Source: Candidatus Parcubacteria bacterium
GTDB lineage: Bacteria; Patescibacteriota; Patescibacteriia; PEXW01
Length of the DNA stretch: 44,879 bases
Reading direction: 5' to 3'
Assembly (NCBI GenBank): GCA_003597955.1
Contig: QZJU01000021.1
Coordinates: forward strand, 1-44,879
Of this stretch, positions 1 through 44,879 are shown piece after piece (within the stretch, counting starts at the first letter, position 1; each line of letters opens with the position of its first letter). The notes beneath the pieces were generated by a model. That model did no database searches. It saw only the letters and a list, made by a program, of their open reading frames with translations, and was not told where the DNA came from. The position numbers and the translations under genes are program-made.

Positions 1-56
1 CTTCAAATAATCATTTACCCCCTTAACCGACGAGGCCTCATGACCCCAAAAAGAAA

Positions 57-85
57 CCCCGGATGCAGCGAAGCGGAATCCGGGG
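57..85 (-). terminator. Rho-independent terminator-like hairpin (minus strand)
   Basis: CCCCGGAT...ATCCGGGG stem; minus strand continues TTTCTTTTT. Confidence 0.55.
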
Positions 86-116
86 AGTAGGTCATTTTAT
101 CAAATCTGAAAAAAAT

Positions 117-141
117 AACCCGAGATTTTTCATCTCGGGTT
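117..141 (-). terminator. Terminator overlapping the 3' end of the 130-912 gene
   Basis: AACCCGAGAT-ttttc-ATCTCGGGTT; minus strand continues ATTTTTTT; the stop codon lies in the hairpin. Confidence 0.65.
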
Positions 142-912
142 TTGGGGAGCCAAATTATTTTTGGTTTTTTGCCGAAGGTGTTCCAAGGCATCAAATGTAT
201 CGATGCCTAAAATTTCTTCAGCCGTGCCGATTTGGAAAGTTTCCGCTCCATATATATGTGCGGCAGCTTCAGCCGCCACATAAACATGAATTTCACCTTC
301 ATGTTTTAGGGGCAGTTGCTTTAAACACAGCTGCAGCCACTTGGTATTGAAGCAGTAGGGGCCCGCATGGAGCTCCTGGGTTTTTTTGGCCGGAATAGGG
401 GATTTCACGATTGCTTCAAAGAATCCATTGACATCGCGACGAATGATTCCGCATTTTTTAAACCAGGGGTGATTGCGGTTGCCGTAAAAGGTGCTGATGG
501 TCACCAGTTTCCGGTTTTTACGATGCCGAAGCATGAAGTGATTCAGCTTAGCAGGATTTAAATTCGGCTGGTCACCCATTAAAATCAGCAAGTGTTCGCA
601 ATTCGGCAAAACCCTTTGTTCAATGGCGGCACGCAGGGCGTCTACCGAACCCGTGGCTTGGCTTTGGCCAGCGAAGCGGATGACGGGCGGCACGGCAGCG
701 CGGAAATGCTCGGACAATTCCGGCTTTATCACCAAGGTGATTTGCTCGGGATTTAACCCGGCTTTGATGGCTTTGTCCACGACCCAAGCGATTACCGGTC
801 GACCATTGAAGTCAGCCAGGTTTTTAGCTTTGGTGCCTAAACCCGGATCCTGCGGATGTTTGCGATCACCGGCAGCCAAAATCACGCAGCCAAAATCATT
901 TAAAATTTCCAT
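130..912 (-). CDS. NTP transferase (MobA/GlmU-like nucleotidyltransferase fold)
   Basis: 260 aa ORF; N-terminal 'GCVILAAGDRKHPQDPGLGTKAKNLADFNGRPVIAWVVDKA' resembles the NTP_transferase signature. Confidence 0.7.
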   Translation of the reverse strand: MEILNDFGCVILAAGDRKHPQDPGLGTKAKNLADFNGRPVIAWVVDKAIKAGLNPEQITLVIKPELSEHFRAAVPPVIRFAGQSQATGSVDALRAAIEQRVLPNCEHLLILMGDQPNLNPAKLNHFMLRHRKNRKLVTISTFYGNRNHPWFKKCGIIRRDVNGFFEAIVKSPIPAKKTQELHAGPYCFNTKWLQLCLKQLPLKHEGEIHVYVAAEAAAHIYGAETFQIGTAEEILGIDTFDALEHLRQKTKNNLAPQNPR

Positions 913-949
913 TTATTTCCCTTTTCAAAGAGTTTTTGATTTTCACATA

Positions 950-978
950 ACCCTAACAAAAAACCCGCAGGCAGTCAA
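950..978 (-). promoter_or_regulatory. Putative promoter TTGACT-N17-TAGGGT for the 130-912 gene
   Basis: -35 at 973-978 and -10 at 950-955 read on the minus strand; the -35 overlaps the edge of an inverted-repeat element. Confidence 0.45.
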
Positions 979-1087
979 CCCCGCACCACTTTCCGCATTA
1001 AGCCTTAAATTTAAGGCAAAGACATTTGCTCGGCCGAATATCTTTGCACCATTGTAAACGCTGCGCCGGAAAGTGGTGCGGGGTCAA
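974..1087. repeat. Inverted-repeat element copy A (MITE/REP-like)
   Basis: GTCAACCCCGCACCACTTTCC ... GGAAAGTGGTGCGGGGTCAA; about 113 bp, intergenic. Confidence 0.75.
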
Positions 1088-1101
1088 CCCCCGTAACTAA
1101 A

Positions 1102-1126
1102 AACCCCCAGTCTTTAGCCGGGGGTT
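1102..1126 (-). terminator. Terminator for the 1145-1993 gene
   Basis: AACCCCC...GGGGGTT; minus strand continues into TTTTTAG. Confidence 0.65.
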
Positions 1127-1144
1127 TTAAATTGAACTTAAATT

Positions 1145-1993
1145 TTAGGTTTCGATTTCGGGGCTGGATTCAAACATTTCCGCTTCGTCGAAGACTTCTT
1201 GAAAATCAATTCTTTTGACTCCGCCTTTGCTGCCGCCCTGTTTTGTTAGCAACTCTTTCATGGCGCCCAGCCGTCGAGTGAAGGCGTCAGGCTCCAGTTC
1301 ATCGGCCGCTTCAGCCACGGCTTCTAATTTTTCAATTTTTGGAAAAAGCACCGGCTCTTGGTCCTCCAGGTCTTCCAAGATTTTTTTAGCTTCAGCCAAA
1401 TCTGAAAGGCATTCGCGGATATTGCCGATCATCAAGGCGCTGGCGGCCTGGCCGTATTTGGCGCAGGCGGCCGGGCCCCTTTCTTTGTTCGAGATCTCGC
1501 CGCGCTTTTCAAATGCATCGGCAAAGGCTTTTTCCGCGGACGCATAATCGCCGGCTAAGAACGCCAAATCCGCCATTCGATCCGTGCTGTGCAAAAACTC
1601 CGAAACTTCACGGGTAAGTTTAGCTTCAGGCACCTCCTCCAAATTTTCCGGAAGCTTTTCGCCCGCGCGTTTTTTGGCCTGCTGATAATAAGTCAGGGAA
1701 GTTTCCAGTCGGTCATTTCCTGCATGACCGCCGTACAAGAGCGCTTCGCCGAGTTTTATTTCTAATTGGTTTTGCAATTCCGGAGGCATTTCCGGGATCT
1801 GTTCAATCAGTCTCTCGGCCAGCTGTCCAGCTAAATCTGGATCAGCCTGTTCGCCTTTAGTTAGTGAATTAACGACCTCGGTGAACTTATCCACCCCGCT
1901 TTCGGGCGATGCCTCAAAAGCGCTTTGGATTTCCATGAAACTGGATTCCAGTCTTTCTTCCGGGGAAACTTCGTTTTCAGAAAATGCTGACAT
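1145..1993 (-). CDS. Acidic helical protein, possibly TPR-like
   Basis: 282 aa ORF; helical pattern such as 'LETSLTYYQQAKKRAGEKLPENLEEVPEAKL', 'DYASAEKAFADAFEKRGEIS'. Confidence 0.55.
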   Translation of the reverse strand: MSAFSENEVSPEERLESSFMEIQSAFEASPESGVDKFTEVVNSLTKGEQADPDLAGQLAERLIEQIPEMPPELQNQLEIKLGEALLYGGHAGNDRLETSLTYYQQAKKRAGEKLPENLEEVPEAKLTREVSEFLHSTDRMADLAFLAGDYASAEKAFADAFEKRGEISNKERGPAACAKYGQAASALMIGNIRECLSDLAEAKKILEDLEDQEPVLFPKIEKLEAVAEAADELEPDAFTRRLGAMKELLTKQGGSKGGVKRIDFQEVFDEAEMFESSPEIET

Positions 1994-2027
1994 AATTTTT
2001 TTAAGTTAATTTGGAAAAGTTAGTTTT

Positions 2028-2056
2028 AGCCTAAAGGCATTGGAAAAGAATGTCAA
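2028..2056 (-). promoter_or_regulatory. Putative promoter TTGACA-N17-TAGGCT for the 1145-1993 gene
   Basis: -35 at 2051-2056 and -10 at 2028-2033 on the minus strand. Confidence 0.45.
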
Positions 2057-2059
2057 TGA

Positions 2060-2164
2060 ACCCCGCACCACTTTCCCCAAAAACACCGCCTATATTAATA
2101 GATATTCATTCGGAGAAAATATCTTCAAACCAAATTCTCAATTGATTGGAAAGTGGTGCGGGGT
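2060..2164. repeat. Inverted-repeat element copy B
   Basis: ACCCCGCACCACTTTCC...GGAAAGTGGTGCGGGGT with a different interior from copy A. Confidence 0.75.
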
Positions 2165-2221
2165 AAATAACAAAAAACCAATACTTGTGTATTGGTCTAA
2201 TTATTTTTTGAAGTATAGAGT

Positions 2222-2562
2222 ACTTGGCACCGGCCTACTCTCCCCCTGAAGGAGTACCATCAGCACTGACTGGCTTCCCGCCAGAGGCGGGTCCGCCTAT
2301 GTCGGAAACTTCTGAGTTCGCCCCGCACCATGAAAAAATTAAGCGTATAATACCTGGCACCGGCCTACTCTCCCCCTGAAGGAGTACCATCAGCACTGAC
2401 TGGCTTAACTTCTGAGTTCGGGATGGGATCAGGTGTGGCCCAGTCGTTTGGGGCACCAGGAATTATATTCTCAATTTTCAGGTGCGGGGCAAGGGATGCG
2501 GTCCCGCACTCGCACTGCGTAGTGCGGGAGGATCAGGTGTGGCCCAGTCGTTTGGGGCACCG
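2222..2562 (-). pseudogene. Second 5S rRNA copy, split by insertions (fragments 2222-2276, 2307-2320 and 2530-2562)
   Basis: Fragments are near-identical in sequence and order to the intact 5S at 2353-2460; interrupted by a 30-nt hairpin insert (2277-2306) and a 209-nt insert (2321-2529) that contains the intact 5S. Confidence 0.7.
2353..2460 (-). rRNA. rrf: 5S ribosomal RNA (intact copy)
   Basis: Minus strand CCTGGTGCCCCAAACGACTGGGCCACACCTGATCCCATCCCGAACTCAGAAGTTAAGCCAGTC...GGGGGAGAGTAGGCCGGTGCCAGG; the ends pair to form the terminal stem. Confidence 0.85.
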
Positions 2563-2602
2563 GAAACTCTATACTGCAAAATTTTTAAAGGCGACAAAAA
2601 AA

Positions 2603-2719
2603 TTATTGGCCAGCAATGGTGGCCGGGCTTAAAAGCAGGACCACGGCAATTGCTACGCTGGTTAAGATTAAAGCTAAAATTAAAGCCAAACCTTGGCCGC
2701 GTTTTAAATGCAGAGACAT
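2603..2719 (-). CDS. Putative 38-aa single-TM peptide in the 23S-5S spacer
   Basis: Minus strand ATG...TAA translates to MSLHLKRGQGLALILALILTSVAIAVVLLLSPATIAGQ; hydrophobic, no clear Shine-Dalgarno. Confidence 0.35.
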   Translation of the reverse strand: MSLHLKRGQGLALILALILTSVAIAVVLLLSPATIAGQ

Positions 2720-2839
2720 TTTTTCAAATTTGTAAGGAATTATTAACCGCTTTTGGAAACGGATGACTTTATTTTACCCTCCTCCGCTAGTAAAATCTAG
2801 CGTCGAAAGGCCAAACCATGGCGGCTTTTTAAAAAGCGC

Positions 2840-6214
<3,375 letters not shown>

Positions 6215-6608
6215 ACGGCTCTTAAATCAAGCCGCACCCGGATCGTCATCCGTCTCCAAAAGTTGTTCACTTGGTATAAAAAGTGATATTGGAGACAATA
6301 AATAATTCTTACAAATTAAAAATTTTGCGTTTAATAAAAAATTATGTTCTTTTGTTCGTTACCTTGGTATTCAGTTTTCAAGGTTCACGCTTGGCTTTAT
6401 AAATGATGCTTCTCTGCAGGGGAATCCCTTTGTTTTTTTACAACGGGACAGGCTCTATTGAGAAACAAAAAACCCGTGCTAGGCCGGGCTTCAAATCACC
6501 CTTAAAAATAAGGCAATGACATTAGCCAGCCATGGTATTTAAGTTAAGGGTAAGTTCGCTCATTTGCTTGGTTTCTTGAAGAAAATTAAGGATTTTCGTT
6601 CGAATAAA

Positions 6609-6637
6609 AGTATAACCTCATCCCGAACTATTGTCAA
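6609..6637 (-). promoter_or_regulatory. Sigma70-type promoter for the 23S-5S unit
   Basis: Minus strand TTGACA (6632-6637) - 17 nt - TATACT (6609-6614). Confidence 0.75.
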
Positions 6638-6684
6638 GAGGGGGATTAAAAGATAGTTTGAAAATGAGCCCAGGTGGTGAAATT

Positions 6685-6739
6685 GCCCTGAACCACTGAA
6701 GGGTTCAGGGCGACCCAGCACCCTTAAGTGGTGCCGGGT
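6685..6739. repeat. Two adjacent hairpins between the 23S promoter and a GIY-YIG gene
   Basis: GCCCTGAACC/GGTTCAGGGC (6685-6711) and ACCCAGCACC/GGTGCCGGGT (6713-6739, one mismatch). Confidence 0.5.
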
Positions 6740-6756
6740 GGTATACGCGCATAAAT

Positions 6757-7011
6757 ATGCATTACGTTTATATCCTACAATTATCGAATAAACAAAATTA
6801 TTGCGGCACCACAAGGGATTTGAGGAGGAGACTTGCCGAGCATAAAAACGGCAAGAGTCCATTCACAAAAAACAGGTTGCCGGTGAAGCTGATTTTTTAT
6901 GAAGCTTTTTGCAACAAATTAGACGCCGAAAAAAGAGAAAGATATCTTAAAGGCAGTAAAGGCAAATACACTCTGCGGGCGATGCTGAAAAATACTTTAC
7001 AAGATAATTAA
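6757..7011 (+). CDS. GIY-YIG domain mini-protein
   Basis: 84 aa 'MHYVYILQLSNKQNYCGTTRDLRRRLAEHKNGKSPFTKNRLPVKLIFYEAF'. Confidence 0.85.
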   Translation: MHYVYILQLSNKQNYCGTTRDLRRRLAEHKNGKSPFTKNRLPVKLIFYEAFCNKLDAEKRERYLKGSKGKYTLRAMLKNTLQDN

Positions 7012-7018
7012 TTTGTTT

Positions 7019-7105
7019 GCCGCCGTGGTGAAACTGGTAGACACGCAAGGTTTAGGACCTTGTGGGGGCAACTCCATGTCGGTTCGAGTCCGACCGGCGG
7101 CACCA
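7019..7105 (+). tRNA. tRNA-Leu (anticodon UAG), CCA encoded
   Basis: Acceptor GCCGCCG/CGGCGGC, anticodon stem CAAGG-TTTAGGA-CCTTG, T-arm GGTTCGAGTCC, ends ACCA. Confidence 0.95.
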
Positions 7106-7199
7106 GTAAGAAAAGGATTAATATAGGGTAGTGTGACGATTTATCACTCCCTGGCAGGGTAAGTACTGTTATTGGCACAATTATTTAGTAAATTTTAAT

Positions 7200-7537
7200 A
7201 TGATTTTCAAAATTTTAACAATCGTAAACTTAATCATACTGATCTATATTATGTTTCGAATGAGAGACTATGATAAGTTAGTGAATGATAAAAAACAACG
7301 AGATTTTCTTGAAGGAAAAAAGCGTCAACGGGGAAAGAAATAGTTAAATTTTTTGGAAGCGAGGAAGAAGCAAAAAAACATTATGAAAAAGAAACCTTGG
7401 ATGATCTTGATGAAGCTTATAAGCAATCTTTGGAAAGAGGCGGTAAACCGATTGAAGGCTATGATGAATTTATAAAAAAAGAATACTCAAAGCTTGATAA
7501 TAAAAATGACAAAAAAGAATTCGCCGATAAAGAATAA
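7200..7537 (+). pseudogene. Two-frame ORF (frameshifted gene or candidate -1 programmed frameshift)
   Basis: Frame 1: MIFKILTIVNLIILIYIMFRMRDYDKLVNDKKQRDFLEGKKRQRGKK* (stop 7341-7343). The -1 frame then continues EIVKFFGSEEEAKKHYEKETLDDLDEAYKQSLERGGKPIEGYDEFIKKEYSKLDNKNDKKEFADKE* (stop 7535-7537) without its own ATG; junction contains GGGGAAAGAAATAG. Confidence 0.5.
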
Positions 7538-7553
7538 TTATAGTTATTAAAAC

Positions 7554-8237
7554 ATGATTGACGCTACAAAAAATATAAGATTTACGATACCTCCTTTTAT
7601 TTTTGCATTATTTGTACTCTTGGCTCAATTTTTTATTCCTGAAAAGCTTGATTTTATACCTGAAAAATTACATTTTCTCTTTTCAAAAACAAGTGAATTA
7701 AACACATTAATAACAAGCGCATTGGCAATTGTAGCCATAGGCTTTATTTTTTCGAGTGTTGCAACCTTAATAACAAGACTCGGGGGTTGCTTACAACCAA
7801 AGTGGAAAGAAAAATATAGGATTAAATTAAGAGAACTATCCGGTCAGGAAATAGATGCCGATAAGCCAAGTTTTAAAAATGAATTTATCGAATGGTTGTC
7901 TCATAATGAAGCGCCAAATAATATCAAAGATAATATCCAAAAAAGGTGGGAATGGTTTCAAATTAATATTAGTTCTGCAATTGCTACAACCGCATCAGCG
8001 TTTTACTTGTTAATATTGAATAGCGAAATTATTTATAAGAATTCTGATATAAGCCCATTTTACTTTTTGATCATTGTTGTTTTTATATCCATTTTTATTC
8101 AAAATGCAATTGATAATTATAAAGACGTTACTGAGGCAGATAATTTACTAGTTGAATTTATCACAAAGCGGGTTAATATAAACAAGATAGAAAGTCCTTC
8201 AAATCAGGTTAAATGTAAGTATTCGAAGGACACTTAA
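7554..8237 (+). CDS. Predicted multi-TM protein, unknown function
   Basis: 227 aa ORF with hydrophobic segments. Confidence 0.6.
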   Translation: MIDATKNIRFTIPPFIFALFVLLAQFFIPEKLDFIPEKLHFLFSKTSELNTLITSALAIVAIGFIFSSVATLITRLGGCLQPKWKEKYRIKLRELSGQEIDADKPSFKNEFIEWLSHNEAPNNIKDNIQKRWEWFQINISSAIATTASAFYLLILNSEIIYKNSDISPFYFLIIVVFISIFIQNAIDNYKDVTEADNLLVEFITKRVNINKIESPSNQVKCKYSKDT

Positions 8238-8283
8238 TTAAAAATGTCCTACCAAGGAGTAATAATTGAAGAAAGTTTGGAAT

Positions 8284-8356
8284 CTACGAATTACGAATAA
8301 TCCTACGAAAATACGAATTAATACGAATGTACGAATTATTACGAATTTCCGAATAA
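8284..8356. repeat. Degenerate ACGAAT-rich tandem array
   Basis: tctacgaattacgaataatcctacgaaaatacgaattaatacgaatgtacgaattattacgaatttccgaataat; about 8 imperfect units. Confidence 0.7.
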
Positions 8357-8371
8357 TACAAAATAACGCCT

Positions 8372-8728
8372 TTATCCCGTAACTTGCACTACACCCTTCA
8401 AGACCGTGGAAAAAAGCGCCCAGGAGGTTAAGACTAAAAACACGCCGACCACGGCGCCGGAAATTATTTTTTTGGCGTGCTCCAGCCGATCTTCATTGCC
8501 GCTGGCCGTCAGCCAGACCGCGCCGCCGTAAATGACCATAATCACGGAGATTAACCCAATCAAGCCCAAGACAAAACTAATCGCATTAATTAGCAGCGGC
8601 TTTAATTCCGTGGCGGCCAAGCCGGTTTGCGGCCCGAGGTCTTCAATGGTAAAAGCCCATACCGGTTTGGCAATTAAGCCAAAAGCTAAAAAGGTTAGGG
8701 AAAACAAGCCAGAAATTTTATTTCGCAT
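8372..8728 (-). CDS. T4SS pilin-like small membrane protein (paralog 1)
   Basis: MRNKISGLFSLTF...LLINAISFVLGLIGLISVIMVIYGGAVWLTASGNEDRLEHAKKIISGAVVGVFLVLTSWALF; start taken at the internal ATG rather than the listed 131-aa start. Confidence 0.75.
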   Translation of the reverse strand: MRNKISGLFSLTFLAFGLIAKPVWAFTIEDLGPQTGLAATELKPLLINAISFVLGLIGLISVIMVIYGGAVWLTASGNEDRLEHAKKIISGAVVGVFLVLTSWALFSTVLKGVVQVTG

Positions 8729-8788
8729 CTTTAAATTTTGATTACAAAAAATCCGCCAAGCCTCCAACCGGCTGATTAACGGCCTTCC

Positions 8789-9148
8789 TTAACTCGTCAC
8801 TTGGGTGGCTGATTTAAGCACAAAGTTGACGATTGCCCAGGCGAGAATTATCACAATTAAGCCCACCAAGGCGCTGACTATTAGTTTTTTCGCCCGTTCG
8901 GCCTTGTCTTCCTTGCCGCCCGCGCCGACTAACGAAAATATGCCGAAAATAATCATGACCAGGGCAATCAAACCCAAAAGGCCCAGAACAAAGCTGATGA
9001 CATTCAAAACCGTCTGCTTCAGATCTGTGGAAGTAAAGCCGATTGAGCCGGCAAAAGTGTCATCAAAAGAAAGAGCCAAGGCCGTGATTGGCAGCAAAAG
9101 TGCAAATGAGATTGCGCTGGCAAGAAGGAAGTTTTTGGTCAATTTCAT
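8789..9148 (-). CDS. T4SS pilin-like small membrane protein (paralog 2)
   Basis: 119 aa, same two-TM architecture; near-identical N-terminal half to paralog 3. Confidence 0.75.
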   Translation of the reverse strand: MKLTKNFLLASAISFALLLPITALALSFDDTFAGSIGFTSTDLKQTVLNVISFVLGLLGLIALVMIIFGIFSLVGAGGKEDKAERAKKLIVSALVGLIVIILAWAIVNFVLKSATQVTS

Positions 9149-9203
9149 AAAGGCAAAAAAAATTAAAGCTGCTTAAATTTTAGCAAAAATTTGGAAAAAC
9201 TAA

Positions 9204-9233
9204 AAACCCCTGGGTCTTTAAACTTCGGGGTTT
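9204..9233 (-). terminator. Terminator downstream of paralog 3
   Basis: AAACCCC...GGGGTTT; minus strand T-rich after the stem. Confidence 0.55.
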
Positions 9234-9257
9234 TTAGTTTAATTAAAATTATAGTTG

Positions 9258-9620
9258 TTAGCTGGTGACTTGCGCCGTGGTTCTTAATACGAAGTTGACG
9301 ATTGCCCAAGAAATTAAGACAACCACTAAGCCGATTGCGGCCGAAGAAATGATTTTTTTGGCCGTGTCAACCTTGTCTTCATTGCCGCCCGCGGTCAGCC
9401 AGATAAAGCCGCCGTAAAGGATCATGATGACTGCGATTAGACCCAAGAGGCCCAAAACGAAAGTAATAATGTTAAGCACCGTTTGCTTCAGATCTGTGGA
9501 AGTAAAGCCGATTGAGCCGGCGAAGGAGGTGTCAAAAGAGAGAGCTAAGGCGCTCATTGGTAAAGCCAAGACACCCAGTGTCGCAGCCGAAGCGATTAAA
9601 TGTTTTTTGGTTAGTTTCAT
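9258..9620 (-). CDS. T4SS pilin-like small membrane protein (paralog 3)
   Basis: 120 aa 'SFDTSFAGSIGFTSTDLKQTVLNIITFVLGLLGLIAVIMILYGGFIWLTAGGNEDKVDTAKKIISSAAIGLVVVLISWAIVNFVL'. Confidence 0.8.
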   Translation of the reverse strand: MKLTKKHLIASAATLGVLALPMSALALSFDTSFAGSIGFTSTDLKQTVLNIITFVLGLLGLIAVIMILYGGFIWLTAGGNEDKVDTAKKIISSAAIGLVVVLISWAIVNFVLRTTAQVTS

Positions 9621-9669
9621 ATACCCACCCCCTTTCTGATATTGCTTTATATTATTTTTATCTATTTAA

Positions 9670-9740
9670 AGCCTAACTGATTTTGCTTAAAAGTCAATGT
9701 TTATGGCGGTTTAGTATAAGCTTTTTAATAAAAATGTCAA
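9670..9740 (-). promoter_or_regulatory. Tandem putative promoters upstream of the pilin-like cluster
   Basis: Minus strand P1: TTGACA (9735-9740)-16-TATACT (9713-9718). P2: TTGACT (9692-9697)-16-TAGGCT (9670-9675). Confidence 0.55.
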
Positions 9741-9787
9741 GGCCAAAGGTTAAAATTCGATAAGTTAGTTCTATTATATGGGTGACC

Positions 9788-9809
9788 CAGCGCCGTCGCG
9801 ACGGCGCTG
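9788..9809. repeat. 22-nt perfect palindrome
   Basis: CAGCGCCGTCGCGACGGCGCTG followed by TTTTATC. Confidence 0.8.
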
Positions 9810-9947
9810 TTTTATCGTGGATAACTCGGCCTTTTTTGGCGTTTTTTCGTGTTAGGCTTAATTCAGAAGAGAAACGCCATTCATTTAATTCCTGGAAAGG
9901 AGGTGAGTGGCAAAAACCAATAATGTTCTTTTAAAAAGGAGGATCCT

Positions 9948-10496
9948 ATGTACAGGATTCTTATGCCCGTGGCGTTGCTGCTTGCCTTGGGGTTGGTCGG
10001 TTGTAGTAATGACTCAAGACAGCCGGTCGAGCCTAAAAGTGAAACCGAGGGAGTAGCTCTTGATTGTCCTGATTTCCCTGAGGTGTTACCTGCAGGTATA
10101 ACAATTGAGGATGTTAAGGGCTCTCTGGATAAAAAGGCTATTGTCCCTTTCCAAATGCTCATTCCTGAAGTGCTTGAAGAGCTGGGCAGCTCATTTCGTC
10201 CAGAGGAATATTATATTGATACCTCAGGTCTTCATTGGGGACATCCCAAAAATATTGCGGAAAAGGTGTCGGGTGATTGCTACCACCCATATGGTTTGAG
10301 TATAGTCGGGGGTTTTCATTTTGTTTATTGGTTTTCCTACCGACCGCCAAGTTATAATGCATACATGGCGTGGATACCAATATATGCGCAACCCTACGGT
10401 TCGAATGGGATTCTTGTCCAAAAACGTGATATCTGCTGGATTTGCAATTGCAATCCATGGTGCGCACTTTTATGGACATGGATTTGCGCGAAATGA
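9948..10496 (+). CDS. Predicted lipoprotein, unknown function
   Basis: Lipobox 'LALGLVGCSND'; SD AAAAAGGAGG upstream. Confidence 0.7.
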   Translation: MYRILMPVALLLALGLVGCSNDSRQPVEPKSETEGVALDCPDFPEVLPAGITIEDVKGSLDKKAIVPFQMLIPEVLEELGSSFRPEEYYIDTSGLHWGHPKNIAEKVSGDCYHPYGLSIVGGFHFVYWFSYRPPSYNAYMAWIPIYAQPYGSNGILVQKRDICWICNCNPWCALLWTWICAK

Positions 10497-10565
10497 TCAT
10501 TTGGATGGGGCGACTTAATTTCAAATCGTCCCATCCATACAGTATTTATTTGCAGGTTTTATAAT

Positions 10566-10940
10566 ATGAAAGTTCAAAAAAGTATTCTTTTTAGTCTAAT
10601 AACCATTATATTCTTTGGTGTTATCGCCTTCCTGATTTTTTGGGTACCAAGTTTTTTTGTTGAAGAATTTAGTTATGTAAATATTAACTTTACTAATAAT
10701 ATTTTGAATGTTTCGACTGTTCCAGACGACCTTTTTGAAAAGTCCGTCAGCAGATGGACAGACGTATCGGCAAATTTCAGAAATGAAAGCCAAAACACGT
10801 GCATTGTCGTTTTAAAGTCTGCCAAATTAGATAAGAATTTTAATCTAAACCCAGGATCAGAATACGGAATTATTCTTCCAAAGAAAGAAGATATTATTAT
10901 TACATTCTGCGAAGTTCAGAAAACCATCCGGGTAAATTAA
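10566..10940 (+). CDS. Single-TM hypothetical protein
   Basis: 124 aa ORF with N-terminal TM segment. Confidence 0.5.
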   Translation: MKVQKSILFSLITIIFFGVIAFLIFWVPSFFVEEFSYVNINFTNNILNVSTVPDDLFEKSVSRWTDVSANFRNESQNTCIVVLKSAKLDKNFNLNPGSEYGIILPKKEDIIITFCEVQKTIRVN

Positions 10941-11007
10941 TCATTATTAGTATGACTTTCAAATTTTACAACATTTTAAAACTTACAAGTTTTGCTTTAG
11001 TCGGGGC

Positions 11008-11232
11008 ATGTGCGCTTTTACGCTGGATTTTTTCGGCTCTTTATATCTCCCAGTCAGTATCTCTTCTTCCTTGACTTTGAATATTGGCACTAGAGTTGTT
11101 GCCTTGTTGGGAGCAATTGCCGCCCTGATTTTTTTGAAAAACCCCAAAAAAATTCCAACCTTTTTATTTTTGCTCGGCTTCGTGTTTGTTAATAAGTTGT
11201 TTGAAGGCTTGATAGTTGAATTGTTTACCTAA
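11008..11232 (+). CDS. Small hydrophobic protein (possibly frameshifted; an overlapping frame from 10952 supplies a plausible N-terminus)
   Basis: 74 aa hydrophobic ORF. Confidence 0.35.
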   Translation: MCAFTLDFFGSLYLPVSISSSLTLNIGTRVVALLGAIAALIFLKNPKKIPTFLFLLGFVFVNKLFEGLIVELFT

Positions 11233-11261
11233 TTTAGCATTCTAAGACATTACCTAAAACA

Positions 11262-11729
11262 ATGAGAAAAATTTACCCAAGAAAAATAATAATTATCTCC
11301 TCTCTCACCGCATTTTTTTCTATATTGCTTTTATTAGTTCGAAGTATTTTTAATAATCCAGATTTATTAAGAAGTTTAGGTTATTTTATTGTGCCAATTT
11401 TACCGGTTTTAATTGTAGTTTTCAAATCTAAAGACTTTCCGTTATTGATAAAAAATCTAAGTTTATACTTTTTGATTTACGAAATAATTTTAACCGCGGC
11501 CGAACCGTTTGTTTATAAATTTTGGGTGCGCTATATGACCCCGGCCGGTGAGTCCTATTCCAGTTATGAATTGCACGCCCTGTATCCGCAAGTTGGACTA
11601 ATGTTCCTGGTGGTCCTATTTTTGGCCGCGTTATTACTCTTTGTGCTTTATCATTTTATTTTAGCAATAATAAAGATAAAGCTAGTAAATAAACCAAAAC
11701 CAAAAATCGAGGGTATTCAAAGTAATTAA
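11262..11729 (+). CDS. Multi-TM hypothetical protein
   Basis: 155 aa with about four hydrophobic segments. Confidence 0.55.
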   Translation: MRKIYPRKIIIISSLTAFFSILLLLVRSIFNNPDLLRSLGYFIVPILPVLIVVFKSKDFPLLIKNLSLYFLIYEIILTAAEPFVYKFWVRYMTPAGESYSSYELHALYPQVGLMFLVVLFLAALLLFVLYHFILAIIKIKLVNKPKPKIEGIQSN

Positions 11730-11951
11730 AATCTGGAAAGGCTTTGAATACACCTCACTAAATCACAGTAACTGCTTGTTCTTTAAAACCAAAAGTGAGG
11801 TGATGAGTTTTGCCAAAAGATTTGGTTGGCAAGCCAAGACATCAAAGGGGCTGGGGCTAAAAAGTCGTAAACTAAATCATTGTTAACTGAAATGTTGAAA
11901 AACTTTCTTACTTTATCTTTATGTAAATGAAGATATTTAGGAGAAAAGGTC

Positions 11952-12674
11952 GTGAAAACTTTAAAGTTTTTCTTGAGTCTGGCCTTGCTGTTTGGCTTGG
12001 CCATGGGCAGTCTAATGTTTATGCAGGGGTGTTCGGAGGAGAAGCCGGTTGAGCCGATTATTCAGGCGGATCTTCCAGATTCTAATATTGACATGCAGGC
12101 GGAAAGGGTGAATGGTCCAGCCTGGGAAAATAATGTTTTGAGCGAGGTTTGTTATGCTCTTTCTCAATCCCGTTCTGGTTACTCTACAAAAAGCTGGAAT
12201 GGTTATGCCATGGGCGATTGGCCGTATCCTTGGCAAGGCGACTGTTGCAACGCCCTGGGAAAAGTAACCAGCTATATGTATGGTGGCTGTACAAGCTGTC
12301 GTGGTAGTCTGGGACTGTGGTTAGGCCAGTATCAGCAAGGCGGTGAGTGCAAGTTTTTTGTGAATCTGGTGCTTTATCGTTCTTCGTATGGTTTTCCTGG
12401 CGGACATTTGATTTTACCTGGCGGTACCTACTCATATTATGGAGCACAAAATTGGCGCAATGCCGGTCCTGGCTGGATAATACAGAGCGCTTCTATGCCG
12501 CATACAGCAATTGTTGTCGCGAATTACGGTTATGGTCTTAGTGTGATTGATGCCAATTGGGTAGGTGGCAGAGGAAGTTATGCCATTGCCAGACATATTA
12601 TTTACGCTGGCACTCTCGACGCTAATGGTTTTGTTGCCTATCGTCCAACCGACGCCTGTGTCTTAACTCAGTAA
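11952..12674 (+). CDS. Lipoprotein with CHAP/NlpC-P60-like features
   Basis: Lipobox 'LMFMQGCSEE'; 'GGECKFFVNLVLY', 'MPHTAIVVANYG' and 'GLSVIDANWVGGRG' resemble a Cys-His amidase core. Confidence 0.55.
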   Translation: MKTLKFFLSLALLFGLAMGSLMFMQGCSEEKPVEPIIQADLPDSNIDMQAERVNGPAWENNVLSEVCYALSQSRSGYSTKSWNGYAMGDWPYPWQGDCCNALGKVTSYMYGGCTSCRGSLGLWLGQYQQGGECKFFVNLVLYRSSYGFPGGHLILPGGTYSYYGAQNWRNAGPGWIIQSASMPHTAIVVANYGYGLSVIDANWVGGRGSYAIARHIIYAGTLDANGFVAYRPTDACVLTQ

Positions 12675-12688
12675 TGTATCACCTCTAA

Positions 12689-12720
12689 ATCGGGAAAGGG
12701 CTACAAAGCCCTTTCCCGAT
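12689..12720 (+). terminator. Strong hairpin after the CHAP-like lipoprotein gene
   Basis: ATCGGGAAAGGGCT-acaa-AGCCCTTTCCCGAT, 14-bp stem; no long T tract. Confidence 0.5.
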
Positions 12721-12739
12721 CGATCTCAAAATTTTTGAT

Positions 12740-13906
12740 TTGATAATGCATAATGAATCCATGACGAAGTTGTTAAAAATATTTTTTATTATATTAGTCA
12801 TACCAATAATTGCGATATTAACCGCAGTATTTTTTGTAATTTATAACAATAAGACAACAACTCAATTAATTAAATATGCCGACACAAAAAATCATTACAG
12901 CTTTTTAATGCCGTCTTCGGTAAAGCCTATTGCCACAAACCTGACAATTTTTGAGGACTTTCAGCAATTCACCGTACCCTTTTATTTATCTGAAGGCGGA
13001 GAGTTGATACCAATGATACAAGCCCTGGTCATAAACATAAAAAACTCAAGCGATCCAACCAAGAAAACCCCATCCACATTGGATGAATTTGTGTCTACAC
13101 GATTGGCTGATTTTGGCAATAATCCCGTGAAAACATCTTTTATAATAGATGAACACTCTGCTCAAAAAGTTTGTCGCACTGACTCGCATCGCTATTGCGC
13201 TATATTTGTTATGTTAAAGGACAATCAAGATGTTCTTGCATTGTCTTTGACATACCCACTCCAGGGCCTAAGAAGTAATAGACCAGATATTGTTATGGAA
13301 TCAGCTTATAATACAATGATTACCTCGTTAACATTTTTAATTAATCCGAAATCGTCAATTAATTCAGCTAACACCCTAAATACTAATAAAAATATTCCAG
13401 TTACCAGCGGTGATCCTTGGTGGTATGGAATTGGTACCTTTCAGCAAGGAAAATATTATAATTCGGAATGCAATCTAGCGCTTAATATTCCCGCTGGATG
13501 GTATCTGCAACAGCAGCAATATTACCCCGCCGACACTGAGTCGACTGATTCGACGGATCTGCCAAGATGTTTTGCGCAATTTGGCGATGATAACAAAGAT
13601 TGGAAAGTTCAGATTGTGAGTCAAGCGAACCCAACAAATTTGAGTTTAGAAGATTGGGAAAAACAGCAAATGCAATTTGACACGCCTTTCGCGCCAAAGA
13701 ATTTTGGCGAGGTTAAAACCCTATTTTTACAAAGGAGCCCTCGCGATTTGATTGAAGAAAGTTATATGCAAATTGCCATCGCCGCTACCAAAGACTGGGT
13801 ACACACTTTGCAGTACCTTGATCATCGAAGTCAGCAACCCAACCATAGCGCCTTTACTTCACTTATTGCTACGCTTCGAGTCTATGCCGATACCCTTACT
13901 CCATAA
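12740..13906 (+). CDS. Single-TM hypothetical protein
   Basis: 388 aa ORF with N-terminal TM. Confidence 0.6.
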   Translation: MIMHNESMTKLLKIFFIILVIPIIAILTAVFFVIYNNKTTTQLIKYADTKNHYSFLMPSSVKPIATNLTIFEDFQQFTVPFYLSEGGELIPMIQALVINIKNSSDPTKKTPSTLDEFVSTRLADFGNNPVKTSFIIDEHSAQKVCRTDSHRYCAIFVMLKDNQDVLALSLTYPLQGLRSNRPDIVMESAYNTMITSLTFLINPKSSINSANTLNTNKNIPVTSGDPWWYGIGTFQQGKYYNSECNLALNIPAGWYLQQQQYYPADTESTDSTDLPRCFAQFGDDNKDWKVQIVSQANPTNLSLEDWEKQQMQFDTPFAPKNFGEVKTLFLQRSPRDLIEESYMQIAIAATKDWVHTLQYLDHRSQQPNHSAFTSLIATLRVYADTLTP

Positions 13907-14134
13907 TAAACCTAAACTCCGATTTTAAGAAAGAATGAATGTCATCATAACGAGTTAAAAAATATAATATTCCCGATACTATGTTACAAACCCTAACCTT
14001 TTATTAAACCCAAAACCGAACACCCGGGTCTTGGAAAGGAGACACCCGCGTGCTCGGCGATTTTGTCCGGACACCTACAAGCTTTTACGCTTTTTCGGCA
14101 TCCAGAATAAAAGTATGAACTTCCATTTAAAAAA

Positions 14135-14246
14135 GTCAACCCCGCACCACTTTCCATTAAAAACACCCTTTAAATATGGGGGTATTTACAATAAACGAAC
14201 ATCTTTAGTAAAAAGCAAATCTAATTTGGAAAGTGGTGCGGGGTCA
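14135..14246. repeat. Inverted-repeat element copy C
   Basis: GTCAACCCCGCACCACTTTCC...GGAAAGTGGTGCGGGGTCAA. Confidence 0.75.
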
Positions 14247-14308
14247 AGCAAATTTATGAATTTTTTTCTAAAATTAGCCATTTTTTACAATGAAAGGGGG
14301 TGCAAATT

Positions 14309-14719
14309 ATGAACTTAAACAAAGCTGTTTTGATGGGCAATTTAACGCATGATCCCAAGGTCAAGGCTTTAAGTGGCAAACAAAAAGTCGCCACTTTTTC
14401 GGTGGCAACTAATCGTGCTTGGCGGGATTACAAAACAAAGGCGACCAAAGAAGCCGTGGAATTCCACCCAATCGTTGCTTGGGGAAACTTGGCCAGCATC
14501 ATTGAAAAGTATTTGAAAAAAGGCGACCGAGTTTATGTGGAAGGCCGTTTGGCCACTCGCAAGTGGGAAGATAAAAATAAGTTGAAACATGAACGCACAG
14601 AAGTGGTTGCGCAAAACTTAATTATGTTGGGCTCCGCCCGGAAAGGCGCGAAGCCCCAAGCAGTCGCAAACGCGGTTGCGCCAGAAGAAGGCGCGCTGGA
14701 AGAAGTTCCGGTCGCCTAA
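14309..14719 (+). CDS. ssb: Single-stranded DNA-binding protein
   Basis: 'MNLNKAVLMGNLTHDPKVKALSGKQKVATFSVATNRAWRDYKT...EFHPIVAWGNLASIIEKYLKKGDRVYVEGRLATRKWEDK'; SD GAAAGGGGGTG. Confidence 0.93.
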   Translation: MNLNKAVLMGNLTHDPKVKALSGKQKVATFSVATNRAWRDYKTKATKEAVEFHPIVAWGNLASIIEKYLKKGDRVYVEGRLATRKWEDKNKLKHERTEVVAQNLIMLGSARKGAKPQAVANAVAPEEGALEEVPVA

Positions 14720-14829
14720 TTTTGGTTGGTTCATTTTTAATTTAGTCATTAACTTTTTTTGATTTCGTCCTCTTGTCAACTTTCCGTCTAAAGAAAACTT
14801 AGGCGGAAAGTCATAAAGGGAAGAAAAAT

Positions 14830-15054
14830 ATGCCAGAAAAAAATATTGAGATCGGCGACATAGTGGAATTAACAATCAATGATCGGCAATTAAAACTTCA
14901 AATTGTTAACGGTCCAGGCGACATCAGCCAGGGCGTGATCAGCGCGATCGCGCCTCTGGGTCAGGCAATTTTAGGCCGAAAAGCCGGCGATGTCTGTTCG
15001 GTGACTGTACACCCGCCAAAGGTTCTGAAAATTGAGATTAAGAAAGTAATATGA
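14830..15054 (+). CDS. Stand-alone GreA/GreB C-terminal-like domain protein
   Basis: 74 aa 'EIGDIVELTI...ISAIAPLGQAILGRKAGDVCSVTVHPPKVLKIEIKKV'. Confidence 0.65.
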   Translation: MPEKNIEIGDIVELTINDRQLKLQIVNGPGDISQGVISAIAPLGQAILGRKAGDVCSVTVHPPKVLKIEIKKVI

Positions 15055-17009
15055 AAAAATATTTATTTTTATTGCCTGTATTTTTAATATTTTGCCTGGT
15101 TTCGGCCCAAGCTGAATCCGCAAATCACATTGTCATCAGTGAAATCCAGATTGGCGGCGCCACTGGCTTTAGCACGGACGAATTCGTGGAGCTTTATAAT
15201 CCGTTGGATACGGCGGTTGATCTGGGTGGCTGGCAATTGATCAAAAGAACCGCCAGTGGCGCCGCTTATCCTTTGCTTGAAAATTTTGAAGCCATCCAAA
15301 TTCCTGCGCATGGCTATTTTTTAATCGCGCATCCTACTGGTTATCGAGGCTCGGTTGCGCCCGACACCAGGTACTCCACGAACAATTCCATTTCCGCGGA
15401 TAATAGCGTGGAATTAGCGAACAGCCAAGGTATCGTTGACCTGGTGGGCTGGGGCAAAGCCAGTAATTTTGAATTCGCGGCAGCAATTCCGCCTGGCCCA
15501 GCCAAGAGTCTGGAAAGAAAAGCTCTGCCCGGTTCCACGGCGGAAAGCATGCAGGACGGCGGCGCGGATGTTTTTCGGGGCAATGGCGAAGACATGGATA
15601 ATAACGCCAATGATTGGGTGGTCAGAAATTTGCCCGAACCTCAAAGCGCGAATTCAGAATTGGAATTCATTACTGCGCCAGCGCCACCAGCAGCTGACCA
15701 GAATTTGAATCAGAATTCAAATCAAAACTCAAACCAAAATTTTAATCAAAACCTCAACGCACCAATTGCAAACTTATATGCCGGCCCGAAATCCGTTTTA
15801 ATCAGCGAGATTTTTCCAAACCCCAAAGGCGATGATGCCAAATCGGAGTTTATCGAACTTTTTAATTTTGGCGAAACCGCGGTGAATTTAAAGGATTGGA
15901 AACTTGAGGACACGAGCAAAGGCGCATATGTTTTGCCGGAAATTGCCTTAGCGTCTAATGGTTGGCTGGTTATCAAAAGGAGCGACTCGGGCATTGCCCT
16001 GAATAATTCAGGCGGAGAGACGGTGAACTTAATAACGCCCGATGGCGCAATCGTCGCCAGCGCGCATTACCCAGAAAGTGCGCCGGAAAATCAAACTTAC
16101 GCTTTAATTGATAAAACCTGGGTTTGGAGCGGAAAGCCGACGCCTGGCGCGGAAAATTCGTTTTTAGATCCCAATCAGGCGCCGGTGGCGATTATTAAAG
16201 AGCTGGAAACTAATTTCAAAATCCGAGAGGAAATAAAATTTTCCGCAGCCGACTCATATGATCCCAACAAAGACGATCTGGACTTTCAATGGGATTTTGG
16301 CGACGGCCACAAGGCCGAGGGCGAGAAAGTGACGCATAAATTTTTAAAACCCGGCAAGTTCACCATAACGCTTTTGGTAAAAGACTCGAAAAATAAAACC
16401 GGGGAAAAGAAAATTTTTGTGCAAGTTTCCGATTATCAAAAAAGCCAAGCCGTGACCATTTCTTCGCTTTTGCCCAATCCGAGCAATGAGGAAACTGAGT
16501 GGCTGGAGTTTTTTAATGCCGACAAACAAGCCGTGGATTTGACGGGTTGGGCTCTGCGTTCGGGCAATCGGGTTTTAAATTTGACCGAAAGAATTCCAAG
16601 CCAGGCAATTTTGCGTTTGACGGAAACGGATTTAAATTTCGCTTTAAAAAATTCCGGCGGCTTAATCGAACTCCTTGATCCAGACGGCAAAATCATAAGC
16701 CGCGCGAATTACCCAGCGGCAAAACCCGGACAAATTTTAAGCCGGAATTCCAGCGGCGATTTTTTGCCCCGCGGAAGTTTAGAAATTACCGCGGCTTTGA
16801 ATAACAATGTAAACACGGCCTCAGGCCAGGTTGCTGGCGCCGTGACCCAGAAAACCGATTCTGCCTCCACTCCGGAAAAAATAAATTTAAGCGGGGAAAA
16901 CCAAAATTCATTGCCCTGGTGGACCTGGGTAATAATCGTCGGCGTTTTGGGATTGGCTTGGCTGGGCTATGAATTATGGCGCCGGCGGCAGAAAGCCGAC
17001 GCCGCTTAA
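15051..17009 (+). CDS. Secreted/anchored protein with lamin-tail (LTD) repeats and a PKD domain
   Basis: Signal peptide; 'HIVISEIQIGGATGFSTDEFVELYNPLDTAVDLGGWQL', two more LTD-like segments, PKD 'FQWDFGDGHKAEGEKVTHKFLKPGKFTITLLVKD', C-terminal TM. Confidence 0.8.
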   Translation: MKKYLFLLPVFLIFCLVSAQAESANHIVISEIQIGGATGFSTDEFVELYNPLDTAVDLGGWQLIKRTASGAAYPLLENFEAIQIPAHGYFLIAHPTGYRGSVAPDTRYSTNNSISADNSVELANSQGIVDLVGWGKASNFEFAAAIPPGPAKSLERKALPGSTAESMQDGGADVFRGNGEDMDNNANDWVVRNLPEPQSANSELEFITAPAPPAADQNLNQNSNQNSNQNFNQNLNAPIANLYAGPKSVLISEIFPNPKGDDAKSEFIELFNFGETAVNLKDWKLEDTSKGAYVLPEIALASNGWLVIKRSDSGIALNNSGGETVNLITPDGAIVASAHYPESAPENQTYALIDKTWVWSGKPTPGAENSFLDPNQAPVAIIKELETNFKIREEIKFSAADSYDPNKDDLDFQWDFGDGHKAEGEKVTHKFLKPGKFTITLLVKDSKNKTGEKKIFVQVSDYQKSQAVTISSLLPNPSNEETEWLEFFNADKQAVDLTGWALRSGNRVLNLTERIPSQAILRLTETDLNFALKNSGGLIELLDPDGKIISRANYPAAKPGQILSRNSSGDFLPRGSLEITAALNNNVNTASGQVAGAVTQKTDSASTPEKINLSGENQNSLPWWTWVIIVGVLGLAWLGYELWRRRQKADAA

Positions 17010-17044
17010 GCAATCAGCGCAATTGGTGTATAGTTTAGGGTATT

Positions 17045-17455
17045 ATGGTTTTAATCGGCAAGAAAATCCCCAAACGCAAAATCCGGCCGCTGATTTTAGT
17101 GGTGGAAGACGAATTGTCCGTGGCCTCGGCTTTGCGGGAGTCACTGGAAGAGAAGGATTACAGCGTGGCCGTGGCCAAAGACGGCATTGAGGCGATTGAA
17201 AAAGCGCGGACTTTAAAGCCCGCGGCGATTATTTTGGATTTAGGCTTGCCCAAGCAAAACGGCCTGCAAGTCATTGAACGGTTGCGCTCCACCAAGGCGG
17301 ATTTCACCACGCCGGTCATCGTGCTTTCCCAAGTGGAAAGCAGCGTGGTTTTGCAGAAGTGTGAAGAGCTGGGTATGGCTTGCTATTTTGTCAAAACCCA
17401 CACCTCGGTCCAGAAAGTAATTGATACCGTACTAAAGACGGTGCCGGTTAAATAA
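17045..17455 (+). CDS. Response regulator receiver-domain protein (CheY-like)
   Basis: 'PLILVVEDELSVASALRESLEEKDYSVAVAKDGIEAIEKARTLKPAAIILDLGLPKQNGLQVI'. Confidence 0.9.
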   Translation: MVLIGKKIPKRKIRPLILVVEDELSVASALRESLEEKDYSVAVAKDGIEAIEKARTLKPAAIILDLGLPKQNGLQVIERLRSTKADFTTPVIVLSQVESSVVLQKCEELGMACYFVKTHTSVQKVIDTVLKTVPVK

Positions 17456-17498
17456 ATCCAGCACCTTCCCGCGAGGCATTCTTTCGAAGGTGCTGGAT
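17456..17498. repeat. 13-bp inverted repeat hairpin after the response regulator
   Basis: ATCCAGCACCTTC...GAAGGTGCTGGAT. Confidence 0.7.
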
Positions 17499-17598
17499 AA
17501 AGTTAAGGAGAAAAGACAAGAACGACGAAAATTCGTTTCTTTTTGATTTTTAATTTATTCGAATTTTTTTATAAAAGACAGATGCACCTCCAAAAAAA

Positions 17599-17883
17599 AT
17601 GAAAAAATTCAAATATCACGTTTACATAATGGCGAGCAAAAGCGGCACAATATACATTGGCGTTACTAGCAATTTGATGCGTCGAGTTTTTGAACACAAA
17701 AATGGTTTACTTGAAGGATTTACCAAAAAGTATAAATGCAAAAGATTAATCTACGTTGAGGAAACTAACAATATTTGCGATGCAATCGCCAGGGAAAAAC
17801 AACTAAAAAAATGGCGTCGCGAAAAGAAAGTTAAACTTATTAATAGCCTAAATCCCGATTGGAAAGACCTAAGCGAGGAATAA
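17599..17883 (+). CDS. GIY-YIG domain mini-protein
   Basis: 94 aa 'YHVYIMASKSGTIYIGVTSNLMRRVFEHKNGLLEGFTKKY'. Confidence 0.88.
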   Translation: MKKFKYHVYIMASKSGTIYIGVTSNLMRRVFEHKNGLLEGFTKKYKCKRLIYVEETNNICDAIAREKQLKKWRREKKVKLINSLNPDWKDLSEE

Positions 17884-17888
17884 GCATT

Positions 17889-17978
17889 TGTCATTCCGAC
17901 CGGAAGGAGCCTAAGGCGACTGAAGCGGAGGAATCTCGCAATATTTGTTGAGATCCCTCGACTACGCTCGGGATGACA
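17889..17978. repeat. Palindromic dispersed repeat
   Basis: TGTCATTCCGA...GGAATCTCgcaatatttgttGAGATCC...CGGGATGACA. Confidence 0.65.
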
Positions 17979-18072
17979 ATGCGATAGAATAGGATAATGC
18001 CAGCGAGTAATACATAAATGGCTAAAATTAGATAGTTGCGTAGATTCTTAAATCATCCCCAGCCGGGGTGCC

Positions 18073-18100
18073 TTGACATTTTACCAGTTTGATGTATACT
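18073..18100 (+). promoter_or_regulatory. Sigma70-type promoter
   Basis: TTGACA (18073-18078) - 16 nt - TATACT (18095-18100). Confidence 0.75.
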
Positions 18101-18195
18101 GGATTGTTCATTGTTCTTCAAAAAACGAGGGCAAAAATGTCCTCAAGTGTGGTTCCGACAGAATTCGGACAATTGTACTTAAATGGAGGTATGCG

Positions 18196-18849
18196 ATGTC
18201 GAATCGTGAGCTTTCAGTTCATCAAGAACACGAATTTCTCGGTCGCTTAGAAGAAGCTGGTCTGGACAAAGCGTCTGCACAGTCGGTTATTGACAACAAA
18301 GAACTTGCCAGGCAGGTTGTTGGTTTAATAAAGTCCGGTGGTCAAGCCTCGGGTACAGCAGGCGTCCCAGTCTGTGCCTTCCCTACCTGGAAGACCATCG
18401 AGCTCGGCACCCATAAGGATGTCAAAGCGCTCCGTAAGGCAATGGAGAACGCGGGCATCAGAGTCGGTGACTATGCGAGTTCGATGCTTAAGCACTCGAT
18501 GTTCACGCTCGCTTCAGCACTTGAACTGGTACGTGTTTCGGTAGCCGATCTCGGTTTCCCCAGTGGTGCCACTCGCGCTCAGATCTACGAGGCCGCCCTG
18601 TGCAATGGCCTCTCCCTTTGTCCCGCAGAAGTCGGTCCGCAAGTGCGCCTGCAGTACATGGATCAACCGAAAGGCGAGCGGTTTTTTATCGCTATGGAGC
18701 CAATTCCCGACTCTGTCGGGAACCCGCTCGTGTTCTATGTCGAGCGCGCTGACGTTGCTCGTTGGCTCATCGGCCGCTGGAGCAAGCCCGACTACGTCTG
18801 GTATGGCGACGACCAGTGGGTGTTCTGTCGCAGCAAGAAAAGCGCTTAG
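18196..18849 (+). CDS. Hypothetical protein
   Basis: Start at ATG 18196 with SD TGGAGGT; the TTG at 18073 in the ORF track coincides with a -35 box. Confidence 0.65.
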   Translation: MSNRELSVHQEHEFLGRLEEAGLDKASAQSVIDNKELARQVVGLIKSGGQASGTAGVPVCAFPTWKTIELGTHKDVKALRKAMENAGIRVGDYASSMLKHSMFTLASALELVRVSVADLGFPSGATRAQIYEAALCNGLSLCPAEVGPQVRLQYMDQPKGERFFIAMEPIPDSVGNPLVFYVERADVARWLIGRWSKPDYVWYGDDQWVFCRSKKSA

Positions 18850-18898
18850 CACTCATAACTTTCCCTTGCCCTTTAATTCTTTCCCCTTAGCCCTTTCG

Positions 18899-18930
18899 AA
18901 ATCCCTCTGGAACTTCCCAGAGGGATTTTT
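18899..18930 (+). terminator. Rho-independent terminator
   Basis: AAATCCCTCTGG...CCCAGAGGGATTTTT. Confidence 0.8.
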
Positions 18931-18968
18931 AATTTGCGCCTGATTTTCCGCCAAGGTAATCTATATTC

Positions 18969-21725
18969 ATGAGTTCAGCCAAAGTTTTACTCGTTGACGG
19001 CAACGCTATTATTCACCGCAGTTTTCACGCTTTGCCGCCTTTGACCACCAAAGACGGCACCATGGTTAATGCGGTATATGGTTTTGCCATCGCGTTGTTA
19101 AAAGCCTTGAAGGAAATCAAGCCCAGCCATGTTGTGGTGGCTTTTGACAAAAAAGGCCCGACTTTTCGGGACGAATTGTACGAACAATACAAAGCCACGC
19201 GCGTCCAGGCCGCCCAGGAACTTTATGACCAAATTCCATTAGCCCATGAACTGGTGGCGGCTTTTAATTTTCCAGTAGTGGAAGCGGATGGCGTGGAAGC
19301 CGATGATGTCATTGGTACTTTAGCGCGCAAGATAACCAAAACCGGAGACCGGGCGGTGATTCTGACCGGTGACATGGATACTGTGCAATTGGTTTCAGAC
19401 AAAGTTTCGGTTTTCAGTTTGCGCAAAGGCCTAAGCGACACGGTTTTGTACACGCCTAAAGAAGTTAAAGAGCGATACGGCTTTGGCCCGGAACAAATTA
19501 TTGACTACAAGGCCTTAAGAGGCGATCCTTCGGACAATATTCCGGGCGTTAAAGGCGTGGGCGAAAAAATCGCAACGGATCTGATTTTAAAATTCCAAAG
19601 CATTGATAATTTGTATCGGATTTTGGAGCACCAGCCCAAGAAAGCAAAAAATTTGCCGGAAAAATTAAAATTAAAACTGCTGAATGAAAAAGAGCAGGCG
19701 TATTTAAGCAAAAAGTTAGCTACGATAAAATTGGATGTGCCTTTGGAATTCGACTTGGCCGCGTCAAAAGTAAAAAATGCCGACGCCCAAAAGCTCCACG
19801 ATTTGTTCATAAAATGGGAATTCAAAAGCTTAGTCGGCAAAATCACCCAATTGGTCAATGAACCCGAAGCTGAACTGGCCGAGGTCAGCCGCAAAACTTC
19901 TGACCAAGGAGTTTTAATCGGGCGAGCCAAGGAAAAAGTGGATTATAAGCTGGTTGAAACCGAAGCTGATTTTAAGAAACTTTTGAGCGAACTAAAGGCG
20001 CGGGATTTTTTGGTTTTGGATACGGAGACTTCCAGCCTGAATGTTTTTGACGCGAAATTGCTGGGCATCAGTTTTGCCTGGCTGCCGAAAAAGGCTTTTT
20101 ATGTGCCAGTGACCAACAAGAAATGGCTAGCCAAACTAAAACCGATTCTTGAAAACCAAAAAATTAAAAAATGGGGGCATAATTTGAAATATGACGCCAA
20201 AATTTTGGAATTGGCCGGGATTAAACTAGCCAATCAGGATTTTGATTCCATGGTGGCGTCATATTTATTGAACGCGGGCTCGCGCAGCCACGATTTGGAT
20301 ACCCTGGCTTTTACGGAATTCGGCCACCAGATGATCCCCATAGAAAATTTAATTGGCAAAAAAGGCAAAGGACAGTTGAACATGAGCCAAGTTCCGACCC
20401 CGCAAATCGCGGAGTATTCCGGTGAAGACGCGGACTACACCTTGCGTTTGTGTAAAAAATTCGCATCAGCGCTTGAGCAGCAAAAGTTAATAAAATTATT
20501 TCAGGAGATTGAAATGCCTTTATTGCCGGTATTGGAGAAAATTGAGCTTAACGGCGTGAAGATCGATTCCGGATTTTTGAAAAGTTTAAGCCGGAAATTA
20601 ACCATCCAGCTAAAACAACTGGAAGCCCGAATTAAAAAAATCGGGGGCGAGGATTTGAATGTCAATTCGCCCAAACAATTAAAGGAAGTTTTGTTCAACC
20701 GTTTGAAGCTTTCTGTCCAGGGCATAAAGAAAACTAAAACCGGAATTTCTACGGCTGCCGGGGAATTAGAAAAACTCCAAGGGCTGCACCCGATAATTGA
20801 TTTAATTTTGGATTACCGGGAGCTGCAAAAACTTTTGTCCACCTACATTGACGCCTTGCCGGCATTGGTTCAAAAACCGACTGGCCGGGTGCATACAGAT
20901 TTTAATCAAACCGTCGCGGCCACTGGCCGGCTTTCCAGCTCTAACCCGAATTTGCAGAATATCCCAATTCGCACTGAACTTGGCCGACAGATTCGCAAAG
21001 CTTTTATCGCCGAAGATGGCTACAAGCTGATTTCCGCGGATTATTCCCAAATTGAATTGCGCATTGTGGCTAGTTTGGCCGATGAAAAACAGATGATTGA
21101 AGCTTTCAAGGCCGGCGCTGACATTCATCGCGCCACGGCCGCGGAAATTTTCGGCGTGCCCCCGGAAAAAATCACCGATGAGCAGAGGGACGCGGCCAAA
21201 GAAGTGAACTTCGGCGTGCTTTATGGCATGGGCATCTGGGGCTTGGCCAGCCGGAAAAAAATCAGCACCCAACATGCCCGGGATTTCATCGACCGGTATT
21301 TCGCAACCCGGCCGAATGTCCAGAAATTTTTGGAAGTGACTAAAACTTTGGCGCGCCAGACCGGATATGTGCAAACCCTTTTCGGCCGCAAAAGGTTTAT
21401 GCCGGAGATGAATTCTTCCATGCCCCAAGTCCGAGCCGCGGCCGAAAGAATGGCGGTTAATTTTCCCATCCAAGGCACGGCCGCGGATTTGTTGAAACTG
21501 GCCATGATTGAAGTTGACAAAGGCCTGGCTAAAATTAGCCCCCGTACCAAAATGATATTGACGGTTCACGACGAACTGGTTTTTGAAACTCCAGACTCAG
21601 AGGTAGATAAAGTTGCCAAATTCGTTCGTGGAACCATGGACAATGTTTATAAGCTAAAAGTTCCGATTGCCGTTGAGGTAAAGGCGGGGGAGAATTGGGA
21701 GGAAATGGAAAAATTAAGTCTTTAA
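18969..21725 (+). CDS. polA: DNA polymerase I
   Basis: 5'-3' exonuclease start 'LLVDGNAIIHRSFHALPPLTTKDGTMVNAVYGF', 3'-5' exo-like region, polymerase motifs 'ISADYSQIELRIVASLADE', 'AAKEVNFGVLYGMGIWGL', 'LTVHDELVFE'. Confidence 0.97.
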   Translation: MSSAKVLLVDGNAIIHRSFHALPPLTTKDGTMVNAVYGFAIALLKALKEIKPSHVVVAFDKKGPTFRDELYEQYKATRVQAAQELYDQIPLAHELVAAFNFPVVEADGVEADDVIGTLARKITKTGDRAVILTGDMDTVQLVSDKVSVFSLRKGLSDTVLYTPKEVKERYGFGPEQIIDYKALRGDPSDNIPGVKGVGEKIATDLILKFQSIDNLYRILEHQPKKAKNLPEKLKLKLLNEKEQAYLSKKLATIKLDVPLEFDLAASKVKNADAQKLHDLFIKWEFKSLVGKITQLVNEPEAELAEVSRKTSDQGVLIGRAKEKVDYKLVETEADFKKLLSELKARDFLVLDTETSSLNVFDAKLLGISFAWLPKKAFYVPVTNKKWLAKLKPILENQKIKKWGHNLKYDAKILELAGIKLANQDFDSMVASYLLNAGSRSHDLDTLAFTEFGHQMIPIENLIGKKGKGQLNMSQVPTPQIAEYSGEDADYTLRLCKKFASALEQQKLIKLFQEIEMPLLPVLEKIELNGVKIDSGFLKSLSRKLTIQLKQLEARIKKIGGEDLNVNSPKQLKEVLFNRLKLSVQGIKKTKTGISTAAGELEKLQGLHPIIDLILDYRELQKLLSTYIDALPALVQKPTGRVHTDFNQTVAATGRLSSSNPNLQNIPIRTELGRQIRKAFIAEDGYKLISADYSQIELRIVASLADEKQMIEAFKAGADIHRATAAEIFGVPPEKITDEQRDAAKEVNFGVLYGMGIWGLASRKKISTQHARDFIDRYFATRPNVQKFLEVTKTLARQTGYVQTLFGRKRFMPEMNSSMPQVRAAAERMAVNFPIQGTAADLLKLAMIEVDKGLAKISPRTKMILTVHDELVFETPDSEVDKVAKFVRGTMDNVYKLKVPIAVEVKAGENWEEMEKLSL

Positions 21726-21833
21726 AGAAAGTTTTTTATTAATGTCATCCTGAATTTATTTCAGGATTTATATATAAAACAAATACGACTTAATCTTTGA
21801 GTCAGATTTTATTGTTAAGTCACGATTTATTTT

Positions 21834-21907
21834 ATTAGGGGCCAGGGGCTTCCCGCAACAAGTGCGGGATTAACTCCGTTTCGAAGGCCGCCCCCTAGGC
21901 CCCTAAT
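21834..21907. repeat. Large inverted repeat with inner hairpin
   Basis: ATTAGGGGCCaGGGGC...GCCCCCtAGGCCCCTAAT; inner CCCGC aacaagt GCGGG. Confidence 0.7.
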
Positions 21908-22040
21908 AACCCCTACCCCGCCGCGATTGCTAAGCGCAGAGCTCCCTCGCCCGTTCCTCGACTTTGCTCAGGACACCCTCTCGAAATGACAGAAAAAAGG
22001 CGAACCCAAGTGGCTCGCCTTTAAAGATTCATTAGTCAAT

Positions 22041-22499
22041 TTAACTCCAGAGTTGAGAGTCAGCCGGTTTACTGGTCAGCCAAGCATAGTGCCTGAGAAG
22101 TTCCTTGAAAGACTCTTCTCTGGCTTTTGTAACCTTTGATAATTGATCACTAGCTAAGCCTACTGCTCCCTCAAGTTGTCCAAAGATGTTGTTTACATAT
22201 TCTCGTAGCCGATCATCTATATCAATGTTTTCGGCGTGTTTTTCGGTAAACACTTCAGCAGTATTAAAATCAAAACCTGCTGGATGCTTGTCATTGTACC
22301 AAACTTCAATTCCCTTTTCAGTGAAAAAAATAGTATGACTTTTTCCACCGCCAATATACCCCACAAAGCACCCAAGACGCGTGGTTCCATCGGAAAAGCG
22401 TTGTTCTTTCTGAAGCAAAGCTATTGCGGGCTTGACCAGATGACGCAGAAGCTGTATTCTTTGAAATTTTTCTTGAGCAGTTAAATTTTTTTCGATCAT
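22041..22499 (-). CDS. Hypothetical protein
   Basis: 152 aa; SD AGGAGGTTATTAATG on the minus strand. Confidence 0.6.
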   Translation of the reverse strand: MIEKNLTAQEKFQRIQLLRHLVKPAIALLQKEQRFSDGTTRLGCFVGYIGGGKSHTIFFTEKGIEVWYNDKHPAGFDFNTAEVFTEKHAENIDIDDRLREYVNNIFGQLEGAVGLASDQLSKVTKAREESFKELLRHYAWLTSKPADSQLWS

Positions 22500-22670
22500 T
22501 AATAACCTCCTGAATTTTACTTTAGTCTTTTTTAAGTAGCGATATTTTTAACCAGCTTAATTGTAGTAGATTTGTTTGTCAACTTAACAAAAGATTACCG
22601 CGCCTACCTACGGTAGATTCTCAGAATGACAACAATAAAATTCCATTCGTAAGGGGAGGAGTTTCGGTAA

Positions 22671-22709
22671 AACCACCCCCTTTACCAAGAAGGGGATTTA
22701 GGGGAGGTT
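22671..22709. repeat. AACCNCCCC-type inverted repeat
   Basis: AACCACCCCCTTTACCaagaaGGGGATTTAGGGGAGGTT. Confidence 0.6.
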
Positions 22710-22768
22710 AATAAAAAAAGACGAACCACAGTTAGCGGTTAAGTTTGTAGGCGTGCTAAAATGCGCTT

Positions 22769-23851
22769 ATGGATTTGATTATTCTCCACGGCGCAGACAC
22801 TTTTCGCTCTAAAAAGAGACTGCAGGCTTTGCGCGAGGGCTTTAAAAAGAAGTATGATCCATTGGGCGCGAATATCACTGCTTACCAAACCCCTTTTGAT
22901 TTGGCGCAAATACGGAACAGCCTAGGCCAGACCGGGATGTTCGCCAAAAAACGGCTGGTGGTTTTGTATGACTTTTATTCTACGGCAGCGTTAGTAGAGC
23001 AGGAAAAATTTAATGACTGGTTGGCGGCAGACGCTTTTCCCGACGCGGTTATTTTGTGCTGGGAGAGTAAAGACCTGTCCGCCACTTCGAGCAAAGCGAG
23101 ACAAGCGGGTTCAGGCAAGTCAGAAAAAATTAAAAAATCAAAATCAACTTTAAAAGCAAAAAAATTCAAAACCCCGGCCGTAAAAGTCAGTTGGCCGGAA
23201 CACGCCAAAGTAGAAGTTTTTGAGCCCTTGGCCCAAGCGCAGTTATTGGCCTGGATCCGGCAGGAAGTTAAACGGCTGGGCGGAAGCATTGCGCCAGACG
23301 CGGTAATGCAGCTGGCAAATAATCTCGGGCCAGACTTATGGGCTTTGAGTAATGTTTTAGCCCAATTAGTGGCCGCATCCGCCACGGCTGCGCCTGGTGC
23401 TGACGGGCGAGCTGCTGCCGGCGACCGACCTATAGATTTAAAAACCGTGAATGCCTGGACCCAGCTGCCAATGGATGAAAATATTTTTCATTTTACCGAC
23501 GCCTTGAGCGCCCGGAATCTGGCCGAAGCCCTGACGCTTTTCCAATCGCAATTGAATCTGGGTGTCCACCCGCTGGTTTTGCACTCAATGTTGATTCGCC
23601 AGGTCCGGACCTTGGTAATGGTGGAAGAGGGCGTGAAGCAGGGCCTGGCTCCGGGTGCGATTGCCGAGGAAAGCAGTTTACATCCTTTCGTCGCTCAAAA
23701 GGCAGTGATGTCGGTTAAGCGTTTCCAGCCAGGTGAATTGAAAAAATTATTCATCCAGTTGACTGAATTGGATATAGAGATGAAGACTGGAAAGATTGAA
23801 CCCGAAATCGCCCTGGCAAATTTCATTGCCCGGGTTTGTGTGGTTAGTTAA
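22769..23851 (+). CDS. holA: DNA polymerase III delta subunit
   Basis: 'MDLIILHGADTFRSKKRLQALREGFKKKYDP...LRQTGMFAKKRLVVL' region, 'LNKLA'-type and C-terminal 'HPLVLHSMLIRQVRTLVMVEEGVKQGLAPGAIAEESSLHPFVAQKA'-like HolA pattern. Confidence 0.85.
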   Translation: MDLIILHGADTFRSKKRLQALREGFKKKYDPLGANITAYQTPFDLAQIRNSLGQTGMFAKKRLVVLYDFYSTAALVEQEKFNDWLAADAFPDAVILCWESKDLSATSSKARQAGSGKSEKIKKSKSTLKAKKFKTPAVKVSWPEHAKVEVFEPLAQAQLLAWIRQEVKRLGGSIAPDAVMQLANNLGPDLWALSNVLAQLVAASATAAPGADGRAAAGDRPIDLKTVNAWTQLPMDENIFHFTDALSARNLAEALTLFQSQLNLGVHPLVLHSMLIRQVRTLVMVEEGVKQGLAPGAIAEESSLHPFVAQKAVMSVKRFQPGELKKLFIQLTELDIEMKTGKIEPEIALANFIARVCVVS

Positions 23852-23855
23852 AAAA

Positions 23856-24116
23856 TTACTTTTTGTTTAAGGCTCTTGCCAGCCGGGATTTTTTGCGGGC
23901 GGCCGTGTTTTTGCTGATGATATTTTTCCGCGCGCCCTTATCCAACAGTTTGGCGACCTTTAAGATTTGAGTTTTGGCCTCGTCTTTTTTACCGCCGACA
24001 ATCAATTTCCGGGCTTTTTTCAATTCCGCTTGGAGCTCATTTTTAAGCTGGCGGTTTGCCGCCGTGCGTTTAATTGTTTGCCGGGCGTGTTTGATGGAAG
24101 CTTTCTTGATGGGCAT
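23856..24116 (-). CDS. rpsT: 30S ribosomal protein S20
   Basis: 86 aa 'MPIKKASIKHARQTIKRTAANRQLKNELQAELKKARKLI...LLDKGARKNIISKNTAARKKSRLARALNK'. Confidence 0.93.
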   Translation of the reverse strand: MPIKKASIKHARQTIKRTAANRQLKNELQAELKKARKLIVGGKKDEAKTQILKVAKLLDKGARKNIISKNTAARKKSRLARALNKK

Positions 24117-24158
24117 ATTCAGGTTTGAATTTTTAGCTAATTAGATTTAAAAAAGTTA

Positions 24159-24584
24159 TCATGCTTTTTGCTTTTTCGCAAGCCTTTTAAGCAACCGACT
24201 TTTGTATTTTTTGGGCTGAAAAGCCGGCAGGCGGACGACCCGGGTTAGTAGTTTTCGTTTTTTTAGTTCCCGACGGAGGTTTTGGGTGAAGGCCCTTTGG
24301 TCATAGCCCAAGGCTAAAATATCGGGCTTTAATTCTTTGATGATTTTCAGCTTATCTTTGGCTAACTTGCCCAGCACGGCGCGATCAACCCATTTAACCC
24401 TTTTGACCATTTTCAAGCGGAAGCGCTCTGGTTGCCAGGGCAATTTACCTTTTACTTTTTTTACGGTTTTGTCACGCGCCACAACCACGGTCAAATAATC
24501 GCCCAAAGCTTTGGCTTTTTTGAATAGGAAAAGATGGCCTGGGTGGAGATGGTCAAAAGTTCCGGTGACAACGATTTTTTTCAT
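24159..24584 (-). CDS. Cytidylyltransferase-family protein (FAD synthase RibL / TagD-like)
   Basis: 'VVTGTFDHLHPGHLFLFKKAKALGDYLTVVVARDKTVKKVKG...LGYDQ' with HxGH motif. Confidence 0.8.
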   Translation of the reverse strand: MKKIVVTGTFDHLHPGHLFLFKKAKALGDYLTVVVARDKTVKKVKGKLPWQPERFRLKMVKRVKWVDRAVLGKLAKDKLKIIKELKPDILALGYDQRAFTQNLRRELKKRKLLTRVVRLPAFQPKKYKSRLLKRLAKKQKA

Positions 24585-24587
24585 AAT

Positions 24588-26621
24588 TCACCTTTTAAAT
24601 TTTTTGCGCCTGGGTCGGCGCCGGTTCGCTTCCTCGGGTTTTAATAACCTGATCTGATCCCGGATATTCGCGGCTTTTTCAAATTCCAAATTTTGCGCGG
24701 CCAGACTCATCTGGTTTTCCAAATCTTTCAACACATAAGGAATTTCTTCTTTCGGAACTTTTTGCGGATTAAAGATTATTTTTTCCTCCTCGGATTTTTT
24801 GCCGGCTAAGCGGGATTCCCGAATAGCCTTAATTATGGTTTTGGGCGTAATGTTGTGTTTTTGGTTGTATGCTTTTTGAATTTTTCGGCGTCGTAAAGTT
24901 TCCGAAATCGCGGTTTGCATGGATTTTGTCACACGGTCAGCGTACATAATCACACTACCTTCAACATGCCTGGCGGCCCGACCCATGGTTTGGATCAAAG
25001 CGGTGTCAGAACGTAAATAACCCTCTTTGTCCGCATCCAAAATAGCCACCAAAGAAACCTCGGGCAAGTCCAAGCCCTCCCGTAAAAGATTGATGCCCAC
25101 CACCACATCGATTTCGCCGGTGCGCAAGGTGCGCAAAATTTCCAAGCGGTCAAAAGTTTCCACATCCGAATGTAGATATTCAACCTTAATGTCCAAATCC
25201 TTTAAATACTCGGTCAGGTCTTCGGCGATTCTTTTGGTCAAAGTGGTAACTAAGACCCTCTGGCCTTTTTCCACGCGTTTTCGAATCTGTTCCAGCAAGT
25301 CGTCAACTTGATTTTTGGTCGGCTTGACTTCAATCTTGGGATCCAGCAAGCCCGTGGGCCGGATCAATTGTTCGACAATTTGTCCGGCAGAGCCGGATCC
25401 GGCTTTGCCGGATTGGCTATGGGCTTTTTCATATTCCCGAGGCGTGGCGGAAACAAAAATTACCTGGTTTATCCTTTTTTCAAATTCCGTAAATTTTAAA
25501 GGCCGATTGTCGTAAGCCGCGGGCAAGCGGAAGCCGTAATCAATTAAAGTTTTTTTGCGGGCTTTGTCGCCTTCATACATGCCGCCGATCTGCGGCACGG
25601 TCATGTGGGATTCGTCTATAAATAAGAGGTAATCTTTTGGAAAGAAATCCATCAAAGTGTAAGGCGGAGTGCCGGGTTGGCGGCCGTCAAAATACCGGGA
25701 ATAATTTTCAATGCCCGAAACAAAGCCCGCGGTCCGTAGCATCTCCAAATCAAAATTGATTCTTTGCTTCAACCGCTCGGCTTCCAATAATTTATCGTTG
25801 GCTTTAAACCACGCCAAGCGTTCTTTTAAATCCTTTTCTATTTTGGCCAAGGCCAGTTCCATCCCTCCGGGGTCAGTCACATATTGGGTGGCCGGGTAAA
25901 TATCCACGCTTTCCAATTTCGACGCGTTTTTGCCGGTCAAGGCATCAACTTCTTCAATTTTTTCAATCTCGTCGCCGAAAAAATAAATTTTGTAAAGCCG
26001 GTCTTCAGAAAAGCTCGGAAAAATTTCCACCACCTCGCCCAAGACTCGGAAAGACCCGCGCCAAATGTCCAGGTTCCGCCTTTCGAATTGCATGGCTATC
26101 AGTTTGTTCAATAATGCCTGCCGTTTTAGCGTTTGGCTTTTTTTCAGAGCCAAAACGCCTTTTTGGTATTCCGCGGGCGAACCCAAGCCGTAAATGCAGG
26201 AAACCGAAGCCACGATAATCACATCCCGGCGGGAAAGAATGGCCTGGGTGGAGGCGTGCCGCAGCCTGTCAATTTCTTCATTGATGTCCGTTTCTTTTTC
26301 GATGTAGGTGTCGGTTTTGGGGATATACGCTTCGGGTTGGTAGTAATCGTAATAGGAAACAAAATAGTGCACGGCGTTTTGGGGGAAAAATTCCTCAAAT
26401 TCACTGGCTAATTGCGCGGCCAGGGTTTTATTGTGGGAGATAATCAGGGTGGGCCTTTGGGCTTCGGCAATCACCTTGGCCATGGTAAAAGTCTTGCCGC
26501 TGCCAGTCACGCCTAAAAGCGTCTGGCCGGTGTAGCCCGATTTCAGGCCTTTTACCAACTTTTCAATAGCCTGCGGTTGGTCGCCGGTGGGCTTAAATAG
26601 CGCGCGTAACTTGAAATTCAT
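24588..26621 (-). CDS. uvrB: Excinuclease ABC subunit B
   Basis: '[43 protein letters not shown]', '[25 protein letters not shown]', '[30 protein letters not shown]'. Confidence 0.98.
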
Positions 26622-26748
26622 AAGCAGACATACTATAGCATTAACGCGGATGGGATTTTGAATCCGCGGCGGCTTGAATTTTAGTAGTTAAAGGGTGTAA
26701 GTTAAAATTACCCAAAAACCCAAGATTTTCCAAAAAACGGAGATAAAA

Positions 26749-27069
26749 ATGTTAGTTGAAAAAACAGGAACGGTTCTTTTGCCAAAGCCCAAGAGGCGAA
26801 AACACAAGGGTAAATTATCCACGCCCGAAGCCAGACGCGAGTACCAGCGGCGCTATTATCAATTGCACAAGCAAAAGGCCAAGGAATACCAAAGGCAATA
26901 TAATTTGACCCACAAGAAAAAGAATCACCCGTCGACTAGGGGCAAATTAGGTTCTCGGCCAAACAGGCAAACCGTTTTCAATGCCGGTGATATTATGGAT
27001 AGCCCGCCGGGAAAACTGGAAAAGCGTCTAAGCCGGATTTTAGCGGCAGAAAGCGATTTTACGAACTAG
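26749..27069 (+). CDS. Basic hypothetical protein
   Basis: 106 aa, Lys/Arg/Tyr-rich; good terminator just downstream. Confidence 0.5.
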   Translation: MLVEKTGTVLLPKPKRRKHKGKLSTPEARREYQRRYYQLHKQKAKEYQRQYNLTHKKKNHPSTRGKLGSRPNRQTVFNAGDIMDSPPGKLEKRLSRILAAESDFTN

Positions 27070-27087
27070 CGCCTTTGGGCATTAGGT

Positions 27088-27118
27088 ATCCTCCTGTTAG
27101 ATTTTTTAACAGGAGGAT
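27088..27118 (+). terminator. Rho-independent terminator
   Basis: ATCCTCCTGTTA...TAACAGGAGGAT followed by TTTTTTT. Confidence 0.85.
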
Positions 27119-27134
27119 TTTTTTAAAAAATAAA

Positions 27135-27164
27135 AACCGCTGTTATTTTAAATAGACAGCGGTT
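27135..27164 (-). terminator. Terminator of the D-E unit of the sigma cluster
   Basis: AACCGCTGT...ACAGCGGTT; minus strand continues TTTTTATTTTTTAAAA. Confidence 0.75.
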
Positions 27165-27165
27165 G

Positions 27166-28452
27166 TTAAGCGTCAGAATTTAACCAGTAGCTTTGCAAAT
27201 TCCGAGACCGATTGGGTTTTCGAAGTTTGCGCAAAGCCTTTTCTTTAATCTGCCGGACTCTTTCGCGCGTAAGACTAAAGCGCGCGCCGATTTCTTCCAA
27301 AGTCAGGGCTACTTCTTGGTTTAGGCCAAAGTACAGACTAATAACCTCGGCTTCCCGTGGGGTTAAAGTATCCAAGACGCAAACGACTTCTTGGGTTAAA
27401 CTAGTGCGCAATGCCGGTTTATGAGGCGATACTGTTTTTTCGTCAGGGAGGATATTGGATAAAGACTCATCACCATCTTCGGTTACCGGCGCATCCAATG
27501 AAATTGCGGACTTGTTCAGTTCCATAGTCATTACGACTTCTACTTCGGCAAGCTCCACGGCTTGGGCGACTTCTTCCACCGAAGCCGCGCGCCCCAGAAT
27601 TTGTTCAATTTCAGCTTTGGCTTGGTTGATTTTGGTCAGAGCGCCAACTCGGTTTAGGGGAATGCGCACGGTCCGGGAGTTTTCCGCCAAGGCCGTTAAA
27701 ATGCTTTGGCGAATCCACCAGACGGCATAAGAAATAAATCGGAAGCCACGGGTTTCGTCGAATCTTTTGGCAGCCTTGATCAACCCCAGATTGCCTTCAT
27801 TGATTAAGTCAGCTAAATCCAGGCCCCGGTTTTGGTAATACTTAGCCACGGAAACCACAAAGCGAAGATTGGCTTGGATCAAACTCCATTCTGCCAGCCG
27901 GTCGCCTTGGCGGATTGATTCTGCCAGCCGGATTTCTTCGGCTTGCGTTATCAGTGGAATTTGACCGATTTGCCGCAGGTAGATATCCAAGGATTGTCCT
28001 TCACTGGCGATTGCCAGAAATTTCCTTTTGGTTTTCTCAGCGTCAGCCCGATTGGACACGGCTAGCGTATCCTGAAGGTCGAGCTGAAGGTTGCTGAAAA
28101 CTGGGGCAAAGAACCACCAGACGAAAATTTCCAAGACTTCCCAAAAAAGCGCGGTCGGCAGAAGCGTGGCTTTGATTTTCCAGTCTCTTGGCACCAGCTG
28201 ACAAAACTCTGACCATGCCCAGGTTTTGGGCTGACCATTGAAAGGAAACAAGTTCAGCAGCCAAGGCCTTTCGCCGGCGATTTGCCAGAACCGATCTTCG
28301 TTAATTTCTTTGACCAGCGACGGGATTTTCTGAATGTTTTCGGAATTTAAGTTGACCGCGATGTTGTTGCGCTGACAGAAATTAAGCAGCTCTGTCGCGT
28401 CGCAAATCTGCATTTGCTCCAGCAGCAAGCGTAAAAACTTGAGCCCGGTCAT
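27166..28452 (-). CDS. RpoD-like sigma-70 factor with non-standard N-terminal domain (cluster gene E)
   Basis: Regions 1.2-4.2: 'DIYLRQIGQIPLITQAEEIRLAESI', 'DLINEGNLGLIKAAKRFDETRGFRFISYAVWWIRQSI', 'LTLEEIGARFSLTRERVRQIKEKALRKLR'; about 145 residues before region 1.2 do not look like region 1.1. Confidence 0.9.
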   Translation of the reverse strand: MTGLKFLRLLLEQMQICDATELLNFCQRNNIAVNLNSENIQKIPSLVKEINEDRFWQIAGERPWLLNLFPFNGQPKTWAWSEFCQLVPRDWKIKATLLPTALFWEVLEIFVWWFFAPVFSNLQLDLQDTLAVSNRADAEKTKRKFLAIASEGQSLDIYLRQIGQIPLITQAEEIRLAESIRQGDRLAEWSLIQANLRFVVSVAKYYQNRGLDLADLINEGNLGLIKAAKRFDETRGFRFISYAVWWIRQSILTALAENSRTVRIPLNRVGALTKINQAKAEIEQILGRAASVEEVAQAVELAEVEVVMTMELNKSAISLDAPVTEDGDESLSNILPDEKTVSPHKPALRTSLTQEVVCVLDTLTPREAEVISLYFGLNQEVALTLEEIGARFSLTRERVRQIKEKALRKLRKPNRSRNLQSYWLNSDA

Positions 28453-28473
28453 TTCACCTCCTTTCTGGGGTTT

Positions 28474-29310
28474 TTACACCCGTGTCAAATTGGATTTTGA
28501 TGCACTTTGGAAGAAATTCAGCAAGCGCGCATAAATTATCGGCAAGATGCCAATTCGCTTGGCCTGCGTCGCAATGTCGTTCGTGGCCGCCTGGCAAAAA
28601 AACTCCGACATCAAGCAGTTGCGCTGTTTGCAGAAAGTTTCGATCTGGCGCAAAGCATCGCTGCCAATCCATAAGCCGTCGAATTGCTTGAGTAATTCCT
28701 CAAAAATTCCTTCGGAAATGCCCAGCGCGCGAGCTTCGGTTCCAATTTTTTGGTATTCGACTATGCGGTGGAAAATTTGTGGCAAGGTGGTATTGTGTTC
28801 CAAGCAATAATGCTGCAGACTCTCGGCGATTTCCGGCCTAAGCGCCAAATTTCGAATTTTTACAGGAGCTTGGCCGGCCGAGGTTGGTTGCTTGTCGCGG
28901 ATTTTTAGGACTTTTAGTTCTTCGCCCGCATTTTGCCAGAGAAAAAAATCCCAGGCCTGCTGGAGCTTAAGCCAATTTGGCCGGGGACTGGTCTTAAAAA
29001 AGCTTGGCGGCAAAGTTTTTTTAAGACCCTGCAAATTTGTTTCACCTCGGCTTTTTAGTTTTTCCAGTAGCGTCAAAGCCCAGTTGTGTTTTTTTACGTA
29101 TTGCCAAAAATCCCGTGCTGAAAGTTTTTGGGCCTTAAGCTCAACTGGCGGCCCAGAACAGGCCAGCAGATTCGCAAACCAAACGCAGTCTTTCAAGAAC
29201 GCCCAGAGGGCTTTTTCCGAAAAACTGGCCGGGTCCGGGAAACGGGCTTTTAGCTGGCAAAAGTAAAACCAGACCGAAGGTCTGGAAATTTGGTTTTTTA
29301 GAGTTTTCAC
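28474..29310 (-). CDS. Uncharacterised protein sharing an N-terminal domain with the neighbouring sigma factor (cluster gene D)
   Basis: 278 aa; 'SVWFYFCQLKARFPDPASFS...DFWQYVKKHNWALTLLEKL...WLKLQQAWDFFLWQNAGEELKVLKI' aligns by eye with gene C residues 12-145. Confidence 0.7.
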   Translation of the reverse strand: MKTLKNQISRPSVWFYFCQLKARFPDPASFSEKALWAFLKDCVWFANLLACSGPPVELKAQKLSARDFWQYVKKHNWALTLLEKLKSRGETNLQGLKKTLPPSFFKTSPRPNWLKLQQAWDFFLWQNAGEELKVLKIRDKQPTSAGQAPVKIRNLALRPEIAESLQHYCLEHNTTLPQIFHRIVEYQKIGTEARALGISEGIFEELLKQFDGLWIGSDALRQIETFCKQRNCLMSEFFCQAATNDIATQAKRIGILPIIYARLLNFFQSASKSNLTRV

Positions 29311-29372
29311 CTTATATCGCTCCCAATTTTGAATTGTTAAACAACAATTTTTGTTCGCTTTTTATTAGACCC

Positions 29373-29401
29373 AACCTACTTTAAAAACCCTTTAAAGTCA
29401 A
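29373..29401 (-). promoter_or_regulatory. Putative promoter of D-E: TTGACT-N17-TAGGTT
   Basis: -35 at 29396-29401, -10 at 29373-29378 (minus strand). Confidence 0.5.
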
Positions 29402-29427
29402 CTTCGCCCAAGTCAAAAACAAAAACT

Positions 29428-29464
29428 GTTAGCTTGCTTTGCTTTTAGCAAATTTTTAGCTAAC
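29428..29464 (-). terminator. Terminator after cluster gene C
   Basis: Minus strand GTTAGCTaaaaaTTTGCTaaaAGCAAAgcaAGCTAAC then AGTTTTTGTTTTTG. Confidence 0.8.
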
Positions 29465-30770
29465 GGTTGGATAAAGAACGTGGAGGCAAAGGCGTTTTTT
29501 TGAAATCCCAGCCGCCCTGGCCATCGGGTTGGGGCACAGGAAATCCGAATTGGTCATACATCAAACAGCGAAGTATATGAATGGCGCGGGTATGAATTTG
29601 GGAAACGCGAGATTCGCACAACTTTAGCAATCTGCCGATCGCTTTCAGGCGAAGCTCGTGCCAGTAATAATACCTAATCACGGTTGCCTGCTGGGGACTA
29701 AGCTCATTGGCAATCGCGGTTTTTAAAAATTCGTAAATCTTTTGGCGGTCAATGGTTTCCAAAAGCGTGGGTGTCAGCAAATCCTCAATTAAATCAATCC
29801 TTTCGCGCTTATCGTCTTCGCTCCAAACCCCTTCGTTCAGCGAATGCATAACACCGCTGTAGTGGCAATCTGCCAACATTTTCTGCAGGTCTTTAAGCTC
29901 CACCCCCAAAGTCCGGGCGAGCTTTTCAGAACTGGACGATTTGCCGAATTTTTGTTCAAGTTCGCGAATTTTGTTTTGCAATTTCCGATTTTGAGATTTT
30001 ACCCCCCGCGGAACCCAATCCAGCTCTCGTAGGTAATCCAAAATCTCGCCCCGAATCCGATAGGTGGCGTAAGTTTCAAATTTTACGCCAAGCTCTGGAT
30101 TATATTCGTCCAGCGCTTTGTAAAGCCCCAGAAATCCAACTTGAACAAGATCCGCTAATTCAGTTTGGGGCGGAAAGCCTAAAATCATGCGGCCGGCCAA
30201 GTTTTTGACCAAAGGCAGGTAATATCGGCCAAAGGCTTTTTTCACCTCGTTGCGCAGCGGCCCTTTTGGGCATCTTGCAAAGTAATGAAATTTTAAACCT
30301 GGCGGCAAAAACCCCCTGACAGTCTGCGGGTAATATTTTCCGTCATCGACCAGGATTTTAAAACGCGCGAATTTTTCCGCCGTTAACTGCCAAAAGAAAA
30401 ACTCCAAGGCCTGGTTAAATATGTTCCAGTGTTTGCGGCTGTGCAGGTAAAAGTACGCGTCAGGTAGCAGACGCTCAAGATCTTCCGTTAGAATCAAGCC
30501 ATTTTGCTTTTCGGTTTCTTCCAAAAATTCCAGGCACCATTCATGCTTTTTGGCATAAAGCCAAAAATCTTTCATCGACATGATTTTCGTCGGTGTCAGG
30601 GTGCGACCGTCGCCCGATGTGAGCAAAGTTTTTAACCAGTCGGTTTTTCTGACCCGGGGCCAGAAATTATTTGGGGAATAACTTGAGACATCAGGAAAAA
30701 GTTTTTTTAATTCCTCAAAGAAAAACCAAACGGAAAAATGTCCGTTTTCGGAAAACTGACCCATCTCCAC
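29460..30770 (-). CDS. FliA/WhiG-like sigma factor with novel N-terminal domain (cluster gene C)
   Basis: 'LPLVKNLAGRMILGFPPQTELADLVQVGFLGLYKALDEYNPELGVKFETYATYRIRGEILDYLRELDWVPRGVK', 'LSPQQATVIRYYYWHELRLKAIGRLLKLCESRVSQIHTRAI'. Confidence 0.9.
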   Translation of the reverse strand: MEMGQFSENGHFSVWFFFEELKKLFPDVSSYSPNNFWPRVRKTDWLKTLLTSGDGRTLTPTKIMSMKDFWLYAKKHEWCLEFLEETEKQNGLILTEDLERLLPDAYFYLHSRKHWNIFNQALEFFFWQLTAEKFARFKILVDDGKYYPQTVRGFLPPGLKFHYFARCPKGPLRNEVKKAFGRYYLPLVKNLAGRMILGFPPQTELADLVQVGFLGLYKALDEYNPELGVKFETYATYRIRGEILDYLRELDWVPRGVKSQNRKLQNKIRELEQKFGKSSSSEKLARTLGVELKDLQKMLADCHYSGVMHSLNEGVWSEDDKRERIDLIEDLLTPTLLETIDRQKIYEFLKTAIANELSPQQATVIRYYYWHELRLKAIGRLLKLCESRVSQIHTRAIHILRCLMYDQFGFPVPQPDGQGGWDFKKTPLPPRSLSNR

Positions 30771-30831
30771 CTCCTTTTTTGTCTGGTTGTTTGTTAAAGT
30801 CCGATTTTCGGGTAGGAGTTTTGTTTAAATT

Positions 30832-30860
30832 AACCTAACTTAAAAACTTCCAAAGGTCAA
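30832..30860 (-). promoter_or_regulatory. Putative promoter of gene C: TTGACC-N17-TAGGTT
   Basis: -35 at 30855-30860, -10 at 30832-30837 (minus strand). Confidence 0.5.
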
Positions 30861-30957
30861 CTCCGTACAAATATACCGAGATTCGTCCGCTCCAGGCACC
30901 CGTGGCGCCTTCCGGTCGCAATGACAATTACGACAACCACTTTTTCCTAAAATAAAT

Positions 30958-30983
30958 ACCCCGCTTTTTTAAAAAAGCGGGGT
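30958..30983 (-). terminator. Terminator after cluster gene B
   Basis: ACCCCGCTTTTTTAAAAAAGCGGGGT; minus strand continues ATTTATTTT. Confidence 0.75.
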
Positions 30984-30991
30984 TTAAAGGT

Positions 30992-31816
30992 TTAACTTTT
31001 CTGTATCGCCCGGTGTAGGCGAAGATACTGTATAGGATCATTGGCCGTAAGCACGCCCTGTTCAAACAGATATTGGGCGACCTGGAGCAAATCCGTATCT
31101 TTCTCGGTTTCCAAGTCGACTAACAATTGCATAGGTTGGACATTGCGTTGGTTGCAGAGTTCCATAAACTTCTGGTATTGCTCTGAACTTAAGCCCCATT
31201 GGGACGGTCCTGGCTGATTAGTTTGGGCCAGTCCAGTCGGTCCAGCACTTTTGTTGGTAGCTCCGGATTTGTGACCCTTGCCGACTGGCGCAATGTTCCA
31301 TTTTTTTCGCCACTGCCCAATATCGAAAGGCGATAAGGAATAATTATAAGGTTCGGTTGCCAGTTGCTGGCTTAAAGCCCGGTCACTGCCGGTCTGCATC
31401 AACAGCTGCCGAAAAGCCACTCTGGCGAATTCTTCAGAATTAAACCTGCCGACAAAATTCTGCATGGCTTTAGCTACCTTGCTTAAAGGTCTTGGCTTTT
31501 TTGTCTTGGCCCCGGAAGGCTTTAACAATTTTGCCAATTCCCCAGTAAAGCCCAGGCTGACAAATTCGGCTTGGTGCGCATTTACCCATTCGCGCAGCCG
31601 GTTTAGCTTCACGCCAAACTGCCTGGCCACCCGGCGCCAAGAATTTTTTGAAGCCCTGTATAGCTTCATAATTTCATTGACGGTTAAACCGACATTGCCG
31701 TTGTCCAAAAGCCGGGATTCGGCCCGGGTTTTGGTTTCGGGCTTTACCGAGCGAGGGTTTATGTTCCGAGCTTCGAGCATTTGCCTAAACCAAAGCCATT
31801 CATAATTGTTTCCCAC
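30992..31816 (-). CDS. Uncharacterised HTH-like protein (cluster gene B)
   Basis: 274 aa; 'LTVNEIMKLYRASKNSWRRVARQFGVKLNRLREWVNAH'; SD AAGGAGG upstream. Confidence 0.65.
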   Translation of the reverse strand: MGNNYEWLWFRQMLEARNINPRSVKPETKTRAESRLLDNGNVGLTVNEIMKLYRASKNSWRRVARQFGVKLNRLREWVNAHQAEFVSLGFTGELAKLLKPSGAKTKKPRPLSKVAKAMQNFVGRFNSEEFARVAFRQLLMQTGSDRALSQQLATEPYNYSLSPFDIGQWRKKWNIAPVGKGHKSGATNKSAGPTGLAQTNQPGPSQWGLSSEQYQKFMELCNQRNVQPMQLLVDLETEKDTDLLQVAQYLFEQGVLTANDPIQYLRLHRAIQKS

Positions 31817-31830
31817 TTTTCCTCCTTGGT

Positions 31831-32784
31831 TTAGGCGTTTTTAGACTTCGGCCGTCTGATGGCCGGGTGTAGTGCGGGTATGCCTGCGAGTTTGAGCAGG
31901 CCACTGAATTCACGCTGGCTGATTTTGAAACCTCTGATGCCCTTGTCGCGGACCACGAATTTTTCCATCGCCTTTGCGGCTTTGGTTTGGTTGCCGGTCA
32001 GTTGATAAGTTTGCTTCAGCCATTGCACGGCTCCTGAATTGCTACCCGTAGCTTCGGCTAGGGCCTGGAATTTCGGCATGGCAAAAAGCCTGTCCGGTCC
32101 GGTTAAGCCCCTTCTGGCTCGCGGCTTTTTGGGTTCTGTTCCGCGTCCGGACGCAACTTTGGTTTTTTGCTGCCGTGCGATTTCATCTTTTGGCCTTTGG
32201 CCTCTGCCCAGACGAAAATTCAGATTGCGCTGGAGAATGCTGCGCAAGGTTCCTGGTTTGATATCTACGCCGAGCTTCTGGCTAAGATATTCAGCTACCT
32301 GCGAATACGTGCCATGCTTGGCAAAAAGCTCCTTGGCAGTTATGGTGTTTTTCACAAAAGCCAAAATCTGTTGAGTCATCGAAGTTGGGCTGGGCCTGCG
32401 ATTCGACCTGGCTTTTTTGAAACGTGCTTTGGGAATTCGCGGTTTTCGGGTTTTGGGTCTTTTGGGTTTTCGCTTCAGGGTTTTGGCGCCGAAAAGCGTG
32501 GGCAAGGCCGGCCAGCCTTTTCTTTCCGAAAAGCTGGTCATAAATTCCAACAAATGAATGCATTCCTCGGGTCCGGCGGTTTTTTGTAAAGCCTCGGGCA
32601 CATTGCCGAAAATCACTTCTGGCGTAAAGCCTCCGGCTTCGCCTGCCGCGGCAACCAAATCAATGACCCAAGGGTGAGCTTGGACAAAAACATCGAAATC
32701 GAATGCCGGCAAGCTGCCAGTGGCGACTCCCAGCAAAACCTGAAACAGGTTAAGGTTGGCAGAATTTTCCCTTACTTTAGCCAT
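31831..32784 (-). CDS. Uncharacterised basic HTH-like protein (cluster gene A)
   Basis: 317 aa; 'ITAKELFAKHGTYSQVAEYLSQKLGVDIKPGTLRSILQRNL'; SD AAGGAGG upstream. Confidence 0.65.
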   Translation of the reverse strand: MAKVRENSANLNLFQVLLGVATGSLPAFDFDVFVQAHPWVIDLVAAAGEAGGFTPEVIFGNVPEALQKTAGPEECIHLLEFMTSFSERKGWPALPTLFGAKTLKRKPKRPKTRKPRIPKARFKKARSNRRPSPTSMTQQILAFVKNTITAKELFAKHGTYSQVAEYLSQKLGVDIKPGTLRSILQRNLNFRLGRGQRPKDEIARQQKTKVASGRGTEPKKPRARRGLTGPDRLFAMPKFQALAEATGSNSGAVQWLKQTYQLTGNQTKAAKAMEKFVVRDKGIRGFKISQREFSGLLKLAGIPALHPAIRRPKSKNA

Positions 32785-32884
32785 TTTTCCTCCTTATGGG
32801 TTTTTGGCCTATTTTTTAAGGCTTGCTTAATTTTTTAATTTGCTTTTTCGATTTTTAAGGTTTAGGCAAAAATGCCTTCGGCTA

Positions 32885-32913
32885 ACCTTAAAATTTTTTG
32901 GAAAACTTGTCAA
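32885..32913 (-). promoter_or_regulatory. Putative promoter of A-B: TTGACA-N17-TAAGGT
   Basis: -35 at 32908-32913, -10 at 32885-32890 (minus strand); divergent from ruvA. Confidence 0.45.
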
Positions 32914-32942
32914 TTTTCCAAAATGCTATACTTTAATCACTT

Positions 32943-33533
32943 ATGATCGCTTTTCTTCGCGGGCAAATTACGGCTTTGACGGTGAAATCCGTAATCTTGG
33001 AAGCCAATGGCGTGGGCTACCGCGTATTCGTGACCCCGCAAACCATGGCCAGTTTGGAATTAAACCAAATCCGTGGTCTGCACACGCATCATCACCAGCG
33101 CGAAGACGCCCAAGAGCTGTATGGATTTTTGACTGGCGAAGAGCGGGACATGTTTGAAAAGCTTCTGAGCGTCAATGGCGTTGGGCCAAAATCCGCTTTA
33201 GGCGTTTTATCCCGGGCCAGCGTTTCGGATATTGTCAGGGCCGTGCAAGCGAATGAAATTGGGATGCTGACCAAAGTTTCGGGCATTGGTCCCAAAACCG
33301 CGGAGCGGATTGTGCGGGAACTGAACGGTAAATTGGATTCGCAATTTTTGGTCAGCGCGGACAAATTAACCCAAAGCCAGACAAATGACGATGCGGATGC
33401 AGTGACGGCTTTGGAGCAATTGGGTTATACCAGCGCCGAAGCCCGAAAAGCGCTGCAGGCTTTGCCCAAAGAACTCAAAGATCCGGCCGCCAAAATTAAA
33501 GCGGTTTTAAAAAGCCACGGCCGGGCCAAATAA
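32943..33533 (+). CDS. ruvA: Holliday junction branch migration protein RuvA
   Basis: 'MIAFLRGQITALTVKSVILEANGVGYRVFV', 'LLSVNGVGPKSALGVLS', 'VSGIGPKTAERIVRELNGKL', 'DDADAVTALEQLGYTSAEARKAL'. Confidence 0.96.
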   Translation: MIAFLRGQITALTVKSVILEANGVGYRVFVTPQTMASLELNQIRGLHTHHHQREDAQELYGFLTGEERDMFEKLLSVNGVGPKSALGVLSRASVSDIVRAVQANEIGMLTKVSGIGPKTAERIVRELNGKLDSQFLVSADKLTQSQTNDDADAVTALEQLGYTSAEARKALQALPKELKDPAAKIKAVLKSHGRAK

Positions 33534-33534
33534 T

Positions 33535-34581
33535 ATGGAAGCGCAACTCTGGTCAGACCAAGAGCTTTGGGAAAGTTTTTTAACCCGGATAAGGCAGGCA
33601 CCGTTCCAGCAGTCTTGGGCTTGGGGCGAATTTCAAAAAGCCCGGGGCACGGAAGTTTTAAGATTTGCGGCAATCCAAAACCAAAAAATTGTGGGGCTGG
33701 TCCTGGCTTTAATCGAACCCTGGCGCTTTGGACAAAAGACCTTAACGGTTTTTTCCGGGCCCGTGATTGATTTTAATTTAAGTCCGCGAGTCTACGCGGA
33801 AGCTCTGGGCTTGTTGGTTAAAACTTTGGCAGCGGAAGCCCGGTCCCGCCAATGCCTGTATTTCCACATTGAACCAGGTCTTGAAAAAAACCAGGAGTCA
33901 GTTTTCAAGCCCGTAGCCGCGGAAAATAAATTAGTTATAACCAAAGCCTTTCAACCAATCGACACTTTAATTTTGGATTTAAAGCCTTCTGCCCAAGCGC
34001 TTATGCAAAAAATGCACGAAAAAACCCGGTACAACATTCGCTTGGCTGAAAAAAAAGGCGTTAGCGTGGAAAGTTTTTCCGGCCAATCGGCTAAGGCAAA
34101 GATTCCAATTTTTTTGAAAATCAATGCGGAAACTTCGGCGCGGGACAAATTTTTAAGCCACACCCAAAATTACTACGAAAAAATGGCGGAAATTCTGCCG
34201 GAAGAAATGCTGAAGGTATATTTGGCCAGTTCTGAGGATCAACCCATTGCCGCGAATATCGTCATAACCTATGCCGACACCGCGACTTATCTGCATGGCG
34301 CTTCCAGCAATCAACTTAGGAACCTGATGGCTCCGCATTTGCTGCAGTGGCGGCAGATCTTGGACGCGCAAGGCGCGGGCAAAAACTGGTACGACTTTTT
34401 CGGCGTTCAGACCGAGAACCGACAGCGCCAAACCAGCGCGGGTGCCAGCTGGGCAGGCATAACCCGGTTCAAACAGGGTTTTGGCGGCCGAGTGGTTTCC
34501 TACCTCGATGCCTACGAGTTGCCAATCAAACTGGGGTGGTATAGACTTTTAAAAGTTAGAAATTTATTTAAAAAATTATGA
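33535..34581 (+). CDS. FemAB-family peptidyltransferase (peptidoglycan bridge formation)
   Basis: 'PFQQSWAWGEFQKARG...', 'KTRYNIRLAEKKGVSVE', 'ATYLHGASSNQLRNLMAPHLLQWRQI', 'YDFFGV'. Confidence 0.88.
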   Translation: MEAQLWSDQELWESFLTRIRQAPFQQSWAWGEFQKARGTEVLRFAAIQNQKIVGLVLALIEPWRFGQKTLTVFSGPVIDFNLSPRVYAEALGLLVKTLAAEARSRQCLYFHIEPGLEKNQESVFKPVAAENKLVITKAFQPIDTLILDLKPSAQALMQKMHEKTRYNIRLAEKKGVSVESFSGQSAKAKIPIFLKINAETSARDKFLSHTQNYYEKMAEILPEEMLKVYLASSEDQPIAANIVITYADTATYLHGASSNQLRNLMAPHLLQWRQILDAQGAGKNWYDFFGVQTENRQRQTSAGASWAGITRFKQGFGGRVVSYLDAYELPIKLGWYRLLKVRNLFKKL

Positions 34582-35303
34582 TCCGGACCGTGGTGATTTC
34601 TGCGGCTGGCAAAGGCACGCGCATGAAAGAATTGGCTAAGGACAAGCCCAAACACATGATTGATGTGAACGGCAAGCCTTTTTTGTGGTACTTGCTGGAA
34701 AATTTGCGCGCGGCGGGCTTTGATGACTTAATCGTCGTGGTCGGGCATTTGCGCCAGCACATCGAAGAGTTTGCCGAAACTTATCCGCACAAGCTCACGA
34801 TTGTAAATCAGTTCGCCATCATGGGCGAAGACAAATACGGCACGGCCGTGCCGGTTTTGGCAGCGCGCGAAGCCGTAAACGGTAAACCTTTCTTAGCGGT
34901 TTACGGCGATAACCTGTATTCGGTGCGGGACTTAAATGCCATGAACCATGATGACGGCAAATGCTATGTCGGCGCTCTGCCGCACGAGAATTGGCAGAAA
35001 TACGGCGTCTTGATTCCAGGCGAGAACAACCGCTTGAAAGAAATCATTGAAAAACCCGATCATGATGTGGGTTCGAAATTGATTAACACTGGCTTGTTTG
35101 CCTTTACCCAGGAAATTTTTGAAGCTTGTGAAAAAGTCAAACCCACGCCGCCCAAAGACGAATTGTATCTGACCGACGCCGTGACCGAATTAGCCAAACA
35201 GAACAAGGTTTTCATCCAGCCCATTCAGGACTATTGGAAAGATTTCGGCTCGCCCGAAGATGTGGGTGCGGTCAGCCAGTTTTTGAAAGAAAGAGGGGAA
35301 TAA
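34578..35303 (+). CDS. Sugar-phosphate nucleotidyltransferase
   Basis: 'VVISAAGKGTRMKELAKDKPKHMIDVNGKPFLWYLLENL', 'DNLYSVRDLNAM', 'INTGLFAFTQEIFEAC'; overlaps the upstream gene by 4 nt. Confidence 0.88.
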   Translation: MIRTVVISAAGKGTRMKELAKDKPKHMIDVNGKPFLWYLLENLRAAGFDDLIVVVGHLRQHIEEFAETYPHKLTIVNQFAIMGEDKYGTAVPVLAAREAVNGKPFLAVYGDNLYSVRDLNAMNHDDGKCYVGALPHENWQKYGVLIPGENNRLKEIIEKPDHDVGSKLINTGLFAFTQEIFEACEKVKPTPPKDELYLTDAVTELAKQNKVFIQPIQDYWKDFGSPEDVGAVSQFLKERGE

Positions 35304-35312
35304 TTTTTTAGA

Positions 35313-35387
35313 GCCCCCATAGCTCAACGGATAGAGCGTAGGCCTCCGAAGCCTGAGATTGAGGTCCAATTCCTCATGGGGGCACCA
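35313..35387 (+). tRNA. tRNA-Arg (anticodon CCG), CCA encoded
   Basis: Acceptor GCCCCCA/TGGGGGC, D-arm AGCTCAACGGATAGAGC, anticodon loop CTCCGAA, ends ACCA. Confidence 0.93.
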
Positions 35388-35464
35388 TTACACAAAGCGA
35401 CCTAAGCCTTGACAACTTAACGGGTCACACTCCAATGCTTGACATCAGGGCGTCTCTTTGGCGC

Positions 35465-35493
35465 TTGACATAAAATAATAACCGTGTTAAATT
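35465..35493 (+). promoter_or_regulatory. Promoter TTGACA-N17-TAAATT for the 35554 gene
   Basis: -35 at 35465-35470, -10 at 35488-35493 with TG upstream; two more CTTGACA copies at 35408 and 35438. Confidence 0.6.
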
Positions 35494-35553
35494 CATTTGA
35501 AACTTAAAAAGAGAAAATAGACTAAAAAGTACCTTTAAAGGAGGATTTTTCAG

Positions 35554-36087
35554 GTGGTTACAGCAAGACAGATAGCAGCACTAAAGTATTTAATTTTTGT
35601 CACTAGGACTGACATCCCACTCACAAAGCAAATATTGGCATTCCTGATTGATCGCTCTGAAGAGCTGACTAAAGATGTTTGCCTGACGCTTGTGGCTGAT
35701 CGGGAAGGGTATTCTGGTAAAGAGATTCATGCCCTCGCTTTGGCTTTGGACGAAATTCGCAGCCGAATACATCTTAACGAACTGCTCCTGGCCATGGGAT
35801 GTGAACTTATATTTAGCTTTCATTATGGGGATTTTGATCCCAGCCGAAGTGACAAAATCTTTAGTACGGCGGGCCAGTTCGCTGGCGCCCCCGAACATTT
35901 AGTCTCGACGGATCCAGAACTCGCCCAAGAAGGCATGCCAATGAGATATACCTTCTGGCTTTCTAGGGGGTATTACTCAAGACAAGCAACGCTTGTCATT
36001 GCAACGCGAGAGACGCTTGAACAAATTGACTTGAAGAGGCCGGGCTTGTACCCCCTTCAAGAACCTGCCTTAATGAAAATATCCTAA
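35554..36087 (+). CDS. Hypothetical protein (GTG start)
   Basis: 177 aa; SD AAAGGAGG upstream; terminator downstream. Confidence 0.65.
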   Translation: MVTARQIAALKYLIFVTRTDIPLTKQILAFLIDRSEELTKDVCLTLVADREGYSGKEIHALALALDEIRSRIHLNELLLAMGCELIFSFHYGDFDPSRSDKIFSTAGQFAGAPEHLVSTDPELAQEGMPMRYTFWLSRGYYSRQATLVIATRETLEQIDLKRPGLYPLQEPALMKIS

Positions 36088-36092
36088 TAACT

Positions 36093-36126
36093 AAGGTCTC
36101 GTGTCTAAAAATGCGCGAGACCTTTT
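36093..36126 (+). terminator. Rho-independent terminator
   Basis: AAGGTCTCG...CGAGACCTTTTT. Confidence 0.8.
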
Positions 36127-36255
36127 TGATTTGTTGCATTTATGGCCAAAAAGCGCCAAAATGACGGTGCATAATTAACTTGCTGACTTTGGTATCAGTT
36201 GCCGGCCTTAAACCCAAAAATTTTTTCAATCTAATTTAGCGAGGAGCCAAAATAT

Positions 36256-37299
36256 ATGAAAAAAAATTTAATCATCATAATTTGCGTCATAGCCGCCCTG
36301 GCGATCGGCGGTGTTGCCTACTGGCTGGGCACGCGGTCAGGCGCTGAAAATAAAAACATCAATCAGGCCTCTGGCAATGCCAATGCCGCGGCATTGGCTA
36401 ACTCGCCGACACCGAATCTCACTTACGAAACCTACGCCAACCACGACCCGCTTTACACTTTTGTCGTGGTCAAAGAATGGACCAGCATTGCCCCGGCTGA
36501 AGTCCAGAAATCCCTTACTGAAGAACAGCGAAACGGCTATGAAATAAAATACTACGCTTCTAACCCAGATTCGGTCGTACTGGCCGTTTCAGAAAAAAGA
36601 TCCACAACCCTGACTTCAATGTCCGCTATTGTTGCTAATGACAAAACCAAATCCCAGGCAAATAAAAATATCACTTTGGTTGACGAAAGGGTAAACCAAG
36701 CCGATGCCCGGACGGAAATGCTTGTCACTTCCAGCGCTAACACTTTTTCGGTTTATTCCCGCTACCTCGTAATTAATTCAACCGGCACGGAAACCCGGTG
36801 GGCCTTGATGGAAGTGACCGTGCCTGCCAGCCGCACCAGCCAATACGCCAGTGTTGTCACCCGTTTACTGGATTCCTTACAGATCGCCGGCGCCAGTGTT
36901 AATACCAACCAAGCCAGCGCCGTTGAAGGCTTTAGTGTCGGCGGTGAAAAAGTGAATGACCCGGTATATAAGGAGAAATTCACTTCAATCCAGCTCGGAA
37001 AGCTCACGAAAAACAGCTCGCCCCAATCAGCTGCCTATGGCATTTCCAAAATGGATTACAGCGAAGAAGATTTGGCTTACCAAATCAATACCACAGACGC
37101 TTTTCCTGTCCAAACCCAAATGACAATCAAGGCTTATGACTATGCCGCGGGCAAGATTTTTGCCGGCGAACAAAAACTGGACGTCAAACGCGGGTCAAAT
37201 GGCTTCTGTTGTTTTTCTCCACCAGGCCAGGGGCGATATCAATACCTTTTTTATCTGGGGACAGACCTGGTTAAGACCATTGAGCTGACTTCCGAATAA
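36256..37299 (+). CDS. N-terminally anchored hypothetical protein
   Basis: 347 aa, N-terminal TM 'LIIIICVIAALAIGGVAYWLG'; SD GAGGAG. Confidence 0.65.
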   Translation: MKKNLIIIICVIAALAIGGVAYWLGTRSGAENKNINQASGNANAAALANSPTPNLTYETYANHDPLYTFVVVKEWTSIAPAEVQKSLTEEQRNGYEIKYYASNPDSVVLAVSEKRSTTLTSMSAIVANDKTKSQANKNITLVDERVNQADARTEMLVTSSANTFSVYSRYLVINSTGTETRWALMEVTVPASRTSQYASVVTRLLDSLQIAGASVNTNQASAVEGFSVGGEKVNDPVYKEKFTSIQLGKLTKNSSPQSAAYGISKMDYSEEDLAYQINTTDAFPVQTQMTIKAYDYAAGKIFAGEQKLDVKRGSNGFCCFSPPGQGRYQYLFYLGTDLVKTIELTSE

Positions 37300-37327
37300 G
37301 ATCGCTAATTTCTAGATTTAAACTAAT

Positions 37328-37510
37328 ATGATGGATATCAATGTCACAAAACGCGGCGGGGAAGCGGTTTACGGCCTGGGCTTCATCGGCGCGGTGATTT
37401 ATTACATTTCCACGGCCACGGGTTTTTGGGTGGGCGTTTTGGGTATTTTGAAAGCCTGCGTTTGGCCGGCTTTTTTTGTGTACCACGCGCTGAAATTCTT
37501 GGGAGCCTAG
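37328..37510 (+). CDS. Small two-TM membrane protein
   Basis: 60 aa 'GLGFIGAVIYYISTATGFWVGVLGILKACVWPAFFVYHAL'. Confidence 0.6.
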   Translation: MMDINVTKRGGEAVYGLGFIGAVIYYISTATGFWVGVLGILKACVWPAFFVYHALKFLGA

Positions 37511-37536
37511 GTTTTGCCGTTTTTGATTAATAAAAA

Positions 37537-37824
37537 GTGACCTATTACGTTTACATCATGACGAATAAGTCAGATTCGGTTTTGTATATCGGTACGACTC
37601 GTAATCTTGAGCATCGCGTTTGGGAGCATAAGCATAAAAAAATACCCGGATTCACCAGTCGATACAATGTTATTAAGCTGGTATATTACGAAGAATTTTC
37701 CCTGGCTATGGAGGCGGTGGCGCGTGAAAAACAATTGAAAAATTGGCATCGCGAATGGAAAATGAATTTGATTAAAAGTCTAAACCCGTCATTTACTGAT
37801 TTAGCCGATGGATGGGATGCATAA
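37537..37824 (+). CDS. GIY-YIG domain mini-protein (GTG start)
   Basis: 95 aa 'TYYVYIMTNKSDSVLYIGTTRNLEHRVWEHKHKKIPGFTSRYNVIKLVYYEEF'. Confidence 0.9.
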   Translation: MTYYVYIMTNKSDSVLYIGTTRNLEHRVWEHKHKKIPGFTSRYNVIKLVYYEEFSLAMEAVAREKQLKNWHREWKMNLIKSLNPSFTDLADGWDA

Positions 37825-37963
37825 TAAGAGATCCTGAAATAAATTCAGGATGAGGGACTTTTATATCCCTCATGCCGAACTTGTTTCGGCATCTCTTGTC
37901 TTCAGTATCCCATTTTACGCACGCCTTGTTTTGAGATATGAACGGGCATAGAATTAATTTATT

Positions 37964-38155
37964 ATGAACGGCCAAAGCCGAAATAATATTTACCCAGGAC
38001 TCCGAGTGGCCATTGTCCAAAAACAAGACCAGTCCACGGGCAGACTGACCGAGGGGATTGTTAGAGATATCTTAACCAATTCTCCCACGCATCCGCACGG
38101 CATTAAAGTGAGGTTGGAAACCGGGGAAGTGGGGAGAGTGCAGGAAATTAGGTAG
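37964..38155 (+). CDS. YwbE family protein (DUF2196)
   Basis: 63 aa 'IYPGLRVAIVQKQDQSTGRLTEGIVRDILTNSPTHPHGIKVRLETGEVGRVQEI'. Confidence 0.85.
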   Translation: MNGQSRNNIYPGLRVAIVQKQDQSTGRLTEGIVRDILTNSPTHPHGIKVRLETGEVGRVQEIR

Positions 38156-38157
38156 AC

Positions 38158-38400
38158 ATGTATCATCTCTATATTTTGAAATGTAAAGATAAAACGCTGT
38201 ATACGGGCATAACCACGGACTTAAAGCGCAGGTTGCGGGAGCATAATTCTTCCATGCTCGGGGCGAAATATACGAAGAGCCGGCGGCCGGTAGAATTGGT
38301 TTATAACAAAGAATTCCGCACTCGCTCGGCGGCAACCAAGGCCGAAGCCAGGATTAAAAACCTATCGCGGGTGGAAAAAATTAGTTTAATTAAGAAATAG
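38158..38400 (+). CDS. GIY-YIG domain protein (UPF0213/YhbQ-like)
   Basis: 80 aa 'MYHLYILKCKDKTLYTGITTDLKRRLREHNSS.GAKYTKSRRPVELVY'. Confidence 0.92.
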   Translation: MYHLYILKCKDKTLYTGITTDLKRRLREHNSSMLGAKYTKSRRPVELVYNKEFRTRSAATKAEARIKNLSRVEKISLIKK

Positions 38401-38404
38401 GCTT

Positions 38405-38788
38405 GTGCCGATAACCAAAAAATTTATCGCTCCCTGCGGTATGGACTGCGCCTTGTGCATGGCGTACCTACGTGAAAAAAATCACTGTTTTGGCTGCCGG
38501 CAGGTTGAAAAAAACAAGCCGGCAACCAGAATTAAGTGTCGGATTCGGGTGTGCAAAAACCGGAAAGGAAATTTTTGTTTCGAGTGTGATGAGTTTCCCT
38601 GTGAGCGCTTAAAACACATAGACAAGCGATATCACACAAAATACGAGATGAGTATGATTGAAAATCTGGAGTTTATCCGCGATCACAGTATTAAGAAATT
38701 CCTCCAGCGCGAACAAAAACGCTGGACAAAAGGCGATAAGATATATTGTGTTCATAAGCACAAGTATTATGCGCAAATTAAACCTTGA
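38405..38788 (+). CDS. Cys-rich DUF3795-like protein (GTG start)
   Basis: 'APCGMDCALCMAYLREKNHCFGCRQ...CRIRVCKNRKGNFCFECDEFPCERL'. Confidence 0.75.
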   Translation: MPITKKFIAPCGMDCALCMAYLREKNHCFGCRQVEKNKPATRIKCRIRVCKNRKGNFCFECDEFPCERLKHIDKRYHTKYEMSMIENLEFIRDHSIKKFLQREQKRWTKGDKIYCVHKHKYYAQIKP

Positions 38789-39335
38789 AGATCTAAAATC
38801 CGACAATGCGGAAACCAAATACCATTGCGCCAAGCAGGCGATTGCCCTGTCGGAAAAAAATCCAAAGGGTTTGTATCCCCAGCTTAAGGTATTTACCAAA
38901 TTATTAGACGGGGAAAACCGGGTTTTAAAGTGGGTGGCGATTATCATCATCGGCAACCTGGCTCGGGCAGATGCAAAAAGTCAAATTGATCGCCTGGTGC
39001 CAAAGCTGATTGGATTTCTTAAGGGCAAAGAAATGATTACGGCCAATAACGCGATAATGGCGCTCGGAAAGATTGCCGCCAGCAAGCCAAAGTTTAAAGG
39101 CAAGATATTCCAGGCGTTTTTAGGCGTGGAAAAAGCCGTGTACTACAACAAAGGCCAGGTTTCGCCCGAGTGCCGCAATATCGCTCTGGGCAAGGCTCTT
39201 GAAGTTTTTTCGCTTTTTAAGACGGATGTGCAAAAAAGCAGTGTCTTGCTGGCTTTTATCGGGCGCCAAGTCCGGAATTCACGACCAGCTACTGGTCGAA
39301 AAGCCAGGGTTTTGCTGAAAGCCTTCAAACCTTAA
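38769..39335 (+). CDS. HEAT-repeat-like protein
   Basis: Start at internal ATG 38769; 'DGENRVLKWVAIIIIGNLARAD', 'LIGFLKGKEMITANNAIMALGKIAAS'. Confidence 0.65.
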   Translation: MRKLNLEDLKSDNAETKYHCAKQAIALSEKNPKGLYPQLKVFTKLLDGENRVLKWVAIIIIGNLARADAKSQIDRLVPKLIGFLKGKEMITANNAIMALGKIAASKPKFKGKIFQAFLGVEKAVYYNKGQVSPECRNIALGKALEVFSLFKTDVQKSSVLLAFIGRQVRNSRPATGRKARVLLKAFKP

Positions 39336-39357
39336 ACCAAATTCGAATAAAAATAAA

Positions 39358-39386
39358 AAACCGTCAGTTTATAAACTGGCGGTTTT
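39358..39386 (-). terminator. Terminator (possibly bidirectional)
   Basis: AAACCGTCAGTTTATAAACTGGCGGTTTT. Confidence 0.75.
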
Positions 39387-39393
39387 AGAAAGT

Positions 39394-40320
39394 TCAGCTT
39401 TCATTAAGTTGAGTTATCAAGCTTGCGATAATTGGCGCTAAGGACAAGACTTGGATTTTGTCAAGGCGTTTTTCCCAAGGCAGGTAAATGGAATCAGTGA
39501 TGAAAACTTTGGTAATCGAAGGCATTCTTTTTAGTTTTTGAATGGCCCCGCCAGACAGAACGCCGTGGGTGGCCATAATTATCATTTCATCAGCCCCAGC
39601 CTTTTTAATTTCTTTTGCTGTCGAAATCAGAGTGCCAGCCGTGCTGATTTCATCGTCTCGGAAAATTACAATTTTTCCGTGCAGATCCTCTTGGATGCAA
39701 TTGGATTCCGCTAGGTCATGTTCAGGTCGTTTTTTAATCACCCGAACCAAAGATACGCCCAAGACATCAGCGAATTTCCGGGCCGTGGAAGTCCGACCGC
39801 GATCAGGAGTTAGCACAACGCATTTGGAAAGATCAGTGCCTTTCAGGGCTTCGGCAAAAAGTTGATTCGGGTCAATTACATAGGTTTGGGCCGGCTTATA
39901 GTAATCCAAGAGCACGGGGGCGTGCGGATCGCAGAGCACAATGTCAGTGGCCCCACGGGAAACCGTAATTTCGGCCATCATTTTAGCCATCATTGCTTCG
40001 CCGCCATCTTTATCCCGTTCCTGCCGACGGAAGCCCATAAACGGCATTATAACCACAAGTTTTTTGGGTTTTTGCCGTTCAATAATATCCATTAACGCCC
40101 ACAGTTCAATGTAATTGGTCGGTGCATAAGTTGGCGTGGATTGGACAATGAAGACATTTTTGCCACGGATAGTGGCATAACCCGGAATTCGGTACCAAGG
40201 TTCGTCATCGGCAAAAATCTCTTTGTCCAAGTCACCAATCTGTTGGCCGAGAAGTTCAGACACGGCCGAAGCGAGCTTATAATTCGCTTTACCGCTAAAA
40301 ACCAAAAAATTCTCTGACAC
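39394..40320 (-). CDS. prs: Ribose-phosphate pyrophosphokinase
   Basis: 'LVVIMPFMGFRRQERDKDGGEAMMAKMMAEITVSRGATDIVLCDPHAP', 'VVLTPDRGRTSTARKFADVLG', 'KIVIFRDDEISTAGTL'. Confidence 0.9.
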   Translation of the reverse strand: MSENFLVFSGKANYKLASAVSELLGQQIGDLDKEIFADDEPWYRIPGYATIRGKNVFIVQSTPTYAPTNYIELWALMDIIERQKPKKLVVIMPFMGFRRQERDKDGGEAMMAKMMAEITVSRGATDIVLCDPHAPVLLDYYKPAQTYVIDPNQLFAEALKGTDLSKCVVLTPDRGRTSTARKFADVLGVSLVRVIKKRPEHDLAESNCIQEDLHGKIVIFRDDEISTAGTLISTAKEIKKAGADEMIIMATHGVLSGGAIQKLKRMPSITKVFITDSIYLPWEKRLDKIQVLSLAPIIASLITQLNES

Positions 40321-40368
40321 GCAATACCTCCAGAGTTTTTTAAAATATCAATTTTTGTTTAGTAATAT

Positions 40369-40398
40369 ATCTTAAGTTAAGGTGGGCGCGGCTGTCAA
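40369..40398 (-). promoter_or_regulatory. Putative prs promoter TTGACA-N18-TAAGAT with the -35 at the repeat-element edge
   Basis: -35 at 40393-40398, -10 at 40369-40374 (minus strand). Confidence 0.5.
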
Positions 40399-40569
40399 CC
40401 CCGCACCGCTTTTTAAATGGGCGTCGTTTTAGCTGTGGCAAGCAGTATCGTTGTGAGTTTTTAGTTGTGGTTTTAAAAATTAACCAAGAACCACGCCCTA
40501 AAACGATACCGATATCTATACCCAAAACCTCTAGCCACAACCATTTATCGGAAAGTGGTGCGGGGTCAA
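40394..40569. repeat. Inverted-repeat element copy D (longer interior)
   Basis: GTCAACCCCGCACCGCTTTT...CGGAAAGTGGTGCGGGGTCAA with extra inner complementary segments (GTCGTTTTAG / CTAAAACGAT). Confidence 0.75.
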
Positions 40570-40586
40570 CCCCCTTAAACCAATGT

Positions 40587-42455
40587 TCATTGGGTTCCGC
40601 TGGCATGCGAAAGGATTAAGCGGTCCCGTGTGCTGAAAAAATTAAGTACGCCCAAACGGGAAAAATTCGTGCTTTTAAAAACCGTGATTTTCGGCTGGAC
40701 CGTGCCGCCATAGCTGGCCAGAAAATCCGCTTTGCCGTCGTAATCAAAATCTGCCGCGCTTAAACGCACGCCTGCCCGCTCGACGGTTCGGAAGGCGCGG
40801 TAATCCGGCCGCAGTTTTACGATATTGGTGCCGCGCAAGGCAAATACCCTGACAATCGGCGCATAGTTTCTTAGCGGGCCCACAATTATTTCCGCAGTAT
40901 TGTCTCCGGCCAAATCTGCCGTGGTAATTTCCAAACCAGAATTTGCCGAATCCAAAATATTGTTTTTCGCCGCGATCTGCCTAAGCCCCGTGCCTTGCAA
41001 GCGAAAAATCCTCAACATCCGGCTGCCAGTTCCAGCTGGCGCGGTAATGATTTCATCCCGGCCGTCCGCGTTTAAATCTCCGCCGGCCAGGCTGATGCCA
41101 TTGCGATAACCTGAAGCTTCGGCGTTGAATTCTCTATAAATCTGGGTATAGCGGCTTTGTCGGAAACCAAAAATCCTCACATTCGGCGTGCCTCTTTGTT
41201 TGGCCACAATTATTTCCGCGCTGTTGTCGCCGTTCACATCGGCCAAGGCCAAATTAACCCCGTCGCGATAAGCCGGACCATAAGGCAGAAAGGTGGCGAC
41301 AAGCGAACCATCGGGCCGGAAAATTTTCACCTGGCCTTGGCGGCCGCCATTGGGAGCCACAACGATTTCGCTTTGGCCGTCTTTGCCCAGGTCGCCCGCG
41401 ACCACTTGCATGCCGTTGCGAAAGCTGGTTTCAAAGGCGCTGAATTCTTTTTGCAAAACGCCGTTGAAATCCTGAACCCGGATTGTAGGCGCACTGCCGC
41501 GTTCCACGGCGGCGACCAAAAAAGTGTTTAAGCGCACAGTAAAGGACACGCTGGCCACCGAGGGATCAATGTTTCCGGCTTGGTCGCGGCTGCGCACATA
41601 AAAAGTGTGTTCGCCGTTTTTCAAATTATCAATAACGATCGAAGTTTGCGTAGTCCAGTTTGACCAACCCAGGTTATCCAGCCGAAAGCTAAAGCTCAGA
41701 TTCTCGGCCGCAGTCACATCATCCAGCCCTGTCCAGGTAAAAGTGAATGTCGGCCGGGTTTGTGTGGCCGTGGGCGCGGCGGTTATTGCGGAATTCGGCG
41801 CGACCGAATCTGCGTTTTGATCCATGGGCTGGTCCACGGAACAGCTCCGGCTCTGCGTCGGTTGATTGGTTTGCGTGCCGCACGCCGCCTGGTCAGTGCA
41901 AGTTCGGGTTTGCTGGCCGTCTGTGCAAGCGGTCCAGGCTGTGCAGGTCCAGTTTTCGACGCACAGCGGAAAAGAAACTGCGGCAGTTTTTTTGGAAGCG
42001 ATGTTGGATATCGCGGAAAGATTGCCGGCTTCGTCCGAGGTTTTTAAGGCAAAATAATAATTCTGATTTGGCTGGAGATTGGCAACCAGCAGACTTTCGG
42101 TCTGGCCAGCGGGCTTTGGGGTTGGGGGATTGGCTAGCGGGGTTGCCAATGCCCAGCTTGCTTCGGAAATCGCAGTTGTGTTGTAGCGGATTTGGTAGGC
42201 GGTAGCCTGGCCCGTATTGCCGTCATCACCCGGCGCTGTCCAGGTTAAAGTAATGGAATTGGTAGCGTCATCAACCGCGGCTTTGACCGTCGGCCCCAGA
42301 TATTCCGGCGCCTGAAAGTCCGGACTCGTGGCTTGCGCAAAAAATACGGCTGAAGCCAAGCCTGCCCAAAACAAAACAATCGCCAAAGCTAAAATTGGGT
42401 GGACGCTGACCTTATTTTTTATTTCAGTTTGAGCGATAAAAGTCACAGGGCGCAT
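40587..42455 (-). CDS. Secreted FG-GAP/VCBS-repeat protein with fibronectin III-like domain
   Basis: 622 aa; 'ITLTWTAPGDDGNTGQATAYQIRYNT', Cys-rich 'CVENWTCTAWTACTDGQQTRTC', repeated 'ADVNGDNSAEIIVA', 'GDLNADGRDEIITAPA', 'ADFDYDGKADFL'. Confidence 0.88.
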   Translation of the reverse strand: MRPVTFIAQTEIKNKVSVHPILALAIVLFWAGLASAVFFAQATSPDFQAPEYLGPTVKAAVDDATNSITLTWTAPGDDGNTGQATAYQIRYNTTAISEASWALATPLANPPTPKPAGQTESLLVANLQPNQNYYFALKTSDEAGNLSAISNIASKKTAAVSFPLCVENWTCTAWTACTDGQQTRTCTDQAACGTQTNQPTQSRSCSVDQPMDQNADSVAPNSAITAAPTATQTRPTFTFTWTGLDDVTAAENLSFSFRLDNLGWSNWTTQTSIVIDNLKNGEHTFYVRSRDQAGNIDPSVASVSFTVRLNTFLVAAVERGSAPTIRVQDFNGVLQKEFSAFETSFRNGMQVVAGDLGKDGQSEIVVAPNGGRQGQVKIFRPDGSLVATFLPYGPAYRDGVNLALADVNGDNSAEIIVAKQRGTPNVRIFGFRQSRYTQIYREFNAEASGYRNGISLAGGDLNADGRDEIITAPAGTGSRMLRIFRLQGTGLRQIAAKNNILDSANSGLEITTADLAGDNTAEIIVGPLRNYAPIVRVFALRGTNIVKLRPDYRAFRTVERAGVRLSAADFDYDGKADFLASYGGTVQPKITVFKSTNFSRLGVLNFFSTRDRLILSHASGTQ

Positions 42456-42568
42456 TAAATCACTGTATTTTTATTTTTAGTATTTGAATCATAACAGATT
42501 TTTGTGAATTTGTCAAAAAGTGAATCCGTGATAATCTTTAAGTGCTTAAAAAATAATCAAAAAATTTT

Positions 42569-42808
42569 ATGCCAACCATTCATAATCACCAGATTGACGG
42601 AGACTCAGACGGCCTGCACGCCATTAAACAATTGGACAGCGAAGAATTTGAAGTTCTTTTCGAGCACGCCAAAAGGCACGGGGAGGCGAATTTTGAAGGC
42701 ACCATAAAGGGCAAAAGGCTGAATTTTAAATTAATCCGAGAATCCGACGGCACCCACCGCGTGGAAAGCGAGGGCAAGGAAAGTTCCCACACCAGCGGCT
42801 GGTTTTGA
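42569..42808 (+). CDS. Small hydrophilic hypothetical protein
   Basis: 79 aa ORF followed closely by the next gene. Confidence 0.5.
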   Translation: MPTIHNHQIDGDSDGLHAIKQLDSEEFEVLFEHAKRHGEANFEGTIKGKRLNFKLIRESDGTHRVESEGKESSHTSGWF

Positions 42809-42819
42809 TCATAGCGAAA

Positions 42820-43383
42820 ATGAAATTATTTAAGCGCTTAAAAAAAGATCTAGACAGACAAAAGTCTTTTCGGGAAAAAGTCATCAGCGAATCCCGCAAA
42901 GCTCTGCAAGATTCCAAATTAGCAATTTTTTCCGTCCACCGGTATGAAACAAAGAATGCGCAAAAATTACTGGCCGAGGCAGAAAAAATTTTGAAAAAAG
43001 TTTTAAACGAAAGCAAAAGCGAACCGAAATTTTTGAATGACGGCAATATTTTGGCGGCCTTGGAAGAATACGGCGAAGCCTGGCTGGTTCTGGAATTCGC
43101 TAACGGCAAGAAACTGAATTTCCCAAAGCGCCCCGAATTGCCGCCCGATCAAAAAGTCGGCGCATTAGCCGATTTCACCGGGGAAATGGTGAGGTTGGCA
43201 ATTTTAGAAGCGACCCAGCGGAATGCTAAGAGGGTCGAAGAAATTTATAAAAGCGTTCACGAAGTGGTTAAACACTTGGCCGAAGCCGACTTAACCGGCC
43301 CAAGCCGCCAGAAATTCGACGACGCCAAAAGAAACCTAAAACGCCTGGAAGAAATTCGTTACGATCTAAGTTTGCGGAAATAG
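42820..43383 (+). CDS. Helical hypothetical protein (translin-like appearance)
   Basis: 'FREKVISESRKALQDSKLAIFSVHRYETKNAQKLLAEAEKILKK...YGEAWLVLEF...GALADFTGEMVRLAILEA'; start set to ATG 42820. Confidence 0.55.
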   Translation: MKLFKRLKKDLDRQKSFREKVISESRKALQDSKLAIFSVHRYETKNAQKLLAEAEKILKKVLNESKSEPKFLNDGNILAALEEYGEAWLVLEFANGKKLNFPKRPELPPDQKVGALADFTGEMVRLAILEATQRNAKRVEEIYKSVHEVVKHLAEADLTGPSRQKFDDAKRNLKRLEEIRYDLSLRK

Positions 43384-43404
43384 AATACAAATGACCGGAT
43401 CCAT

Positions 43405-43475
43405 GAACGCGGGCTGGGACGCCCGCGTTCGGAAAGCGGGTGAGTAAGTTATTTTGCTCAATCGCGGGCGTCCCA
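43405..43475. repeat. Overlapping, mutually exclusive inverted repeats
   Basis: Stem 1 GAACGCGGGC/GCCCGCGTTC (43405-43430); stem 2 TGGGACGCCCGCG/CGCGGGCGTCCCA (43415-43475). Confidence 0.75.
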
Positions 43476-43499
43476 ATCCGCGAGGTCTTTTATGAAAAC

Positions 43500-43761
43500 A
43501 AAATAATGCCTCTGAAAGTTTCAGAGGCATTTTTGAACAGAATGAACGGGCGGAATTTTTGGGAGGTCTTTTTCCGCAAAGCCTTGAGTCTTTCGACTCG
43601 ATTGCATTCGTATCGTTCTTTACGAATATTCAACCAGCGGGTATCTATCGCTAGGCGATCATGACCTCGGAAAGGACAATGAACATAGGGCTTACCTCCG
43701 CAATGTCCAGTATCGGGTTCTTATGCTTAGTTCCGTCTGGTGACAAGCGAGGGCGTCGGTT
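43500..43761 (-). ncRNA. Candidate structured ncRNA, class unknown (ends approximate)
   Basis: Minus strand promoter TTGACG-N17-TAAATT upstream; serial hairpins CCAGaCGG/CCGatACTGG, GGACAtTG/CAtTGTCC, ATCGC/GCGAT, ATTCGTA/TACGAAT, GAGTC-GAAA-GACTC; no convincing ORF. Confidence 0.5.
43506..43534 (+). terminator. Terminator hairpin (possibly bidirectional)
   Basis: ATGCCTCTGAAAGTTTCAGAGGCATTTTT. Confidence 0.7.
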
Positions 43762-43767
43762 AAACCT

Positions 43768-43796
43768 AATTTACCAACAAAATTCGCTAGCGTCAA
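43768..43796 (-). promoter_or_regulatory. Promoter of the ncRNA candidate
   Basis: TTGACG (43791-43796) - 17 nt - TAAATT (43768-43773), minus strand. Confidence 0.55.
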
Positions 43797-43863
43797 TTTA
43801 GAATTAAAGTGACTCCAAAATGATTATCTGGGCAAGGGAAGGGCGTGCTAAAATACTTCTACT

Positions 43864-44879
43864 ATGTCAAAGTTTGTCCTGAAAAAGTCCCCGATTAAAC
43901 CCTTAAAAATCGATTACGCCAAAGAATTGAACGCCGAGCAATTGGCGGTCGTCCAGAACGGCGACGGGCCGGTTTTGGTTTTAGCCGGGGCAGGTTCGGG
44001 CAAAACCCGCACCATTGTCTACCGCGTGGCCTGGCTTTTGGAGCACGGGGTTTCACCTAACAGAATTTTATTGGTGACATTCACCAACAAGGCGGCGAAG
44101 GAAATGCTGGTCCGCGTCCAAGAATTATTGGGCGATGTGCCCAGCCCGATTTGGGGCGGGACTTTTCACCATGTCGCCAACCGAATTTTAAGAAAATACG
44201 CTAAATTGGTGGGCCGCACTTCAAATTTTTCCATTTTAGACGAAGAAGACAGCCGGAGCCTAGTGGCGGCCTGCCTTTCAGATTTAAACATCGATACCCG
44301 GCAAAAACGTTTTCCTTCGGCCTCGGTAGTCCAGCATTTAATTTCTTTTGTCCGGAACACCCAGGCTGATCTGGCCGAAATTGTTGCCGGCAAGTTGCCG
44401 AATTCCAACCACGCCGCGGATCAAATTAAGGAGATCGCCAAGCGATACGAAGCCCGGAAGCAGAAACAGAATTCCATGGATTTTGACGATTTGTTGGTGT
44501 TGTTTCTGAAATTATTGACCGACCACGCTGAAGCCAGGAAAAGGCTGCAAGAGCAATTCCAATATGTTTTAGTTGATGAATTTCAGGACACCAACGCCCT
44601 TCAGGGTCAGATCGTTAAAAATTTGGCGGACAAGCACGGGAATTTACTGGTGGTGGGCGATGACGCGCAGAGCATCTATGCTTTCCGCGGGGCGGATATA
44701 AATAATATCCTGGAATTTCCAAAGAATTTTCCCCAAACCAAGGAATTCAAACTCCAAACCAACTACCGTTCCGTTCCGGAAGTTTTAAACGTGGCCAACG
44801 CGGTGATTGCCTATAATGTCGAACAGTACCAAAAGGTATTAAAGCCAAATCGTTCGGGCGGCGAGCGGCCAAAATTAGC
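43864..44879 (+). CDS. UvrD/PcrA-family DNA helicase (truncated by the window end)
   Basis: 'LNAEQLAVVQNGDGPVLVLAGAGSGKTRTIVYRVAWLL', 'ILLVTFTNKAAKEM', 'YVLVDEFQDTNALQ', 'LLVVGDDAQSIYAFRGADI', 'LQTNYRS'; open to the end of the window. Confidence 0.95.
   Translation, partial: MSKFVLKKSPIKPLKIDYAKELNAEQLAVVQNGDGPVLVLAGAGSGKTRTIVYRVAWLLEHGVSPNRILLVTFTNKAAKEMLVRVQELLGDVPSPIWGGTFHHVANRILRKYAKLVGRTSNFSILDEEDSRSLVAACLSDLNIDTRQKRFPSASVVQHLISFVRNTQADLAEIVAGKLPNSNHAADQIKEIAKRYEARKQKQNSMDFDDLLVLFLKLLTDHAEARKRLQEQFQYVLVDEFQDTNALQGQIVKNLADKHGNLLVVGDDAQSIYAFRGADINNILEFPKNFPQTKEFKLQTNYRSVPEVLNVANAVIAYNVEQYQKVLKPNRSGGERPKL

Follow-up and report, generated by a model that had tools for sequence, protein, structure and literature searches.

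A complete 5S rRNA gene inside a split 5S rRNA gene, and the nesting of 5S rRNA and tRNA genes within their own copies in Patescibacteriia

Essential RNA genes present as a single copy are generally taken to be inherited vertically and to withstand little disruption. Integrative elements insert in tRNA genes and restore the end of the gene, bacterial group I introns of tRNA genes occupy tRNA loops, and the Rickettsia palindromic elements are small palindromes that invade genes and RNA genes. Archaeal tRNA introns are likewise inserted in tRNA loops, often the anticodon loop (PMC4090602). Bacterial and archaeal 5S rRNAs carry expansion segments, including those at loop C positions 34-37 and in Halococcus morrhuae (PMC7812874, PMC7530397), and a tRNA-Sec gene has been found nested in a protein gene (PMC8124441). 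REPINs, which are paired inverted REPs, are mobilised by RAYT/TnpA-REP Y1 transposases (PMC3116915, PMC8266576).

We analysed a stretch of 44,879 nucleotides from a Candidatus Parcubacteria bacterium (contig QZJU01000021.1; the whole stretch is referred to as the window), in which an intact 5S rRNA gene, carried as the loop of a hairpin cassette, lies within a second, split 5S rRNA gene. The literature searched, the coverage of which was partial and is not proof of novelty, contained no case of an RNA gene lying within a split copy of the same gene, and the findings point to a mode of replacement of essential RNA genes that has not been described.

The dispersed elements of the window's own genome (G000) resemble REPINs in being hairpin-forming and in having inverted palindromic arms ~100 nt apart, and Y1_Tnp genes occur in the same genome, but the arms differ between brackets, and several genomes in which genes are nested gave no Y1 match. 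To our knowledge, no REPIN has been reported to have a tRNA or 5S gene as cargo or a cognate RNA gene as insertion site. Like 5S expansion segments, the inserts include hairpin modules in 5S loops, loop C among them, and one genome (G057) resembles such a case; expansion segments, however, add non-coding helices to one functional 5S, whereas here the insert is a complete second 5S and the outer host erodes in relatives. The position of inserts within tRNA loops, in many cases that of the anticodon, recalls tRNA introns, but here a complete tRNA of matching identity forms the cargo, and joining the flanks mostly fails to give a recognisable tRNA; no splicing or self-splicing signals were seen, and the Rfam search gave no intron family match at the 5S locus. 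As with integrative elements, insertion into an essential RNA gene would be survivable where the element supplies the lost sequence, but the cassettes have no integrase, measure ~100-170 nt, sit in internal loops and supply a complete gene. Rickettsia palindromic elements invade RNA genes likewise, but without RNA-gene cargo.

The nested 5S rRNA locus

The window holds the following features, with the supporting method in brackets.

2844-6210, minus: 23S rRNA gene (Rfam RF02541, 2486 bits)
2566-2574, minus: 5' arm of the outer flanking stem, ACTCTATAC on the plus strand (MFE fold)
2530-2562, minus: 5' piece of the outer 5S, helix I to the 5' side of loop C (sequence reading, blastn)
2499-2529, minus: hairpin insert 1 in loop C, TCCCGCACT...AGTGCGGGA (sequence reading)
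2493-2498, minus: loop C leftover CATCCC of the outer 5S (sequence reading; G003 equivalent GCATTCCTTGCCCCGCACC)
2321-2489, minus: hairpin cassette with arms, long AT-rich stem and the inner 5S as loop (sequence reading, fold)
2481-2489, minus: cassette arm GGTGCGGGG
2352-2460, minus: inner intact 5S rRNA gene (Rfam RF00001)
2321-2329, minus: cassette arm CCCCGCACC
2307-2320, minus: middle piece of the outer 5S, CGAACTCAGAAGTT (sequence reading, blastn)
2277-2306, minus: hairpin insert 2 in loop B at GTT^AAG (sequence reading)
2222-2276, minus: 3' piece of the outer 5S (blastn to the inner copy)
2213-2221, minus: 3' arm of the outer flanking stem, GTATAGAGT on the plus strand (MFE fold)
2060-2164, no strand: REPIN-like palindromic element with CCCCGCACCACTTTCC arms, adjoining the locus (arm and element search)
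978-1084, no strand: second REPIN-like element (arm and element search)
14139-14244, no strand: third REPIN-like element (arm and element search)

The 23S gene lies upstream of the 5S locus on the same strand and is followed, 5' to 3', by the flanking stem, the outer 5' piece (2562-2530), the ~31-nt hairpin, CATCCC (2498-2493) and three bases, then by the cassette (2489-2321), the 14-nt piece (2320-2307), the second hairpin insert (2306-2277), the 3' piece (2276-2222) and the closing stem arm. The inner gene gave a full-length RF00001 match (model positions 1-120, 83.9 bits, E 4e-17; cut-off for a 5S call, 38 bits), the only 5S match of the Rfam search in the 0.99-Mb assembly, and it is presumably the expressed, live copy. 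Base-by-base reading, Rfam and blastn uphold the coordinates of the first-pass annotation, which had reported an intact minus-strand 5S inside a split one. The outer pieces are, as it had also reported, near-identical to the inner gene: joined, they share 98.1% identity with it over 107 aligned nt, and by blastn the 3' piece matches at 100% over 51 nt, the middle piece at 14/14 and the 5' piece plus loop C at 93%. Three inserts, of ~31 nt, 169 nt and 30 nt, interrupt the outer 5S. The 30-nt insert (2277-2306), a double hairpin, stands as first described, but the insert previously given as 209 nt (2321-2529) contains an additional scrap of the outer gene, CATCCC (2493-2498), which separates the TCCCGCACT hairpin (2502-2529) from the cassette.

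The cassette occupies the hairpin loop (loop C) of the outer 5S. Its bracket continues as a long imperfect stem closing on helix I of the inner 5S, with a predicted fold of -68.9 kcal/mol (z -5.1) for 2321-2489, and the region 2205-2590 likewise folds far more stably than shuffled sequence (z -5.84). The outer 5S retains its own 9-bp flanking stem (2213-2221 with 2566-2574), and the terminal pairs of its helix I are lost to mispairs. At class 5S loci L032-L060 a complementary stem flanks many ordinary 5S genes and looks like a processing stem habitual in the class. The 23S gene of the window, 3367 nt long, has several segments beyond the bacterial model, and group I intron matches were found in the 23S genes of relatives (L050, L075, L076).

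The CCCCGCACC core is also the core of a dispersed palindromic family with 36 plus and 33 minus arms genome-wide, against 0 in the genome for a reversed-pattern control. This agrees with the initial observation that the inner gene is bracketed by the core of the dispersed element, and chance is excluded; the cassette arms share the CCCCGCACC/GGTGCGGGG core with the family, the adjoining ACTTTCC not being shared. The dispersed CCCCGCACCACTTTCC elements in G000 are 99-109 nt long and have inverted arms and many copies, as REPINs do. Three Y1_Tnp matches were found in G000, one ~1.3 kb from an element and none seen near the other two. Among 20 genomes examined, Y1 transposase matches were present in G000 and 15 others, and no Y1/RAYT gene turned up in G120, G137, G192 or G035, the first three of which have a nested 5S. 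No clear target-site duplications were seen.

5S rRNA loci in related genomes

A scan of GTDB contigs gave a single match, G003, which is an independent assembly of another genus of the same family (contig JAUYFT010000026.1). Its order is 23S, a 5S 5' piece, a hairpin, GCATTCCTTGCCCCGCACC, the 5' half of a second 5S with the same 30-nt insert at GTT^AAG as in the window, and a third 5S, which is intact; 27 nt beyond this gene the contig stops, within CGCTGATGG, itself a match to 5S sequence. Two junctions, including GCATYCCTTGCCCCGCACC, are common to the window and G003, as is insert 2, and because the junctions are shared the interrupted 5S is older than the split of the two genera. Gene conversion or later re-copying is needed, since the inner and outer copies are near-identical though the interruption predates this split. 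The 5S copies within each genome carry lineage-specific letters (CCTGA..TCAG vs CCCGA..TCGG), which points to homogenisation between the copies of one genome. Weak 5S-like matches in G001 and G002 were rejected as chance.

We then surveyed 138 loci around 5S matches in the class, comparing every intact 5S with the sequence on either side of it. At ~15 of the 138 loci, in several families, the intact gene has pieces of another 5S around it on the same strand, and ~9 are clear nests (families f1, f17, f33, f65, f67 and f73). A 5S bracketed by CCCCGCACC/GGTGCGGGG in loop C, as in the window, was found in G114 (f65) and G185 (f73) (loci L177, L121). Hairpins in outer copies recur at loop sites, namely TTCC^CATCC in loop C and GTT^AAG in loop B, with further recurrent sites in the loop E region (GCCGA^TGATAC and AAGT^AGG). 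The site of insert 1 holds unrelated hairpins in seven genomes (G003, G041, G086, G192, G137, G149, G120) and in the sole 5S candidate of G057, and that of insert 2 a homologous insert in G003 and similar ones in G086, G153 and G192. The G057 candidate (L076 1420-1600), below the Rfam cut-off, bears a 64-nt hairpin in loop C and is otherwise complete, so loop-C hairpins are probably tolerable in a working 5S; loop C positions 34-37 are a known permissive insertion site (PMC7812874). A decorated 3' piece of another 5S copy lies ~300 nt downstream of this candidate. Genomes with no 5S match mostly have no 23S contigs either, and the absence of 5S in them is therefore mostly an assembly gap.

Comparison of orthologous loci in close relatives, which had been put forward as a check on the locus, yielded undivided empty sites in G035 and G157. 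G035 and G072 belong to one genus, and the undivided 5S of G035 with its flanks aligns to the outer copy of G072 to either side of the nest (90.5% over 95 nt and 80.7% over 362 nt), whereas the inner 5S of G072 is different in helices I and II, where pairing is preserved (read by eye). Since the outer copy is orthologous to the single 5S of G035 and the inner copy differs, an additional 5S entered a gene that had been whole. Family f17 provides a series: G157 has one undivided 5S; in G137 and G192 an inner 5S breaks a related outer copy at GCCGA^TGATAC; G090 shares this inner type and retains the outer ends alone (TTTTTGGTGCTTCAAGC ... ATCGCCAAAAC); and G061 has the inner type alone. Judged from these sequences, the series is replacement from inside at four stages: empty, nested with a decorated outer copy, eroded and gone. 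Replacement of the outer by the inner copy is well supported. The occupied and empty sites (G072/G035 and G137 with G192/G157) lend partial support to the original suggestion that a 5S-carrying repeat had inserted into a resident 5S, and their existence in relatives makes the phenomenon testable. That nesting is class-wide and extends to tRNA genes lay beyond the reach of the first-pass annotation.

Nested tRNA genes

The bracket pattern CCCGCACC-N-GGTGCGGG was searched in 383 genomes of the class and matched in 54, with a tRNA inside many of the brackets. Twenty bracketed tRNAs were read, and most lie inside a same-strand split tRNA, mostly of the same amino acid, at the anticodon loop, D-loop or T-loop. 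Examples are nested tRNA-Thr(TGT) (L241) and tRNA-Trp (L196), tRNA-Ala(TGC) in a T-loop (L194) and tRNA-Pro(TGG) in a D-loop (L195). Some nests are multi-level, with Val(GAC) three deep at L248 (G194:C65) and Thr(TGT) several deep at L242 (G036:C17). Copies of tRNA-Cys are also nested at several levels (L243, G102:C14), and at all three of these loci each insertion is near or in the anticodon loop. In G000, a tRNA-Ala(TGC) lies inside an Ala(TGC) split as 1-35/36-76; the other nested tRNAs there are Tyr (the sole Tyr seen), Ala(GGC), Asp and Thr(TGT), and the bracket sequences differ. The tRNA cluster L263 (G000:C6) contains a row of tRNA-Val(GAC) genes, one intact and two decorated in the T-loop with nearly the same hairpin inserts.

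We ranked each cassette's own tRNA against 53 others (54 in total) for its match to the cassette flanks. The own tRNA ranked first in 9 of 20 cassettes and among the top three in 15 of 20; the background of flank matches had a mean of 19.6 and a 99th percentile of 37. For 35 tRNAs of G000, strong arms versus cognate fragments gave only P 0.04 at a crude cut-off. With the cassette removed and the flanks joined, ARAGORN found a tRNA in 3/20 cases and in 3/60 controls, which is not clearly above control. Because the joined flanks mostly form no intact tRNA, the outer tRNA copies look dead.

Proposed mechanism and competing explanations

We regard it as probable that hairpin cassettes with RNA genes insert into loops of the cognate genes and take over while the outer copy decays, and, with the same degree of confidence, that the outer 5S of the window is a superseded relic of the live inner gene, the best explanation of the locus as a whole. 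A hairpin cassette with a complete 5S in its loop would have inserted into loop C of an older 5S, an event that would be survivable because a functional copy of the disrupted gene came with the cassette. The cell would have come to depend on the cassette copy, and the broken outer copy would then have gathered further hairpin inserts and decayed. The bracketing stem would serve RNA processing. Insertion may have occurred by hairpin or single-strand transposition of the REPIN/RAYT type, perhaps guided by homology to the cognate gene, the RNA gene being an occasional cargo of transposing hairpins. Single-strand hairpin transposition of RNA-gene cargo is suggested by the REPIN-like elements together with the Y1 matches, one of them ~1.3 kb away. 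One arm-specific transposase does not explain all cases, because Y1 was not found in G120, G137 and G192 and arm sequences differ between cassettes. Nearly all inserts, with cargo or none, are hairpins located in the loops of genes for structured RNAs. A preference for loops may arise because a single-copy gene would be lost by insertion at other positions or because single-stranded loops are targeted. More tentatively, and with somewhat less than even confidence, the cassettes could form a new class of miniature mobile elements, stable-RNA (5S and tRNA) hairpins that target, disrupt and replace their cognate genes by insertion and rescue and can be stacked (tRNA-Thr, tRNA-Val).

The main rival, which we consider rather unlikely, is homology-facilitated illegitimate recombination without dedicated machinery, in which DNA bearing the same RNA gene pairs with the resident copy and is joined by microhomology in one of its loops, with brackets acquired or selected at a later time for their role in RNA processing. 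It explains the near-constant cognate identity of the nested gene, the variation of the arms and the missing Y1 match in some nested genomes, but leaves unexplained why a CCCCGCACC bracket is common to the 5S and many tRNA cassettes across families and why all inserts are hairpins, with or without cargo. Survival bias would add to either mechanism, a gene-breaking cassette being kept only if it supplies the same gene. That the outer RNA is still functional, the inner one being cut from a precursor and the outer pieces paired or spliced so that each locus gives two RNAs, is improbable. The outer 5S helices are well kept, most inserts lie in loops, and the G057 candidate and the tolerated loop C site (PMC7812874) fit such a reading; however, the outer helix I pairs are lost in the window, parts of the outer 5S are missing in G003, G041 and G086, the outer copy of f17 erodes and then vanishes, relatives that lack it and show no other 5S change being seen there, and cassette removal rarely restores a tRNA.

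Descent from three tandem copies by duplication and deletion, the first without its 3' end and the last without its 5' end, has very little probability. Locus L100 does look tandem, with its downstream flank repeated, and L112 and L172 have one-sided fragments, but at nested loci the two outer parts add up, to within a few nt, to one gene broken at a single loop, and G035 and G157, in which the gene is undivided and its flanks are homologous, contradict this origin for the nested loci. A simple tandem 5S array is accordingly unsupported as a general account. An assembly artefact, once held to be a real alternative and compatible with the fragmented assembly (21 contigs), can be dismissed with near certainty: the junctions are shared with the independently assembled genus G003, and the same architecture recurs in independent assemblies of many families and in different RNA genes.

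Under the favoured reading of cassette insertion and takeover, 5S and tRNA genes appear to be broken and replaced from inside by their own copies, repeatedly and in many lineages. This bears on the evolution of both gene types in reduced genomes, undermines annotation and 5S- or tRNA-based comparison in this class and suggests an undescribed hairpin-based mobility process. If true, a natural insert-and-rescue process, a counterpart to engineered systems of disruption and rescue, renews the essential RNA genes of the class time and again. Among the palindromic elements themselves, the cluster at L202 5520-5760 (G000:C16) has a truncated copy head-to-tail with a complete one and adjoins a 17-nt 5S-like match; the 17-nt 5S match at G000:C16:8327, beside a palindromic element, is probably due to chance.

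Follow-up and report, generated by a model that had tools for sequence, protein, structure and literature searches.

A putative second promoter class around a sigma factor gene cluster in a Kerfeldbacteria-related bacterium

What marks the promoters of a small sigma factor gene cluster in a reduced bacterial genome, and which sigma factor reads them? The cluster lies in the window analysed here, the first 44,879 nucleotides of contig C2 in a genome (G000) of 989,930 bases in 21 contigs that is 98.5% complete. By UvrB comparison, the nearest named relatives of G000 are Candidatus Kerfeldbacteria (78% and 61%; another bacterium reaches 70%), which probably places it in the Patescibacteria/CPR. 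An earlier note on this DNA had described a motif, TTGACN-N17-T(A)AGGNT, before each transcription unit of the cluster, and had suggested that it marks an alternative holoenzyme and that the cluster regulates itself. Transcription regulation in ultra-small uncultured bacteria seems to be little known, and we found no promoter map or promoter study of Patescibacteria/CPR in the literature searched. A simple codon-usage caller gave 907 genes in G000, with approximate start positions. The family set consists of G000, its sister species G001, and G002 and G003 from another genus; G027 belongs to a different family. Class II promoters are defined here as TTGAC-N17-TA(A/G)GNT followed by AA at what would be about +1/+2 (TARGNT-N6-AA). 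The genes and sites concerned are as follows.

31831..32784, minus strand: gene A, a weak helix-turn-helix match, with a relative in G002
30992..31816, minus strand: gene B, a weak helix-turn-helix match, beginning 14 bases past A
30958..30983, minus strand: terminator-like hairpin after B, from a consensus scan only
29460..30770, minus strand: gene C, a sigma factor of the FliA/WhiG type that carries an additional N-terminal domain
28474..29310, minus strand: gene D, which lacks sigma domains and is a relative of C's N-terminal half
27166..28452, minus strand: gene E, an RpoD-like sigma factor that has regions 1.2, 2, 3 and 4
32877..32913, minus strand: promoter of A-B, TTGACA-17-TAAGGT-N6-AA (-35 to -10 at 32913-32885)
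30824..30860, minus strand: promoter of C, TTGACC-17-TAGGTT-N6-AA (-35 to -10 at 30860-30832)
29365..29401, minus strand: promoter of D-E, TTGACT-17-TAGGTT-N6-AA (-35 to -10 at 29401-29373)
942..978, minus strand: class II promoter of the NTP transferase gene at 130-912, TAGGGT-N6-AA
2020..2056, minus strand: class II promoter of the gene at 1145-1993, TAGGCT-N6-AA (-35 to -10 at 2056-2028)
9670..9697, minus strand: TTGACT-16-TAGGCT before the gene at 9258-9620, spacer 16

Because the gap between A and B is 14 bases and that between D and E is 21 bases, we take A-B, C and D-E to be the transcription units. Protein C matches WhiG (1.1e-39) and FliA (3e-37) in regions 2-4, with the RIRG..LD.LR..DWVPR signature, and has its N-terminal half in common with D at 38% identity. 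It is an instance of a FliA/WhiG-type sigma factor in a small, Kerfeldbacteria-related genome, and a search for related loci with C as query found none. E, with its four regions, exists beside a separate housekeeping RpoD encoded on contig C5, as is the case for Group 2 sigma factors. The -35 helix residues of E are as in RpoD, and its version of WWIRQAIT has Leu instead of Thr, at a position that contacts -12 in E. coli sigma70. E was found in three genomes of the family (G000, G001 and G002) and in G027; it was not found in G003, which is 83% complete and in which RpoD was likewise not found. Gene D of G001 (L105:9198-10006) is split across two reading frames, through either assembly error or decay. 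In another genome of the same taxonomic class, G036:C2:105297-108078 holds three RpoD-like sigma genes in tandem.

The sites quoted in the earlier note at C, D and A, and at 2056-2028 and 9697-9670, are all present in the sequence. The first of its sites outside the cluster (TTGACT-17-TAGGGT) exists as well, but at 978-950 rather than 973-950. The -35 TTGAC, the spacer near 17 and the T1, A2 and T6 of the -10 are those of a sigma70 promoter. None of the cluster promoters (TAGGTT, TAAGGT) has a TATAAT-like -10 middle, and TATAAT itself is rare across G000. The G001 orthologue of the NTP transferase gene has the promoter TAAGGT-N6-AA. The site at 9697-9670 has no downstream AA, G001 is without the site, and a TATACT alternative promoter lies just upstream; this site is probably outside class II. 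The gene at 9258-9620 encodes a small membrane protein of 120 aa with a close paralogue at C12:2230, and both genes have TATA-type promoters. A 23S rRNA match at 2844-6210 (minus strand) spans 3367 bases, more than the 2925-position model, and the gene therefore probably holds one or more insertions.

Are these sites promoters, and are they peculiar to the cluster? TTGAC-N18-TAGGNT occurs 16 times in G000, as against 0 occurrences of the reversed pattern, and TTGAC-TANNNT has its maximum at spacer 17, with 151 sites (142 non-coding) versus 21-46 at unrelated spacings. By these counts the sites are real promoters. The earlier note had named a lack of genome-wide enrichment before starts as the outcome that would refute it; the motif is instead enriched upstream of genes. 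The motif does stand before the cluster units, but it is not confined to them. Indeed, because the -10 middle is degenerate throughout the genome (position 3 is A in 37%, T in 30%, G in 21% and C in 12%), TAGGNT is one TANNNT form among many, accounting for 15 of the 142 non-coding spacer-17 sites, and is not special to the cluster. It is also found at the trigger factor promoter, where the G001 orthologue retains it, and it is enriched in G017 (15 versus 1 control), a genome with a single RpoD-like sigma factor, but there without AA. The TAGGNT share correlates positively with G+C (rho 0.56), and G000's family sits above the trend. The TAGGNT/TATANT ratio was rejected as a marker of the sigma cluster, because G+C confounds it and it is also elevated in G017, G025 and G004. 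The distribution of TAGGNT sites along the chromosome is suggestive of clustering only (p about 0.01 once close pairs are removed).

A second mark lies downstream of the -10. When the flanks of TA(A/G)GNT sites in G000 were scanned against the rest, the top difference outside the -10 was an A 8 bases downstream (68% versus 21%); with coding matches included, AA at 7-8 bases follows 16 of 36 TA(A/G)GNT sites and 13 of 115 others (p=4e-5). Because this AA arose from a position scan, the pattern was fixed and tested in other genomes. In the four family genomes (G000-G003), AA follows 36/90 TARGNT sites versus 1/62 TATANT sites (p=4e-9). With the discovery genome left out, the counts for G001, G002 and G003 are 20/54 versus 1/43 (p=1.6e-5), and for G002 and G003 alone 12/33 versus 0/28 (p=2e-4). 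Across 53 other genomes there is no difference (77/662 TARGNT versus 157/1573 TATANT, p=0.26), and G027 has a weak bias (6/30 versus 1/28) despite having E. Among 381 genomes of the same taxonomic class, G000 (9), G002 (6) and G003 (5) rank highest for the full TAGGNT motif; G001 has 2, and most of the others have 0, the best of them 4. Within G000, AA follows 10/22 TAGGNT sites with TTGAC versus 28/288 without it. The effect is weak at spacers 16 and 18 in G000, and pooling the three spacers gives 18/52 for TARG and 4/32 for TATANT. A-rich leaders farther downstream are also commoner after TARG. An extended TG before the -10 was considered as a class mark and dropped, the difference being insignificant. 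On these comparisons, a distinct class II inside the TANNNT promoters of G000's family is well supported, and this two-class structure is the new and best supported part of the analysis.

The cluster promoters carry the same mark in more than one species. In G000, AA is present at 3/3 cluster promoters (A, C and D) versus 18/214 sites (p=5e-4), where C and D are to be counted as about one event because their promoters may be descended from a single duplication. All six cluster promoters found in G000, G001 and G002 are TAGGTT or TAAGGT plus AA: G001 has TAAGGT-N6-AA before D, and G002 has TAGGTT-N6-AA before C and TAAGGT plus AA before A. A distinct motif is thus common to the candidate sigma's own units. 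In G001 and G002 the cluster adjoins ruvA, and the spacers differ. The G001 locus that holds ruvA, D and E is without C, yet class II is present in that genome. In G027, A-like and B-like genes adjoin E and uvrB, and TAAGGT without AA precedes the A-like gene. The sites before E are TATAGT in G002 and TACAGT in G027; in G000 and G001, E follows D within a class II unit. A further sigma gene in G001 (G001:C71, L106), a relative of the one at C17:123317, has a TAAGGT-N6-AA promoter with spacer 16, and the promoter of its G000 relative is TAATGT.

Which genes belong to each class? Class II in G000 includes genes for an NTP transferase, a CDP-alcohol phosphatidyltransferase, an M50 peptidase, a STAS-domain protein, an SPFH protein (TAGTCT) and an ACP-synthase-III-like protein, as well as pyrF and several unknowns. 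The TAT/TAC class includes rpsF, rpsL, rpsO, tuf, typA, infA, nusA, greA and similar genes, with most translation genes. The names trigger factor and pyrF, and those of the TAT/TAC class, were read by eye. Orthologues of G002 and G000 keep their class: wherever a TARG site could be compared with a G000 promoter, its partner is TA(A/G)(G/T), and 0 of about 12 TAT/TAC sites pair with TARG. Between G000 and G001, all kinds of -10 middle are conserved (69-77% per position versus 52% in spacers), with some TAAG/TAAA and TATA/TAAG exchanges. Since every -10 middle is conserved between these two species, conservation of GG alone proves nothing, and it was rejected as proof of a special class.

Who, then, reads class II? 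The explanation that we favour has two promoter classes in G000's family, which have TTGAC as the -35 and a spacing of 17 bases in common. Class I, with a -10 led by TAT/TAC (for example, TATACT, TATTTT or TACAAT), would be read by the housekeeping RpoD. Class II would drive A-B, C and D-E plus about 15-20 other, mostly single-gene units, and sigma E would read or share it, such that in G000 and G001 the cluster would be under its own feedback. E itself would be under RpoD in G002 and G027, because a TATAGT- or TACAGT-like promoter precedes it, with class II targets downstream. We infer the class II start position, the reader and the feedback from sequence. E is favoured because it is RpoD-like and occurs in G000, G001, G002 and G027, and because C is of the FliA/WhiG type and absent at the G001 locus; that E is the likeliest reader, with feedback in G000 and G001, has in our judgment a little less than an even chance. 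We are more tentative about a dedicated second sigma regulon in this Kerfeldbacteria-related, reduced-genome lineage, in which E would read TTGAC-N17-TARGNT-N6-AA and control the FliA-type sigma, HTH-like proteins, the STAS protein and membrane/lipid genes, with cluster feedback. Equally tentative is the corollary that the motifs of E and RpoD would be alike except for the middle of the -10 and the bases transcribed first. The reading in the earlier note is thus supported in part: an alternative holoenzyme fits the AA-linked sub-class, which orthologous genes retain from one genus to another, but TAGGNT alone is unspecific, as trigger factor and single-sigma G017 illustrate. Autoregulation, with a predicted reader, is consistent with the fact that the cluster promoters found in three species are all of class II.

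The main rival, and a serious one, is a single RpoD acting on tuned promoters. RpoD alone would read all promoters, TANNNT would be the sole requirement, and class II would consist of sigma70 promoters tuned and kept gene by gene; this is possible, although we hold it with clear reserve. The same reserve applies to its account of the marks, by which GG or AG in the -10 would lower melting and the AA at the start would make a weak or nucleotide-pool-sensitive promoter. It fits the identical -35 and spacing, the -10 middle that is degenerate everywhere and conserved in all its forms, not GG only, between sister species, the increase of the TAGGNT share with G+C, and the enrichment of TAGGNT in single-sigma genomes. 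Housekeeping promoters of Streptomyces, moreover, are commonly of the TTGAC/TANNNT form (PMC6742748). A single RpoD is harder to square with a TARGNT-AA link that is missing from 53 other genomes, with the position of G000's family above the G+C trend and with classes that stay separate between genera. Reading by E, for its part, has to accommodate TAGGNT at trigger factor and in G017, the weak AA effect at spacers 16 and 18 and in E-bearing G027, the conservation of all -10 middles between G000 and G001 together with their exchanges, and the failure to find E (or RpoD) in incomplete G003. It is unlikely that RpoD needs a DNA-binding helper, perhaps A or B, to set the sequence preference of class II: A and B are weak helix-turn-helix matches and themselves class II genes, and their counterparts adjoin E in G027, but no additional conserved site was seen within 40 bases upstream of the -35, and what sets the class apart is the -10 and the start, both contacted by sigma and core. 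It is highly improbable that sigma C, which the earlier note had named along with E, reads class II. C is located in the cluster behind a class II promoter of its own, and a scan of G000 for sigma28 promoters (TAAA-N15-GCCGATAA) as its targets gave no enrichment, which would leave it room for another motif. However, C groups with FliA/WhiG sigmas, which are known to read TAAA...GCCGATAA promoters and not TTGAC...TANNNT, and G001 has class II with no C at the locus.

If reading by E holds, sequence comparison alone would have revealed, in an ultra-small uncultured lineage, a further class of promoters together with the genes it serves and a candidate sigma factor. The middle of the -10 and the bases transcribed first would jointly mark that class, and its specific motif would be directly testable with purified proteins.

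How does this arrangement compare with known systems? TTGAC/TANNNT is a usual pattern of mapped housekeeping promoters in Streptomyces (PMC6742748), and the promoters described here are like that degenerate sigma70 promoter in their -35, their spacing and the three fixed -10 bases (T, A and T); they differ in having a TARGNT sub-class tied to a start AA in one family only. The FliA/WhiG sigma28 family resembles C in regions 2-4 and in the signature, whereas C carries an N-terminal domain shared with D, and sigma28 promoters are not enriched in G000. Group 2 (RpoS-like) regulons, with promoters overlapping RpoD's, likewise have an extra RpoD-like sigma factor whose -35 helix is the same and whose -10 is a variant, and sigma feedback on its own operon is common in such systems. 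By comparison with them, the reader proposed here is a candidate, and the cluster adds a FliA-type sigma factor and weak helix-turn-helix proteins.
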